A stretch of DNA of 63,998 bases from Saccharopolyspora sp. NFXS83. Lineage in GTDB: Bacteria > Actinomycetota > Actinomycetes > Mycobacteriales > Pseudonocardiaceae. Location: contig NZ_JAPFGB010000037.1 of assembly GCF_026241095.1 (NCBI RefSeq), forward strand, positions 1 through 63,998, in the 5' to 3' direction. Below are positions 1 to 63,998 of this stretch, in pieces (within the stretch, counting starts at the first letter, position 1; every line of letters starts with the position of its first letter). The translations under genes were made by a program, and so were the position numbers. Below the pieces are notes generated by a model, which did no database searches, was not told the origin of the DNA, and saw only the letters and a list, made by a program, of their open reading frames with translations.

Positions 1-1
1 C

Positions 2-2077
2 GCCCGGCCCGACGGCGGTCGCACCTCGACTCCGCCACCCTCCCCCGGCGCGCGCCACGCCGAATCACCTGGTCAGTCCGCGTCGCGACCCGGCGGCCCG
101 AGCACGCAGCACGGCCCGTCGCACAACGCCCCCTCCGGCCGACCGGACGGCCCGCGGCACGCCGCCCCCTCCGGCCGACCGGACGGCCCGGGGAACGCCA
201 ACGGTCCCGCGTCCCGCCCGGAGGTTCCCGGGCAGCGCCCTGATCCGAGCGGACAGCCCGGACGCCCGGACGGCACCGGGCAACGCCCACAACCCGCGAC
301 TCCGCCTCCCAGCGGACAACCTCAGGGCTACCGCGCCCCGAATGCGCCCGGTGACCGACCGGCCGCACCGCCCACCCGCACGCCGGAGGGCCCGCAACCG
401 CACGACGCCCGAACCGGGACGCGCCCGCAGGGAGCGGACCCCGCTCCCCCGCGCTCCCGCGACGCGGCTCAACCGGACGCGCGACCGGACTCCTCAGCAC
501 CCCGCCGAGACGGTCCGGAATCGCCCCGCGCCGACGGACCACGAGCGGACGGACCGGCGCGCCCCGACAGCCGCCACTCCGCCGACGCGCGACCCGACCG
601 GCAGCCCGACCGCCCGAACGGCGGCCCGGAACAACGGCCGCACGACGCGGATCAGCGACCCCACGACGGCGATCGGCAGCACCCGGACGCCGAGCCCGGC
701 ACGCCGGAACGCCAGCACCAGCTCGACCAGGCCGAAGCCACCCGCGACCGCACTCCCAGCGGTTCGTCGTACCACCACGACCAGAACATGCGGGACCTCG
801 CGCAGCGCGTCCCCGACGACGGCGTGCACCACACCGTCGACGTGCACGCCTTGCCCGACGGCCGCGTCCGAGTCGGCGACCACACCTTCAGCGCCAAGGA
901 GTTCGCGGACGTGCTGCGCCGCGACCCCGGCTACGACGGCGGGCCGATCCGCCTGCTGTCCTGCGACGCGGGCACCAGCGGCCTCGCCCGCGACCTCTCC
1001 CGCGAACTCGGCGTCCCCGTCACCGCACCCCGCGGCCTCGCATGGACCGACGGCAACGGCCGAGTCTTCGCCTCCGACATGGGCCCCGACGGCCGCCCCG
1101 GCTGGCCCCCGAACGGCAGCTGGGACACCCACCACCCCGACGGCACCGACACCCCGACCGGCAACGACGGCTTCCACCCGTCCCACGACGGCGAAGACCC
1201 GGGCCCGGCCCCGGACGACGCGGCGGCGCGGGGTGATGAGGAGCAGTCCCTCGATCGCGATACCGGTTTCGTGGCGAAACATCCGGACGAACTGCCGCCG
1301 GACCCGAGCAGACCACACGTGCTCGAAACTCTTGACCGAAATGACTGCGTCCCGTCCGATCCGGCGGACGGCCCGATCACGCACTACAAGGGGCAGCCGA
1401 TCGAGGCCTATGTTCGAGACGTGATGACCGATCGGAACAAGCTGGTCAGGCAGCAGATCGAGGACGGCTCGATCACACCTGCGGACTGGCGGGGGAAAAA
1501 CGTCGAGAAGTGGGCCGGGAAGAACGTGCAGTGCCTGTCGGTGTCCATCGACCGGCAGACCGGACGAATCTATGAGTCGATCAATGGGCCGGCCGACAAG
1601 GTCGTTCCCAACCTGGATTCCTCGCACCCGAGCTATGACCCGAAGCAGAACCTTCATCCCGTCATGCGGGAACGGCTTGACTCCATGCGCAGTACACCGA
1701 TCGACGATGACCCGAACACCGGATACGTGCAGCCGGATCGACGCCCGGACGCGAACGGCGATCCGATCATGCGGGACGGCAAGCCATGGCGGACCGAGTT
1801 CCCCAATCCCTCGCCGCCGCTGAACCACGCCGAAGTCAAGAACCTCAACCAGATGCTGATCGACCGTGGCGTCCCCCACGACATCTCCCCCGCCGACTTG
1901 GATCGAGTCCTGGGAGAGATGCGAGTCGACAACACGTTCCCGCACACCGGAAAGATCCCAAACCCGGCGGCCTGTTGCGCTAACTGCCATCGCCTGGTGG
2001 CCGGAGTTCCCAGCAGCGCGGGTAGACTCCCCTACCCGCCTGGCCACCGACAGTACGAAGAGATTGGTCCGGAATGA
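2..2077 (+). CDS. Polymorphic toxin, C-terminal part, YwqJ-like deaminase tip (5' truncated by window edge)
   Basis: The frame is open from base 2 with no convincing start, so the gene begins upstream. The 691 visible residues start with about 260 residues of Pro/Gly/Arg/Asp-rich linker, including two in-frame 36-bp tandem units (about 127-190). A globular domain follows, carrying RLLSCDAG and LGVPVTAP (about residue 315 onward), a module often seen before toxin tips in actinobacterial secreted toxins. The C-terminal 230 residues carry NHAEVKNLN (about 606) and CCANC (about 658). The His-Ala-Glu plus Cys-x2-Cys pattern is the zinc and catalytic signature of the YwqJ-like deaminase toxins. Its stop overlaps the start of a YwqK-like immunity gene (ATGA), which supports the assignment. 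The secretion domain is not visible. The substrate (nucleic acid base) is inferred from the family. Confidence 0.75.
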   Translation, partial: ARPDGGRTSTPPPSPGARHAESPGQSASRPGGPSTQHGPSHNAPSGRPDGPRHAAPSGRPDGPGNANGPASRPEVPGQRPDPSGQPGRPDGTGQRPQPATPPPSGQPQGYRAPNAPGDRPAAPPTRTPEGPQPHDARTGTRPQGADPAPPRSRDAAQPDARPDSSAPRRDGPESPRADGPRADGPARPDSRHSADARPDRQPDRPNGGPEQRPHDADQRPHDGDRQHPDAEPGTPERQHQLDQAEATRDRTPSGSSYHHDQNMRDLAQRVPDDGVHHTVDVHALPDGRVRVGDHTFSAKEFADVLRRDPGYDGGPIRLLSCDAGTSGLARDLSRELGVPVTAPRGLAWTDGNGRVFASDMGPDGRPGWPPNGSWDTHHPDGTDTPTGNDGFHPSHDGEDPGPAPDDAAARGDEEQSLDRDTGFVAKHPDELPPDPSRPHVLETLDRNDCVPSDPADGPITHYKGQPIEAYVRDVMTDRNKLVRQQIEDGSITPADWRGKNVEKWAGKNVQCLSVSIDRQTGRIYESINGPADKVVPNLDSSHPSYDPKQNLHPVMRERLDSMRSTPIDDDPNTGYVQPDRRPDANGDPIMRDGKPWRTEFPNPSPPLNHAEVKNLNQMLIDRGVPHDISPADLDRVLGEMRVDNTFPHTGKIPNPAACCANCHRLVAGVPSSAGRLPYPPGHRQYEEIGPE

Positions 2078-2412
2078 GCGAGCTTCGGGTCGACGAAGAA
2101 GAGACCGACATGGACGCATCCGGTCGCGTCTTCTACCAGGATGAACCCTTCACCGGCGTCACTGTCGAAACAGCCCACGACGGCAGCGTCGTGTCGACCT
2201 ACTCCTACTTCGCGGGATACCCGGACGGCCCCTATCAGGAATGGCGGACCCCGGATCTCTTGCGCAAGGAAGGGCGGATGCGAAACGGGATGCCGATCGG
2301 CACGCATCGCGAATGGCATCCCAACGGCCAGGTCGCCACGGAAGCCGAGTTCGACGATCACGGCTCACAAGTCGGCTTCCGAGCTTGGGACGAGAACGGG
2401 ATTCAGACCTAG
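2074..2412 (+). CDS. YwqK-like immunity protein with MORN-type repeats
   Basis: This 112-residue soluble protein has repeating motifs of the MORN-variant type: YQDEPFTGV, GYPDGPYQEW, GRMRNGMPIGTHREWHPNG and an ending WDENG. This is the layout of YwqK-family antitoxins, which neutralise YwqJ-type deaminases. The ATG overlaps the toxin stop by four bases, so translation is probably coupled and immunity is made together with the toxin. It is predicted to act in the cytoplasm of the producer by binding the toxin tip. No signal peptide or membrane segment is seen. Specificity for this toxin is inferred from position only. Confidence 0.7.
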   Translation: MSELRVDEEETDMDASGRVFYQDEPFTGVTVETAHDGSVVSTYSYFAGYPDGPYQEWRTPDLLRKEGRMRNGMPIGTHREWHPNGQVATEAEFDDHGSQVGFRAWDENGIQT

Positions 2413-2430
2413 GAATGACCGAGGATTCAT

Positions 2431-2536
2431 CGGTGGCGAACCGACGCGAAGATCGACTGAAGCCCGGTTGCGTGCACAACGCGCTCACGGGCACCGTCCA
2501 GCAGTAGCGGCGATCTGTCGCCGCGCTCCGGCGCAA
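2431..2536 (-). pseudogene. Decayed fragment of an endonuclease V gene (partial duplicate of nfi)
   Basis: About 105 bases align with 3400-3506 inside the intact nfi gene, same strand, at roughly 80 percent identity by eye, with small indels. Read on the minus strand it still encodes RGDRSPLLLDG before the frame breaks, matching the same motif in the intact protein. It is therefore a broken second copy of the nfi middle-to-3' region. The intact and broken copies flank the debris at 2540-3260, as expected if that segment arrived by recombination or duplication beside nfi. Confidence 0.7.
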
Positions 2537-2539
2537 CTT

Positions 2540-3260
2540 CTCGACTTGCCCCCGCTGAATGAGGCCAACAGCGGCCTTGCCGCGAACACGTCGGCGATCC
2601 GCTTACATCTGCACTCGATGGACGCTATTGCCAAGTACGAACACTCGCTTTACGACATCCACCTCGACCTGGATTTCCCAGCAAAGGACGAGAATCACCC
2701 CGCGCGCCAGAGGAATCAGGGCTGAATTATTCCGAAGTCGAACAATCCCGAGAGCGACCCAACGAAGCGCCCCAGAAGAGCGCACAGCTTGACATCCCAG
2801 CACTTTGCCTATTATAGAAAAACTTTCTTCCTAGAAACTTCCGCAGTCGACAACCTTGACCGGGGATACCCACTCAATCCAATAAGTGACGACTTCGACG
2901 AACGAAACCACCTGATCAGGGAGGTCCTGTTCGCCACAACTGAAGGCATTCACCCCAGAAGCCGCGACGAATTCATGGTGAACACCGAGGAATTCCGCGC
3001 CCGCTACCTTCGCGGCGACGGGCCGATATTCGCCCTGCACGAAACAATCGCCGGAGTATACTGGCAGCGCAAAGCAGAAAACAGCAGATTCTCCGACCAG
3101 GAATGCGCCTTGATCCGAACACTCCGGCATCGGACTTTTCAGATGTGGACCGAAGAGCTCGAACGGATATTCGCCGGAGAGGCGCCCACCTTTCAATGCG
3201 AATCCATGATCTGCTGTTCAGCTACCCGCAGCATCAACAGACCTCGCACGTCCTCCTGCG
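2540..3260 (+). pseudogene. Unrecognised coding remnant between the two nfi copies
   Basis: One plus-strand frame is open across this stretch except for a TGA at 2723-2725. Two pieces look protein-like. The first (from an ATG at 2618) contains MDAIAKYEHSLYDIHLDLDF. The second (from a TTG at 2789) contains FFLETSAVDN, IREVLFATTEGIHPRSRDEF, GVYWQRKAENSRFSDQECAL and MWTEELERIFAGE. The base composition is clearly poorer in GC than the neighbours, and there is no good ribosome binding site. The frame runs on into the antisense of nfi, so the original end is lost. I do not recognise the family. Given the position behind a toxin/immunity pair, an orphan immunity or toxin module is possible but unproven. 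Confidence 0.4.
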
Positions 3261-3274
3261 CTTTTCCCGGGTCG

Positions 3275-3955
3275 TCACCGCAGTGGCGAACGGGATTCAG
3301 CTCGGCCCAGTTGGTCGGCGGTTCGGGTCGTCTCCGGCAGGCGGTAGCGGGGGGCGAGGCGGAGCACCAGGTCGCAGGCGGCGTCGAGGGTGTAGCGGTG
3401 GCCGACCGAGACGAAGATCGACTTGACGCCGGGCTGCGTGCGCAGCGCGCTTCCCACGGGTTCTCCGTCGAGCAGCAGCGGTGATCGGTCGCCGCGTTCC
3501 GGGCCCGGCGGGTCGTACTTCCCCAGCGAGGTCTTGCCGACTCCGATGCTGGGCAGGTCCGTGAGCACTCCGAGGTGGCAGGCCAAGCCGAAGCGCCGCG
3601 GGTGCGCCAGCCCCTGCCCGTCGCAGACCAGCACGTCCGGCTCGACGTCGAGCGCGGCCAGCGCCTCCAGCAGCGGCGGAGCCTCGCGGAACGCGAACAA
3701 TCCCGGCACGTAGGGGAATTCCGCCCGCGCCCGAACCACCGAACTGTCCACAACGGACAGATCAGTCGGGTTCAGCACCGTGACCGCGGCGATGACGTCG
3801 TCGGAGCCCTCGGCGTAAGCGACGTCCAGCCCCGCGACGGTCCGCACGTCCTCGGGAACGCCGTCGAAGCGCACCATCGACCTCAACCGCTCTTGAACGG
3901 CGACGGCCTCGTCCTCAGCGGACGGCCACTCGTGCAACTCCCGAGCCCGAATCAC
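3275..3955 (-). CDS. nfi: Endonuclease V (deoxyinosine 3' endonuclease)
   Basis: The 226-residue protein has the family's usual length and order of motifs: VAGLDVAY near residue 43 (metal-binding Asp), FPYVPGLFAFREAPPLL, VCDGQGLAHPRRFG, PSIGVGKTSL and KSIFVSVGHRYTLD. Endonuclease V cuts DNA (in some organisms RNA) one nucleotide 3' of inosine and starts repair of deaminated adenine. It is the last gene of a minus-strand series and lies 30 bases after a small conserved gene. Having a deaminase toxin next door and a deamination-repair nuclease here is notable, but the nuclease is a common housekeeping gene. A decayed partial copy lies at 2431-2536. Confidence 0.9.
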   Translation of the reverse strand: MIRARELHEWPSAEDEAVAVQERLRSMVRFDGVPEDVRTVAGLDVAYAEGSDDVIAAVTVLNPTDLSVVDSSVVRARAEFPYVPGLFAFREAPPLLEALAALDVEPDVLVCDGQGLAHPRRFGLACHLGVLTDLPSIGVGKTSLGKYDPPGPERGDRSPLLLDGEPVGSALRTQPGVKSIFVSVGHRYTLDAACDLVLRLAPRYRLPETTRTADQLGRAESRSPLR

Positions 3956-3985
3956 ACCACCACTCTAGGGCCATCCACGGCGAGC

Positions 3986-4279
3986 TCAGAGGCGGTTCCA
4001 GTAGGCATTGAGCCGGGCGATCGCCGCATCCTTGGACATCGCCTTGACTTCGATCTCCGGAACTCCGACCCGATGAATCAGCAAGCGGACCAACTCCGCC
4101 GGGAGTGAATCCGCCGGATCAACGGAAAAGCCTCGCGGAGTCTTCCGGTTGACGCACGCCCAGAAGTCCTCCTCCGACACCTGAAGCTGGTCGCGCAAGA
4201 GTGGCCCCACAAGCTCGGGCCGTGCGTGCTCCGGTCCGGGGGGATGGGAAATCCTGGTGTAACTGCCGTAGTGCACCAT
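3986..4279 (-). CDS. Small conserved hypothetical protein
   Basis: The 97-residue soluble protein starts MVHYGSYTRIS, has a central EEDFWACVNRKTPRG and ends with VGVPEIEVKAMSKDAAIARL. I recall similar short actinobacterial proteins but know no established function. The ATG has a clear Shine-Dalgarno (GGAGGGAG, about 10 bases upstream). The stretch just upstream carries a 9-bp tandem repeat that may be its control site. It is probably cotranscribed with nfi, whose start lies 30 bases downstream of this stop. Confidence 0.6.
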   Translation of the reverse strand: MVHYGSYTRISHPPGPEHARPELVGPLLRDQLQVSEEDFWACVNRKTPRGFSVDPADSLPAELVRLLIHRVGVPEIEVKAMSKDAAIARLNAYWNRL

Positions 4280-4309
4280 CGACGCACTCCCTCCGGCCTG
4301 CGCCGAAAC

Positions 4310-4340
4310 TACGTCGAGTACGTGAAGTACGTTAAGTACT
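4310..4340. promoter_or_regulatory. 9-bp tandem repeat upstream of the small hypothetical gene
   Basis: Three and a half direct copies of TACGTnnAG sit head to tail: TACGTCGAG, TACGTGAAG, TACGTTAAG, then TACT. They lie 31-61 bases upstream of the ATG at 4279, in the short gap after the aldehyde dehydrogenase stop, where a promoter or operator would be. A period just under one helix turn suggests an iteron-like binding site. No regulator is assigned. Confidence 0.4.
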
Positions 4341-4345
4341 CGGGG

Positions 4346-5773
4346 TCATCGCTGGATGGACTTGATCTCCAGGAATTCCTCCAGGCCGTGCCTGCCGAAC
4401 TCGCGGCCGTTGCCGGACTGCTTGTAGCCGCCGAACGGAGCGTTGGGGTTGAAGGCACCACCGTTGACGGCGATCTGGCCCGTGCGGATGCGCCGCGCCA
4501 CGGCCAGCGCTCGGTCGTCGGAGCCGAACACCGCGCCGGACAGGCCGTACTCGGAGTCGTTCGCGATCGCCACGGCTTCGTCCTCATCGCGGTACGACAA
4601 GATCGACAGCACCGGGCCGAAGATCTCCTCGCGGGCGATGGTCATGTCGGGCGTGACGCCGGTGAACACGGTGGGGCGCACGTAGTAGCCGGTGTCCAGG
4701 CCTTCCGGTGCCTCCGGCCCGCCGACGGCGACCGAGGCGCCCTCGGCCACGCCCTTGCGGATGTAGTCGGCGACCCGGTCGCGCTGCACGTCGGAGACCA
4801 TCGGGCCGATGCGGGTCGTCTCGTCGGTGGGGTCTCCGACGGTGTACTTGGCGACCGCGCCGACGGCGAGCTCCACGGCCTCGTCGTAGCGCGATTCCGG
4901 AACGAGCATGCGGGTGAGCGCGTTGCAGCTCTGGCCACCGTTGGGGAAGCACCCCGCGACGCCCAGCTTCACGGCCTTGGCGAGGTCGGCGTCCTCCAGC
5001 ACCACGTTGGCGGACTTGCCTCCGAGCTCCAGGGCCACCCGCTTCACGGTCTGCGCGGCGACTTCCGAGACGCGGCGACCGGCGCGGGTGGAGCCGGTGA
5101 ACGACACCATGTCCACGTCGCGGTGGGCGGCCAGCGCCTCCCCCACGACCGGGCCGGTGCCGTGCACGAGGTTGAAGACCCCTGCGGGCACGCCTGCGTC
5201 GGCGACGATCTCGGCGAAGATGGCCGAGGTGAGCGGGGCGACCTCGCTGGGCTTGAGCACCACGGTGCATCCCGCGCCCAGCGCGGCGGCGACCTTCGCC
5301 ACGATCTGGTGCAGCGGGTAGTTCCACGGCGTGATCGCGGCGACGACCCCGACGGGTTCGCGGACGATCAGCGAGTTCTCCGACTCCTCGGTCCACGCGT
5401 ATCCCGCGTCGAGCAGGTCGGCGATACCGCGCGAGGTGGCGACCGGAACGCTCGCGTGCACCTGGGTGGAGAAGCCGATCGGAGAACCCATCTCGGCGGT
5501 GACCGTGGCCGCGATCTCGTCGCGGCGCTTCGCGATGCCCTCGGAGATCCGGCGCACCGCGGCCGACCGCTCCGCCACCGGGCGGGACGCCCAGCCGTCG
5601 AAGGCGGCGCGCGCCGCGGCGACCGCCGCGTCCACCTCCGTCGCGGTGCCGGCCGGGACCGAGCCGATCACCTGCTCGGTGGCCGGGTTGACCACCTCGA
5701 TCCGCGCTCCGGAGCCGGCGACGTGGTCGCCTCCGATGACGTGGTCGGTTCGGCTGGTCGTGGGCGCCGCCAT
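4346..5773 (-). CDS. NAD(P)-dependent aldehyde dehydrogenase family protein
   Basis: From the ATG at 5773 (GGGAGG upstream) the protein is 475 residues, a normal ALDH length. It shows [22 protein letters not shown] (cofactor site), [19 protein letters not shown] with the general-base Glu near residue 248, NGGQSCNA with the catalytic Cys near 283, and the C-terminal [19 protein letters not shown] typical of broad-specificity ALDHs. It oxidises an aldehyde to the acid; the substrate cannot be read from sequence. Longer upstream frames lack family similarity. It is followed at 95 bases' distance on the same strand by an alpha/beta hydrolase gene upstream. Confidence 0.88.
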
Positions 5774-5867
5774 GCGTTCCTCCCGAGGGTGACCGATCGA
5801 TACGACACCGAGCGTGTCACAACGCTGGCGCGGAGCACACCGCTGTTCCGGAGCACCGGCTCGGCGA

Positions 5868-6608
5868 TCAACCCCCGTCCGGCAACCGGGCCAGGAACCG
5901 CACCAGTTCCGCCGCGAACCGGTCGGGGAGCTCCACCGGCGGCGTGTGCCCGGACTCCAGCACGACCAGTTCCGAGCCCGGCAGCGAGCCGGCCAGCTCC
6001 TCCGCGTGCGCGAGGGTGCGGGCGCGGTCAAACCTGCCGTGCACGACGAGCGCCGGGAGCCGCCCGAGCTCGGCGAGCCGCGGAGCAAGGTCCGTGTCCC
6101 GCTGGCTGCGCAACGCCTCCAGCACGGCGTCCCGCGCCAGACCGGCAGGATAGGAGTCGAGCCGCTCCGCGACCTCCGCCGGGACCGGCAGGTGCACCGA
6201 CCGCCGGGCGACCGCGCGCCACAGCTCCGGCCCCCACTGCTCGCGCACCCGGTCGATGATCGCGTCCACATCGCCGTGGCCGCGCATGTTCACGCCGCTG
6301 TCGCAGACGACCACGCCTCGCACCCGGTCGGTGCGCAACGCCGCGGACAACGCGATCACGCCCCCGGTGGAATGCCCGAGCAGCACGACCGGAGCGTGCC
6401 GCTCGGCCAGCAGCGCCACTTCGGCGCCCAGCGAGGCCATGTCGTGCGGTCCCGGCCACTCCAGCCACGGCGCCACGACGACGTCGGTCCCGGTGGCCTC
6501 CGCGAGCCCGTCGAAGATCACCGGGTCCGACATCGTCCCCGGCACGCACAGCAGCGCCGGGGCACCGGGCGTCCGCCCCGCTGCCCGGACGACCGCCACC
6601 TCCCGCAC
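5868..6608 (-). CDS. Alpha/beta hydrolase
   Basis: The 246-residue protein has the alpha/beta hydrolase fold order: [16 protein letters not shown] (oxyanion loop), [18 protein letters not shown] with nucleophile Ser in GHSTG near residue 100, [20 protein letters not shown] with the acid Asp, and [18 protein letters not shown] with the catalytic His. No signal peptide or membrane span is seen, so it is cytoplasmic. The substrate is unknown. It sits between the nitroreductase and ALDH genes on the same strand. Confidence 0.8.
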
Positions 6609-6679
6609 CCGGCCCCCTGAAGTCGGGGCCCGGCCACGTCGGCGACGAGGTCCGGGCCACCTGCGCGGAACGAACCGGA

Positions 6680-7291
6680 TCAGCCGAACTGCGGGGACTC
6701 GGTGCGGGTCCGCTTGAGCTCGAAGAAGTACGGGTAAGCGGCCAGCGTGCGCGCGGCGTCGAACAGCTCACCGGCCTGCTCACCTCGCGGGATGCGGGTG
6801 GTGATCGGGCCGAAGAACGCGACGCCGTCCACGTGGATGGTGGGCGTGCCCACGTCCTCGCCGACCGGGTCCATCCCCGCGTGGTGGCTGGCGCGCAGCT
6901 CGTCGTCGTAATCGGTGCTGGTGGCGGCCTCGGCCAGCGACGCGGGCAGCTCGATCTCCGCCAGCGCCTCGCTGATCACCTGCTCGTAGTCCTTGCGGCC
7001 TTCGTTGTGGATCCGGCTGCCGAGCGCGGTGTACAGCGGGCCGAGCACGTCGTCGCCGTGGTGCTTGGCGGCGGCGATCGCGACCCGCACCGGGCCCCAC
7101 GCCTTCTGCATCAGGTCCTGGTACTCCTCCGGGAGGTCCCGGCCCGAGTTCAGCACGGCCAGGCTCATCACCCGGAAGTTCAAGTCGATGTCGCGCACCT
7201 GGGCTACTTCCAGGATCCACCGCGACGAGACCCACGCGAAGGGGCAGAGCGGGTCGAAGTAGAAGTCGACCTTCGGACGCTCGGTGCTCAT
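6680..7291 (-). CDS. Mycothiol-dependent nitroreductase, Rv2466c family (DsbA-like fold)
   Basis: The start is the ATG at 7291 with GGAGGG about 10 bases upstream; the longer frame is not family-like. The 203 residues follow Rv2466c closely: [21 protein letters not shown] near the N-terminus, [53 protein letters not shown] and [13 protein letters not shown]. The family uses reduced mycothiol in a thioredoxin-like fold and reduces nitro compounds under oxidative stress. The active site here is C-P-F-A rather than the C-x-x-C of Rv2466c, so the resolving Cys is absent and a monothiol mechanism with mycothiol is implied. It is divergent from pepN, as Rv2466c and Rv2467 are. Confidence 0.85.
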
Positions 7292-7397
7292 GAACAACCC
7301 TCCACTGTGCCCCGTGCGCGGCACGGAGCTCGGTCGGGCACGGGCGGAGACCCGCGCGGAAGCCGGTTCGGCGCGGGCGGACACCCGCGACAGGTAC

Positions 7398-7425
7398 AAC
7401 TCCGCGCCACCCCGAACTTCTTCCC
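7398..7425 (-). promoter_or_regulatory. Candidate SigH/SigR-type promoter of the nitroreductase gene
   Basis: On the minus strand GGGAAG is followed after 19 bases by GTT, close to the thiol-stress sigma factor pattern (GGAAT-N18-GTT). It lies about 110 bases before the ATG at 7291. The Rv2466c homologue is known to belong to the SigH regulon, which supports the idea. The rest of the 349-base divergent gap (7292-7640) holds no gene; a GGGAAT/ATTCCC inverted pair lies at 7443-7462. Confidence 0.35.
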
Positions 7426-7640
7426 AGTCGGCCGAACCGAATGGGGAATGTGCCGATATTCCCGGATGAACCGCCGCGGCACCCCGATCTCCCAGGTGTT
7501 CGTCCGCGCCGACCGACACGCCCGGCGGTGATGATCAGGCGTCGGGCGGCACCGCGCCGCTCCGGCGTGATTGGATTTCCAGCGCCCCGCACCGGCGCGG
7601 AACGCCGGTGCGCAGAATCCTACGAACAACGAGGTGATCC

Positions 7641-10220
<2,580 letters not shown>

Positions 10221-10227
10221 GCGTGGG

Positions 10228-10260
10228 AACGGGGCCGGACCTCATCGGTCCGGCCCCGTT
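10228..10260 (+). terminator. Hairpin terminator after pepN
   Basis: A perfect 14-bp inverted repeat (AACGGGGCCGGACC and its complement) with a 5-base loop starts 8 bases after the pepN stop. It lacks a U tract, as is common in actinobacteria. It separates pepN from the convergent DUF5130 gene and can serve both strands. Confidence 0.75.
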
Positions 10261-10330
10261 CTCGGTTCGTGCGGGAGGGTCCTCGCGCCGAGGTCCGCTA
10301 CCCGGAGACCGGCGCGCCCTCCCGGAGGGC

Positions 10331-10813
10331 TCAGTGCTGGGTGCCCGCCGCGTCGGAGAGCATCCGCAGCGCGCTGATCAGGCCGTCGATCAGTTCGCCT
10401 TCCTTGAAGGAGGCGACCATGGTCATCAAGGCCAGCTGGCAGCTGCGGTCGGGCACGCGGCGCTTCGACTCCGCGCCGGTGACGATCTCCACGGCGCGCT
10501 GCTGCGGGGACACCGCCAGCAGCACCCCCTCCTCGGCGCGCGCGCCCAGGTTGGCGTGCAGCGCCGCCGCGGACTCGCGGGTCTGCTCGCCGAGGTCGCC
10601 GAGGTAGATCGCGAACTCCAGGCCGGTGCTGCGGCTGGAGAGCGTGAGCGCCTCGTCGAGCCGGGCGAGCTGGCCGGTGCTGAACGGCAGGTGCCGCGCT
10701 TGCGGCTTGACCCGGCGGGCGATGGAGAGCCGCCCGGTCGCCGTCACGGCCTCGCCCGCCGCCAGCTCCTGCTCATCGGACCGGCTCACGCCGGTGATCT
10801 CACCAGTTCCCAC
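10331..10813 (-). CDS. DUF5130 family protein (Rv2468c-like)
   Basis: The 160-residue protein has an N-terminal GEAVTATGRLSIARRVKPQARHL segment, then a TPM-like region with EFAIYLGDLGEQTRESAAALHANLGARAEEGVLLAVSPQQRAVEIVTG and a C-terminal helix ALMTMVASFKEGELIDGLISALRML. This is the actinobacterial DUF5130 family, function unknown. The GTG start at 10813 follows GGGGAGG and overlaps the end of the upstream small membrane gene by 14 bases, so the two are coupled. Confidence 0.75.
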   Translation of the reverse strand: MGTGEITGVSRSDEQELAAGEAVTATGRLSIARRVKPQARHLPFSTGQLARLDEALTLSSRSTGLEFAIYLGDLGEQTRESAAALHANLGARAEEGVLLAVSPQQRAVEIVTGAESKRRVPDRSCQLALMTMVASFKEGELIDGLISALRMLSDAAGTQH

Positions 10814-11075
10814 GTGCGCCTCCCCGGTCGGTGCTGTGCGTGTGCTCGACGGCGTCGGACGCGGTCTCGGACGAGTCCAGGTCGCCGGGCGGAGCAGTGC
10901 TCACGCCTGCCGGGTTGGCAACCCAGAACACGGGCGCGAACTCCCAGTCCTGGCCTGCGCGATAACGGGTACGGGTCAGGCTCGACCGGAAGGCGATCAC
11001 CGTGACCAGGAGGTACACGGCCGCTGGGATCACCGCCAGCACGAGGAAGGTCTCCACCACAGTCACGCCCAGCAC
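10800..11075 (-). CDS. ctaJ: Small membrane protein, probable aa3-type cytochrome oxidase subunit CtaJ
   Basis: The 91-residue protein has one N-terminal membrane helix (VVETFLVLAVIPAAVYLLVTVIAF), then YRAGQDWEFAPVFWVANP and an ending RGGARGNW. I recall this single-span layout with a GGARGNW tail from proteins annotated as CtaJ, an accessory subunit of the actinobacterial bc1-aa3 supercomplex. It has no other oxidase genes beside it. Coupled to the DUF5130 gene by overlap. The name rests on remembered sequence features, so treat it as probable. Confidence 0.55.
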   Translation of the reverse strand: MLGVTVVETFLVLAVIPAAVYLLVTVIAFRSSLTRTRYRAGQDWEFAPVFWVANPAGVSTAPPGDLDSSETASDAVEHTHSTDRGGARGNW

Positions 11076-11927
11076 GGTAGCCGATCACGCCGCCGCGTGG
11101 GATGACACCACGGCGACCGGTCGCGTTCCGGTGCGCGGGAGGCCGGTCGGAGCGCTTCTTCGACCCGACGCGGCGGCGACGTCCGCACCTGTGGACAAAC
11201 CTGTGGACAACGCAGCGCAATTCCCGTGCAATTGCGACCGGAGAAACCGCGACTCGCCGGGAAGAATCTTCACCACCTGCGAAAACGCGCGAGGTAGCGG
11301 CGCCGCGGAAACGAACCGACGAGAATGCCCGCCTTTCGCACGCGCGTCGAACCCTGGTCCCGGACCCCGCGAAGCCGCACGAGCAACTGCTCAATTTCTA
11401 GTGAAAATCCCATACCGCCGAACGAGTGAATCGACGCCGCTCTTGACACGAGAGCGGATCCATGCGAGGAAGCTCCGGTCGAGCCCGCCGGCCACCCCAG
11501 GTCGTCCCTGCAGCCCGAAAAGCAGCGCTGAGCTGCGATTTCGCCCCGAAAATCGGCCCCGCCCACACCTCGCGGACACCGGAAGCACCGCTCTCGCCCG
11601 CCGAATCGCACGCGGACGGCGGGAACGGGACACCTGGCTACGACAGGTAGGCAGCACGCATCGTTTCAGTGACTCACCGTGATCATTCTGGCCCTGAGCA
11701 GGACAAGGGCTACCGAAAGTCACTAGTCAAGCGTGTTGCGCCTCACGTAATGTAACTCTTTCAGAGTAATCGCCGCCGCCAAATGGAGCCCATCCAGAAG
11801 GTCGCAGCAGGCGGCAAGTTGGCGGCTTGTTTGAACGCTTCCGCGCTTCTAGTTTTTCACCTGTATGGGTCTTGCATATTTGATCATTAGCCCCATAACT
11901 CGTCTATTGGCCTGCGGGAGGCACACC
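11076..11927. other. Long non-coding stretch upstream of the repeat-protein gene
   Basis: About 850 bases hold no protein-like frame on either strand; the open frames there are rich in Arg/Pro/Ser and lack ribosome binding sites. Notable content: two DnaA-box-like TGTGGACAA sites at 11190-11198 and 11202-11210, and a less GC-rich 3' third (from about 11680) with promoter-like sequences. This gap lies inside a gene block that is otherwise tightly packed. Confidence 0.6.
11827..11900 (+). promoter_or_regulatory. Candidate promoters of the GVRISG repeat gene
   Basis: Two sigma-70-like arrangements lie just upstream of the ATG at 11928. The first is TTGTTT (11827-11832), a 17-base spacer and TAGTTT (11850-11855). 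The second is TTGCAT (11872-11877), a 17-base spacer and ATAACT (11895-11900). Either would give a short leader with the GGGAGG ribosome binding site at 11916-11921. This is pattern matching only. Confidence 0.3.
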
Positions 11928-12914
11928 ATGTCGATCATCGAAACCGCCGCTCAGCGTAATGTTGTCACCAATTCCTTCGATGCGCAGCCCCTTCTTGAAC
12001 ACGGTGCGCACACAGCCAGTGGCGTGCGGATCAGCGGCGGCCATCGCGGCGTGCGGATCAGCGGTACCGACCGCGGTGTGCGGATCAGCGGCGAGCAGCG
12101 CGGAGTCCGCATCAGCGCGCAGGCAGGCGTCCGGATCAGCGGCCGGCAGGGCGTGCGGATCAGTTCCCTTGATCGAGGTGTCCGGATCAGCGGCGCGGAC
12201 AGGGGTGTTCGCATCAGCGGTGACCAGCGCGGCGTGCGGATCAGCGGCCAGGAACGCGGAGTCCGGATCAGCGGGCAGAAGCACGGCGTGCGGATCAGCG
12301 GCGAGGACCGCGGAGTCCGCATCAGCGGCACCGAGCGCGGCGTCCGCATCAGCGGCGACCAGCGCGGAGTCCGCATCAGCGGCGAGCACGGGCCGAACAG
12401 CCCCGTCGGGCGTCACGGAGTCCGCATCAGCTCGCGACACGGCGTCGGCATCAGCGGGCAGGAACGCGGAGTCCGGATCAGCGGTGACCAGCGCGGCGTC
12501 CGCATCAGCGGTCAGGAAAGCGGCGTCCGCATCAGCGGCGAGCACGGGCCGAACAGCCCTGTCTCGCATCACGGAGTCCGCATCAGCGGGCACGACCGCG
12601 GGGTGCGGATCAGCGGTGAGCAGCGCGGCGTGCGCATCAGCTGCGCGGACCGCGGAGTCCGGATCAGCGGGCGGCACGGCGTGCGCATCAGCGGTACCGG
12701 ACGCGGTGTGCGGATCAGCGGCAACCAGCGCGGCGTGCGGATCAGCGGCGAAGACCGAGGCGTCCGCATCAGCGGGCAGGAACGCGGGGTTCGGATCAGC
12801 GGTGACCAGCGCGGAGTCCGCATCAGCGGGCAGGCCGGAGTCCGCATCAGCGGGCAGGAACGCGGCGTGCGCATCAGTGGGCGCAGTGCCGATCAGCTCG
12901 CCGCGGTGGCCTGA
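11928..12914 (+). CDS. Tandem GVRISG nonapeptide repeat protein, unknown family
   Basis: The start is the ATG at 11928, seven bases after GGGAGG. The 328-residue protein has a 31-residue leader (MSIIETAAQRNVVTNSFDAQ, then PLLEHGAHTAS), 31 repeats of GVRISGxxR, and a short tail RSADQLAAVA. Twenty-three repeats are 9 residues, five are 8, and two (14 and 19) carry an 8-residue insert with GEHGPNSPV; the last merges into the tail. GVRIS is nearly invariant; positions 7-8 are mostly D/E/Q. There is no aromatic residue in the repeats and a single Cys. About two Arg and one acid per repeat make it strongly basic. All length changes are multiples of three, and Val and Arg codons vary at third positions, which supports this frame. 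Alternating V and I suggest short beta strands with glycine turns, so a beta-solenoid or fibre is plausible. No signal peptide or modifying enzyme is seen. Function is unknown; I know no described family like it. Confidence 0.8.
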   Translation: MSIIETAAQRNVVTNSFDAQPLLEHGAHTASGVRISGGHRGVRISGTDRGVRISGEQRGVRISAQAGVRISGRQGVRISSLDRGVRISGADRGVRISGDQRGVRISGQERGVRISGQKHGVRISGEDRGVRISGTERGVRISGDQRGVRISGEHGPNSPVGRHGVRISSRHGVGISGQERGVRISGDQRGVRISGQESGVRISGEHGPNSPVSHHGVRISGHDRGVRISGEQRGVRISCADRGVRISGRHGVRISGTGRGVRISGNQRGVRISGEDRGVRISGQERGVRISGDQRGVRISGQAGVRISGQERGVRISGRSADQLAAVA

Positions 12915-12930
12915 CGTGCTCCCAGCAGGT

Positions 12931-13560
12931 TCACGCCGCGGACTCGCCCAGGTAGGGCAGCCACAGCGGATCGGTCTCGGACAAACCCGCGATCAGCCGC
13001 CAGTGCCTGCCGCGCGGCGCGTGCGGGGCCACCGGCAGCTGCCAGCCGAGTTCGCTGAGCGTCTTGTCGGCCTTGCGGTGGTTGCACTTGGTGCAGCACG
13101 CCACGCAGTTCTCCCACGCGTGCGGCCCGCCTCGGCTGCGGGGCACCACGTGATCGATCGTCTCGGCTCGAACGCCGCAGTACACGCAGCGATGCCCGTC
13201 GCGGTGCATCAACGCGGAGCGGGTGAGCGGAACGCGTCCCCGGTACGGAACCCGTACGAAGCTGCTCAGCCGGATCACCGAGGGCACTTCGTGGCTGCTC
13301 GTCGCCGAGTGCAGCGTCATGCCCGCCGAGTCTCCGTGGACGACCTCCGCCTTGCCGCAGACCAGCAGCACGATCGCCCTGCGCAGCGGAAGCGCGGTCA
13401 GCGGTTCGAAGGTCGTGTTGAGCAACAGCACCCGCCGCTTGCGCCACGGGGGTACCGGATCACCCGACTGCACGCAGTGCTGCGCCGGTGCCTGGCACAG
13501 CGCCGCCCGAGACGCGAGCCCCGTGGCCGCGCCTGTCCGAGTCGGTATTCGGTCGTGCAC
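12931..13560 (-). CDS. HNH endonuclease family protein
   Basis: The core matches the widespread actinobacterial HNH protein: VLLLNTTFEPLTALPLRRAI, VCGKAEVVH, VPSVIRLSSFVRVPYRGRVPL, then HRCVYCG, IDHVVPRSRGG, ENCVACCTKCNHRKADK, giving the two Cys-x2-Cys zinc pairs and the H...N...H active site. The GTG at 13560 has GGTGGAGG upstream and is preferred to a GTG at 13608. It gives an N-terminal extension of about 45 residues that is not conserved in my memory of the family. Its biological role (repair or DNA processing) is unknown. It converges on the GVRISG gene with 16 bases between stops. Confidence 0.8.
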   Translation of the reverse strand: MHDRIPTRTGAATGLASRAALCQAPAQHCVQSGDPVPPWRKRRVLLLNTTFEPLTALPLRRAIVLLVCGKAEVVHGDSAGMTLHSATSSHEVPSVIRLSSFVRVPYRGRVPLTRSALMHRDGHRCVYCGVRAETIDHVVPRSRGGPHAWENCVACCTKCNHRKADKTLSELGWQLPVAPHAPRGRHWRLIAGLSETDPLWLPYLGESAA

Positions 13561-13749
13561 GCGACCACCTCCACCGGTTGGCAAGAACCAGTCGACCACA
13601 ATCGACACCCCGAACGCACGTGTGATTCACCACGTGCTAGTCACCCGCGCCGCGGTACGAACCCGAGGTCGCGACGGTCCGGGAGAGGTCGATGAGCCGA
13701 CCGGCACCACTGGCGTCGATCGTATGGGCTCCGGTGTTGATCGTTCAGG

Positions 13750-15921
13750 GTGAATTCGGTGAACGCCGCCGCCGAACCGCCGCAGCGGGCACCCGCACCC
13801 GTATCGTCGGCGAGCGTGACGAAGGTTCAGCCGCCCCTGTCTTATCCGCACGCCGAACGCGCCGACACGGTCGACGACCTGCACGGCAGGCGGGTTCCCG
13901 ACCCGTACCGAGGCCTTGAAGACCCGGCCGACCCGACCACCGAGTCGTGGTCGGCCGCGCAGGACGAGTTCGCGCGGGCGCGACTCGACGAGCTCCCCGG
14001 ACGTGCGGAGATCGCGCGGAACTTGACGTCCCTGCTGGCAGCGGGGTCGGTGTCGGCCCCGGTGTGGCGCGCCGGGCGGGCGTTCTTCACCCGCCGCGCG
14101 CCGGGGCAGGAGTTCCCGGTGCTCTACCTGCTCGACCACGACGGTTCCGAGCGGCCGCTGCTCGACGTCACCGAGCTGGACCCGTCCGGCCTGACGACGC
14201 TGGACCGCTGGTCGCCGAGCCTGGAAGGCGACCGGCTGGCCTACCAGGTGTCGGTCGGCGGCGACGAGGAGTCGCTGCTGTACGTGCTGGACGTGACCAC
14301 CGGTGAGCTGGTCGAAGGCCCGATCGACCGCTGCCGCTACTCGTCGATCTCCTGGATGCCGGGCGGTGCCGAGTTCTTCTACGTGCGGCGGCTGCCGCCG
14401 GAAGCGGTGCCCGCGGGCGAGGAGCAGTTCCACCGCCGGGTGTGGCGACACCAGGTCGGCAACCACCCCGACGACGACCTGCTGATCCACGGCGACGGCC
14501 TGGAGCACACCTTCTACTACGACGCCCGCGTCTCCCGCGACGGCCGCTGGCTGCTGATCCACGGCAGTCCGGGCACGGCCCGGCGGGACTCGATGTGGAT
14601 CGCGGACCTGTCCGCGGGCGGCGAGCTCCGCCAGGTCATCGACACCTCGGAGGGCATCCGGGCCTCGGCGTGGGTGGAGCGCGACGGCAGGCTGTACGTG
14701 CAGACCACGCTGGACGCACCGCGCTGGCGGCTGTGCGTCACCGACCCGGAGACCCCGGAGCCCGCGCACTGGCAGGAGCTGATCCCGGAGGAGCCGGACT
14801 CGGTGCTGGAGGCGGTGCGCTGGTTCGACGACGGCACCGACGACCCGAAGCTCGCGGTGCTGCGCACCAGGCACGCGGTCTCCGACCTGGCCTTGCACGA
14901 CCCCGTCACGGGCGAGCGCACCGACGAGGTACCGCTTCCCGGCACCGGCCAGATCACGGCGCTGACCGCGGTGGACGAGGACACCGAGGGCGACCGGGAC
15001 CGGCTGTGGATCGGCTGGACCGACTTCGCCACCCCGCCGTGCGTGCAGCTCTACGCGCGGGCCTCCGGCACGACCCGGCAGGATCGGCGCGCTCCCGGTG
15101 CGGCCGAGCTGCCGGAAGTGCACGCCTCGCAGGTCGAGTACACCTCGAAGGACGGCACCACCGTCCGGATGTTCCTGCTCACGCCCACCGCGGAACCCGA
15201 TCAGCCTCGACCGGCGATGGTCACCGGCTACGGCGGGTTCTCGCTGTCGATGGAGCCCTCCTACTCCCCCACCGCGCTGGCCTGGGTCGCCGCGGGCGGG
15301 GTGTGGGCGCTGCCGTCGCTGCGCGGCGGCGGTGAGGAAGGTGAGCAGTGGCACCGCGCGGGCATGCGCGAGAGCAAGCAGAACGTCTTCGACGACTTCC
15401 ACGCCGCGGCCGAGCACCTGGTCGCCACCGGGTGGAGCTCACCCCAGCAGCTGGCGATCACCGGCGGCTCCAACGGCGGCCTGCTGGTGGGCGCGGCGCT
15501 GACGCAGCGCCCGGACCTCTACCGCGCGGTGGTGTGCTCGGCTCCGCTGCTGGACATGGTGCGGTACGAGAAGTTCCTGCTGGGCCGCACGTGGAACGAG
15601 GAGTACGGCACCGCCGACGACCCGGACGAGCTGGACTGGCTGCTGTCGTACTCGCCGTACCACGCGGTGACCGAGGGCACCGCGTACCCGTCGGTGCTGT
15701 TCACCGTCTACGAGTCGGACACGCGGGTGGATCCGAACCACGCGCGCAAGATGTGCGCGGCGCTGCAGCACGCGACCGCTTCGGACCCGGCCCGACGTCC
15801 CGTGCTGCTGCGCAGGGAGACCGAGGTAGGACATTCCGCCCGTTCCGTTTCGCGTACGGTAGGCCTGGCGACCGACCAGATCGCCTTCCTAGCGGAGGCC
15901 ACCGGGCTCCCCCTCGCCTGA
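13750..15921 (+). CDS. S9 family prolyl oligopeptidase
   Basis: From GTG 13750 the protein has 723 residues; a GTG about 66 bases later (before TKVQPPLSYP) is also possible. The N-terminal DDLHGRRVPDPYRGLED is the prolyl oligopeptidase opening; a beta-propeller region follows. The C-terminal hydrolase domain has GYGGFSLSMEPSYSP, GGVWALPSLRGGGEEGEQWH, nucleophile Ser in GGSNGG (about 573), Asp in YESDTRVDP (about 656) and His in EVGHSARS (about 694). It cleaves short peptides after proline, in the cytoplasm. It is divergent from the HNH gene. Confidence 0.92.
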   Translation: MNSVNAAAEPPQRAPAPVSSASVTKVQPPLSYPHAERADTVDDLHGRRVPDPYRGLEDPADPTTESWSAAQDEFARARLDELPGRAEIARNLTSLLAAGSVSAPVWRAGRAFFTRRAPGQEFPVLYLLDHDGSERPLLDVTELDPSGLTTLDRWSPSLEGDRLAYQVSVGGDEESLLYVLDVTTGELVEGPIDRCRYSSISWMPGGAEFFYVRRLPPEAVPAGEEQFHRRVWRHQVGNHPDDDLLIHGDGLEHTFYYDARVSRDGRWLLIHGSPGTARRDSMWIADLSAGGELRQVIDTSEGIRASAWVERDGRLYVQTTLDAPRWRLCVTDPETPEPAHWQELIPEEPDSVLEAVRWFDDGTDDPKLAVLRTRHAVSDLALHDPVTGERTDEVPLPGTGQITALTAVDEDTEGDRDRLWIGWTDFATPPCVQLYARASGTTRQDRRAPGAAELPEVHASQVEYTSKDGTTVRMFLLTPTAEPDQPRPAMVTGYGGFSLSMEPSYSPTALAWVAAGGVWALPSLRGGGEEGEQWHRAGMRESKQNVFDDFHAAAEHLVATGWSSPQQLAITGGSNGGLLVGAALTQRPDLYRAVVCSAPLLDMVRYEKFLLGRTWNEEYGTADDPDELDWLLSYSPYHAVTEGTAYPSVLFTVYESDTRVDPNHARKMCAALQHATASDPARRPVLLRRETEVGHSARSVSRTVGLATDQIAFLAEATGLPLA

Positions 15922-16111
15922 GCGGTCGCCACTTCTGACAACAGTCGCGGAAGGCACGTGCCACGTCCGGTGCGGTGCCGGCTGCGGGAGCTGCGGGCGG
16001 CGGGGCGTCCACAGCTCCCGGTCTTCAGCCGGACGGCACCTTCGACGTGGTCAGCGGCCTTCGGTGACGCGCACAGGTCGACGAAACACCCGAGCATGGA
16101 GACCCCGACCC

Positions 16112-17089
16112 ATGACACCCCCGCTGTTAACCCAGCCCAACTGCGTCCAGGACGACGGCAGCTGGTGCCAGACCGTCTTCTCCTGGACCGGCAACCAGTG
16201 GCTGGCGATGTACTCGGACCTGCTCATCGCCAAGCCGCTGAACATCTTGATGATCATCGTCATCTCGTTCTTGGCCCGCTACTTCGTGCACCGCACGATT
16301 TCCCGGCTGACCAGGGGCAACGGCGGCAAGACGCCGAAGCTGCTGGTGCCGCTGAAGGAACGCCGCAGCGATGCCGCCGGGATGGCGCTGCTCTCGGAGC
16401 GCCGCGTGCAGCGCGCCCGCACGATCGGGTCGGTGCTCAAGTCGCTGGCCTCGTTCGTGATCTTCGGCCTCGCGCTGATGTACGTGCTGAAGTCCCTGGG
16501 CATCGAGCTCGGTCCGATCCTGGCCTCCGCCGGGGTGCTGGGCGTCGCGGTGGCGTTCGGCGCGCAGAACCTGGTCCGGGACTTCCTGTCCGGGATGTTC
16601 ATGATGGTCGAGGACCAGTACGGCGTGGGCGACATCGTCGACCTCGGCGAGGCCACCGGCACCGTCGAAGCCGTCGGGCTGCGGGTCACCACGCTGCGCG
16701 ACCTCAACGGGACCGTCTGGTACGTGCGCAACGGCGAGATCCTGCGCGTCGGCAACTCCAGCCAGGGCTTCGCGGTCGCCGTCGTGGACTTCCCGATCTC
16801 GCACACGAGCTCCGTGGAGAAGGCGATGGAGGTCGCGACGCGGGTCGCCACCGAGGCCGCATCCAGGGAACCGCTGTCCAAGGACGTGATGGACCCGCCG
16901 GAGATGCTCGGCGTGGACCAGATCACCTCGGACACGATCACGCTGCGCCTGACCGTGAAGGTGCGGCCCAGCACCCAGTGGGCGGTGCAGCGCAGGCTCC
17001 GCGTGGCGATCAAGCGGGCCTACGACGACGAGGACATCCAGCCGCCCTACCCGAACGGACGGCCGCAGATCGACTCGGCCCAGGTATGA
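16112..17089 (+). CDS. MscS-type mechanosensitive ion channel
   Basis: The start is taken at ATG 16112. The 325 residues contain a first membrane helix ([18 protein letters not shown]), a second ([18 protein letters not shown]) and the pore helix region [30 protein letters not shown], followed by the cytoplasmic beta domain ([33 protein letters not shown]). This is the MscS signature. It releases solutes on hypo-osmotic shock. It precedes the globin gene on the same strand by about 30 bases. Confidence 0.9.
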
Positions 17090-17120
17090 GCACCGCCGCC
17101 GGCAGGGGAGGATGGAACGC

Positions 17121-17504
17121 GTGAGCGCACCGGAGACCTTCTACGACCAAGTCGGCGGCGAATCCACCTTCCACTTCATCGTGGCCCGGTTCTACGAGGA
17201 GGTGGCCAAGGACGAGCTGCTGCGCCCGCTGTACCCGGAGGAGGACCTGGGGCCCGCCGAGGAGCGGCTGCGGCTGTTCCTCATGCAGTACTGGGGCGGG
17301 CCGCACACCTATTCGGACCGTCGGGGCCACCCCCGGCTGCGGATGCGGCACGCACCGTTCAAGGTGGGCCCTGCGGAACGGGACGCATGGCTGCGCTGCA
17401 TGCGGATCGCGGTGGACGAGGCCGAGCTCGACGACGAGCATCACCGGCAGCTCTGGCAGTACTTGGAGATGGCGGCGCAGAGCATGATGAATTCGTGGTT
17501 CTAG
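17121..17504 (+). CDS. glbO: Group II truncated hemoglobin
   Basis: The GTG at 17121 is preferred to an ATG at 17112 because GGGGAGG abuts the latter. The 127 residues match trHb[34 protein letters not shown] (helices A-C/CD), [25 protein letters not shown] with the proximal His in RMRHAPF, then DAWLRCM with the G8 Trp, ending MMNSWF. It binds heme and O2. In mycobacteria glbO (Rv2470) occupies this same position before an alpha-glucosidase gene. Confidence 0.92.
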
Positions 17505-17521
17505 GAGCCTGATCGTTTGTC

Positions 17522-18766
17522 ATGAACGCACCGGTGGGGGATTCGGGAGCGGCGGCGGTCGCGCCTTGGTGGCGCGATGCCGTCTTCTACCGGGTCGACC
17601 TGCGTTCGTTCGCCGACGCCAACGGTGACGGCGTGGGGGATCTCGACGGCGCCCGGCTGCGCCTGGGGTACCTGGAGCTGCTCGGTGTGGACGCGCTGTG
17701 GCTGACGGCGCTGACGGCGAGCCCGCTGACCGATCCGGAGCGCGGTCGCGGCGTCGACCCGGTGCTGGGCGAGCTGGAGTCGTTCGAGTCGCTGGTGGAC
17801 GAGGCGCACGCCGCGGGCCTGCGGGTGGCGATCGACGTGACCGCGCAGCGCGACCTGGTCGACCGGATCGGCACCGACGGGCACGAGGTGTTCGCGACGT
17901 CGGTGCGGTTCTGGCTGGACCGCGGCGTGGACGCCTTGCGGGTCGCGGTGGCTCCCGGTGCGGGCGAACCCGCGGGTGCCGCGGTCCGCGAGGTGCTGGC
18001 CAGGCTCTCGCCCATCGCGGCGGACTACCCGGGGCGCGGCATCGGGGTGCTGATCGACGAGTCGTGGTTCGACGGTTACGACGACCACGACGGCTGGGAC
18101 ATCGGCATCGATCTGCGGCTGGGCCGCACGTTGTTCGACGCGGCGGAGTTGCGCGAGGTCATCACCAGGATGCTCGCGTCAGCGGAGATGCTGGGAGTGC
18201 CCGCGGTGTGGGTCGTGACCGGCGAGGACCGGATGCATCCGGTGACGCGGTTCGGCGGTGGCGCCACCGGTGAGGCGCGGGCTCGGGCGTTGGCCCTGGT
18301 GACGCTGGGCCTGCCGGGCATCGTCGGGCTGGACACCGGTGAGGAACTGGGCCTGCCCAGCGCAGGCGGCACGCGCTCGACGTCGCCCGCGCGCGGCCCG
18401 ATGCCGTGGGAGGGCGAAGAACCGTCGTTCGGCTTCTCACCGGTGCCGGGCGGCTGGTGGCCGATGTCCTCGGAGTGGGCCTCCTACACCGTGGAAGCCC
18501 AGCTGGAGGACCCGAATTCCACGTTGTCGCTGTACCGGCGCGCGTTGGAGCTCCGCAAGGAGCATCCGGCGCTGCGCGGTGACCAGGTGTCGTGGTTCGG
18601 AGCCCCGCCCGGGTGCCTCGCGTTCCGCCGGGAACCGGGTGAGCTCACCTGCGCGTTGAACGCGTCGGCGGAACCGGTGACGTTGCCGCCGGGTGAGGTG
18701 CTGCTCTCCAGCGGCGCGCTGGAGGGCGAACGGCTGCCGCCGAACACCGCGGTGTGGCTCATCTGA
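17522..18766 (+). CDS. GH13 alpha-glucosidase-like protein lacking catalytic residues (probable pseudoenzyme)
   Basis: The 414-residue protein opens like GH13 alpha-glucosidases: WWRDAVFYRVDLRSFADANGDGVGDLDG and LGVDALWLTALTASPLTD. The stretch that normally reads PNHTS and the long loop after it are missing (VTAQRDLVDRI instead). The nucleophile region reads FWLDRGVDALRVAVAPG, where active enzymes have RVDVA, so the catalytic Asp is Ala. An Glu in IDESW and an Asp in GEDRMHPVTRFGG are in the places of the other two acids. At about 414 residues it is shorter than the usual 530 or more. It sits where aglA (Rv2471) lies in mycobacteria. Glycan binding or a lost function are both possible. Confidence 0.75.
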   Translation: MNAPVGDSGAAAVAPWWRDAVFYRVDLRSFADANGDGVGDLDGARLRLGYLELLGVDALWLTALTASPLTDPERGRGVDPVLGELESFESLVDEAHAAGLRVAIDVTAQRDLVDRIGTDGHEVFATSVRFWLDRGVDALRVAVAPGAGEPAGAAVREVLARLSPIAADYPGRGIGVLIDESWFDGYDDHDGWDIGIDLRLGRTLFDAAELREVITRMLASAEMLGVPAVWVVTGEDRMHPVTRFGGGATGEARARALALVTLGLPGIVGLDTGEELGLPSAGGTRSTSPARGPMPWEGEEPSFGFSPVPGGWWPMSSEWASYTVEAQLEDPNSTLSLYRRALELRKEHPALRGDQVSWFGAPPGCLAFRREPGELTCALNASAEPVTLPPGEVLLSSGALEGERLPPNTAVWLI

Positions 18767-19038
18767 CCCCTCCCGCGACGAGCGAGGCGCTCGCCCGACC
18801 GCAGTGCCCCACTGGGCCGTTCCCCTTGCGCTTCCGGTGCGATGAACAAATCACGGAACCGTCACCCGATCAGCCCAATCGGGCGATCGCCGGAGCGCTG
18901 GATCAGGGCGAACGCGCAGGCGGGAGCGGGTACCGGCGCCGCACCCAACGCGCCGGACGACCTTGCGGCGAGCGGGTCACGACCGGCGGGTAAGTTGTGC
19001 AACGCCCGAGTTCCGCCTTCAGTCTCTTTCAGGACGTC

Positions 19039-20355
19039 ATGACCGCAGCGAGCCCGGCACCTCGCCACGAGGCCCAGCGCCGTGATCAACGCCCCCGGAC
19101 AGCCCGCGGTAACCGGCTGCTCGGTGTGGACCTGGCCCGATTTGTCGCCATCTTCGGCATGTTCGTGATCCACTTCGGGGCGCCGTTCAGCGGCGGCTTC
19201 GTCGAGATCGGCCTGGCGCAGGCCTCCAGCGGGCGCGCGACCGCGCTGTTCACCTTCCTGGCCGGGGTCTCGCTGGCGATGCTCACCGGGCGCGGAACCC
19301 CGCTGACCGGGGCCGCGTTGCGGGACGCGCGGGTGCGGGTCGCGATCCGGGCGGTGCTGCTGCTGATCATCGGGCTGGCGCTGGCGAAGGCGACGGAAGC
19401 GACGGGCTTCCTGCTCACCGTGATCATCCCGTTCTACGGCGTGTACTTCCTGCTGTCGCTGCCGTTCCTCGGGATGGGGCCGCGCGGCACCGCCATCGCC
19501 GCCGGGGTGCTGGTGGTCGCCGGTCCGCAGGCCTCGTACCTGCTGCGCAGCATGCTCGCCGGGAACAACTCGGTGGCGGCGGCGGTGGGGGCGTTCAACT
19601 CCGTCGACCCGGGACGCCTGTTCGCCGAGCTGGGCGTGCTCGACCTGACGCTGCTGGACTTCTACCCGGCGGCGACGTACCTCGGGCTGGTGCTGGCGGG
19701 GATCACCATCGGCAGGCTCGACCTGCGCTCCCGCGCGGTGCGGCTGCGGCTGGGCATCGGCAGCGTGCTGGTGGCGGTGGTGACGTACACGACCTCGGCG
19801 CTGCTGGGGCTCGTGACGGGCCCGCTGCCGGAAGTGCTCACCGAGGGCACCGTGCCGATCGAGCACCCGGAGTTCCTGCTCGCGGCCCGCCCGCACAGCG
19901 GCTCCACCTTCGAACTGCTGGGCTCGCTGGGCGTGGCGGTGGCGATCCTGGTGCTGTGCCTGGAGCTGGCGGACCGCTTCGAACGCCCGCTGCTCCCGCT
20001 GATCAAGGCCGGGACGATGGCGCTCACCCTGTACGCGCTGCACGCGCTGGTGATGGCCTGGCAGATCGTCGTCGGCGGCTGGCCGATGAGCGGGGTTCCG
20101 GAGACGCTGGACAACCTCGCGAGCATGGGCCAGGCCGCCACGTGGATCCCGGACCTCCCGGCGTTCCCCCCGGACGGGCATCGCCCGGAGGGCATCGTCG
20201 GGCTCGTGAACACCTACATGTCGGAGCTGTTCCTGGTGTTCTCGCTGGTGTTCGCGACGATGTGGAAGCGGTTCTTCCGCCGCGGCCCGCTGGAAGGCGC
20301 GGTGAGCACCGCGGTCACCTGGTGCACCGAGCGCCTCCAGCCCCGCCGCGCCTGA
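19039..20355 (+). CDS. Multi-span membrane protein, DUF1624/heparan-alpha-glucosaminide acetyltransferase-like
   Basis: The ATG at 19039 (AGGA just upstream) is preferred to a GTG at 18997. The 438 residues begin with a basic soluble segment, then RLLGVDLARFVAIFGMFVIHFG, the opening of DUF1624-type membrane acyltransferases, followed by roughly ten membrane helices (for example VRVAIRAVLLLIIGLALAKA, FLLTVIIPFYGVYFLLSLPF, LGVAVAILVLCLEL, MALTLYALHALVMAWQIVV). It may transfer acyl groups to cell-surface glycans; no substrate can be named. It is an addition to the otherwise conserved gene order. Confidence 0.6.
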   Translation: MTAASPAPRHEAQRRDQRPRTARGNRLLGVDLARFVAIFGMFVIHFGAPFSGGFVEIGLAQASSGRATALFTFLAGVSLAMLTGRGTPLTGAALRDARVRVAIRAVLLLIIGLALAKATEATGFLLTVIIPFYGVYFLLSLPFLGMGPRGTAIAAGVLVVAGPQASYLLRSMLAGNNSVAAAVGAFNSVDPGRLFAELGVLDLTLLDFYPAATYLGLVLAGITIGRLDLRSRAVRLRLGIGSVLVAVVTYTTSALLGLVTGPLPEVLTEGTVPIEHPEFLLAARPHSGSTFELLGSLGVAVAILVLCLELADRFERPLLPLIKAGTMALTLYALHALVMAWQIVVGGWPMSGVPETLDNLASMGQAATWIPDLPAFPPDGHRPEGIVGLVNTYMSELFLVFSLVFATMWKRFFRRGPLEGAVSTAVTWCTERLQPRRA

Positions 20356-20379
20356 CCCCGGCGAGCACCGCGCGCCCGC

Positions 20380-21021
20380 TCACATCAGCAGCGGCAGCAG
20401 CGCGTGGCGGCGGCGGACCACCGCGCCGAAGCGCGAATCCAGCCGCAGCCAGGAATCGGTCGCGCTGACCCGCACGATCTCCGACTCCGCCGGGTCCGAG
20501 ACGAGGAAACCCATGCCGGAGAGCACGAACAGGCAGCGCAGCGGGATCTTCACGTCGAGCCCGGAACCGCTGACCGTGAACACCTCCTGATCGAGCAGCG
20601 AAGCGGGCGGGGTGCCCTTCGGCCCCACGTTCTCCTTCGCCACACCGATCCCGCGGTCGGCAACCTCGCCGACGAGCTTCGCGGGCAGGTCGTCCACCCG
20701 CCGCCAGCCTTCCGGCGGTGGCAGCTCGGAACGCCACAGCAGGTCCCGCGGCGGCCCCGGATCCATCTTCGGGCCACCCGCGACGGTCAGCGCGGCCAGC
20801 AGTTCGTTGCCGGACACGGTGAGGTCCGCGGGATCCGCCTCGCCTCCCACGGAGCGCGTGCACAACGCGTCGAACGGCGTCACCGCCCACACGTCGATGC
20901 GTCCGGTGTCCCGGCGGTTGCGCAGCCGGATCGCCGTCTGCGAGTCCAGCCGCACCGAACGCGCCACGAACGCGCCGAGGTCGTCGCGTTCCACCGGGTC
21001 CGGCATTCGCAGTTCAGGCAC
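20380..21021 (-). CDS. Conserved actinobacterial protein, Rv2474c-like position
   Basis: The 213-residue soluble protein (GTG start at 21021) contains LGAFVARSVRLDSQTAIRLR, IDVWAVTPFDALCTRSV, LTVSGNELLAALTVAGG and KIPLRCLFVLSGMGFLV. I know no characterised domain. It overlaps the end of the thioesterase gene by 8 bases, so the pair is coupled, as Rv2474c and Rv2475c appear to be. No membrane segments. Function unknown. Confidence 0.7.
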   Translation of the reverse strand: MPELRMPDPVERDDLGAFVARSVRLDSQTAIRLRNRRDTGRIDVWAVTPFDALCTRSVGGEADPADLTVSGNELLAALTVAGGPKMDPGPPRDLLWRSELPPPEGWRRVDDLPAKLVGEVADRGIGVAKENVGPKGTPPASLLDQEVFTVSGSGLDVKIPLRCLFVLSGMGFLVSDPAESEIVRVSATDSWLRLDSRFGAVVRRRHALLPLLM

Positions 21022-21457
21022 GGTCCTGCCCCGCTTCCGAAGTCGCGTGCGCGAGCTGCCACTCGGCGAGGAACGTCCGCTCGTCGGCGGTGAGCCTGCG
21101 CGGGCGCCCGGCCTTGAGGTCGTAGGGCACCATGACGGTCTCGGCCGTGGCGACCTCCGCGGAACCGCTCGTGGACGCCGAGTAGTCGATGACGAACGAG
21201 GCCGACTTGAGGTCCCGCACCGACAACCGCACCTGCAAGGTGCCCGCCGAATGCGCCACCGGGATCCGGTAGTCCACGGCGAGGCGCGCCACGACCATGC
21301 CTTCGGCCATGCCGAGCAGTCCCTGCCTGCCCGCTTCGGTGAACAGCAGCTCCACCCGGGCCTCTTCCAGCAGGGTCACCGTCCTGGCGTGGTTGACGTG
21401 CCCGAACGCGTCCATGTCGGACCAGCGCAGCGGAACATCGGCTACGAACGCACCCAC
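21014..21457 (-). CDS. Acyl-CoA thioesterase, hot-dog fold (4-hydroxybenzoyl-CoA thioesterase type)
   Basis: The GTG at 21457 (AAAGGA nine bases upstream) gives 147 residues; longer frames add Arg-rich non-family sequence. PLRWSDMDAFGHVNHARTVTLLEEAR carries the Asp-x-x-x-x-His-Val-Asn active-site pattern of hot-dog thioesterases, followed by VVARLAVDYRIPVAHSAGTLQVRLSV and ATAETVMVPYDLKAGRPRRL. It hydrolyses an acyl-CoA. Its location downstream of gdh and upstream of the Rv2474c-like gene matches the mycobacterial order. Confidence 0.82.
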   Translation of the reverse strand: MGAFVADVPLRWSDMDAFGHVNHARTVTLLEEARVELLFTEAGRQGLLGMAEGMVVARLAVDYRIPVAHSAGTLQVRLSVRDLKSASFVIDYSASTSGSAEVATAETVMVPYDLKAGRPRRLTADERTFLAEWQLAHATSEAGQDRA

Positions 21458-21669
21458 TCGTCGGTGTCCTTTCCGTGGTGATGGCTGAGGCTCACCCAGA
21501 TCGTAGTCCGCTCGCCGGTGCGAACGATCGGCCTCGCGCCCCGAGCCTCGCACAGCCGCGCGGTGGCGCTCCGCGCCGCATCGCCGGGTGCGGACGCGAG
21601 GAGGGGCGGACCGCGCGGCCCGCCCCTCCTCCACTCACGTCGCCGCTCCCACCGGAGCAACGACCGGCA

Positions 21670-24600
21670 TCACCGCACCATGCTGCGCAACTGCCGGGTG
21701 GCCACCGACAACGTCGCCAGGTCCAAGGTGCCGGAGCGCTTGATCGCCTCCAGCGAAGTCCTGGCCCGCCCGATCCGGGAAGCGTTGGTGGCTTCCCACT
21801 GGGCGATCTTGTCCGCCGCCGGTTCCTCCGGGTCGCTGGTGCTGAGCACGTCGATCGTCAACGCCCGCAACGAGGCGTAGAGGTCGTCGCGCAGCGCGAG
21901 CCGCGCCAGCGAATGCCACCGGTTGCCGCGTTCGAGCCCGTTGACCGCCAGCAGCAGCCGCTCCATGTCGAGGTGCTCGGAGAGCACGTAGTACAGCTCC
22001 GCGCTCTCCCGAGGGCTGCGTTCCGCGCTGAACCCGGCGTCGCGCTCGGCGAGCTCGGCGACCTCGGTGATGTCCAGCAGCGCGTAGGTGTCCAGCAGCG
22101 CCCCGATGCGTTCCGCCAGGTCCGCCGGCACGCCCTCGGCCATGAGCCGCTGCGTCTTCTCCTGCGCACCGGCGGCGGCCCGGCCGCGCAGCATGCCGGG
22201 CACGCTCGCCGACAGCTCCGCCACGACCGGCCGGAACCGGCTGATCTCGGCACCGATCGCCAGCGGCTGCGGCCGGTTCGACAGCAGCCAGCGGGCGGCC
22301 CGGTCCAGCAACCTGCGGACCTGCAGCACCATCTCGTCCGCGACCCGGCTGGGCACCACGTTGTCCAGCTCGTCGATCCGCCGCCACAGCTCCGGCAGGT
22401 CGTACACGCCGGTGACCACGGCGAACGCCCGCACCGCGTCGGTGGCGGTGGCGGAGATCTCCTCGGACAACCGGTACGCGTAGGACACGCCCGCACCGTC
22501 GACGACCTCGTTGACCAGCAGCGTCGAGGTGATCTCGCGGCGCAGCGGGTGCGCGGGCACCGCGTCGGCGTAGCGCTCCCGCAGCGGCTTCGGGAAGTAG
22601 TCCGGCAGCCGCCCGCTGAACGCGTCCGCGTCCGGCAGGTCGCTGGCCAGCACCTGCTCCTTCAACGAGAGCTTCACGTGCGCCATCAGCGTCGCCAGCT
22701 CCGGCGAGCTCAGACCGCTCCCGCTCTTCTCCCGGTCGCGCAGCTCCTTCTTGCCGGGCAACGCCTCCAGCTCGCGGTCGAGCCCGTTGTCCTCCAGCGC
22801 GGTGATCTGCCTGGCGTGCACCGACACCATCTCGGCGGCGTGCGCGCGGGAGATGCCGAGCACCGCGTTCTGCCGGTAGTTGTCGGCCAGCACCAGGTCG
22901 GAGACCTCGTCGGTCATCTCCGCGAGCAGCTCGTTGCGCTGCGCCCCGTCCAACGTGCCCTCGGACACCAGGTGGTCCAGCAGGACCTTGATGTTGACCT
23001 CGTGGTCCGAGCAGTCCACCCCGGCGGAGTTGTCCAGCGCATCGGTGTTGACCTTGCCGCCGGCGCGGGCGAACTCGATGCGGCCGAGCTGGGTGAGGCC
23101 CAGGTTGCCGCCCTCACCGACCACCCGCGCCCGCAGCTGGCCACCGTCGACGCGGACCGCGTCGTTCGCCTTGTCGCCCACGTCGCCGTGCGTCTCGCCA
23201 CCGGCCTTCACGTAGGTGCCGATGCCGCCGTTCCACAGCAGGTCGGCGGGCGCCTGCAGGATCGCCTTGATCAGCTCGGCCGGGGGCAGCGCGGTCACCG
23301 AGGAGTCGATGCCGAGCGCGGTGCGGACCTTGTCGCCCAGCGGGATCGACTTCAACGACCGCGACCACACGCCGCCGCCCTCGCTGATCTTGCCGCGGTC
23401 GTAGTCGTCCCACGTGGACCGGGGCAGCTCGAACAGCCTGCGGCGCTCCGCGAACGAGCTCGCCGCGTCCGGCTCCGGGTCGATGAACACGTGCATGTGG
23501 TTGAACGCCGCGACCAGCCGGATGTGCTCGGACAGCAGCATGCCGTTGCCGAACACGTCACCGCCCATGTCGCCGATGCCGACGACGGTGAAGTCCTCGC
23601 GCTGCGTGTCGACGTCCAGCTCGCGGAAGTGCCGCTTGACGCTCTCCCACGCGCCCTTCGCGGTGATGCCCATGGCCTTGTGGTCGTAGCCGACGGAACC
23701 ACCGGAGGCGAACGCGTCGCCGAGCCAGAAGCCGTAGGAACCGGCGACTTCGTTGGCGATGTCGGAGAACGCCGCCGTGCCCTTGTCCGCGGCCACCACC
23801 AGGTACGTGTCGTCGCCGTCGTGGCGCACCACGCCCTGCGGCGGATCGACCTCACCGGCGACGAGGTTGTCGGTCAGGTCCAGCAGGCCGGAGATGAACA
23901 TGCGGTAGCAGGCGATGCCCTCGTTCAGGTTCGCCTCCCGGTCCTTGCCGGGGTCACCGGTGGGCAGCGGCGGGCGCTTCACCACGAAGCCGCCCTTCGC
24001 GCCGACCGGCACGATCACCGCGTTCTTCACCGCCTGCGCCTTGACCAGGCCCAGGATCTCGGTGCGGAAGTCCTCCTGCCGGTCCGACCAGCGCAGCCCG
24101 CCGCGGGCCACCGAGCCGAACCGCAGGTGCACGCCCTCCACACGCGGCGAGTACACGAAGATCTCGTACTCCGGCCGCGGTTCGGGCAGTCCGGGGATCT
24201 CCTTCGGCTCCAGCTTCATCGCCAGGTAGGAGCGTTCCCGCGCGCCGTCCGCGTAGTAGTTCGTGCGCAGCGTCGCGGTGATCAGGCTCAGATAGCTGCG
24301 CAGGATCCGGTCGGCGTTGAGGCTGGTCACATCGTCGATCAACCGGGTGATCTGGGTGCGCAGCTCCTCCTGCTGCGCGGCGCGGTCCTCCTCGCCGAGC
24401 TTCGGGTCGAAGCGCACCTCGAACAGCCGGGTCAGCGCCACCGTCGTCGCCCGGTGCGTGAGGATGACGTCAGCGATGAACTCCTGGCTGTAGGGAACGC
24501 CCGTCTGGCGCAGGTACTTCGCGTAGGCGCGCAGCACCGACGCCTGGCGCCAGCTGAGACCGGCGCGCAGCACCAGGGAGTTGAAGCGGTCCACCTCCGC

Positions 24601-26601
24601 CTCGCCCTGCCAGGCGGCGCGGAACGAGTCCTCGAACCGCTCGCGCAACGTGTCCATCCGCTCGGCGCCCTCGGTGTCGAGCAGCCCGGCCTCCAGGCGC
24701 AGCCCGAAGTCGTAGATCCAGCACTGGTCGCCGCCCTCGGGCACAACCTCGTAGGGGCGCTCGTCGACGACCTCGACGCCCATGCTCTGCAGCACCGGCA
24801 GCACCCGCGACAGCGTCACCCGCTCACCGGTCACGTAGATCTTGAACCGGCGCTCGCCCGGCGCGGCGTCGCGCGGCGTGTAGAACGACATGCGCAGGTC
24901 GTGCTCGCCGGACAGCGACTCCAGCTTGCGCAGGTCCAGCAGGCCCTCGCCCGCGCTGAAGTCCTCCTTGTACGCCTCGGGGAACGAGGCGGCGTACTGC
25001 TGGGCGGCTTCGCTCGCGGCCTCCGAGCGGCGCACCCGGCGCGGCTCCTCGGTGTCGGCCGGGGCGATCTCCACCTCGTCGACCATCTGGTCTTCCCAGG
25101 TGTGGATCGCTTCGGACAGCCGCTGCTGGATGCGCGCCAGGTCCGGCTCCGGGGCCTCCCCACCGGGCTTGGTGTGCACCACGAAGTGCACGCGGGCCAG
25201 CGCCGACTCCCCGACTCGGGTGCTGTACTCGACGCTGCCGCCGCCCAGCTCGGCCAGCAGGACCTCCTGCATCGCCAGCCGGGAACGGGTCGTGTAGCGG
25301 TCCCGCGGGAGGTACACCAGGCAGGAGAAGAACCGGCCGTACGGGTCGCGGCGCACGAACGGCTTGAGCTTGCGGCGTTCGGCGAGCGCCAGCACACCGG
25401 TCACGGTGTCGCGCAGCGTCTCCAGGTCGGTGGAGAACAGCTCGGTGCGCGGGTAGTTCTGGATCTCCTCCAGCATCCGCTGCCCCGAATAGGACTCCAG
25501 CGGGAACCCGGCGCCGTGGATGGCCTTGCGCACCCGGCGCTCGATGAACGGGATGTCGAGCACGTTCTCGTGCAGCGCCGTGGTGGTGAACATGCCGAGG
25601 AAGCGGTGTTCCCCGTTGACCGCCCCGCCCTCGTCGTAGGTCAGCACGCCGACGTAGAACGGATGCACCGAGCGGTGCACTGTGGACGGTGTGCTCGCCT
25701 GGGTGAGCACCAGCGGCTCACCGGACCCGGTGCTGGTGAGCACGTCGGCGCCGGTGGTGAGGTCCTCGGCGCCCACGGCGTCGCTGCGCAGCACGCCGAG
25801 CCCGGACGCCAGCACGGGGCTCAGCTCCGGCCGGCCGTCCTGCTCGGTGAGTTCGTTGTGCCGGTAGCCGAGGAAGGTGAAGTGGCCGTCGGCGAGCCAG
25901 CGCAGCAGGCCCGCGCCGTCCTGCGCCTGCTGGCCGCGCTGCGCTTCGAGCTCGTCGGCCACCGAACGGGCCTTCGCCAGCATCCGCTCGGTGTCCTCGA
26001 CGACCTCCCGGACGTCGCTGAGCACGGTGAGCAGACCCTGCTCCAGCGCCTGCAACCGGTCGGCGTCGGTGATCCGGTCGACTTCGGCGAACATCCACGA
26101 CTCGGCCAGCGCGTCCTGCGGCGGATCGCCCGGATCGGCCTGCGGCAGCACTTCGAGCAGTTGGCCCGCGGCGTCGCGGCGCACCACGACGATCGGGTGG
26201 ATGACGCGCTGCACCTCGGCGCCGTGCCGGGTCAGCTCGGCGATCACGCTGTCCACCAGGTACGGCATGTCGTCGGTGACCAGCTGCAGCACGGTCGCCG
26301 AATTCCGCCAGCCGTCCGGTTCGAGGTTGGGGTTCACGATCCGCACCAGCGGGCGGCCCGCCGCTCTCACACCGGCCAGCGCGTGGTGCGACCGCAGGGC
26401 CGCGACCAGTTCCGCCGGCTCGTCTCCCACGAGCTCTTCGGCAGGCACATGCCGAAAGTAGGTCCGCAACAGCTCGCCGAGCTCCCCGGCGGCTTCGGCG
26501 GAACGATCCAGCAACCAGGCCTTCGAGGCCTCCGGGTTCTCCAGCACGGCAGGCCTGACGGGGTCGGCGTCAGGAATGGCGGATCGGGGTTTCGAGGTCA
26601 T
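21670..26601 (-). CDS. gdh: NAD-specific glutamate dehydrogenase, large (about 180 kDa) type
   Basis: The ATG at 26601 follows a GGAG; it gives 1643 residues, near the 1624 of Rv2476c. The N-terminal half has ACT-like regulatory regions (for example LVTDDMPYLVDSVIAELTRHG). The catalytic part shows FGSVARGGLRWSDRQEDFRTEILGLVKAQAVKNAVIVPVGAKGGFVVK and GDMGGDVFGNGMLLSEHIRLVAAFNHMHVFIDPEPD with the glutamate-binding and NAD-binding elements. It deaminates glutamate to 2-oxoglutarate and ammonium. In mycobacteria the enzyme is inhibited by GarA; that cannot be seen here. Confidence 0.95.
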   Translation of the reverse strand: MTSKPRSAIPDADPVRPAVLENPEASKAWLLDRSAEAAGELGELLRTYFRHVPAEELVGDEPAELVAALRSHHALAGVRAAGRPLVRIVNPNLEPDGWRNSATVLQLVTDDMPYLVDSVIAELTRHGAEVQRVIHPIVVVRRDAAGQLLEVLPQADPGDPPQDALAESWMFAEVDRITDADRLQALEQGLLTVLSDVREVVEDTERMLAKARSVADELEAQRGQQAQDGAGLLRWLADGHFTFLGYRHNELTEQDGRPELSPVLASGLGVLRSDAVGAEDLTTGADVLTSTGSGEPLVLTQASTPSTVHRSVHPFYVGVLTYDEGGAVNGEHRFLGMFTTTALHENVLDIPFIERRVRKAIHGAGFPLESYSGQRMLEEIQNYPRTELFSTDLETLRDTVTGVLALAERRKLKPFVRRDPYGRFFSCLVYLPRDRYTTRSRLAMQEVLLAELGGGSVEYSTRVGESALARVHFVVHTKPGGEAPEPDLARIQQRLSEAIHTWEDQMVDEVEIAPADTEEPRRVRRSEAASEAAQQYAASFPEAYKEDFSAGEGLLDLRKLESLSGEHDLRMSFYTPRDAAPGERRFKIYVTGERVTLSRVLPVLQSMGVEVVDERPYEVVPEGGDQCWIYDFGLRLEAGLLDTEGAERMDTLRERFEDSFRAAWQGEAEVDRFNSLVLRAGLSWRQASVLRAYAKYLRQTGVPYSQEFIADVILTHRATTVALTRLFEVRFDPKLGEEDRAAQQEELRTQITRLIDDVTSLNADRILRSYLSLITATLRTNYYADGARERSYLAMKLEPKEIPGLPEPRPEYEIFVYSPRVEGVHLRFGSVARGGLRWSDRQEDFRTEILGLVKAQAVKNAVIVPVGAKGGFVVKRPPLPTGDPGKDREANLNEGIACYRMFISGLLDLTDNLVAGEVDPPQGVVRHDGDDTYLVVAADKGTAAFSDIANEVAGSYGFWLGDAFASGGSVGYDHKAMGITAKGAWESVKRHFRELDVDTQREDFTVVGIGDMGGDVFGNGMLLSEHIRLVAAFNHMHVFIDPEPDAASSFAERRRLFELPRSTWDDYDRGKISEGGGVWSRSLKSIPLGDKVRTALGIDSSVTALPPAELIKAILQAPADLLWNGGIGTYVKAGGETHGDVGDKANDAVRVDGGQLRARVVGEGGNLGLTQLGRIEFARAGGKVNTDALDNSAGVDCSDHEVNIKVLLDHLVSEGTLDGAQRNELLAEMTDEVSDLVLADNYRQNAVLGISRAHAAEMVSVHARQITALEDNGLDRELEALPGKKELRDREKSGSGLSSPELATLMAHVKLSLKEQVLASDLPDADAFSGRLPDYFPKPLRERYADAVPAHPLRREITSTLLVNEVVDGAGVSYAYRLSEEISATATDAVRAFAVVTGVYDLPELWRRIDELDNVVPSRVADEMVLQVRRLLDRAARWLLSNRPQPLAIGAEISRFRPVVAELSASVPGMLRGRAAAGAQEKTQRLMAEGVPADLAERIGALLDTYALLDITEVAELAERDAGFSAERSPRESAELYYVLSEHLDMERLLLAVNGLERGNRWHSLARLALRDDLYASLRALTIDVLSTSDPEEPAADKIAQWEATNASRIGRARTSLEAIKRSGTLDLATLSVATRQLRSMVR

Positions 26602-26725
26602 CTTCAGCTGCTCCACGCTTGACGGCACCGCGTTGTGCCAACACGGATTCCACCCTAAGCCTGCCAGGCTGAGAGCGGATCAGGTGGGAGCGGCACCGCT
26701 CCCAGGGGAAACCCCGGCACAACGT

Positions 26726-29700
26726 TCAGTGGCCCCACGACGTCCAGGGCTCGTGGTGCGACGCGGGCCGCCGATGGCGTGGCGTGCCGGGATCTTCCGG
26801 CTCCGCGTCGTTCGGGTGCGGCAGGCCGACCGGGTGCCCGTTCGCCGTGGGCTGCCCGTGCCTTCCCGCACCGTCGGTGTCGTCCTGGCCGCGTCTGCCG
26901 TTCTCGTAGGCGAGCAGCGCTTCGGCCAGCAGGTCCGCCAGGCCGACCTCGTTGCCCGGCTCGTCGTCGGAGGACTGCTCGGTTCCGCCGTCGCGGTGGC
27001 GCGCCAGCAGTTCCGCCGCCGATTCGAGCCGTTCCGCCGCGGGGCGGCCGGGATCGGCGAGCGCCGAACCGGCGGAGTCGAGGCCTGCGGAATGCGCCGG
27101 TCCGAACTCGGGGCGGGTCCGGTCGAACGGGGACACGTCCTCGCCCGGATCCGCGAACACGGACTCCGCGTAGGAGGTTCCGGTGTAGTACGGCTCAGCG
27201 TGAGGAGGTTCGGACAGCGCGCCCAAGTTCGGCGGCAACCCCGAATCGGTCGTTCCCGATGGGCCGAGCGGGTCCGGTGCGCCGGTGGACCGCGTCGCAC
27301 TTCCGCCCCACTGCGGGGAATCGCGGTACGACGACTCCGGTTCGGGCTCCCAGCGCGGTGTCTCCGGTATCGCGGGGGTGGCGGGCTGCTCGTCGGGATC
27401 GGCGTGCCGGGCGCGGCGCCTGCCGCCGGAGCGCGGTTCCGGAGCGGCCTCCTGCGGATCGCCGTCGAGGTACGCGCCCAAGTAGCGGTCCGCCCACGAC
27501 GCGCCGGATCGAGGCGGCTCGTCGCCCCGGTCGCCCAGCGGATCGGAGTCCGCTCGTTCCGGGGCGGCCCGGCGCGGTGCGTCCTGTCCGGTGTCCTCCC
27601 GGCCGTGGCGCTGCATCTCGGCGAGGCTTTCGCGGATCTCCGCGAGCGATCGGCCGCGGGACCGGCGGCCACCTTCCTCGTACGACCCGGATGTGGCCGC
27701 ACCGAAGGATTCCGGGGTCGCCGGGCCCGGATCGGCGGGCCACCGCTCGGGGCCGCGCGGCACGGCGGAGTCGTCGAGGTGCTCCACCGCACCGACCTGG
27801 CCCGAAGGGGCCGGCGGCTCGTCGTCCGGGATGGAGATCACCGGCATGATCGCGGTCACGTCGGGTGGCGCGACCGGCTCGGTGGCCGGGCTCCGGTCCC
27901 AGGGGGCGCCCATCTCGGAAGGGGAGGGGGACGGCTCGTCGACCGCGGGTTCCTCGCGTCGCGCGCCCCGGGTGCGGAAGTCCGGGAAGTCCTCGGCGCT
28001 GCTCTCGGCGCCCCGGTCCGATGCACCACCGGATCCGAAGTCGAAGACCGGGAACCCTTCGCTGAACGGCGCGGCGGTGACACGACCGACGGGGACGTCC
28101 ACCCCGCCGTGGCGACCCGGTTCGTCCGCCGCGGGCGGCTCCGGTTCCGGTGCGCGGCGCTTGCCGCCGGATCCGGCGGTGGCCGCGGGCGGCGCGGTGG
28201 GATCCTGCTCCGGCGCGCGGGGCTCGGGCATCGCGGTGCCCGAGGTCTCCGGCGCCGAGGCGGGCCGATCTTGGCCCGGGGTGTCCGGATGCGGTCTGCG
28301 GTCGTCTGCCACGCGGCTGGTGAGCGTGTCCATCAGCCTGCGCGCGGCGTCGCGCACGCTGCTCTCCCCCGGCTTGCGGTACTCGTCGAGCGGGTCGCCC
28401 GACGAGGGCTGCTGCGCGATGAGCGCTTGCGCTTCCGGCGCGGGTTCCGGCTCCGGCCAGGAAGTCTCCGGGAGCGGGGCCGGGACGATGGGGGCCTGGG
28501 GTTCGGGGTCCGCGAGGCGCTGCGGGCGACCGGTGCCGTCGGCCCGGCGGCGTCCGGCGGTCTGCCGCGGCGCGGGGACGTCGGCGCCGTGCGCACCGTC
28601 CGAGTCGTGCGCGGAGGCCTCGACGACGGGATCGGCTGCGGCACGGGATCGCCGGGGGCGTTCCGGAGCAGGTTCCGCGACCGCTTCGGCGGCCTGCCGG
28701 GAGCCCGCTTCGGCTGCGGCGGGCGCGATGGGTTCCGCCGGCTCGGCGGTCCGTCCGGCGGTGCCTCGCGCGGCCGGGCTCGCGGTCGCCAGCGCCGGGA
28801 ACTCCTCCAGCAGCCGGACCCGCGCCGAGTGCACCGCGGCACGCCACCGCCGGTCGGCGGCGTACGCGCGTCGCAGCATGGCCAGGGCCTCGACGTACTC
28901 CTCGGCCCGCTCGTGGGTCTGCGAGGACATGCTCAGCGATTCGGCGAGCAGACAGTCCAGCTTGTGCCGTTCGGCGTTGGCCGCCGCGTCGTTGAGCAAC
29001 CTGACCGCCGCGGCGAGCTCGCCGGAGGGCAGGTGCACGCGGGTCGCCAACGCCAGCCGCAGCCACCCCGACGGCCCGGCCGCCGCCGCACGGACGGGCG
29101 TGCGGATCACCGGGAAGGCGGCTTCGACGGCCTCGACGCGACGACCGAGGTCCAGCAGCGAGTGCACTCGTTCCAGCACCAGGCGCGCCCGGATCTCGCC
29201 GCTCTCCGCAGCGGGATCGCCGAGCCGGTCCAGCAGTGCCAGCCCCGCCTCGGCGGAGCGCGCGGCCTGTTCGAAGTCCCCGTTGCGCCGCAGGTGCCCG
29301 GCCCGTGCCGTGCGTACCCGCGCCAGCAGCAGCCTGCTGGTGTCCCGGTTCAGCTCGGTGGCGGCGGCGTAGAGCCGATCGGCCTCGTCGAGCGCCTCGG
29401 AGCGTTCCGCTTCCCGCTGCTTGCCCGGCAGGGCCGCCGCGAGCTCCAGCAGTGCGTGCGCGCGCAGCGATGGCTCGATCCGCTCGCGCTCCAGCACCGG
29501 CTGCAACACGCGCAGCGCGACCTCGTGCCCACCGGCGGTACGCGCGCAGCAGGCCAGTTCGACGCGCAGCTCCGCGGCGATCTCATGATCACCCGCGCGC
29601 TCCGCGTCGCGCACCGCCGTGATGGCCCGGTTGGTCACCGCGACGCCGTGCCCGAGGCGGTTGGACGCGAACAGCGCCACCGCCTCGGCACGGAGCCGCA

Positions 29701-29845
29701 GCGAACGATCTCCGACACGTCTGGCCTGTGCCACGGCTTGATCGCCGAGCATCAGGGCAAGCTCGGGAACCCGCCAACGCATCTGCCAAGCGGGTTCGAA
29801 CAACTCTTGCGCACCGCCCGGTTGAGCTCCGTGCACGCTGGCCAA
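26726..29845 (-). CDS. TPR-domain protein with a very long disordered acidic/proline tail
   Basis: The TTG at 29845 has GGGGAGG five bases upstream. Of 1039 residues, the first 370 are helical TPR-like repeats (for example LRLRAEAVALFASNRLG, ARSAEAGLALLDRLGDP, EYVEALAMLRRAYAADRRW). The remaining 650 or so are low-complexity Pro/Ala/Glu/Arg/Ser, ending with a conserved-looking short helix VGLADLLAEALLAYENGRRG and then PWTSWGH. It lies 18 bases downstream of ettA and upstream of gdh, so it is an operon member. Function unknown; a scaffold or signalling role is a guess. Long antisense frames here are composition artefacts. Confidence 0.7.
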   Translation of the reverse strand: MASVHGAQPGGAQELFEPAWQMRWRVPELALMLGDQAVAQARRVGDRSLRLRAEAVALFASNRLGHGVAVTNRAITAVRDAERAGDHEIAAELRVELACCARTAGGHEVALRVLQPVLERERIEPSLRAHALLELAAALPGKQREAERSEALDEADRLYAAATELNRDTSRLLLARVRTARAGHLRRNGDFEQAARSAEAGLALLDRLGDPAAESGEIRARLVLERVHSLLDLGRRVEAVEAAFPVIRTPVRAAAAGPSGWLRLALATRVHLPSGELAAAVRLLNDAAANAERHKLDCLLAESLSMSSQTHERAEEYVEALAMLRRAYAADRRWRAAVHSARVRLLEEFPALATASPAARGTAGRTAEPAEPIAPAAAEAGSRQAAEAVAEPAPERPRRSRAAADPVVEASAHDSDGAHGADVPAPRQTAGRRRADGTGRPQRLADPEPQAPIVPAPLPETSWPEPEPAPEAQALIAQQPSSGDPLDEYRKPGESSVRDAARRLMDTLTSRVADDRRPHPDTPGQDRPASAPETSGTAMPEPRAPEQDPTAPPAATAGSGGKRRAPEPEPPAADEPGRHGGVDVPVGRVTAAPFSEGFPVFDFGSGGASDRGAESSAEDFPDFRTRGARREEPAVDEPSPSPSEMGAPWDRSPATEPVAPPDVTAIMPVISIPDDEPPAPSGQVGAVEHLDDSAVPRGPERWPADPGPATPESFGAATSGSYEEGGRRSRGRSLAEIRESLAEMQRHGREDTGQDAPRRAAPERADSDPLGDRGDEPPRSGASWADRYLGAYLDGDPQEAAPEPRSGGRRRARHADPDEQPATPAIPETPRWEPEPESSYRDSPQWGGSATRSTGAPDPLGPSGTTDSGLPPNLGALSEPPHAEPYYTGTSYAESVFADPGEDVSPFDRTRPEFGPAHSAGLDSAGSALADPGRPAAERLESAAELLARHRDGGTEQSSDDEPGNEVGLADLLAEALLAYENGRRGQDDTDGAGRHGQPTANGHPVGLPHPNDAEPEDPGTPRHRRPASHHEPWTSWGH

Positions 29846-29863
29846 GACGCCTCCCCGCCAGGA

Positions 29864-31540
29864 TCAGCCCCGGGTCAACTTCCGGTGGGTGACACGATGC
29901 GGACGGGCGGCTTCCTGCCCCAGTCTGTCGATCTTGTTCTTCTCGTAGCCCTCGAAGTTGCCCTCGAACCAGTACCACTTGGCCGGGTTCTCGTCGTCGC
30001 CTTCCCAGGCCAGGATGTGCGTCGCGACGCGGTCCAGGAACCACCTGTCGTGCGAGATCACCACGGCGCAGCCGGGGAACTGTTCGAGCGCGTTCTCCAG
30101 CGAGCCCAGCGTTTCGACGTCGAGGTCGTTCGTCGGCTCGTCCAGCAGGATCAGGTTGCCGCCCTCTTTGAGGGTCAGGGCGAGGTTCAGCCGGTTGCGC
30201 TCACCGCCGGAGAGCACGCCCGCCGGCTTCTGCTGGTCCGGGCCCTTGAAGCCGAACGCGCTGACGTACGCGCGGGACGGCATCTCGACCTGGCCGACCT
30301 GGATGTAGTCGAGACCGTCGGAGACCACCTCCCACACGTTCTTCTTCGGGTCGATGTTGGACCGGTTCTGGTCGACGTACGACAGCCGAACGGTGTCGCC
30401 GACCTTGACGGTGCCCGCGTCCGGCTGCTCCAGGCCGACGATGGTCTTGAACAGCGTCGTCTTGCCGACGCCGTTCGGACCGATGACGCCGACGATGCCG
30501 TTGCGCGGCAGGTCGAACGACAGACCGTCGATCAGCAGGTTGTCGCCGAAGCCCTTCTTGAGGTTCTCCACCTCCACGACCTGGTTGCCCAGTCGCGGGC
30601 CCGGCGGGATCTGGATCTCCTCGAAGTCGAGCTTGCGGGTCTTCTCCGCCTCGGCCGCCATCTCCTCGTAGCGGTCCAGCCGGGAGCGCGACTTGGTCTG
30701 GCGGGCCTTGGCGTTGGAGCGGACCCACTCCAGCTCGTCCTTGAGGCGGCGTTGGAGCTTCTGGTCGCGCTTGCCCTGCACGGCGAGCCGCTCTTGCTTC
30801 TTCTCCAGGTACGTGGAGTAGTTGCCCTCGTAGGGGTAGGTGCGACCGCGGTCGATCTCCAGGATCCAGCCCGCGACGTTGTCCAGGAAGTACCTGTCGT
30901 GCGTCACGGCGAGGACGGCGCCCGGGTAGGTGGCGAGGAACTGCTCCAGCCACAGCACGCTCTCGGCGTCCAGGTGGTTCGTCGGCTCGTCCAGCAGCAG
31001 CAGATCGGGCTTGCTCAGCAGCAGCTTGCACAGCGCGACCCGACGGCGCTCGCCACCGGAGAGCTGGGTGACCGGCGCGTCCGGCGGCGGGCAGCGCAGC
31101 GCGTCCATCGCCTGCTCGAGCTGGGAGTCGATCTCCCACGCGTCCGCGTGGTCGAGGTCCTCCTGGAGCTTGCCCATCTCCTCCATCAGCTCGTCGGTGT
31201 AATCCGTGGCGAGCTGCTCGGCGATCGCGTTGAAGCGGTGCAGCTTCTCCATGATCTCGCCGACGCCTTCCTCGACGTTGCCGAGGACGGTCTTGTCTTC
31301 GTTGAGCGGAGGCTCCTGCTGCATGATGCCGACGGTGTAACCGGGCGAGAGGAACGCTTCACCGTTGTTCGGGTGTTCGAGTCCCGCCATGATCTTGAGC
31401 ACGGTCGACTTGCCGGCGCCGTTCGGGCCAACGACGCCGATCTTGGCACCGGGGAGGAACTGGATGGTCGCATCCTCGAGGATGACCTTGTCCCCGTGCG
31501 CCTTCCGCACCTTCTTCATGGTGTAAATGAACTCGGCCAT
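29864..31540 (-). CDS. ettA: Energy-dependent translational throttle protein EttA (ABC-F ATPase)
   Basis: ATG 31540 gives 558 residues. Two ABC domains show Walker A GPNGAGKST and GPNGVGKTT, signature LSGGERRRV and LSGGERNRL, and Walker B LLLLDEPTNHLD and LILLDEPTNDLD. Between them are the arm and the charged linker (KKQERLAVQGKRDQKLQRRL, KARQTKSRSRLDRYEEM). The strong match to EttA in sequence and length sets it apart from other ABC-F proteins. It binds the ribosomal E site and gates elongation by ATP/ADP state. Its place upstream of gdh equals Rv2477c. Confidence 0.95.
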   Translation of the reverse strand: MAEFIYTMKKVRKAHGDKVILEDATIQFLPGAKIGVVGPNGAGKSTVLKIMAGLEHPNNGEAFLSPGYTVGIMQQEPPLNEDKTVLGNVEEGVGEIMEKLHRFNAIAEQLATDYTDELMEEMGKLQEDLDHADAWEIDSQLEQAMDALRCPPPDAPVTQLSGGERRRVALCKLLLSKPDLLLLDEPTNHLDAESVLWLEQFLATYPGAVLAVTHDRYFLDNVAGWILEIDRGRTYPYEGNYSTYLEKKQERLAVQGKRDQKLQRRLKDELEWVRSNAKARQTKSRSRLDRYEEMAAEAEKTRKLDFEEIQIPPGPRLGNQVVEVENLKKGFGDNLLIDGLSFDLPRNGIVGVIGPNGVGKTTLFKTIVGLEQPDAGTVKVGDTVRLSYVDQNRSNIDPKKNVWEVVSDGLDYIQVGQVEMPSRAYVSAFGFKGPDQQKPAGVLSGGERNRLNLALTLKEGGNLILLDEPTNDLDVETLGSLENALEQFPGCAVVISHDRWFLDRVATHILAWEGDDENPAKWYWFEGNFEGYEKNKIDRLGQEAARPHRVTHRKLTRG

Positions 31541-31668
31541 GCCCTGAATCGTAGTTGCGACCCGTGTCGGCCCGTGCACCGCCGTCGCTTGCCGCTCCAC
31601 TGGCTGCGCACGTCCCTTGCTCGCCCGGCTTCACCGCTGGTCACCGGACCACCCCGCAGCCCCGCAGG

Positions 31669-32106
31669 TCACCCGCTCCTGGCCGCCGCGGGCCGAGACC
31701 TGTCGAACCCGGATTCGCCCTGGACGGCGTCGAGCTCGGCGGCGAGCCGATCCGCGGATCCGGGAAAACGGTTGCCCCGCGCCAGATCCAGCCCCACGGC
31801 CGCGGCCTCCACCTCGACGGAGGTGCGCCACCCGCCTGCCGACTCGTACTCGCGGGTGTGCAGCCGCCCGGACACGAGCACCGGCGTGGTCTTGCCCACC
31901 ACGCCGATCACTCCGTCGGCCACCCGGCGCCAGCAGTTGACGGTGACCACCAAGCGGTCGCCGTCCACCCACTTCTCGGCTTCCTTGTCGTAGCGCCGGG
32001 AATTGCCCGCCAGCCGGAAGCTGACGATCCGGTCGCCCCGGGGCGTCTCCCGGATCTTCGGCTCGGTGAGCACGGTCCCCACCACTGCCACGGTCGTCTC
32101 GAACAT
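31669..32106 (-). CDS. Single-stranded DNA-binding protein, short paralogue
   Basis: The ATG at 32106 gives 145 residues with an OB fold: TTVAVVGTVLTEPKIRETPRGDRIVSFRLAGN, VDGDRLVVTVNCWRRVADGVIGVVGKTTPVLVSGRLHTREY and GGWRTSVEVEAAAVGLDL. The C-terminal acidic tip (DDDIPF-like) that recruits partner proteins in the main SSB is missing; it ends AAARSG. It is therefore likely a secondary SSB, matching Rv2478c by position. A TGTGGACAA sequence lies about 115 bases upstream (32219-32227). Confidence 0.85.
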   Translation of the reverse strand: MFETTVAVVGTVLTEPKIRETPRGDRIVSFRLAGNSRRYDKEAEKWVDGDRLVVTVNCWRRVADGVIGVVGKTTPVLVSGRLHTREYESAGGWRTSVEVEAAAVGLDLARGNRFPGSADRLAAELDAVQGESGFDRSRPAAARSG

Positions 32107-32264
32107 CACGGCCCACCCTTCGGAGCATCGGAGCCGTTCCTCGGCCCGACTCCAGAGTGCGCCGCGGCGATCACGCCGCGCTACCCCTTTTTCACAATCT
32201 GTGCACAGATCGAGCGCCTGTGGACAACCACATCGGAGATCGACGAGGACTCCACCTTCGTGGG

Positions 32265-34307
32265 TCACCCATCGGAACGAGATTGTGATCCCGAGGAGCC
32301 CGAACCGGCGGCATCACCACCGGAGAGCCGCCGCAGCATCTCGTTGTAGGCGACCAGATCCGCGTCCCCGTCGGCGGCGGCCCGGCGGTCGTAGCGCCGG
32401 GCCTCCCGATCATCGGCGCGCGACCACTGGATCAGCAGCGCCAGCATCACCACCACCAGCGGCACCTCCCCCGACGCCCACGCGAGCCCGCCGCCCAGGT
32501 TCTGGTCCGCCAGCAGATCCGGCACCCACGGCAACGACAGGCCCCGGTAGAAGTCCGAGCCGATCACGTTCTTGGACATCATCAAGGTGATGCCGAAGAA
32601 CGCGTGGAACGGCATCGAGGCGAACACCAGCCCCACCTTCGCCAGCGACGGCAACGGCCGCGGCGCGGGATCGATGCCGATCACCGGCCAGTAGAAGACG
32701 TAGCCAGCCAACAGGAAGTGCGCGTTCATCAGCAGGTGCGCCCAGTGCTCCGGCAACGCCGCGTCGAACAGCCCGGAGAAGTACAGCGCCCAGAACGATC
32801 CGACGAACAACGCCAGCGCCACGAACGGGTTGGTCAACCACCGGGTCACCGGCGAGTGCAGGAACGCCAGCAGCCACTCCCTGGTGCCCGGCGGTTCGCC
32901 CTTCCCGGCGGGCTTGAGCACCCGCAGCGCCAGCGACGTCGGCCCCGCCAGCACCAGCAGCACCGGCGCGAGCATGGACAGGATCATGTGCTGGCCCATG
33001 TGCACGCTGAACATCGCGGGCGCGTAGCGGCCCATGCCCGACGACGTGGCGAACAGGATGCTGGCGCAACCGCACAGCCACGCCGCGGTCCGGCCCACCG
33101 GCCACCGGTCACCGCGGCGGCGCAACACCCGCACGCCGTAGAGGTACAGCCCGGCCAGCACGAGCGACAAGGTGCCGTAGACCAGGTCGAACCGGCCGTC
33201 GAAGAACAGCTTCAACGCCGTCGGAGCCCCGTCCAGCGGGTAGCCGATCAGCAGCTCCGTGCGGTCCGGGGCCGCTCCCAGCTCCGCGGGCGGCGGGGTT
33301 CGGCCGAGCGCGACGGCCACCCCGATCGTCGCGAACATGGTCAGCACTTCGATCGCACCCAAGCGCAGCAGGGTGTCCCCGCCCTCCTCGACGCGCCGCA
33401 CCGCCCGCTCCCGCTGGAAGTAGGCGATGACGCCGAGCACGGCCAGCAGCACGATCTTGGCCAGGACCAGCAACCCGTAGGTCGTCGTGACCAGCTGGTC
33501 CAGCGGAACCCGCACGAAGGAGTTCAGCACGCCGGAGACCGCCATGACGATCCAGCACACCAACGCGATCCGGGAGAACCGCCGCGCCACCAACCCGGCG
33601 TGCGCGCCGCCGCGCGCCAAGTGCGCCAGCAGCGCCACCAGTCCCCCGACCCACAACGTGGCCGAGAAGAGGTGGAACAGCAGGCTGTTCGTCGCGATGT
33701 CGTGGGCGCCGCCGCTGGCGGAGTGACCGGTGGCGATCACCGGGAACAGGCCGAGCAGCGAGATCGCGAACAGCACGACCGTCCAGCCCCAGGACAGCAC
33801 CACCCGGCAGCCCACGGCGAGCACCAGCGCGATCCCCGCGGTCAGCAGCCACGCCTTGGCCTCTTCCAGGGCGTCGACGAGCCCGAACAGCACCTCGGCG
33901 CTGAGCACCTCGTGGATCGGGCGGCCGGTGGCGTCGGCGGCGGTGAACGGAACGAGCAACGCGGCACCGGCGCACCACACCGCCGCGGCCCAGCCCGCGG
34001 TGCGCACCGCGGCGTAGCCGTCGGCGAGCAGCGGCCCGGAGCGCCGCGCCGGGATGCCGAACGCGGCCAGCAGCAACGAGCCGATGCAGACGACCGCACC
34101 GGCCTCGGCGAGCACCCGGACGACCGGGAGTCCGAGGCTGGTGACCGTTCCCGGATCGGGCAGCCCGTATGCGGCGTAAGAGCCGCTCGCCGACATCGCG
34201 GTGAGCGCCGCGGCCACCACCGCGGCGAGGATCCCGGCCGTGACGACCAAGATCCCGACGGTGGTGGACCTGGTGCGCGGATCGGGCGTAACGGTCTCAG
34301 AAGCCAC
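32265..34307 (-). CDS. CopD/CtaG fusion: copper transport and cytochrome c oxidase assembly membrane protein
   Basis: The 680-residue protein (GTG start) is a membrane protein with about fifteen helices. The N-terminal half is CopD-like (IATNSLLFHLFSATLWVGGLVALLAHLARGG with the conserved His). The C-terminal half is the caa3_CtaG type: [79 protein letters not shown], with several conserved His residues. The family (Rv0102-like) takes part in copper handling and oxidase maturation. The soluble tail is acidic/Ser-rich. Confidence 0.88.
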   Translation of the reverse strand: MASETVTPDPRTRSTTVGILVVTAGILAAVVAAALTAMSASGSYAAYGLPDPGTVTSLGLPVVRVLAEAGAVVCIGSLLLAAFGIPARRSGPLLADGYAAVRTAGWAAAVWCAGAALLVPFTAADATGRPIHEVLSAEVLFGLVDALEEAKAWLLTAGIALVLAVGCRVVLSWGWTVVLFAISLLGLFPVIATGHSASGGAHDIATNSLLFHLFSATLWVGGLVALLAHLARGGAHAGLVARRFSRIALVCWIVMAVSGVLNSFVRVPLDQLVTTTYGLLVLAKIVLLAVLGVIAYFQRERAVRRVEEGGDTLLRLGAIEVLTMFATIGVAVALGRTPPPAELGAAPDRTELLIGYPLDGAPTALKLFFDGRFDLVYGTLSLVLAGLYLYGVRVLRRRGDRWPVGRTAAWLCGCASILFATSSGMGRYAPAMFSVHMGQHMILSMLAPVLLVLAGPTSLALRVLKPAGKGEPPGTREWLLAFLHSPVTRWLTNPFVALALFVGSFWALYFSGLFDAALPEHWAHLLMNAHFLLAGYVFYWPVIGIDPAPRPLPSLAKVGLVFASMPFHAFFGITLMMSKNVIGSDFYRGLSLPWVPDLLADQNLGGGLAWASGEVPLVVVMLALLIQWSRADDREARRYDRRAAADGDADLVAYNEMLRRLSGGDAAGSGSSGSQSRSDG

Positions 34308-34476
34308 GCAACGAGCCTAACTTCCGCACTCTGACCTGCGATTTCGGGTGCGCCGTGACCGGCTCGCCGCCCCGGTGCCCACCAATTTCCCGGACACCGG
34401 TTCGAGCCGGACCGGCGTCGTCACCGCAGGCAGCGCCGCGACCCGGCGCCCGACCGCCACAGCACCGGCGGGTTCA

Positions 34477-35517
34477 TCAAGCCGCGCGCCGCACCCGGTC
34501 GGCGGCCCGCAGGGGCGCGCCCATCTCGTGCAGGTGCCGCAGCACATGGCGGTAGGACTGCGCGATTCCGGCTTGGGTGTACGGGATGCCGTGCGTGGCG
34601 CAGAACCGCTGCACGATGGGCTGCGCTCGGCGCAGGTGCGGCCTGGGCATGTTCGGGAACAAGTGGTGCTCGATCTGGTAGTTCAACCCGCCGAGGACGA
34701 AATCGGTGATCGGCCCACCGCGGATGTTGCGTGAGGTCAGCACCTGCTTGCGCATGAAGTCGATCTTGTCTCCGGTCATGGTGGGCATGCCCTTGTGGTT
34801 GGGCGCGAACGCGCAACCCATGTACACGCCCCACAACGCCTGGTGCACGAGGATGAACATGACGGCGAGGCCGGGCGAGAGCACCAGGAACACCGCCGCG
34901 AGGTACAGCACGACGTGCATCGCCAACACCGCGCCTTCCACTCGACGGCGCTTCGTCTCCCCGCTCAGCACCGCCCGGATCCCGGAGACGTGCAGGTTGA
35001 GACCTTCGAGCGTGAGCAGGGGGAAGAACAGCACCGCCTGGTGCTTGGCCATCCAGCGGAGGAAACCGGTCCGCAGGCGCGCTTGCGCGCCGGTGAACAC
35101 GACGACGGGCACGTCCAGGTCCGGATCGTGCTCCTCGTGATTCGGGTTGGCGTGGTGGCGGTTGTGCCCGCTGACCCACTGCTGGAAGTTCATGCCGACC
35201 AAGCCGCCGTGCACCGTGCCGAGCACGTCGTTGGGTCGGCGGGCCCGGAAGATCTGCTTGTGCCCCGCGTCGTGGCCGATGAAGGCGAGCTGTGCGAACG
35301 AGACCGCCAGCAGCGCCGCGATGACGAGTTGCCACCAGCTGTCGCCGAGGAAGGCGAACGCCGTCCACAGGCCCGCGAACGCCAGCAGGTTCCCCGCGAT
35401 CTTCAACCCGTAGTAGCCGTGCCTGCGCCGCAGCAATCCCGCCTCGCGAACCTCGCGGGACAGCTCGGCGAACTCGCTACCGGTGCGTTCTCCGGTGCTC
35501 GGCGGCGATTCGCTCAT
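34477..35517 (-). CDS. Membrane fatty acid desaturase
   Basis: ATG 35517 gives 346 residues. The three His boxes are present: FIGHDAGHKQIF (HxxxH), SGHNRHHANPNHEEHDPD (HxxHH) and NYQIEHHLFPNMPRPH (QxxHH), with membrane helices before and between them (LVIAALLAVSFAQLAFIG, VVLYLAAVFLVLSPGLAVMF). It desaturates acyl chains with a di-iron centre. The QxxHH third box is typical of front-end-like or delta-9-like desaturases without cytochrome b5 fusion. Its start overlaps the stop of a micro-ORF (ATGA). Confidence 0.92.
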   Translation of the reverse strand: MSESPPSTGERTGSEFAELSREVREAGLLRRRHGYYGLKIAGNLLAFAGLWTAFAFLGDSWWQLVIAALLAVSFAQLAFIGHDAGHKQIFRARRPNDVLGTVHGGLVGMNFQQWVSGHNRHHANPNHEEHDPDLDVPVVVFTGAQARLRTGFLRWMAKHQAVLFFPLLTLEGLNLHVSGIRAVLSGETKRRRVEGAVLAMHVVLYLAAVFLVLSPGLAVMFILVHQALWGVYMGCAFAPNHKGMPTMTGDKIDFMRKQVLTSRNIRGGPITDFVLGGLNYQIEHHLFPNMPRPHLRRAQPIVQRFCATHGIPYTQAGIAQSYRHVLRHLHEMGAPLRAADRVRRAA

Positions 35518-35681
35518 CGACCCGCGTTGGCCGACTGCTCGGAGAAGCGGATGTCCCGGGAGCGACGATCGGTTCGCCCACCTGCCACCGGGCGGGCGGG
35601 CGGATGCTGGTCCTCGGGGTGGCTGAACACCGCGGGCTCGACGCCGTCGGCGGTGGACGAAGGGGTGTACGTACTGGTCAA
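35514..35681 (-). CDS. Possible 55-residue leader protein overlapping the desaturase gene
   Basis: A TTG at 35681 has GAGGAG seven bases upstream. The frame encodes a Pro/Arg/Ser-rich peptide (opening TSTYTPSSTADG, closing RSRDIRFSEQSANAGR) and its TGA overlaps the desaturase ATG by four bases. The desaturase ATG itself has no clear ribosome binding site, so coupling through this frame would explain its translation. No known family. Confidence 0.4.
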   Translation of the reverse strand: MTSTYTPSSTADGVEPAVFSHPEDQHPPARPVAGGRTDRRSRDIRFSEQSANAGR

Positions 35682-35702
35682 TGAAACTCCTCTTGTTCGC
35701 TG

Positions 35703-35725
35703 GATCGGCCGATCTTCGGCCGATC
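35703..35725 (-). promoter_or_regulatory. 10-bp hairpin/palindrome upstream of the desaturase unit
   Basis: GATCGGCCGA and its complement flank three bases. It lies 22 bases before the micro-ORF start and 28 bases after the DUF5994 stop. It could end the upstream transcript or act as an operator. No U tract. Confidence 0.35.
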
Positions 35726-35752
35726 TCCGGTGGGGTGGCACTGCCGAACCGC

Positions 35753-36256
35753 TCAGCGGACGGCTGCCACCCGGCCTCCTTCGGCCTCCCACCGCTGCTC
35801 CGCACCGGAGTCCGCCCCTCGCGGGAGCGGCACCGGCACGGCTGCGTCATCGGGGCCCGCGAGTCCGGCGGCCGAACTCAGCGCCGCCCGTGCCGCGCCG
35901 TCGGCGGCGCCCGGTGGCACGACCAGCAGGCTCGTCCGCCGACGGTCCGCACCGATCACCGCGACGGTGCGCGGATCCATCGCCCGGAAACCGTCGAACC
36001 GCACCAGCCGACCTCCGATGATCATTTTTCGGTCGATCGCACCCCACGTCGCGAGGGGGCAGGACACGCGGCCGACCGGCCCGACCTCGTCGCCGAGCGC
36101 GGCCACCAGTTCGGTGAACTCGCGTACCCGCTCCGCGGTGCGCGGCCACCAGCCGCCGTCGAAACGGTCACGGGCGACGCCTGCGGCCTTCATCTGCAAG
36201 CGCGGCGCGGAAGTTCGGTGTTGTGCGGATGTTGAGTCGAGCAGAACCGAGGTCAT
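35753..36256 (-). CDS. DUF5994 family protein
   Basis: ATG 36256 gives 167 residues with the DUF5994 pattern: RLQMKAAGVARDRFDGGWWPRT, LVAALGDEVGPVGRVSC, ATWGAIDRKMIIGGRLVRFDGF and ADRRRTSLLVVPPGAAD. The family is common in actinobacteria, soluble and uncharacterised. It lies upstream of the desaturase unit on the same strand, separated by a hairpin. Confidence 0.7.
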   Translation of the reverse strand: MTSVLLDSTSAQHRTSAPRLQMKAAGVARDRFDGGWWPRTAERVREFTELVAALGDEVGPVGRVSCPLATWGAIDRKMIIGGRLVRFDGFRAMDPRTVAVIGADRRRTSLLVVPPGAADGAARAALSSAAGLAGPDDAAVPVPLPRGADSGAEQRWEAEGGRVAAVR

Positions 36257-36489
36257 CTCGGCGCCCCCGTCCCAAGCCCGATCGGGCCGGACAATCGTGG
36301 TGCGCCCGCAGCGGCACCCGCGAGACCGCAGGTCGCCGAACGCCTCCGGTACCCTGATCCTACGCTTCTTCGGCGCCTCGCGGGTGATCCCGCTCCTCCC
36401 ACTCCGCGCCACCACGGCGCGCAGCCGGGGCAAGGTCCACAGGTGATCTTGGTCGAGATTCGACCCATCCCGGTGACCGGTGAAAAGGC

Positions 36490-36562
36490 GCCCCCGGCAG
36501 GACTCGAACCTGCGACCTAAGGATTAGAAGTCCTTTGCTCTGTCCAGCTGAGCTACGAGGGC
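36490..36562 (-). tRNA. tRNA-Arg (anticodon TCT)
   Basis: The minus strand folds as a 73-base cloverleaf: acceptor GCCCTCG pairs with CGGGGGC, the D arm has AGCTCAGCTGGACAGAGC, the anticodon stem-loop GGACTTCTAATCC presents TCT, and the T arm has GGTTCGAGTCC. CCA is not encoded. No integrase or att repeat was seen beside it. Confidence 0.95.
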
Positions 36563-36762
36563 CCGCGCATCGCTCACGTGAGCTGCAGGAAGCAGGGTAA
36601 CCGGCCTCTCCGTCGACAGTGGTACCGACGCCATCGGCGTTGCAGAGCCGGTATCGAACGGCAAGCTGATCGACAACTCAGCCCTGGAACAGACCCTGCG
36701 ACGGGCGTTCGAAGCCCCTGAACGGTCACAAAGGAGTCACGGCCGCGCGGCCGGCGGACGCG

Positions 36763-36805
36763 CGCCGGGGCCGCCGCGCCGCAATCCGGCACGACGGCCC
36801 CGGCG
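36763..36805 (-). terminator. Hairpin after the secreted-protein gene
   Basis: CGCCGGGGCCG at 36763-36773 pairs with CGGCCCCGGCG at 36795-36805, five bases past the stop of the 36811-37458 gene on the minus strand. The 21-base loop is long and there is no U tract. The remaining bases back to the tRNA hold no recognisable gene. Confidence 0.5.
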
Positions 36806-36810
36806 TCCGG

Positions 36811-37458
36811 TCACGCGCAGGTGCCAAGCTCCACGACCAGCACCGGGTCGTCCTGGCCGACCCCGGCGAACGGGTATTCGTCGACCGGGGTGGCCACGCC
36901 GTCGCGCACGTCGTAGGCGACGCGCTTGCCGTCGTAGGCGGGCTCGGACGTCTGGCTCTCGTTCGACGCCGCGAGGGTGATCAGCACGCGGCCGTCCGAC
37001 CCGGCCGGGGCGCACTCGTAGCCGAGCCGCGCGGCGACGCCGCCACCTTCATTGATCTTGAGCGGCCGACCGTCCTGGGTGGTCATCTCGCGCGGGGCGC
37101 CGTCGGCGCCGAGGTCCCAGACGCCGAACCACTCGGTGTTCGCCCCGACGGACTCGCCCACCAGCAGTTCCTGCTTGCCGTCGTGGTTGACGTCGAGCAC
37201 CCGCATGGGCCGCGTACCGGCGTAGGCGTCGCCGGTCAGCGTCGCCTCGGTGACGCGTCCATCCACTGTGAACTTGAGGACTTGCTGCGAGCCGTCACCG
37301 ACAGCGGCCAGCGTCGCGGTGTCCAGGGTTCCGTTGCCATCCAAGTCCAATGTGGACGTCTCGGTCGAATCCGCGGCGGCGACGCCGAACGGGGCCAGGG
37401 CCAACGCGGCGGCCAACGCGCCGATGCTCATGCTTGCTCGAATTCCGTTGATCCCCAC
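36811..37458 (-). CDS. Secreted protein with FG-GAP/VCBS-like Asp-rich repeats
   Basis: GTG 37458, after AGAGGAAG, gives 215 residues. An N-terminal signal peptide (MGINGIRASMSIGALAAALA, then LAPFGVAAA) is predicted with cleavage before DSTETST. The mature part has calcium-loop-like DLDGNGTLD and DVNHDGKQEL, as in FG-GAP/VCBS repeats, and a Cys pair (YECAP, GTCA) that could form a disulfide. It is probably exported. Role unknown; it is divergent from the metE leader. Confidence 0.75.
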   Translation of the reverse strand: MGINGIRASMSIGALAAALALAPFGVAAADSTETSTLDLDGNGTLDTATLAAVGDGSQQVLKFTVDGRVTEATLTGDAYAGTRPMRVLDVNHDGKQELLVGESVGANTEWFGVWDLGADGAPREMTTQDGRPLKINEGGGVAARLGYECAPAGSDGRVLITLAASNESQTSEPAYDGKRVAYDVRDGVATPVDEYPFAGVGQDDPVLVVELGTCA

Positions 37459-37639
37459 GGTGTTTCTTCCTCTCGAGTCCGCCTGCGCGGCAGGACGGGA
37501 ACCGTTTCCCCCTACCTGCCCCTGAAGACGCTCCCGAGCGCCGGAGGTTGCCCTCCGAGCCGGGAAATCCTCCCGCGCGGCCACGTGCACGCTGGGTGAC
37601 CGGGACGTCAAGGCCTTGTCTTCCCGCCGGAAGCAAGTA

Positions 37640-37868
37640 GCCTCCGAAGTGCTGGTGGTTCGCACAGCTCTGCGAAAGCGGCGCTGCGCGAGGCAAGAGG
37701 GAACCCGGTGCGAAACCGGGACTGCCCCGCAGCGGTGAGTGGGAACGAACGCCGTCACCGGTCTGAGAAGGCCGGTCACAGCACTGGGCGCGAGCTCGGG
37801 AAGCGACGGCCAGTAGGAACCCCGGTCCTCCCGGGAACGCCCACGAGTCCGAAGACCTGCCGCCGGTG
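37640..37868 (+). promoter_or_regulatory. Cobalamin riboswitch in the metE leader
   Basis: The leader contains the conserved elements in order: GTGCTGGTGGTT, GGGAACCCGGTGCGAAACCGG, ACTGCCCCGCAGCGGTGAG, then the B12 box GACGGCCAGTAGGAA-like segment and the closing GAGTCCGAAGACCTGCC. B12 riboswitches before metE turn off the B12-independent enzyme when cobalamin is plentiful. A GCCGCC/GGCGGC hairpin at 37926-37943, between the aptamer and the start, could be part of the expression platform. Confidence 0.92.
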
Positions 37869-38004
37869 CACGCGTCCACGCGACGCGTGCTGTTGCGAGG
37901 TCTCGCGGGAGGACCTGGTCGACGAGCCGCCGTTCGCGGCGGCGTGTGCCGATCACGCCCGCCCGACCTCGCAGAACTGCCGTCCAGCTCGCGAGGAGAG
38001 AGCG

Positions 38005-40293
38005 TTGACCAGCACCATCGGATCCACCGTGCTCGGATATCCCAGGATCGGACCGAACCGGGAACTGAAGCGCGCACTGGAGAACTACTGGAAGTCCCGC
38101 ATCGGCGAGGCGGAGCTGCGCGAAGTCGCCCGCACGCTGCGCACCGACACGTGGCGCGCGCTGCGCGCCGCCGGTCTGGACTCCGTGCCGGGGAACACTT
38201 CCTCCTACTACGACCAGGTTCTCGACGCCGCCGTCACCTTCGGCGCGGTACCGCCCCGCTTCGCGGAACTGGAGCTGAACCCGCTCGACACCTACTTCGC
38301 GATGGCGCGCGGCGTGGAATCCGCGCCGCCGCTGGAGATGACGAAGTGGTTCGACACGAACTACCACTACATCGTTCCGGAGATCGGCCCGGAGACCACC
38401 TTCCGGCTGTCCGACCGGACAGTGGTGGACCAGTACGACGAGGCCGCTGAGCTGGGTGTCACGACCCGTCCGGTCGTGGTCGGCCCGCTGACGTTCCTGC
38501 TGCTGTCGAAGCCGCAGGACGGTGCGCCCGCGTCGTTCCGGCCGCTGGACAAGGTCGACGAGCTCGTCTCGGCCTACGCGGAACTGCTGGGCGAGCTGCA
38601 CCGCGCCGGTGTGGAGTGGGTCCAGCTGGACGAACCTGCGTTCGCCGCGGACCGCTCGCAGGCCGACCTGGACGCGCTGCGCGCCGCGTACCGCGAGCTC
38701 GGTGAGCTCGCGGAGCGGCCGAAGATCCTGGTCGCCTCCTACTTCGGCGACCTCGGCGACGCGCTGGGCGTGCTGGCGTCGTCGCCGGTCGAGGCGCTCG
38801 GCGTGGACCTCGTCGCCGGGGAACGCACCATCGACGAACTGCCGTCGACCTCCGGGCTGCGGGACAAGACGCTGGTCGCGGGCCTGGTCGACGGCCGCAA
38901 CATCTGGCGCACCGACCTGGACGAGGCGTTGACGAAGGCGGCGACGCTGCTGGGCCTCGCGGGCGACGTGGCCGTGAGCACCTCGTGCTCGCTGCTGCAC
39001 GTGCCCTACGACGTCGAAGCCGAGACCGACATCGACCCGCAGGTCAAGTCGTGGCTGGCGTTCGCGGTGCAGAAGGTCGACGAGGTCGTCGTCCTCGACC
39101 GCGCGCTGCACCAGGGCCGCGACTCGGTGTCCGAGCAGCTGGACGGCGGTCGCCGGCGCATCGCGGACCGGGCGAACGCCGAACGGGTGCGCAACAACCG
39201 GGTGCAGGCCCGGCTCACCTCGCTCAACCCCGAGCACGCCCGGCGCGGGGACTACGCGAAGCGGCTCGCCGCGCAGCAGAAGTCGCTGCGCCTGCCGCCG
39301 CTGCCGACGACGACGATCGGCTCGTTCCCGCAGACCACCGACGTGCGCAGAGCTCGTGCGGCACTGCGCTCCGGCAGCATCGACCAAGCCATCTACGAGC
39401 AGCGGATGCGGGACGAGATCGAACGCGTCATCCGGTTGCAGGAAGATCTGGGACTCGACGTGCTGGTGCACGGCGAGCCGGAGCGCAACGACATGGTGCA
39501 GTATTTCTCCGAGCACATGGACGGGTTCGTGAGCACCCACAACGGCTGGGTGCAGTCCTACGGGTCGCGCTGCGTGCGCCCGCCGATCCTGTTCGGCGAC
39601 GTGTCCCGGCCCGAGCCGATCACGGTGCGCTGGGCGAAGTACGCGCAGCAGCTCACCGAGAAGCCGGTGAAGGGCATGCTGACCGGGCCGGTCACCATCC
39701 TCGCCTGGTCGTTCGTGCGCGACGACCAGCCGCTGGGCGACACCGCCCGGCAGGTCGCGCTCGCCATCCGGGACGAGGTCAAGGACCTGGAGAACGCGGG
39801 CATCCGGGTGATCCAGGTCGACGAGCCCGCGCTGCGCGAACTGCTGCCGCTGCGTTCCGCCGCGCACCAGGCCTACCTGGACTGGGCGGTGGAATCGTTC
39901 CGCCTCGCCACCTCCGGCATCGCCGAGAGCACCCAGATCCACACCCACCTGTGCTACTCGGAGTTCGGCGACGTGATCAACGCGATCGTGGAGCTGGACG
40001 CGGACGTGACCAGCATCGAGGCGGCCCGGTCCCGCATGGAGGTCCTCGACGACCTCAACGAGGTCGGGTTCGCCCGCGGCGTCGGGCCGGGCGTGTACGA
40101 CATCCACTCGCCGCGCGTCCCGGAGGCCGGCGAGGTCGCGGAACTGCTGAAGGCGGCGCTGGCCGCGGTGCCCGCGCGACGCCTGTGGGTCAACCCCGAC
40201 TGCGGTCTCAAGACCCGCGGCTACGCGGAGGTGGAGACCGCCCTCAAGAACGTGATCAGCGCGACGGAGGCCGTGCGCCCGGCCTCCGGCTGA
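38005..40293 (+). CDS. metE: Cobalamin-independent methionine synthase
   Basis: TTG 38005 follows GAGGAG; 762 residues is the normal MetE length. The N-terminal half has [20 protein letters not shown]. The C-terminal catalytic half has [50 protein letters not shown], and zinc ligands in [12 protein letters not shown] (His about 647, Cys about 650) and NPDCGLKTR (Cys about 732). It transfers a methyl group from methyltetrahydrofolate polyglutamate to homocysteine. A B12 riboswitch controls it. Confidence 0.97.
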
Positions 40294-40352
40294 TCCGAAG
40301 CCGGGGGCGGTAGTCGCTTCCCACCGCTCCCGCCCCCGGCACCCCCTCGTGC

Positions 40353-40381
40353 GGCCCGTCCGGCCAGTGGCCGGACGGGCC
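40353..40381 (+). terminator. Strong bidirectional hairpin between metE and the TetR gene
   Basis: A perfect 14-bp inverted repeat (GGCCCGTCCGGCCA and complement) with one central base, preceded by a second GC-rich inverted pair at about 40303-40340. It lies between two convergent genes and can stop transcription from both. Confidence 0.75.
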
Positions 40382-40421
40382 GTTCACCTTCCGCGCCGCT
40401 CGGCCCCGGACGGGTGGTCGT

Positions 40422-41042
40422 TCACCCGGTTCGCGGGTCGGCGCCGGGCGGAATCTCCAGCCATCGCAGCGCTTCGTCGGTCGCGGCCACGGCATCGCCC
40501 CGCGCCCCGCCCTCGCTCCAGGCGACGAGCGCCGCGAACGTCGCCGCCTGGTAGCCGCTCGCGATAGCCGTCGCGGTCGCCCGGGTGATCTCGGGGACGC
40601 GCCCGGCGATGTAACCGGCCAACTCCTCGATCCACGGCCGGTACGCGGCCCCGGCGGAACCGGCGATCTCTTCCTGCGCGTAGACGACGCGCACCCAGTC
40701 GACACCGGCGGAAGCCAGCATCGGGTCGTGCGACACCGACGCCAGGACGCTCCGCCGGACCGCGTCGCTGACGGGGAGATCGTCCGGCGTGGCGCGCAAC
40801 GCCTCGCGGAGCCGTTTCGTCGCCGCCGGCACGCCGACCCACGCGATCTCGGACTTGCGGGAGAAGTGCCGGACGAGCGTGCGCACGCTGACCCCGGTCG
40901 CGTCCGCTATGTCGCCCCAACCGACCGCGTCGTAGCCGTGCGCGGTCCAGAGCCGGAACGTGGCCGTGGCGACGGCACCGCGATCGAGCACCGTCGGGCG
41001 ACCGCGGCGGGGAGCGGGACCGCCCGCATCGGTGGTGGACAT
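40422..41042 (-). CDS. TetR family transcriptional regulator
   Basis: ATG 41042 gives 206 residues. The N-terminal helix-turn-helix reads TATFRLWTAHGYDAVGWGDIADATGVSVRTLVRHFSRKSEI, a TetR pattern; the rest is a helical ligand domain. It is divergent from an SDR gene and a flavin oxidoreductase gene, which are its likely targets. The 92-base gap contains an AT-rich stretch (ACCATTGTTTTTGTCTCG) where the promoters should lie. The ligand is unknown. Confidence 0.85.
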   Translation of the reverse strand: MSTTDAGGPAPRRGRPTVLDRGAVATATFRLWTAHGYDAVGWGDIADATGVSVRTLVRHFSRKSEIAWVGVPAATKRLREALRATPDDLPVSDAVRRSVLASVSHDPMLASAGVDWVRVVYAQEEIAGSAGAAYRPWIEELAGYIAGRVPEITRATATAIASGYQAATFAALVAWSEGGARGDAVAATDEALRWLEIPPGADPRTG

Positions 41043-41134
41043 CGCCCGGAGGATAGCCGAACCATTGTTTTTGTCTCGATAAGCCAATAAGGTCGAGGCG
41101 TCGTCGCACCTCAGCCAGGCGAGGAAGGTGGACC

Positions 41135-41998
41135 ATGGGCGTTCATGCCGTGACCGGATCCGCGTCCGGCATGGGGAAAGCCGCCGCCGACAAGCTTCGC
41201 TCCGCGGGCCACACCGTCATCGGGGTCGACATCGAGGAAGCGGACGTCACCGCCGACCTCGCGACACCGGAAGGCCGACGCGCGGCGGCGAACGGCGTGC
41301 TGCAGGCGGCGGGCGGTCGCCTCCACGGAGCCGTCCTCGCCGCAGGGCTGGCACCGGCGCCCGGCAGCGGGCCAAGGATCGCCCAGGTCAACTACCTCGG
41401 CGTCGTCGAGCTGCTCGAAGCCTGGCGCCCCGCTCTCGCCGCGGCGGACAAGGCCAAGGTGGTCGCGTTCTCGAGCAACGCCACGACGACCACACCGCTG
41501 GTCCCGCGCCGCACGATCACCGCCTTCCTCGACGGCGACCCGGAGAAGGCGATGCGCAGCGTCAAGCACTTCGGCAGGGCGGCCCCGCTGATGATCTACG
41601 CCGCGTCGAAGCTCGCGGTGAGCCGCTGGGTGCGCCGCCACTCGGTGCTGCCCGAGTGGGCGGGCGCAGGCATCCGGCTCAACGCCCTCGCCCCCGGCGC
41701 GATCAGGACACCGATGATCGAGCGGCTGCTGTCGAGCCCGGCCGAGTCCAAGGCGGTCGAGTCGTTCCCCGTCCCCATCGGCGGCTACGGCGACACCTCG
41801 CAGCTGGGCGACTGGGTGGTCTTCATGCTCTCCGACGCCGCGGACTTCCTCGTCGGCAGCGTCGTGTTCGTCGACGGCGGATCGGACGCCTACTTCCGGC
41901 CGGATTCCTGGCCACGCCCCGGGCGGCTGCGAGAACTCGCCGGCTACCTCCGCAAGCTGAAGCCCTCCGACGCGCGAAAGCCCCGCGCCGCTCCGTGA
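41135..41998 (+). CDS. Short-chain dehydrogenase/reductase
   Basis: 287 residues. The cofactor loop reads TGSASGMGKAAADKL near the N-terminus; an NAD-type Asp follows (VIGVDIEEADV). The active site is VAFSSN and YAASKLAVSRW (Tyr-x3-Lys). GAIRTPM and FVDGGSDAYF are also typical. A clear GAGGAAGG precedes the ATG. It is divergent from a TetR gene and followed by an Old Yellow Enzyme relative, suggesting a small reductive catabolic unit for steroid-, terpene- or enone-like substrates (inference). Confidence 0.87.
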   Translation: MGVHAVTGSASGMGKAAADKLRSAGHTVIGVDIEEADVTADLATPEGRRAAANGVLQAAGGRLHGAVLAAGLAPAPGSGPRIAQVNYLGVVELLEAWRPALAAADKAKVVAFSSNATTTTPLVPRRTITAFLDGDPEKAMRSVKHFGRAAPLMIYAASKLAVSRWVRRHSVLPEWAGAGIRLNALAPGAIRTPMIERLLSSPAESKAVESFPVPIGGYGDTSQLGDWVVFMLSDAADFLVGSVVFVDGGSDAYFRPDSWPRPGRLRELAGYLRKLKPSDARKPRAAP

Positions 41999-42123
41999 CC
42001 CGTCCACGGCGGCGCGAGCTCCGGCTTGCTCGTCCCGCCCGACGCGCGGGTGCTCGGCCGGGACGGCGGGACCGCCCGGATCGGCGAACCACCGGCAAAC
42101 CCCATCGGTTCGAGGAGGAGACG

Positions 42124-43356
42124 ATGCCTCAGCACTCCGCAGCACACCGCGCGCCGGACGTGTTCGCACCTGCCGCGCTCGGGCCCGTGAGGCTGCGCAA
42201 CCGCACCATCAAAGCCGCGACGTACGAGAAGCGGGCGCGCGGCGGTCTGGTCACCGATGCGCTCATCGATTTCCACGTCGCCCACGCCGCGGGCGGAGTC
42301 GGGATGACGACCGTGGCCTACTGCGCGGTCTCACCGGAGGGGCGGACCGACGGCCACCAGATCCACTGGCGCCCCGAAGCGCTGCCGGGACTGCGACGCC
42401 TCACCGACGCCGTGCACGCCGAAGGGGCCGCGGCGTCCGCGCAGATCGGACATTCGGGCCCGGTGGGCAACCCCTGGAGCACCGGCGGCCCCGCGCTGTC
42501 GCCCGGCCGGACCCTCAACCCGCTGACCATGCGCACCACACCGGCGACCCACCGCGACCTCGCGCGGATCGTCCGCGCGCACGGATCGGCGGCCCGGATG
42601 GCGATCGAGGCGGGATTCGACGCCGTCGAAGTGCACCTCGGGCACAACTACCTGGCGAGCTCCTTCCTGAGCCCCAAGCTCAACCGCCGCAAGGACGAGT
42701 ACGGCGGCCCGCTGCAGAACCGCGCGCGCCTCGCGCTCGAGATCACCCGCGCCGTGCGGGACGCGGTCGGCGACCGCATCGCGATCCTCGCGAAGCTGAA
42801 CATGGACGACGGCGTGCCCGGCGGTTTCTGGCTGGACGAGGCGGCCGTGGTGGCGCAGTGGCTCGAGCAGGAGGGCACGGTGGACGCGCTGGAGATGACC
42901 GTCGGCAGCTCCCTGCTCAACCCCATGTACCTGTTCCGAGGTGACGCCCCGGTGCACGATTTCGCCGCGCACCTTCCGGAGCCGATCAGGAGCGGTGTCA
43001 AGATCGCCGGCCCGCGCTTCCTCCGCGGCTACCCGTACGAGGACGGCTACCTGCTCGAAGACGCCCGCCAGATCCGCGCCGCGGTGGACCTCCCGCTGAT
43101 CCTCCTCGGGGGCGTCACCGGTCGCGACGTCATGGAACGGGCGATGGGCGAAGGTTTCCAGTTCGTCGCCATGGCACGCGCCTTGCTGCGCGAACCGGAC
43201 CTGATCAACCGGCTGCAGGAGCAACAGCGCACCCGTTCGTTGTGCAACCACAACAACAAGTGCATGACCACCATCTTCGGGCACGGCACCCGGTGCGTGC
43301 TGGCGCCTGCGCCGGACCGCGCAGCGCCCAGAGTTCCCCACGACGGCGCCGGTTGA
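42124..43356 (+). CDS. NADH:flavin oxidoreductase, Old Yellow Enzyme family
   Basis: ATG 42124 after GAGGAGGAG gives 410 residues. The TIM barrel shows LGPVRLRNRTIKAATYEKRA, AQIGHSG, AGFDAVEVHLGHNYLASSFLSPKLNRRKDEYGG, LPLILLGGVTGRDVMERAMGEGFQFVAMARALLREPDL. It binds FMN and reduces activated C=C bonds. The C-terminal LCNHNNKCM and RCVL recall the Fe-S Cys set of dienoyl-CoA reductases, but the pattern is incomplete and no second flavin domain follows. Cotranscribed with the SDR upstream. Confidence 0.87.
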   Translation: MPQHSAAHRAPDVFAPAALGPVRLRNRTIKAATYEKRARGGLVTDALIDFHVAHAAGGVGMTTVAYCAVSPEGRTDGHQIHWRPEALPGLRRLTDAVHAEGAAASAQIGHSGPVGNPWSTGGPALSPGRTLNPLTMRTTPATHRDLARIVRAHGSAARMAIEAGFDAVEVHLGHNYLASSFLSPKLNRRKDEYGGPLQNRARLALEITRAVRDAVGDRIAILAKLNMDDGVPGGFWLDEAAVVAQWLEQEGTVDALEMTVGSSLLNPMYLFRGDAPVHDFAAHLPEPIRSGVKIAGPRFLRGYPYEDGYLLEDARQIRAAVDLPLILLGGVTGRDVMERAMGEGFQFVAMARALLREPDLINRLQEQQRTRSLCNHNNKCMTTIFGHGTRCVLAPAPDRAAPRVPHDGAG

Positions 43357-43625
43357 ACGAGCGCTCCGCCCCACCGGTCCGGCGCGGCACGTGGAGATGG
43401 GGTCACTTTTGCACTACGTCTGCGCGGGGGACGGGTTCGTCCCGTTCACCGAGGCGGGGAGGTCCGCGTAGCGCGGGGCGGTCCTCGAATCACCAGCGTC
43501 CGAGAATTCACTTGTCGCACAACGACATTCGCCCACCAAGGTCATCGTCTCGGCCGGTGTCCACAACCCCGGAGCTCCCCTGATGACCCGCCGGAGGCCA
43601 CCGTGCAGGCGGTTAGGGTGAGCAA

Positions 43626-44246
43626 GTGCCTGGGGAGCCTTGGAATCACAACGTGCACTACCACCCGCTCGTGCTCGACGCGGTGCCCGACGACTGCGGC
43701 AGCGCGCTGGACATCGGCTGCGGCGATGGGACGCTGGTGCGCAAGCTCGCGGCCAAGACCAGGCGCGTCACCGGGATCGACCGCTCCCGCTCGATGATCC
43801 GGGAAGCCCGCAAGGCCACCACCGATCTCACCAATGCATCCTTTGTGGACAGTGATTTCGTGGATTTCGAAGCGAAGGCGCGCGACGGCGAGTACGGATT
43901 CATCTGCTGCGTGGCCTCGCTGCACCACATCGACTTCGCCTCGGCGCTCACCGGGATGGCGCGGATGCTCGCTCCCGACGGCTCGCTGGTGGTCATCGGC
44001 CTGGCCCGGCACCACACGCCGTTGGACTGGGCGGTGGACTTCGCCGCGATCCCGGCGCAACGCGTGCTCGCCCGCCGCCACGGCGGAGCCACCGAGCCGC
44101 CCGGCATGCCCACCCAAGAGCCCACGATGACCTGGGACGACGTGCGCCGCACGGCACAAGTGCTACTCCCCGGCTCCCGCTACCGCCGCCTGCTGCTCTG
44201 GCGCTACTCCCTCACCTGGCAGAAGCCCGCGGCCACACGCCGCTGA
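43626..44246 (+). CDS. Class I SAM-dependent methyltransferase
   Basis: GTG 43626 gives 206 residues. Motif I is SALDIGCGDGTLVRKLA, an acidic residue follows in VTGIDRSRSM, and later come VDSDFVDF and GFICCVASLHHIDFASALTGMARMLAPDGSLVVIG. This is the small-molecule methyltransferase fold with a C-terminal extension rich in Arg. The substrate is unknown. Its stop overlaps the edge of hairpin repeat copy A. Confidence 0.8.
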   Translation: MPGEPWNHNVHYHPLVLDAVPDDCGSALDIGCGDGTLVRKLAAKTRRVTGIDRSRSMIREARKATTDLTNASFVDSDFVDFEAKARDGEYGFICCVASLHHIDFASALTGMARMLAPDGSLVVIGLARHHTPLDWAVDFAAIPAQRVLARRHGGATEPPGMPTQEPTMTWDDVRRTAQVLLPGSRYRRLLLWRYSLTWQKPAATRR

Positions 44247-44247
44247 A

Positions 44248-44294
44248 GTGAACGGACCGTTCGCCCGATCCCGTTGGACGAACGGTCCGTTCAC
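44248..44294 (+). repeat. 47-bp hairpin repeat, copy A
   Basis: Arms GTGAACGGACCGTTCG and CGAACGGTCCGTTCAC are perfect 16-bp complements, around an inner CCGA/TTGG pair and a five-base loop TCCCG. It lies between convergent genes (methyltransferase, MarR). It is one of eight family members in this window. Confidence 0.85.
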
Positions 44295-44313
44295 TTCGAC
44301 AGGTCGGTGCGGG

Positions 44314-44763
44314 TCAGGTTCGGGCGGTGACGCGGTGGAAGGCGTCGACCAGGTCGCTGAGCTCCGGCACCTGTTCGGCTTCGGCGAGGGACTTCTCCAG
44401 CGCCGCGTCGTGGGCGGGGCGGGCCTGCTCCAGCAGGGCGCGGCCTTCGTCGGTGAGCTCGGTGTAGATGCCGCGGCGGTCGTCCTTGCACAGGATGCGG
44501 GCGAGCAGGCCGCGGTCTTCGAGCCTGGTCACGAGCCTGGTCGTGGCGCTGCCGCTGAGCGCGGCGGCGCGGCTGAGCTGCTGCATCCGCATGTGCCAGC
44601 CGTCCTGGCGGCTGAGCGCGTCGAGCACGGTGTACTCGACGACGGACAGCCCGTGGCCGGTGCTGAGCGCTTTCTCCAGCGCCGTCTCCAGCATTCCGTG
44701 CAGCGCGGCGAGCGTGCGCCAGCCTTGCGCGCGTACTTCGACCGCGTCGTCGGCGATACCCAC
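44314..44763 (-). CDS. MarR family transcriptional regulator
   Basis: GTG 44763 with AGGAGG seven bases upstream gives 149 residues. The winged helix reads LSVVEYTVLDALSRQDGWHMRMQQLSRAAALSGSATTRLVTRLEDRGLLARILCKDDRRGIYTELTDEGRALLEQ. MarR proteins bind DNA as dimers and release on ligand binding. It is divergent from an SDR gene; paired 15-bp direct repeats lie between them. Confidence 0.88.
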   Translation of the reverse strand: MGIADDAVEVRAQGWRTLAALHGMLETALEKALSTGHGLSVVEYTVLDALSRQDGWHMRMQQLSRAAALSGSATTRLVTRLEDRGLLARILCKDDRRGIYTELTDEGRALLEQARPAHDAALEKSLAEAEQVPELSDLVDAFHRVTART

Positions 44764-44842
44764 TCGCACACCTCCTACCGGTGACCCACCGTCGCCGGTG
44801 AGCTCGATCTCCCGGACCAGCCTAGCAGCTTGCGCAGATATC

Positions 44843-44878
44843 AAGCGCATGCAACTATTTACCAAGCGTGCGCAACTA
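44843..44878. promoter_or_regulatory. Paired 15-bp direct repeats in the MarR/SDR divergent gap
   Basis: AAGCGCATGCAACTA (44843-44857) and AAGCGTGCGCAACTA (44864-44878) are 13/15 identical and 21 bp apart, two helix turns. They are the best candidate operator for the adjacent MarR protein. The TATTTA between them could be a -10 element. Confidence 0.4.
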
Positions 44879-44972
44879 CCCGCTCAAGCGGGGTTCCGGC
44901 TCACGCACACTGCGCGTCGGGACGACCCGCGATGGGAACCCGACGGAAGACGCCACGAGAAAGCGAGCATCG

Positions 44973-45761
44973 ATGAACACCGACATGTCCGGCCGCACCG
45001 CGCTGGTCACCGGCTCCACCAGCGGAATCGGCCAGGCGATCGCCGCGAGCTTCGCCCGTGCCGGAGCCGACGTCGTGGTCAACGGCAGGTCCCGCGAACG
45101 GGTGGACGCCACCGTCGAGACCCTGCGCGCCGACACCGGCGGCACCGTGCGCGGGATCGCCGCGGACATCGGCACCGCGGCGGGAGCCGAGTCGCTCATC
45201 GCCGAACTGCCCGACGTGGACGTCCTGGTGAACAACGCCGGGATCTTCTCCGCCACCCCGGTGTTCGAGATCAGCGATGCCGAGTGGAGCCGGTTCTTCG
45301 AGGTCAACGTGCTGTCCGGAGTGCGCCTCGCCCGGCACTACGCACCTCGCATGGTCGAGCGGGGCTGGGGCCGGGTGATCTTCATCAGCAGCGAGTCCTC
45401 GATCTTCATCCCGACCGAGATGGTGCACTACGGGATGACCAAGACCGCCCAGCTCTCCGTGGCGCGCGGCATGGCCCAGGAGGTCAAGGGCACCGGAGTC
45501 ACCGTGAACAGCGTGCTGCCCGGCCCGACGCTCACCCCCGGCGTCGCCGAGTTCATCAGCAGCCGGGTCGGCGCCGACGTGCCGTTCGAGGAGGCCGAGC
45601 GCCGCTTCATCGCCGAGGAACGCCCGAGCTCCCTGCTGGGCAGGCTGATCCGACCGGAAGAAGTGGCGAACCTCGTGCTCTACGCGGGTTCCGAGGCGGG
45701 CTCGGCGACCACCGGCGCCGCGCTGCGCGTCGACGGCGGCGTCGCCCCGTCGCTGGCATGA
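44973..45761 (+). CDS. Short-chain dehydrogenase/reductase
   Basis: 262 residues. TALVTGSTSGIGQAIAASFARAGADVVVNGRS binds cofactor (Arg/Ser after the second strand suggests NADP). DVLVNNAGIFS, VIFISSESS, Tyr-x3-Lys in VHYGMTKTAQLSV and TGAALRVDGGV complete the classical SDR. Tolerance near the active site (ESSIFIPTEMVHYG) is usual. It is divergent from MarR, its likely regulator. Confidence 0.88.
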   Translation: MNTDMSGRTALVTGSTSGIGQAIAASFARAGADVVVNGRSRERVDATVETLRADTGGTVRGIAADIGTAAGAESLIAELPDVDVLVNNAGIFSATPVFEISDAEWSRFFEVNVLSGVRLARHYAPRMVERGWGRVIFISSESSIFIPTEMVHYGMTKTAQLSVARGMAQEVKGTGVTVNSVLPGPTLTPGVAEFISSRVGADVPFEEAERRFIAEERPSSLLGRLIRPEEVANLVLYAGSEAGSATTGAALRVDGGVAPSLA

Positions 45762-45806
45762 GCGCGGTGCGGGGCTCGCGGACGGGCGCGGGCCCCGCAC
45801 CGGACG

Positions 45807-46775
45807 TCAGGCAGCCGCGCGGTACTCGGCGAGGAACGGGCGCACGGCGGCCAGCATGCCCGCCGCGTCCTCCTCGGGGACGTAGTGCCCGGCGCCGGGC
45901 AGCACCACGCTGGTGACGTCCTCGGCGACCGCCCCGAACTCGGCCGCCATGAGGTCGCCGACGGACTCCGAGCCCGCGATCGTCAGCAGCGGCAGGGTCA
46001 GTTTCGCCTTCTTGCGCAGCTGGTTCTGCTCGATGATCGCGTCGATGGCGCGGTAGTAGTCGAAGCTGGCCCGCAGCGCCTCCGGATCGCGCAATACGTC
46101 GACGTACACCTGGACGGCGTGCTCGGGAATCGCCGTCGACGTCGCCGCCTTCGTCGCGAACTGGTGGCGGGAGTAGATCTCCTCCCGCCCCTGGACCAGC
46201 CGCTCGTTCACGCCGACGGCGCGGTTGAAGTTGAAGTGCCACAGCAGATCGCTGGTCCGGCGGTCGGCCAGCAGCGGCGGCGAGGCGGACGGCCCCGGCA
46301 CGATCGCCTCGGAGAGCACTGCCCGCTCCAGCACCTCGGGGTGGTCCGCGGCCAGCGCGTAGCCGGTCCACACCCCGATGTCGTGGGCGACGAGCGCGAA
46401 CCGCTCGTGCCCCAGCGCGCGCATGAACGCCACGAGGTCGGCGGCCAGCGTCCCGGAGTCGTAGCCGGTCGCGGGCTTGTCGGTCAGGTTCACGCCGCGC
46501 GGATCGACGGCCACCGCGGAGAACCGCTCGGCGAGCTCCGGCAGCACGAATCGCCACTGGTACCAGCTCTGCGACCAGCCGCCGAGCACCAGCAGCGGTG
46601 GGCCGTCGCCACCCGCCAGGTAGTGCGACCGGAAGCCGTCGACCGTGACGTAGTGGTCGCGGAAGACATCGGTGAACCCCGCGGGCAATCGCGGCGCCGA
46701 GGCGACCGATCCGGCGCGCCCGCCGCCCTGCGCGACTGACCCGCCCGGCAGCGCACGCCGCGGGCGGCGCCGCAT
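45807..46775 (-). CDS. Alpha/beta hydrolase, epoxide hydrolase/haloalkane dehalogenase-like
   Basis: From ATG 46775 the protein is 322 residues; this ATG lacks a ribosome binding site and lies four bases from hairpin copy B, so a start further in (TTG before PAGFTDVF) is possible. Core motifs: YVTVDGFRSHYLAGGDGPPLLVLGGWSQSWYQWRFVLPEL, AVAVDPRGVNLTDKP, ALVAHDIGVWTGYALA with Asp in the nucleophile position as in epoxide hydrolases and dehalogenases, and VVLPGAGHYVPEEDA with the His. The substrate is unknown. Confidence 0.82.
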   Translation of the reverse strand: MRRRPRRALPGGSVAQGGGRAGSVASAPRLPAGFTDVFRDHYVTVDGFRSHYLAGGDGPPLLVLGGWSQSWYQWRFVLPELAERFSAVAVDPRGVNLTDKPATGYDSGTLAADLVAFMRALGHERFALVAHDIGVWTGYALAADHPEVLERAVLSEAIVPGPSASPPLLADRRTSDLLWHFNFNRAVGVNERLVQGREEIYSRHQFATKAATSTAIPEHAVQVYVDVLRDPEALRASFDYYRAIDAIIEQNQLRKKAKLTLPLLTIAGSESVGDLMAAEFGAVAEDVTSVVLPGAGHYVPEEDAAGMLAAVRPFLAEYRAAA

Positions 46776-46779
46776 CTGA

Positions 46780-46826
46780 GTGAACGGCCCCTTCGCCCAA
46801 TCCCCTTGGACAAACGGTCCGCTCAC
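46780..46826 (+). repeat. 47-bp hairpin repeat, copy B
   Basis: A diverged copy: left arm GTGAACGGCCCCTTCG, right arm CAAACGGTCCGCTCAC, inner CCAA/TTGG intact. It sits immediately before the hydrolase start in a divergent gap. Confidence 0.8.
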
Positions 46827-46862
46827 TCCATCCACCGAACGCACCCGGCACTCCCGAACCGA

Positions 46863-46909
46863 GCGAACGGCCCCTTCGCCCAATCCCCTTGGACAAACGG
46901 TCCGCTCAC
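46863..46909 (+). repeat. 47-bp hairpin repeat, copy C
   Basis: Nearly identical to copy B (GCGAAC at the left edge instead of GTGAAC) and 83 bp further on, sharing its diverged bases. B and C therefore look like a recent local duplication. Confidence 0.8.
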
Positions 46910-46989
46910 TCCGCTGGATCTTCGCGGCGTGCGGGGTTCGTCCGGCTGGGTGTGGGGTGGAGCGCTTTCGTTCTGTGGATTCTGACGCA

Positions 46990-47001
46990 GTGTTCAGACA
47001 C
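46990..47001 (+). promoter_or_regulatory. Crp-like site upstream of the Pycsar-type effector gene
   Basis: GTGTTCAGACAC fits GTG-N6-CAC, the actinobacterial Crp core, and is nearly palindromic. It lies 50 bases before the effector ATG at 47052. A Crp/Fnr gene is the next gene. Short sites arise by chance, so this is only a candidate. Confidence 0.3.
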
Positions 47002-47051
47002 GGAAGGTGATGAGCTGATCTCACCCCGAACTCACGGACACGGAGGAAGCC

Positions 47052-47657
47052 ATGCCCCGCGAGCAGCTCGCCACGATCGACCGCGCCGCCCCCGCCCGCA
47101 CCGCGCCGCCGCAGGACCAGCCGGACGGGCGCGAACCGAGCGACCACCTCACCGCCGAGCAGGAGTTGGAGGTCGCGCTGCGCACCGCGGGCGACTTCCG
47201 CGGTTCCATCTCCGGAGCCGACACCAAGGCGGGTCTGCTGATCTCCGCGCTCGGCATCTGCATCGGCGGTGCGAGCAAAGCGATCTCCACGCCTCCCGCG
47301 CTACCGGACGCCGCGTCGAAGTTCACCTCGCTGGCGCTGCTGGCGTTGTCGCTGTGCGCGGCGCTGGGGGCGCTGCTCTACCTCACGTCCGCGCTCACAC
47401 CGCGCACCCGCGTGCCTTCGGGCAGGCCGAACCTGTTCGCGTTCCCCACCTTCCAGCAGCACCGCGCGGCGCAGCTCCACACCGCGACCACCGCCGAGCT
47501 GTGCGCGCAGGCGTGGCAACAGGCGGAGGCGCTCGCGCACATCGCGGGCACCAAGTACCGGCGGCTGCGCAACGCGTTGCGCTGCTTCTGCGTCGCGCTG
47601 CTCGCGTTCCTGCTCTGGACGGGCCTGCTCGTGCTCTTCGCCGGGGCGGGGAGCTGA
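47052..47657 (+). CDS. Pycsar-type membrane effector (DUF5706/PycTM-like)
   Basis: 201 residues; ATG after GGAGG. A soluble N-terminal region is followed by LRTAGDFRGSISGADTKAGLLISALGICIGG, the DUF5706 opening (ADTKAG), a first membrane pair (LGICIGG region and LALLALSLCAALGALLYLTSAL), a helical stretch QQHRAAQLHTATTAELCAQAWQQAEALAHIAGTKYRRLRNAL, and a final helix FCVALLAFLLWTGLLVLFA. Proteins of this domain are the transmembrane effectors of pyrimidine-cyclase (Pycsar) phage defence, where a cyclic nucleotide triggers membrane damage. No cyclase gene is within the window; a Crp/Fnr gene with a cyclic-nucleotide fold is convergent next to it. A housekeeping cNMP-linked role is also possible. 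Confidence 0.7.
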   Translation: MPREQLATIDRAAPARTAPPQDQPDGREPSDHLTAEQELEVALRTAGDFRGSISGADTKAGLLISALGICIGGASKAISTPPALPDAASKFTSLALLALSLCAALGALLYLTSALTPRTRVPSGRPNLFAFPTFQQHRAAQLHTATTAELCAQAWQQAEALAHIAGTKYRRLRNALRCFCVALLAFLLWTGLLVLFAGAGS

Positions 47658-47672
47658 ACGGGCGCCGGAGGA

Positions 47673-48326
47673 CTACCGCGCCGCGTATTCGGCGAGCACG
47701 TCACCTCGCAGCACGACGATCTGCCTGCGCTGCGTGCTGACCGCGCCGCACTCCCGCAGTTCGCGCAACGCCCGGGCCACCGCCTCCCGGGACGCGCTCG
47801 TCGCGCTCGCGAGTTCCGCCTGGCTCAGCGGGATCGCGATCGCGCGCCGTCCGGCACCGTCCGGAATCCCGTGCTCCCGCGCCAGTTCCAGCAGCAGCCG
47901 GGCGAGCCGCTCCGCGACACCGGACGAGGCGAACTCCACCCGGTGCCGGTCCGATTCCCGCAGCCGGGCGACGACCCTGGTGAGCAGTTCGAACATCGCA
48001 TCCGGGTGCTCGTGCAGGAAGCGGCGGAAATCCCCGCCGGACACGACGTCCGCTTCGACCTGCTCCAGCGCGGTCACCGTGGCGCCGCGCGGTTCCCCGT
48101 CGACCGCGGCGAAGTCGCCGATCATCGAGCCCGGCCCGCGGATGGCGAGCATCGCCTCGGTGCCGCGCACCGACATCGACCAGACCTTGACCCGGCCGCT
48201 GCGGATGAGCAGCACGTGGTCCGACTCGTCGCCCACCGAGAACAGCACGGCGCTCGCCCGCCACCGCCGCCGCCTCGACACCGACCGGAACGCGGCCACC
48301 GCCTCCGCACTCCACCGTTCGCTCAT
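47673..48326 (-). CDS. Crp/Fnr family transcriptional regulator
   Basis: 217 residues from ATG 48326. The N-terminal cyclic-nucleotide-binding fold reads VLFSVGDESDHVLLIRSGRVKVWSMSVRGTEAMLAIRGPGSMIGDFAAVDGEPRGATVTALEQVEADVV. The phosphate-binding-cassette stretch GDFAAVDGEPRGATV is close to the canonical GExALL..RxA. The C-terminal winged helix is IPLSQAELASATSASREAVARALRELRECGAVSTQRRQIVVL. It is convergent with the DUF5706 effector (15 bases between stops). Confidence 0.87.
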   Translation of the reverse strand: MSERWSAEAVAAFRSVSRRRRWRASAVLFSVGDESDHVLLIRSGRVKVWSMSVRGTEAMLAIRGPGSMIGDFAAVDGEPRGATVTALEQVEADVVSGGDFRRFLHEHPDAMFELLTRVVARLRESDRHRVEFASSGVAERLARLLLELAREHGIPDGAGRRAIAIPLSQAELASATSASREAVARALRELRECGAVSTQRRQIVVLRGDVLAEYAAR

Positions 48327-48448
48327 GCACGCCCCCATCCGACATGCCGATGACCGCGCGGCACCGTTCGTCGCCCGCGAACTTCCTCCGAAACCGCCCG
48401 CGGTCGTGATCTCATGGCACGCGACAGCCGTTGCCCTGGGAGTACACC

Positions 48449-49075
48449 ATGATCGTAGACGCGCTCGACCGAGCTTGGCGGGCTTGGGCGGAACTCGGCC
48501 GAAATCTCGACGCCGCGCGATGGGCCCGGCCGACTCGGCTGGAGGGCTGGACCGTGCGGCACGTCTTCGCGCACTACGCGGACGTCCCGGCCATGATCGG
48601 AGCCGCGCTCGACGCCGAGGACGCCGTCGAACCCGAGGCCGCGCCGACGTTCGCGGACGCGGCACGACTGCTGGCGTTCATGCAGCGCCCCGGCGGCATA
48701 GCGCACACCGCCGCCGAGCGGATCCGCGACGCGGGCGTCGCCGATTCCCGTTCCCCTGCCGAGCTCGTCGAGCAGTTCACCGACGTGGCGCCGCGGACGA
48801 TCGCGCGGCTGCGCGGCCAAGACCTCGACCGGCTCGTCCCCTACTTCGGGCTGGGCACCGTGGCCGGGGGCGAGGTGCTCCGCATCCAGCTGATGGAGGC
48901 GGTGGTGCACTACCTCGACCTGGCCACCGCGCTGGAGCTGCCGAAACCCGGCCCGCTCGCGGGAGAGCCGATGCGGGAGACCGCCGCGCTGCTCACCGCC
49001 GTCGCCGACCCGGTGCACCTCGTGGAAGCGGCCACCGGGCGCGGTGGTGCCGAGGTCTTCCCCGTCCTGCGTTGA
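48449..49075 (+). CDS. Maleylpyruvate isomerase N-terminal-like (DinB/MDMPI) protein
   Basis: ATG 48449 after GGGAG gives 208 residues. RPTRLEGWTVRHVFAHYADVPAM is the MDMPI/DinB-like opening with the metal-ligand His, and EVLRIQLMEAVVHYLDLATALELP carries the second and third ligands in the expected place. Members include mycothiol-dependent isomerases and unknown metal-binding proteins. It is divergent from the Crp gene. Confidence 0.75.
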   Translation: MIVDALDRAWRAWAELGRNLDAARWARPTRLEGWTVRHVFAHYADVPAMIGAALDAEDAVEPEAAPTFADAARLLAFMQRPGGIAHTAAERIRDAGVADSRSPAELVEQFTDVAPRTIARLRGQDLDRLVPYFGLGTVAGGEVLRIQLMEAVVHYLDLATALELPKPGPLAGEPMRETAALLTAVADPVHLVEAATGRGGAEVFPVLR

Positions 49076-49134
49076 AGCGCGCCGAACCGGCCCGGGGTGC
49101 TGCAGACCAAGTGGGGGCGCCGGGTGGAGGTCCT

Positions 49135-49549
49135 GTGACGCGGGCGCTGCCCGCCGCCGCCGGGCTGGCGATGCTCGGCTGGGGCGGTTGGTGCCTGGCA
49201 GCGGAGCTGCTCGCCGACGCAGCGATCCGGTGGCCGGTGCTCGGCTGGCTGGCCGCGGGACCGGTCCTCGTGGACCTGGTGCTGCTCCCGCCGGCCGGGC
49301 TAGTCGGCTGGGCGGCGTCCCGGCTGCTGCCGCGCCCCTGGCCGGGCGCCCGCAGCGGTAGGCCTGGTGCTGAGCGCCGTGCTGGCGCTGCTGGCCGTGC
49401 CGTTCCTGTGGCGCGCCTGCGCGCCGAACCAGAACCCCGGCCTGCTGGATCGGAACTACCCGGCGGGGCTGCTCACCGCCCTGGCCGTGGTGTGGGCCGG
49501 GGTGCTGATCGGCGCGCTCATCTCCGCGTCGGCGGTGCGGAGGCGATGA
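49135..49549 (+). pseudogene. Small four-span membrane protein gene with an internal frameshift
   Basis: GTG 49135 follows GGAGG. The first frame encodes helices (LPAAAGLAMLGWGGWCLAAEL, LGWLAAGPVLVDLVLLPPAG, LVGWAASRLL) up to about 49345, then turns to Arg/Gly/Pro-rich sequence. A neighbouring frame from about 49345 continues with RAPAAVGLVLSAVLALLAVPFLW, a DRNYPAG turn and TALAVVWAGVLIGALISASAV to the TGA at 49549. The two halves read as one protein if one or two bases are restored near GGCCGGGCGCC. Sequencing error is possible. Function unknown. Confidence 0.6.
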
Positions 49550-49582
49550 GCGGACGCTCCGCACCGGCCGGGTGGGGACCCG

Positions 49583-50521
49583 TCAGGCGAGGGTCGGCAG
49601 GCCGACGGCCGCGTCCACCGCGATGGCCACGAACAGGACCGCCAAGTACGAATTGGACAGGTGGAACAACGTCATCGGATTCGTCGCCCGCCCCTGGCGC
49701 ACCGACGCGTGCAGCCGCTGGGCCACGATCAGGAACGCCGCGCCGGACAGCGCCGCGATCGCCACGTACACCCAGCTCGTCGCGGGCACCAGCAGCAGCG
49801 TGCAGGCCACCGTCGCCCAGCTGTAGACCAGGATGCGCGCCGACACCTGCCGCGGCGTCGCCACCACCGGCAGCATCGGCACCCCGGCGCGCGCGTAGTC
49901 GTCGCGGTACTTCATCGCCAACGACCAGAAGTGCGGCGGCGTCCACAGGAACACCACCGCGAACATCACGATCGCGGGCCACTCGACCTTGCCGGCCACC
50001 GCGGCCCAGCCGATCACCACCGGCATGCAGCCCGCGGCACCGCCCCACACGATGTTCTGCGAGGTCCGCCGCTTGAGCAGCAGCGTGTAGACGAAGACGT
50101 AGAACAGGATCGCCGCCAGCGACAGCACCGCCGCCAGCAGGTTCGCGCCCAACGCGAGCACCGCGAACGAGACCACGCCCAGCACGATGCCGAAGATCAA
50201 CGCATGCTTGCGCGGCACCTCGTAGCTCACCAGCGGACGGCTGCGGGTGCGGTGCATCACCGCGTCGATGTCCGAATCGGCCACGCAGTTCAACGCGTTC
50301 GCGCTGCCCGCGGACATCGCGCCGCCGACCAGCGTCACCAGCACCAGCCACGGCGACGGGATACCACGCTCGGCCAGGAACATCGCCGGGATCGTCGTGA
50401 CCAGCAGCAGCTCGATGACCCGCGGCTTGGTGAGCGCGAAGTACGCGGCGAGCACGCCGCGCCGCTTCGCGGTGGTGGTGGCAGGGGCCGCGGTCTCAGC
50501 CTGTTCGGGAACCGCCGTCAT
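49583..50521 (-). CDS. ctaB: Protoheme IX farnesyltransferase (heme O synthase)
   Basis: 312 residues, about eight membrane helices. Substrate motifs are [24 protein letters not shown] (first Asp-rich motif) and [23 protein letters not shown], with [30 protein letters not shown]. It farnesylates heme b to heme O for the aa3 oxidase. Its start overlaps the stop of the DUF3817 gene (TGATG-type), so the pair is coupled. Confidence 0.95.
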
Positions 50522-50898
50522 CAGCTCGTCGCCTCCGGCGTCGCCGCGCCCTCGAACGGCAGCGGTTCACCGCTGGTGCGCAACCGGTGCCACAGCACGA
50601 CCTTGCGCTCCGCGAAGAAGGCGCCGAACGGGATGGTGCCCGCCAGCAGGACCAGCAGCATCCGCCCGTACGGGATGCGCAGCTGCACGGTGGTGACCAG
50701 CGCGACGAACAGGTAAACGATGTAGAGGTAGCCGTGGCCGATGCCGATCGTGGTCGTCCACTGGTCGCCCAGCAGCTGCGCGGACGAGCCCTCGGGCCAC
50801 AGGTATTTGAACACCATCGCCAGGCACAGCAAGATGAGCAGCACCGCTGTCACGTACGCCATGACCCGGTAGAAGGCCAGAACGCCAGGCTTCACCAC
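50521..50898 (-). CDS. DUF3817 family membrane protein
   Basis: 125 residues with three membrane helices ([65 protein letters not shown]). FAERKV and the IGHGYLY region are the DUF3817 signature. Often next to ctaB-type genes in actinobacteria; exact role unknown, perhaps oxidase assembly. Overlaps the ctaB start. Confidence 0.85.
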
Positions 50899-51032
50899 AA
50901 ATCCCTCAATCCCGCCGCTGCCACGAACACCGGAATCGACCGTACGCCACCGCCCCCGCGCGGCTGCGCGTGACCTGGCGAGACAGTGGTGCCGGCCACG
51001 CGCACGCGCCGAGGCCGATGCGGATCAGGGGT

Positions 51033-52139
51033 TCAGTCCACGCCAGGCAGGCCGTAGGCGCGGGCGATCAGCTCGTAGGAACGCAGCTTCGACGTCCGGT
51101 CGTACATGTTGGCGGTGAGCATCAGCTCGTCGACCTCGGCGCTCTCCCGCAGCGCCTCCAGCTCCGCGTGCACCGACTCGGGCGTGCCGTAGATCGCGTC
51201 GGCCAGCCAGCTGTCCACGACGCTCTGCTCCATCTCCGAGTACCGGTACTCGCGGGCCTCCTCGGGGCTGGGCATGCGCCCCGGGTTGCCGCTGCGCAGC
51301 CGCAGCATGCTCAGCGCCATCGGGCGCGCCAAGTCCAGCGCCTCCTCCTCGGTGTCGGCGGCGATCGCCTGCGCGCCGATCATCGAGTAGGGCTCGTCGA
51401 GCACCTCCGAGGGTTGGAACGACTGCCGGTACAGCTCCAACGCGGGCAGCGTGTTGCGCGCCGAGAAGTGGTGGGCGAACGCGAACGGCAACCCGAGCGC
51501 ACCCGCGACCTGCGCGCTGAACCCGCTGGACCCGAGCAGCCACACCGGCGGCGCCTGGCCGTGCGGGATCGAGTTCACCTCGGCGTACGGGTGGTCGGCG
51601 GTGAAACCGTCACCGAGGAAGCGCAGCAGCTCACCGAGCTGCTGCGGGAAGTCGTCGACCGACAGCGGGCCGCTGGTGCGGCGCAGCGCGCGGGCCGTGC
51701 CCTGATCGGTGCCCGGTGCGCGGCCGATACCGAGGTCGATGCGACCCGGGTGCAGCGCCTGCAACGTGCCGAACTGCTCCGCGACGACCAGCGGCGCGTG
51801 GTTGGGCAGCATCACGCCACCGGAACCGAGCCGCAGCGTGCTCGTCGCGGCGGCGAGGTGCGCGATCACCACCGGCGGTGACGAGCTCGCGATCCCCGGC
51901 ATGCCGTGGTGCTCGGCGACCCACATCCGGTGGAAGCCCCAGCGTTCGGCGGCCCTGGCGAGCTCCGTGGTCGTGGCCAGCGCCTCACCGGGCGTGGTCT
52001 CCACCCCGACGGGCGCGAGGTCGAGGATCGACAGCGGCACGGCCGACCGCCCCCGCGCCGTGCCGCGAATCGGGTCGGTCTGGTCCGCGTGACCGCGGGC
52101 CCCGAGGGCGGTGCGGTCCGGGTTGGCGACAGTGTCCAT
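51033..52139 (-). CDS. LLM class flavin-dependent oxidoreductase
   Basis: ATG 52139 gives 368 residues. [71 protein letters not shown] and [17 protein letters not shown] are the bacterial luciferase-like signature with the group-specific VAEHH motif. It uses FMN (or F420 in relatives). The substrate is unknown. Four hairpin repeats lie upstream. Confidence 0.9.
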
Positions 52140-52220
52140 CGCCGTTCCCAACCACCCGATCACCGCCCTTTGTTCCCACCCCGCCCCTGTGCCGGTGATC
52201 ACAGCCCGCCGGGCGCCCAG

Positions 52221-52267
52221 GTGAACGGACCCTTTGACCAATCCGGTTGGACGAACGGTCCGTTCAC
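52221..52267 (+). repeat. 47-bp hairpin repeat, copy D
   Basis: Right arm CGAACGGTCCGTTCAC is intact; the left arm has GACCCTTTG, giving two mismatches. The inner CCAA/TTGG pair is kept. Confidence 0.8.
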
Positions 52268-52330
52268 CCGAACCCACCCGGTCGGAACACCCCGCAGAAG
52301 CCATCTCACCCACGAACGACCCCGGATGAA

Positions 52331-52377
52331 GTGAACGGACCGTTCGCCCAATCCCGTTGGTCGAACGGTCCGTTCAC
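52331..52377 (+). repeat. 47-bp hairpin repeat, copy E
   Basis: Perfect 16-bp arms GTGAACGGACCGTTCG/CGAACGGTCCGTTCAC with inner CCAA-TCCCG-TTGG. Confidence 0.85.
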
Positions 52378-52438
52378 CCGAACCCACCCAGCGGCACGTG
52401 CACCCGGAAGAGGCGCCGTCGCTCTGGTTCGGAATGGA

Positions 52439-52485
52439 GTGAGCGGACCGTTCGCCCAATCCCGCTGGACGAACGGTCCGTTCAC
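52439..52485 (+). repeat. 47-bp hairpin repeat, copy F
   Basis: Left arm GTGAGCGGACCGTTCG (one G:T pair when folded), right arm canonical, inner CCAA/CTGG. Confidence 0.85.
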
Positions 52486-52515
52486 TCAGTCCCGATCCTG
52501 CGCAGGCGTGGTGGA

Positions 52516-52562
52516 GTGAGCGGACCGTTCGCCCAATCCCGTTGGACGAACGGTCCGTTCAC
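52516..52562 (+). repeat. 47-bp hairpin repeat, copy G
   Basis: Same left arm as copy F, canonical right arm and loop. Lies 47 bases past the stop of the hydroxylase gene. Confidence 0.85.
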
Positions 52563-52608
52563 TCGGGATGCCGTGGGAGGTGGGCCGCCGGAAGACGGGG
52601 CCGGGGGC

Positions 52609-53952
52609 TCAGGCGTGTTCGGCGGTGAGGGCGTAGTCGGACGGTGCGGTCACCCGGGGAGCGTTGCGGTACCGGAGGATCGAGTCGCGGATGTCGCCCG
52701 CGCGGACCGCGCCGTTGGACAGCAGCGACGACGTGATGCCGTGGGTGTGCTCGGTGCCGCCCTGGAAGTACACGCCGCCGTGGACGCCGTCGGTGGTGCG
52801 CACCCGGTAGTCGCGGTCCACCTGCACCTGCCCGTCCGCGTCCTGCAGGCATTCGCCCCAGGTGCGGCCGAGGAACCGGCCGGGGTCGCCGGGGCGGCAG
52901 CCGGTGGCGTAGACGAGCACGTCGGAGTCGAGCACCTCGCGCTCCCCGGTCGGCAGGAATTCGACGGTGACCGCGACGCCGTCGGCGGAGGTCTCGACGT
53001 CGGTGACGCGGGAGGCGTTGAGCATCCGCAGTCGTTCTTTGCCCTGCACCTTCTCCTGGTAGGCGCGGGCGTAGAGCTGCTCGATGAGTTCGAGGTCCAC
53101 CACGGAGTAGTTCGTGTTGCGGTGGTAGTCCATGAGCATCTGCTTCACCTCGGTCGGCGAGGTGTAGAAGTGGTCGACCGCGTCGGGGTCGAAGATGCGG
53201 TTCGCGAACGGGCTGTCGTCGGCGGGGGTGTGTCCGTAGCGGCTGAACACCGAGCACACTTCCGCTTCGGGGAACGAGCGGTGCAGGTGGTCGGTGACTT
53301 CGGCGGCGCTCTGCCCGGCTCCGACGATGGTGAACCGGCGCGGCTCGGTGCCGTCAAGTTCGCCGACGCGGTGCATCAGTTCGAGGTTGTGCCACACGCG
53401 GTCGCCGAGTTCCGCGCCGGGCGGCAGGCTCGCTTCGAGTCCGACGGCGACGACGATGTTGCGGGTGAGCCGCGTGGTGACCTGGCCGGAGCCGTGCCTC
53501 ACGAGCACCTCGAACACGTCACCGTCCTGCACGGGCCGCACGTCGATGACTTCGGCGTCGTAGTCCGCGAGGTGTTCCAGCCGACCGGCGGCCCACTCCA
53601 GGTAGTCGTGGTATTCGACGCGGGTGGGGAACATCGTCTTGTGGTTGATGAAGTCGACCAGCCGACCCTTGTCGTGCAGGTACGACAGGAACGAGAAGTC
53701 GCTGGCGGGCTCGCGCATCGTCACGAGGTCTTTGAGGAACGAGACCTGCATGGTGGTGCCCTCGATGAGCATGCCGCGGTGCCAGCCGAACCTCGGCTTG
53801 CGTTCCACGAAGCTCGCGTCGAGCCGTTCGTCTTCGCCGCAGCGGCGGTTGTGTTCCTCGACGGCCACGGCCAGCGCTAAGTTGGAGGGGCCGAAGCCGA
53901 TGCCGAGGATGTCCTGGACGTGGCCTTGCACAGGGGTCGGAGCCGCAGACAC
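52609..53952 (-). CDS. L-ornithine N5-/L-lysine N6-monooxygenase (siderophore hydroxylase)
   Basis: 447 residues. FAD site GIGFGPSNLALAVAVEEH, FVERKPRFGWHRGMLIEGTTMQVSFLKDLVTMREPAS, NADPH site FTIVGAGQSAAEVTDHLH, and VLVYATGCRPGDPGRFL are the SidA/PvdA/IucD pattern. It N-hydroxylates the side-chain amine of ornithine or lysine for hydroxamate siderophores. It follows the siderophore-interacting protein by about 60 bases in an iron-box-led unit. Ornithine versus lysine cannot be decided from sequence by eye. Confidence 0.92.
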   Translation of the reverse strand: MSAAPTPVQGHVQDILGIGFGPSNLALAVAVEEHNRRCGEDERLDASFVERKPRFGWHRGMLIEGTTMQVSFLKDLVTMREPASDFSFLSYLHDKGRLVDFINHKTMFPTRVEYHDYLEWAAGRLEHLADYDAEVIDVRPVQDGDVFEVLVRHGSGQVTTRLTRNIVVAVGLEASLPPGAELGDRVWHNLELMHRVGELDGTEPRRFTIVGAGQSAAEVTDHLHRSFPEAEVCSVFSRYGHTPADDSPFANRIFDPDAVDHFYTSPTEVKQMLMDYHRNTNYSVVDLELIEQLYARAYQEKVQGKERLRMLNASRVTDVETSADGVAVTVEFLPTGEREVLDSDVLVYATGCRPGDPGRFLGRTWGECLQDADGQVQVDRDYRVRTTDGVHGGVYFQGGTEHTHGITSSLLSNGAVRAGDIRDSILRYRNAPRVTAPSDYALTAEHA

Positions 53953-54015
53953 GGTTGTCCCTTCGCCGGTACCCGGTCGGTGTCGCGCTCGGGCACGGTG
54001 GAATCCGCAGACCGC

Positions 54016-54849
54016 TCAGTCGCGGTCGTGGTTGTATCGGTCGTGGTAGTCGGTTTCGGCCATGCCGGCTTTCCAGTAGCCGATGGCCAGCACCGATCGG
54101 GCGTCGAACCCGCGGTCCTGCCGCAGGTGGCGGCGGATGCCGCGGACGATCCCGGATTCACCGGAGACCCAGGCCGACACGTCGTGGCTGTCGGGGATGT
54201 CGAGGTCGCGGACGGCGTCGGACAGCAGCGTGGAGTGCCCTGCGGGCACGCCGTCGCGGTGCAGCCAGGTCATCCGCACGTTCGGTGGGCATTCGATGTG
54301 CTGCTGGTCGCTGCTCCCGGCGACTTCCAGGAAGACTTGGCCGCGCGCGGTGAGCGGCAGCCCTTCGATGATCGAGGCGATGGCGGGCATCGCGGTCTCG
54401 TCGCCGACCAGCAGGTACCAGTCGGCTTCCCGGCAGGTCCGGCCGCCGGGGCCGAGCACGCCGAGGTAGTCGCCGGGTTCGGCTTCGCGCGCCCAGGATG
54501 CGGCGACGCCGTGGTCTCCGTGCATGACGAAGTCGATGTCGAGCTCGCCGCGCTGTTCGTCGTAGCGGCGCACCGTGTAGGTGCGCATGGTCGGCCGTTC
54601 GTGCGGTTCGGGCCACACGTAGCGGCCTTCGTCGTTGAGGACGGGGAGCACCGGGCGGTGCTGACCGGGTTGCGGGACGAACACCTTCACGTTCGGTCCG
54701 CTGTGCTGCTCGCGGAACCCGACGAGTTCGTCCCCGCCGAGGGTGATGCGCCGCATCGAAGGCGACAGCTCCGCCGTGCGGAGAACCTCCAGCGTGCGGG
54801 TCGGTGGACGGCGGTGTTCGCTGCGTCCGGGTCGGTCCGCTGTCGTCAT
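54016..54849 (-). CDS. Siderophore-interacting protein (ferric siderophore reductase, FAD-binding)
   Basis: 277 residues. MRRITLGGDELVGF, RPTMRTYTVRRYDEQRGELDIDFVMHGDHGVAASWAREAEPGDYLGVLGPGG, and the C-terminal VSAWVSGESGIVRGIRRHLRQDRGFDARSVLAIGYWKAG are typical of the SIP/ViuB family, which reduces ferric siderophore in the cytoplasm to release iron. ATG 54849 is 48 bases downstream of an iron box. Ends with NHDRD. Confidence 0.93.
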   Translation of the reverse strand: MTTADRPGRSEHRRPPTRTLEVLRTAELSPSMRRITLGGDELVGFREQHSGPNVKVFVPQPGQHRPVLPVLNDEGRYVWPEPHERPTMRTYTVRRYDEQRGELDIDFVMHGDHGVAASWAREAEPGDYLGVLGPGGRTCREADWYLLVGDETAMPAIASIIEGLPLTARGQVFLEVAGSSDQQHIECPPNVRMTWLHRDGVPAGHSTLLSDAVRDLDIPDSHDVSAWVSGESGIVRGIRRHLRQDRGFDARSVLAIGYWKAGMAETDYHDRYNHDRD

Positions 54850-54896
54850 CAGCCCTGGCGTTCCTTCCTCACTGTCTCCAGAACGATCACTGGAAT

Positions 54897-54915
54897 TAAG
54901 GCTAGCCTAACCATA
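54897..54915 (-). promoter_or_regulatory. Iron box (IdeR/DmdR site) before the SIP-hydroxylase unit
   Basis: TAAGGCTAGCCTAACCATA agrees with the IdeR consensus in 16 of 19 positions (compared with TTAGGCTAGCCTAACCTAA). It lies 48 bases upstream of the SIP start, where a repressor would block the promoter under iron sufficiency. Confidence 0.75.
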
Positions 54916-54983
54916 GAACGGCGGGATGTCTTCCCCACGGTGGGCCAGATCTCGCCCGGACGCGTGACCGACCGGCCGTGCCG

Positions 54984-56405
54984 TCAGCTCCGGGCCGCCG
55001 GGACCGCCCCGGCTCCGCTGCCCTCGTCCACGCCCTGACCAGCACCGGCGCGCAGCGCGGCGGGATTCTTGATGCGCAGCGCCACGAACACGCCCAGCAG
55101 CGCGAATCCGGCGGAGACGAGCATCGCCACGTGGTAGACGCCGAGCGAGCCGGAAGCCCCCGCCCCGCCGAGGGCGAGCACGCCGGCCGTGACGGCCACG
55201 CCGAGCGCCGAACCGACCTGGCGCTGCACGTTGAACAAGGTGGACGCGCTGCCGGTGGCGGTCGCGCTGATCGTCGCGAACGCCACGACCTGCAGCTCGA
55301 TCGACGCGGCACCGACGAAGAACCCGGAGGCGAACTGCACGGCCCCCGCCGACAGCGGACCGGTCACGAGGTTCATCGCCGCGAACGACACGGCGGCGCC
55401 GAGCATCGCCGAGGCGATCAGCAGCCGCGGCCCCATCTTGGGATGCGCCCAGGTCACCGCCTGCGAGGCCACCATCAGGCCGACCGCCTTCGGCAGGGTC
55501 ACCAGGCCCGTCTCCCACGGCGAGGCGCCCATGCCGGACTGGTACATCAGCGTGAACCCGTAGAGCGTGCCGAGGAATCCTGCGACGCACGTCGCCAGGA
55601 CGAGGCTGGCCCGCCGGAACGAGGCGTCACCGAACAACCGCACGTCCAGCATCGGTTGCCGGGACCGCAGCTGGGACACGACGAGCGCGATGAGGCAGCC
55701 CAGCCCGACCGCCCCCGCCAGGTAGAAGTGCGGGGAACCCGGCCCGCGCATCGACACCGCGTCCAGCGCGTACATCAGCAGACCCAGCCCTGGCGCCGCC
55801 AGTGCGAACCCGATCAGGTCGAACCGCTTGTGCACGGACTCGACGTGCTCGCGCAGCCGCAACGCGCCGTAGACCAGCGCCAGCACGCCGAACGGCACGT
55901 TCACGAAGAAGCCCCACCGCCAGCTGAGCTGCTCGACGAAGAACCCGCCCAGCACCGGCCCGAGCGCGGGCGCCACGGCGGTCGGGATCACCAGCACCCT
56001 GGAGAGCTTGATCCGTTCCTGCGGCGGGTAGGCGCGGAACAGCATGGTCAGCGCCACCGGGCTCAGCACGCCGCCGCCCGCGCCTTGCACGACGCGGGCC
56101 AGGGTGAGCTGCGCCAGGTCTTGAGCGGCCCCGCACAGCGCGGAGGCCAGCACGAACGCGCCGAACGCGGCCAGGAAGACCTTCTTGGTCCCGAACCGGT
56201 CGCCCAGCCAGCCCGAGACGGGGATGCACACCGCGAGGCTGACCAGGTAGCCGATGTTGATGGCGCTGGTCGCGCTCGGCGGCACCCCGAACTCGGCGCC
56301 GATGGCGGGCAGCGCCACGTTGACGATGGTGGCGTCCATGCCGTTCATGAACATCGCGGCGACGTAGACGATGCAGACCGCGACTTTGGGGTCGTTCACA
56401 CGCAC
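54984..56405 (-). CDS. MFS transporter, DHA2 family (probable siderophore exporter)
   Basis: 473 residues, 14 predicted membrane helices as usual for DHA2. VNVALPAIGAEFGVPPSA, GWLGDRFGTKKVFLAAFGAFVLASALCGAAQ (motif A) and LARVVQGAGGGVLSPVALTMLFRAYPPQERIKL are clear. Located downstream of MbtH on the same strand in the siderophore locus; export of the siderophore is inferred from context. The GTG at 56405 was taken; a GTG two codons on is possible. Confidence 0.85.
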   Translation of the reverse strand: MRVNDPKVAVCIVYVAAMFMNGMDATIVNVALPAIGAEFGVPPSATSAINIGYLVSLAVCIPVSGWLGDRFGTKKVFLAAFGAFVLASALCGAAQDLAQLTLARVVQGAGGGVLSPVALTMLFRAYPPQERIKLSRVLVIPTAVAPALGPVLGGFFVEQLSWRWGFFVNVPFGVLALVYGALRLREHVESVHKRFDLIGFALAAPGLGLLMYALDAVSMRGPGSPHFYLAGAVGLGCLIALVVSQLRSRQPMLDVRLFGDASFRRASLVLATCVAGFLGTLYGFTLMYQSGMGASPWETGLVTLPKAVGLMVASQAVTWAHPKMGPRLLIASAMLGAAVSFAAMNLVTGPLSAGAVQFASGFFVGAASIELQVVAFATISATATGSASTLFNVQRQVGSALGVAVTAGVLALGGAGASGSLGVYHVAMLVSAGFALLGVFVALRIKNPAALRAGAGQGVDEGSGAGAVPAARS

Positions 56406-56516
56406 TGTTGGTTCCCGACTTAGGAGTTCTTGCAGAACCGTTTTGATCGGTGTCCTGTCAGCGGCGGAGCCGCTGAGGTTCCGCCACCCGGCCCACCACG
56501 CGAGCCGCTCGCGTCC

Positions 56517-56714
56517 TCACGCGCCGTTGCGGACGGGACGGATGTCCGTCCAGTGCACCTCGATGTGTTCCAGGCAGACTTCTCTGCCCGCCGGGCCGTG
56601 GGCGATCATCCAGCCGTCGGGCACCTTGATCCGCTCCGGCCACAGCGAGTACTGGTCCTCGTCGTTGACCAGGGCGTAGAACGAGCCCTCGGGGTCGTCG
56701 AACGGATTGCTCAT
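56517..56714 (-). CDS. MbtH-like protein
   Basis: 65 residues, the usual MLP length: [55 protein letters not shown]. The three conserved Trp are present. MLPs bind and activate NRPS adenylation domains. Its ATG overlaps the NRPS stop (ATGA), so it is made with the synthetase. Confidence 0.95.
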
Positions 56715-59700
56715 GGTCCGGAACTCCTTCGCGGGTCTGGGGCGGGGGCTTCGGTGCGCCGCAGCCGATCTTGGACGATCTCGGCGATCTCGGCGAGCGG
56801 GGCAGGCCTGGTCATGTCCTTGTGCTCGCAGGCGATGTCGTGGTCCTCCACGACACCATCCACGTAGGACTCCCACATGCGGGGCGTCAGCGAGGCCCTG
56901 GCCTGGTTGACGGTGGCGGTGAAGAACAGCACGTCGCCGTGGAACGTGCCGTGGTCGGCCTCGTTCTCCAGCACCGCGCAGTTGGCGAAGTTGTCGATGA
57001 CCGCCTTCACGGTGTGCTCTTCGAGGTTCGCCAGCGCGCTGCCCTCGGCGGAGAGGATCTCCATCACCTGGTCGCGGTGCAGCGGCTGCTCGCCGAGCAG
57101 GCTCATGTCGTAGCCGGCCATGTACAGCAGCGCCTTGAGCGCCTCCTCCTCGGTGGGCAGCTCGTCCCACACGTCCTTCGGGTACGAGTCGAGCATGCAC
57201 AGGAACCGGACCTGTTCGCCCTGGTCCTGCAGCTGGGTGCTCATCTCGTGGGCGACGACGCCGCCGAAGGACCAGCCGAGGAAGTGGTACGGACCGTGCG
57301 GCTGCACCTCGCGGACGTGGTCGAGGTACTCGGCGGCCATCGCGGCGAGGTCGTCCATCACCGGTGCGGGCTCGTCGAGGCCCCGCGACTGCAGGCCGTA
57401 GAGCGGGCGCTGCGGGTCGATGTGCTTCATCAGCCCGGAGAACGGCCAGGCCAACCCGGCCGCAGGGTGCACGCAGAACAGCGGTTCCTTCTCGCCCTCG
57501 GTGCGCAGCGGCAGCAGGATGCCCAGCGCGTCGCCCTTGCCGCCGGTGCGCACGCGGGCACCGAGCCCGGCGACGGTCGGGGCGGCGAACAGGCTGCCCA
57601 CGTTGAGCTTCACGCCGAGCGCCTCGTCGATGCGCGCGATGAGCCGGGCCGCGAGCAGCGAATGCCCACCGAGGTCGAAGAAGCCGTCGTGCACGCCGAC
57701 GCGCTGCAGTTCGAGCACTTCCGCGAACAGCCCGCACAGCACCTCTTCGGTGGGGTCGCGGGGCACCGCGGAACCGACGGCGGCGGCGAGGTCCGGCTCG
57801 GGCAGCGCCGCCCGGTCCAGCTTCCCGTTCGGCATCAGCGGCAGCGCGTCCACGAACACGATCGCGGCGGGGACCATGTAGTCCGGCAGCGATTCGGCGA
57901 CGTGCGCGCGCAACTCCGCCTGCTCCACCCCCTGCTGGGCGACGACGTAGCCGATGAGGCGCTTGTCGCCGGGCCGGTCCTCGCGCACGACGGTGGCGAC
58001 CTGGCCGACGGCGGGGTGCTTGGCCAGCGCCGCCTCGATCTCGCCGGGTTCGATGCGGAAACCGCGGATCTTGACCTGGTCGTCGGCCCGCCCGGCGAAG
58101 TCCAGCGCCCCGTCGGCACGCCACCGCACCAGGTCACCGGTGCGGTACATGCGCGCGCCGGGCGCGCCGTAGGGGTCGGCGACGAAGCGCTCGGCCGTCA
58201 GCGACGGGCGGTTCAAGTAGCCGTGGGCGAGCCCGGTTCCGGAGACGTAGAGCTCGCCGACCACTCCCGGCGGCACCGGCCGCAACGCGGCGTCGAGCAC
58301 GTAGAGCCGGGTACCGGGGTCAGGCACACCGATCGGGACGGACGTGCCGGTGTCCGGTTCGCACTCCCACAAGGTGGAGTTCACGGTGGCCTCGGTCGGC
58401 CCGTAGCAGTTGAGCATCGTGCGGTCCCGCGACCAGCGTTCCACCAGGTCAGCGGGCACCTTCTCGGCGCCGCAGAGCAGGGTCGCGTTCGGCGGCAGGT
58501 CCACGTCGGGCGGGAACATGCCCATCACCGACGGTCCGATCGCCAGGTGCGTCACCCCGTGGTCGCGGGCGTAGTCGGCCAGCGGCGCGCCCGGGACCCG
58601 CCGGTCGGCGGGCACCACGACGAGCGTGCCGCCGGAGAGCAGGCCCATGCACAGCTCCCAGAACGCGACGTCGAAGCTCGGCGAGGCGAACTGCAGCACC
58701 CTGCTGTCGGCGGTCACGCCGACCCGCTGGGTCTGGGTGGCGACGAGACCGGCGACGCCGGTGTGCGGGACGACGACGCCCTTGGGCCTGCCGGTGGAAC
58801 CGGAGGTGTAGATGACGTACGCCGGATCATCCACCGTGGATTTTCGGGGCGGTGTCGCGGTGGGCTCGGCGTCCCAGGCCGCGCGCACCTCGGCGCTGTC
58901 GAGCAGCAGCGTGGGCGCGTTGGCCGGCCTGCGGTCCGAGAACGCCAGCACCAGGCCCGGGTCCGCGTCGTCGATCATGTGCTCCAGCCGGTCGGCCGGG
59001 TAGTCCGGGTCCAGCGCCAGGTAGGCGGCGCCGGAGGCGAGCACCGCCAGCAACCCGATGATCAGCTCTGGGGAGCGCGGCAGCATCACACCGACGATCC
59101 GGCCCGGCGCGGCCCCGCGCTCCAACAGCAGGTGCGCCAGCGCGTTCACCCGCGCGCCGAGCTCGGCGTAGCTGAGCTCGGTGTCCTCGAAGACCAGCGC
59201 CGCCTTGTCCGGGTGCTCCGCGATCCGCTGGTCGAGCAGGTCGGGGAAGGTCGTGGGCCGCACATCCTGGCCCGGGATCGCGTCGCCCCAGGCGAAGATC
59301 CGCCGCCGCTCCGCCGAGCCGAGCAGGTCGAGGTCGCCGATCGGGGTGTCCGGGTCCGCGGCGGCGGCGGTGAGCAGCCGCACGAACCGCGCGGTCAGCG
59401 CTTCGACGCTCGCGGTCTCGAACAGGTCGGCGCTGAACTGGGCGACGCCCTCGACGCCGCCGGAGACCTCGCGCAGGCTCAGCGCCAGGTCGAACTTGGC
59501 AGCACCCGCCTCGACGGTGCCCACGGTCGCGTGGAGGCCGGGGAACTCGGCGTCCACCACCTCCGCTTCGCCCCAGTAGGCCAGCATCACCTGGAACAGC
59601 GGGTGCCTGGCCAGCGACCGCGACGGGTTGAGGACCTCCGCGAGCCGCTCGAACGGCAGCTCGGCGTGGTCGTAGGCGGCCAGGTCGGACTGGCGCACCC

Positions 59701-62700
59701 GGTCCAGCAGCTCGGCGAACGTGGGCTCGCCGGAGGTGTCGGTGCGCAGCACCAGGCTGTTGACGAAGAACCCGACGAGCTCGTCGAGCCGGTCGTCCCC
59801 GCGTCCCGCGACCGGAGAACCGATGGGGATGTCGGTGCCCGCGCCGAGACGGGTCAGCAACGCCGCCAACCCGGCCTGCACCACCATGAACAGGCTCGCC
59901 CGGTGTTCGGTGGCCAGCGCTCGGAGATCCCGGTGCAGCGCGGCGTCGAAGCCGAACCGCACGGCGCCTCCTCGGTGGCTGGGCACCGCGGGCCGCTGGT
60001 GGTCGGCGGGCAGCGCGAGCTCGTCGGGCAGCCCGGCCAACGCGTCCTGCCAGAACACGAGTTCCCGCGCCGCGAGGCTGTGCTCGTCCTGCTCATCGCC
60101 GAGCAGTTCCCGTTGCCACAGCGCGTAATCCGCGTACTGCACCGGTAACGGCGCCCAGTCCGGTTCGGTGCCGCGGCGGCGGGCGGTGTAGGCGGTGGCG
60201 AGGTCGCGCAGCAGCGGAGCCATCGACCACTCGTCGGTGGCGATATGGTGCAGCAGCACCAGCAGCACGTGCTCCCGCTCGCCGGTTCGCAGCAGCGTGG
60301 CGCGCAGCGGAGGCTCCTGCGCCAGGTCGAACCCGTGCCGAGCGGCGGAGACCAGCGCTCCGTCGAGATCCGCTTCGCCCACCTCGCGGACCGCCAACTC
60401 CGGTTCGCCCTGCTCCAGCACGCGTTGGCGCGGTTCGCCCTGGCGATCGGGGAACACGGTGCGCAGGCTCTCGTGCCTGCCCACCACGTCACCGAGCGCG
60501 GCGCGCAACGCGGCCACGTCGAGCTCACCGGACAGCCGCACGCTGATCGGCAGGTTGTAGGTGGCGCTGGGCCCTTCCAGCCGGTGCAGGAACCAGAGCC
60601 GCTGCTGCGCGAAGGACAGCGGCACCTCCTCCGGCCGGGGCCGCGGGCGCAGTTCCGGGCGGGGACGCAGGCTCGGCCCCATCCGCCGCACCAGGCCCGC
60701 CACCGTCGGGTGGTCGAACAAGGTGCGGATGGAGACCTCCACGCCCAGCTCACCGCGCACCCGCGTCAGCAGCCGCGTCGCCAGCAGGGAATGTCCGCCG
60801 AGGTCGAAGAAGCCGTCGTCGATGCCGACCTCCGGCACGCCCAGCACCTCGCCGAACAGCCGGCACAGCGCCGATTCGACCGAGTCGCGCGGGCCGCGGC
60901 CCGCCGCCTGCGGCGCGAAGTCCGGCGCGGGCAGCGCCCGCGCGTCGAGCTTTCCGTTGGGAGTCAGCGGAAGCGCGTCCAGCAGCACCACGGCCGACGG
61001 GACCATGTAGTCCGGCAGATCCGCCGCCAAGTGCGCTCGCAGGTCGGCGGCCTCGGCCGCGGACACGGCGTAACCGACCAGCCGGTGATCACCGGGCTGG
61101 TCCTCGCGCGCCACCACCGCGGCCTGCGTGACCTGCGGGTGCGCCGCGAGCCGCGCCTCGATCTCGCCGAGCTCGATGCGGAAACCGCGGATCTTGACCT
61201 GGTGGTCGGCTCGCCCCACGAACTCCAGCAGGCCACCGGAACGCCACCGCGCCAAGTCCCCGGAGCGGTACATCCGGGCGCCCTTCTCGCCGAACGGGTC
61301 GGCGACGAACCGCGACGCCGTCAGCGCCCGCCGCCCCAGGTAGCCGCGCGCCAGCCCCTCCCCCGAGATGTAGAGCTCGCCGATCACGCCCGGCGGCACC
61401 GGGTGCAGGTTCTCGTCCAGCAGGTACACCCGCAGGTCCGGGATGCCGCGGCCGATCAGGCTGCCGTCGCGCCGCGCGACGAGCTCCGGGTCGAGCTCCA
61501 CGTACGACACGTGCACGGTCGTCTCGGTGATCCCGTACATGTTGATCAGCTTCGGGGTGCCCGGGTGCCGCGCGTACCAGTCGTCCAGCCGGGACAGGTC
61601 CAACGCCTCACCGCCGAACACCACGTACCGCAACGCGAGCTCGCCAGCGAGCTCCGGAGCGTTCCGGTCGGCCTCGACTAGCTGGTAGAACGCCGACGGC
61701 GTCTGGTTGAGCACGGTGACGCGCTCGCGTGCCAGCAGGCCCAGGAACTCCTCCGGCGAGCGGCTCACCTCGTGCGGCACCACGACCAGCCTGCCGCCGT
61801 GCAGCAGCGCTCCCCACAGCTCCCACACCGAGAAGTCGAAGGCGTACGAGTGGAACAGCGTCCACACGTCCTCGGCCCCGAAGGAGAACCACGGGTCGGT
61901 CGCGGTGAACAGGCGCACCACGTTGTGGTGCGGGATCACCACGCCCTTGGGCTGGCCGGTGGAACCCGAGGTGTAGATGACGTACGCGGCGTGATCCGCC
62001 GTCAGCGGCCCGCGTTCCCCGCCGAGCGGATCGCGCTGGGAATGCTCGGCGATCTCCGCCGCACCGGCCGGATCGTCCAGCAGCAGCCGCGGGATGTCGG
62101 CCGGGAGGTTCGCGTGGTGCTCGGTGTCGCTGATCAGGATCGCGGGCTCCGAGTCCGCGACGATGTAGGCGATGCGGCTCGCCGGGTTCCCCGGATCCAG
62201 CGGCAGGTACGCGGCGCCCGCCTTCAGCACGGCCAGCACCGAGACCACCAGCTCCGCCGAACGCGGCAGCGCCAGCGCCACCAGCTGCTCCGGGCCGACG
62301 CCGTGGTCGATGAGGCAGTGCGCCAGCCGGTTCGCCCGCGCGTCCAGCTCGGTGTAGGTGATCCGCTCGTCGCCCCAGGTCAACGCCACCGCCTCCGGGG
62401 TGCGCCGAACCTGCTCCTCGAACAGGTCCGGCAGCGTCATCCCCGCGCGGTCGGCTCCGACGGGGCCGCCGTTCCACTCGTCGAGGACCAGGCGGCGTTC
62501 CTCCGCGGAGAGCAGGTCGACCTCGCCGACCGTCCCGTTCGCCTCGATGAACCGGCTCAGGAAGCGCAGGAACCTGTCCTGGTGCGCGGCGATCTCATCG
62601 GCGGTGTAGAGGTCCGGGTTCGCGTCGAACTCGAACCGCATGCCGGTGCCGGCGGTGTACACCGACACCGTCAGGTCGTCGACCGGGCCCGCCGCCAGGT

Positions 62701-63820
62701 TGTGCACCGTCGCGGAGTGCTCGCCGAAGCACAGGTCGTAGTCGAACGCCTTCACGTTGATCATCGGGCCGAACAGCGGACGGTCCGCGCCCAGCAACCG
62801 CAGGTCCCGGCGCAGGTCCTCGCCCCGGTACTGCTGGTGCTTGCGCACCTCACGCACGGCCTTCGCCACCTGCACGACCAGCTCGTCGCGCGTCGAGTCC
62901 GGAGCGACCGCGAGCCGCAGCGGCAGCACGTTCACGACCATGCCCGGCACCCGCGACGCGGCCGAACCGAGCCGCCCCATCACCGGCAGCCCCAGCACCA
63001 CCTCGCGCTGCCCCGTCACCCGGTGCAGGTAGGCGGCGAACCCGGCGATCAACGCGTCCGGCCAGATCGTGCGGCTGTCCTGAGCGGCCCCGGCCAACGC
63101 ATCGGCGGCATCGGAGTCCACGTCCGCCGCACGGCGCAGGAACGTGCGCGCCGTCTGACCTGCCCGACCGGCCAAGGTGCCCGGCTCGGGGCGGTCGGCG
63201 AACCGCTCCCGCCAGAACTCCGCGTCCCGCTCGAACTTGTCCGACGCCCGGTAGTCCCGTTCGGCGTCCAGCAGCGCCTCCAGCGGCCCGAACGGGGACT
63301 CCCCCGGTTCGTCGCCCCCGACCAGCGCCGTGTAGACCTCCGCGACCCTGCGCAGCACGATCGAGAAGCCGTAGCCGTCGATGGCCACGTGGTGGATCCG
63401 CTGGTACCAGAGCCAGCGGTCGTCTGCCAGCTTCAGCAGGGCCGCCGTGAACAGCCTGCCCTCCGGGCCCCCGACCGCGAGGTCCACCTGTTCGGCGAGG
63501 TCCCCGCGCATCCACCGCAGCGCCGCGGACATCGGGTCCGCGTCCCCGCTGACGTCGACCACCGGCAGGCTCGGCTCCCACGGCTGCTCGATCAGCTGCC
63601 GCGGGCCGTCCTCGGCCTCGACCACGCGAATCCGCAGCGTGTCGGCCTCGGCCAGCACCCTGGTCAGCGCGGCGGCGAACAGCGCCGGGTCGACCGGGCC
63701 GTGGATCTCGACGTACTCGCTGGTGTTGTAGATCGGGTTCGCGCGGTCGAGCGCCTGCGCGAACCAGATCCCCGCTTGCGCGGCGGACAGCGGCAGTGAC
63801 GCGCCCTGCGGCTCCGGCAT
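56711..63820 (-). CDS. Dimodular siderophore NRPS, C-A-T-C-A-T-TE (DhbF-like architecture)
   Basis: ATG 63820 with GGGGAG upstream gives 2369 residues, close to DhbF (about 2378). Domains: C1 (HHVAIDG near 143), A1 ([10 protein letters not shown] near 617), T1 ([10 protein letters not shown] near 1007), C2 (HHIATDEWS near 1193), A2 ([10 protein letters not shown] near 1673), T2 ([10 protein letters not shown] near 2048), TE (GWSFGG near 2183). C1 opens [20 protein letters not shown] and [19 protein letters not shown], as in EntF/DhbF starter domains that take an aryl carrier-protein substrate. The A1 pocket reads DFWNVGMVHK by my alignment, a threonine code. The A2 pocket reads DVWALGCVNK, not one I can assign; with the N-hydroxylase nearby an N-hydroxy-ornithine is plausible. 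No epimerisation domain. TE releases or cyclises. No aryl-acid genes lie in the window; they may lie to the right of it. Confidence 0.93.
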
Positions 63821-63842
63821 CGTTCTCCCCACGGGACGCGGA

Positions 63843-63861
63843 CAAAGTAAGGCTAACCTTA
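63843..63861 (-). promoter_or_regulatory. Iron box (IdeR/DmdR site) before the NRPS
   Basis: CAAAGTAAGGCTAACCTTA agrees with the consensus TTAGGTTAGGCTAACCTAA at 14 of 19 positions, with an intact AGGCTAACCT core. It begins 22 bases upstream of the NRPS start, so iron should repress NRPS, MbtH and MFS expression. Confidence 0.7.
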
Positions 63862-63957
63862 TTTCACCCGCCGCCCAGTGGCCAGAACCCCCACCGCGTG
63901 CGCTACCTCTCAGCCCCGGCCACCGCCCCCACCGGAACGCGCCCCCGACGCGACGAA

Positions 63958-63998
63958 GTGAACGGACCGTTCGTCCAATCCGACTGGGCGAACGGTCC
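63958..63998 (+). repeat. 47-bp hairpin repeat, copy H (cut by window end)
   Basis: Left arm GTGAACGGACCGTTCG is exact; the right arm CGAACGGTCC runs to the last base. The inner part is TCCAATCCGACTGGG. It lies about 140 bases upstream of the NRPS. Confidence 0.8.

Follow-up and report, generated by a model that had tools for sequence, protein, structure and literature searches.

What does a bacterium do with a protein written as thirty-one near-copies of one short peptide? The question is raised by a gene in a stretch of 63,998 nucleotides from Saccharopolyspora sp. NFXS83 (contig NZ_JAPFGB010000037.1), hereafter the window, which at positions 11928-12914 of the forward strand encodes a protein of 328 residues (ATG at 11928, stop codon at 12912-12914). 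Its host belongs to the Pseudonocardiaceae, makers of many antibiotics such as rifamycin, vancomycin and erythromycin. The gene sits at a fixed spot in most of the genera sampled, yet it is nameless in the libraries searched, and it brings together traits seldom found in combination: its core switches wholesale from genus to genus, its promoter start is conserved to an extreme degree and occurs roughly once per genome, and many members encode a tail resembling the tag of tmRNA. The two strongest features of the gene are the element at its promoter and the tail that resembles a degron.

A translated array of five-residue cores

The protein opens with a leader of 31 residues (11928-12020) that is not hydrophobic by hydropathy, continues with an array of 31 cores, 30 of them GVRIS and one GVGIS (12021-12878), and closes with the Ala-rich 11-residue tail GRSADQLAAVA (12879-12911), which is related, not identical, to the LAA tail of other members. 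This architecture had been recognised in a preliminary description of the window, together with a ribosome binding site ahead of the ATG (GGGAGG at 11916-11921, forward strand, with similar sites ahead of homologues), a single Cys and the lack of aromatic residues in the repeats, the only aromatic residue of the protein being located in the leader. The nonapeptide unit of that description holds as the commonest spacing, not as a rigid nonamer: the 30 exact GVRIS cores follow each other at 9 residues in 22 cases, at 8 in four and at 17 in three. At the DNA level, TRF reports a 27-bp array at 12021-12829 with 30.6 copies.

Synonymous codon variation under a fixed peptide, also claimed at the outset, is evident from the 13 distinct DNA versions in which the 30 identical cores of the window are written. 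Moreover, when core copies from 98 arrays were compared, mismatches fell 376, 303 and 3101 times at codon positions 1, 2 and 3, respectively. For this count the units were gathered by similarity of their DNA, whatever their frame, which avoids the bias of cores chosen by their peptide; 12 of the 1762 units so picked lay out of frame, and the mismatches are those of the rest. Because mismatches pile up at the third codon position, the repeat array is a translated, protein-coding sequence, as its open reading frame and its homologues also indicate. The longest mechanically called frame opens further upstream, at ATG 11865; since this codon falls within the conserved promoter element, and C replaces its T in 86 of 104 loci, 11928 was taken as the start.

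A fixed locus in the family

The repeat gene is flanked on its left by two conserved genes of the reverse strand, one of the DUF5130 type (10331-10813) and one for a small protein of 91 residues with an N-terminal hydrophobic stretch (10800-11075), and on its right by a conserved convergent gene for an HNH endonuclease-like protein (12931-13608, reverse strand). The small protein is without a Pfam match, and its gene points away from the repeat gene. The full order reads Rv2466c-like, pepN, DUF5130, small protein, repeat gene, HNH, prolyl oligopeptidase, MscS and globin, and the mycobacterial counterparts of the protease genes in this neighbourhood are presumably Rv2467, Rv2468c and Rv2469c. 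The gene or its site was found in this setting in the window and in 15 of 16 fetched relatives, and mechanical clustering of open frames recovered the repeat frame in 14 and HNH in 15 of the 17 stretches.

HNH was present in all 30 further genomes, and looking beside it revealed divergent members that the protein search had missed. Of 46 genera of the family that were sampled, 39 have at least one genome with the gene (26 via the promoter element, 13 more beside HNH); in the other seven, with one genome examined each, it was not found beside HNH. Absence of the gene is less sure in genomes G033 (4.4 kb) and G049 (1.5 kb flank), where the stretch searched was shorter. On a tree of HNH from 43 genomes, 29 with and 14 without the repeat gene, the distribution needs three changes, a number as low as which appeared in none of 500 label shuffles; this is the pattern as for one gain and two losses, as judged from the tree of one small gene in which long branches are flagged.

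Cores, spacers and sizes

Homologues at E ≤ 0.001 occur in 17 of 60 genomes, own genome counted, including all five congeners. The comparison of repeat number and neighbours among other actinobacteria, which the preliminary description had proposed, thus uncovered a previously unnamed family, mainly of Pseudonocardiaceae such as Amycolatopsis and genera related to it, with a fixed locus and 4 to 51 repeats. Family-wide, the unit is a five-residue core plus a spacer, with a length of mostly 6, 7, 8, 9 or 10 residues (mostly 6 in GTRVT arrays, 8-10 in other arrays). The dominant core differs by genus, being GVRIS, SVRIT, GTRVT, GTRIT, GVRVT, GVRVN, GIRVT, GIRVN, GVRIN, GVRIH or GVRIE, and the central Arg is present in every dominant core seen. 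GVRIH (L131, genome G015) and GVRIE (L012, genome G011) are the sole cases seen of His or Glu at position 5.

Within an array the core is nearly pure: 1668 of 1741 units equal the dominant core of their own array (mean purity 0.96, minimum 0.64) in a count made without demanding Arg. The mismatches within arrays at core positions 1 to 5 number 21, 14, 16, 49 and 12, so at this level Arg is kept no better than neighbouring positions. The largest array has 51 GTRV units in an open frame of 468 residues, and the smallest member has about 31 residues with four GVRIN/GVRID repeats (L293 in G069; relative L081 in G102). Both of these minimal members retain part of the promoter element. In L203 (Halopolyspora algeriensis) and L120 the element is retained and just two cores remain, these being arrays in decay.

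A putative promoter element for one gene

Ahead of the gene, on the forward strand, a putative promoter at 11827-11855 consists of TTGTTT (11827-11832), a 17-base spacer and TAGTTT (11850-11855), and leads into a conserved single-copy element, TTTTCACCTGTATGGGTCTTG (11854-11874), which overlaps the -10 region and the expected transcription start. It is geometry and conservation that suggest a promoter role for 11827-11855, where a strict sigma-70 scan called no promoter: the pattern TTGNNN-N17-T[AC]NNTT precedes the gene in 102 of 104 loci, merging into TTTTCACCTRTAYGGRYCTTG. Since promoter and element were first seen aligned in 14 upstream regions picked by protein match, the element does not owe its appearance to the pattern search that followed.

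With at most one mismatch, the element is found in 163 of 297 family genomes, and a reversed control pattern in none. Two matches occur in G149 (the second with a mismatch) and in G271 (both exact, one near a contig end). In a scan of 84,980 species the exact element was present in at least 118 stretches and, among the matches listed, was followed by a repeat frame of at least three cores in 115 of 118, the three exceptions there being a Pedobacter record, an AT-rich record without such a frame and Halopolyspora, with two cores. The 80 titled matches among those listed come from ten Pseudonocardiaceae genera, except for the Pedobacter record, one Nocardia sp. and Halopolyspora, the latter unplaced in the taxonomy. 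A second copy at up to two mismatches was absent from all 10 genomes examined, in which sites at three mismatches were scattered and about as frequent as those of the reversed control. The three leaders tested for RNA structure fold no better than shuffles, and the single Rfam match is far under its cut-off. With 115 of the 118 listed copies preceding the repeat gene, no second copy in those 10 genomes and no RNA structure in the three leaders, the element acts in cis and is dedicated to this gene alone.

Among divergent members read by eye, 10 of 11 retain at least part of the element, the exception being L083. A palindromic reading (ACC-GTAC-GGT), also made by eye, was discarded, as it is not kept in all variants. 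Further upstream, 260 bases from the start codon, AGTGACTCACC at 11668-11678 is similar to a BldD box, when likened to what we take to be its consensus; it is not kept in all congeners.

The C-terminal tail

Many members end, as their residues read, in a tail very like the tag of tmRNA. Among closed members, one per genome (n = 103), 59 end in AA, 44 in LAA and 3 in LAG, and LAA ends 47 of the 74 closed members of the 80 titled loci among the matches listed, the LAA members being clustered by genus, so that these counts are not independent. For other open frames, mechanically called in the window and 16 stretches (n = 287), the figures are 15 for AA and 2 for LAA. The tmRNA tags themselves end in LAA in 12 of 12 genomes. 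In G133 the tag is AEPKSQREFALAA and the repeat protein ends in CQSDLSLAA, and in some members the likeness extends to about the last five residues of the tag (DFALAA versus REFALAA). In the own genome the tag is ADKSQREFALAA and the window protein ends in LAAVA. The LAA tail is missing in many hexapeptide arrays and in Saccharopolyspora-type arrays ending in VRIS, and a universal tail rule is weakened because some members are without the tail and the window protein departs from it.

A natural Ala-Ala end working as a ClpXP degron in an actinobacterial protein is described for the Streptomyces sigma factor sigma-AntA (PMC7142297). The likeness to this ssrA-like ClpXP substrate resides in the encoded C-terminal Ala-Ala and the actinobacterial origin; sigma-AntA is a sigma factor, whereas the present family is one of repeat proteins.

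Named families and known solenoids

The preliminary description could assign no family to the protein, and this has stood: NCBIfam gave no match for the window protein, and for four other members it gave sub-cut-off matches only, one of the four having no match at all. In Pfam some matches exceed the cut-off, yet they shift from member to member. DUF3060 (PF11259) reaches 23.7 bits in the window protein against a gathering threshold of 23.1, and 22.8 with the longer frame; it is over cut-off in congeners L002, L003 and L006 and not listed for L004, L057, L059 and 17 hexapeptide members, and we read it as a shared repeat pattern. DUF2345, with a cut-off of 30.7 bits, is over it in L006 (60.0), L057 (65.3) and L059 (37.0) and under it in the window protein (20.5), L002, L003 and L004. 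A DNA_pol3_beta match over cut-off in L002, L003 and L006 makes no sense and was dismissed.

PHROGs returned weak matches for the window protein and a hexapeptide member, and phrog_15773, of unknown function, for L057 (2.4e-17). PADLOC had no match for the window protein or the hexapeptide member, and a weak one of L057 to a Type I specificity subunit (E 0.0012). Solved structures gave a single match at E 2.5. The match of L057 in Bordetella phage BPP-1 runs antisense to bbp36 and was rejected, and the ten plasmid records matched by the window protein (28-35% identity, E. coli or Salmonella, mostly annotated as adhesin-type) were interpreted as pattern likeness. A phage origin was set aside, viral contigs holding neither a relative of the window protein, in a scan with that protein only, nor a copy of the exact element. 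Nothing relevant on the core peptide strings or on repeat proteins of the present family appeared among the open-access papers listed.

A β-solenoid or self-assembling fibre, as proposed at the outset, is plausible for the fold, with weak support from two AlphaFold models, β-helix-like Pfam matches and an 18-residue period in GTRVT arrays. Both models are solenoids, with pLDDT of 62-64; they resemble different solenoid types, handedness being unsettled, and AlphaFold readily builds solenoids from perfect repeats. Several Pfam families matched by members presumably belong to the β-helix-like fold class. The three-repeat period is clear in GTRVT arrays (pooled test, arrays with at least nine spacers) and in two GTRIT arrays (z 3.5), is not distinct in SVRIT arrays (z 3.0, 6.4, 2.7 and 2.6 at lags 1 to 4) and shows weakly in GVRIS arrays, with z 1.0 for sequence and 2.3 for length, these z values being inflated by related arrays. 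As a general trait of the family the period was discarded, and duplicated blocks of 54 bp could account for it in GTRVT arrays.

In this line, the hexapeptide members invite comparison with left-handed hexapeptide-repeat β-helices of the LpxA/GlmU/CcmM type, whose catalytic part is absent here. The PROSITE pattern of these repeats, [LIV]-[GAED]-x2-[STAV]-x, is quoted in a report (PMC12081914), and the present V-T-x-G-T-R departs from it by having T at position i+1 instead of G, A, E or D; the same report states that a designed 18-residue unit can assemble into a β-helix across chains. No match to the hexapeptide Pfam family (E ≤ 1) appeared in the 17 hexapeptide members, LbH_EIF2B was weakly matched in 4 of them (best E 0.08), and other genera of the present family, unlike these helices, use units of 8-9 residues. 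On the three-sided coil of 18 residues that marks these helices bear the three-unit period of GTRVT arrays and an AlphaFold model of low confidence.

As for right-handed β-helices (tailspikes, filamentous haemagglutinin and VgrG-associated DUF2345), the matching profile varies from member to member and mostly covers a short part, and most present members differ in being without a hydrophobic leader; a Pfam scan of ten neighbours revealed no type VI secretion gene. Bactofilins have short tails flanking a β-helix and polymerise without nucleotide, and serve here as a working analogy only. Bactofilin identity was rejected, as PF04519 finds no relative in the own genome (4 of 14 control genomes were positive); it is also absent from the listed Pfam matches of the window protein and the 17 hexapeptide members. 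Gordonia phage BillDoor gp32 (L308:490-993) also has 8-residue units, such as DSVRVSAY and GSTRIEAL; unlike the present family it is aromatic-rich and its core is not fixed. The likeness is probably convergent, and gp32 likely a convergent solenoid.

Possible roles of the repeat protein

The reading that we favour, tentatively and at somewhat less than even chances, is a cytoplasmic, self-assembling β-solenoid scaffold turned over by ClpXP. The repeats, [GS]-[V/T/I]-R-[I/V]-[S/T/N/H/E] plus a short spacer, would form parallel β-strands and wind into an uncapped solenoid, with V, T or I at core positions 2 and 4 pointing inward and Arg 3 and the polar residue 5 aligned outward as ladders. Having neither caps nor an enzyme domain, such solenoids might join at their ends to build a filament or scaffold, and an array would keep to one core because each strand must stack on its like. 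The dedicated promoter, with its start region fixed across the family, would drive the gene, and the encoded ssrA-like C-terminus would in many species lead to removal by ClpXP. If so, this would be a new ClpXP-tuned scaffold, its cellular task, scaffold or cytoskeleton-like, being our guess. Against it stand the low confidence of the models, the mixing of spacers from 6 to 10 residues, the member of 31 residues and four repeats, not long enough to form a solenoid alone, the period that is indistinct in SVRIT and weak in GVRIS arrays, the Arg kept within arrays no better than other core positions, the many arrays without LAA along with the window's own ending, and a sequence search of the own genome in which no bactofilin relative was found.

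Notwithstanding the designed 18-residue unit that assembles across chains, that four-repeat member is the strongest point for a second reading, less probable than the solenoid scaffold and yet a serious contender, by which a disordered chain would carry short linear motifs, each five-residue core docking as a β-strand on one conserved partner, with copy number setting avidity and the degron setting dose, in a sponge or assembly platform. Its partner, which is not known, should be readable from the Arg core if this holds. The range from four repeats in 31 residues to 51 GTRV units, the conservation of the core alone amid spacers of varying length and sequence, the Arg of all dominant cores and the degron-like tail would all be in keeping with it; the three-repeat period of GTRVT arrays is not expected, and the changes between genera at core positions 1, 2, 4 and 5 would need a co-evolving partner. 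We consider rather improbable a precursor of many peptide copies, which ClpXP, recruited via the LAA tail, or some other protease would cut into peptides that signal or get modified. A leader followed by many near-identical units, a genus-specific core nearly pure per genome, like a signal code, the LAA tails, and the nearby aminopeptidase and prolyl oligopeptidase genes argue for it; these protease genes, however, look like old core gene order, and a Pfam scan of ten neighbours turned up no modifying enzyme or exporter, as the preliminary description had noticed for modifying enzymes when it raised the multi-core precursor. Gene order compared across 17 stretches likewise showed no modifying enzyme of the RiPP type. 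The boldest form of the precursor reading, very unlikely in our judgement, is an ssrA-tagged polyprotein diced by ClpXP into one genus-specific peptide (GVRIS, SVRIT, GTRVT, GIRVN, GVRIN, GVRIH or GVRIE), a private chemical code switched by the single-copy promoter, which would be a bacterial counterpart of signalling peptides made by ClpP.

Binding of nucleic acid, polyphosphate or an acidic polymer by Arg ladders, which recalls the basic face and nucleic-acid binding first suggested for the protein, is improbable, more so than the precursor in its general form. One Arg stands in nearly every core, and the median net charge is +27 in GVRIS and +19 in GTRVT members; in the 37 SVRIT members, however, it is -2 (range -10 to +25), so a general charge-driven or nucleic-acid role is unlikely. 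The envelope location also suggested finds no support in hydropathy, a hydrophobic N-terminus (an 11-residue stretch of mean hydropathy at least 1.5 within the first 45 residues) being present in 10 of 104 members, with the window protein not among them. It is extremely improbable that the repeat matters as DNA with its reading frame incidental, as might be thought of a long tandem array adjoining a strongly conserved DNA element: this is contradicted by the 3101 of 3780 mismatches that codon position 3 takes in units picked by DNA likeness, and the V-to-T and S-to-T changes between genera break the DNA motif and retain the peptide pattern.
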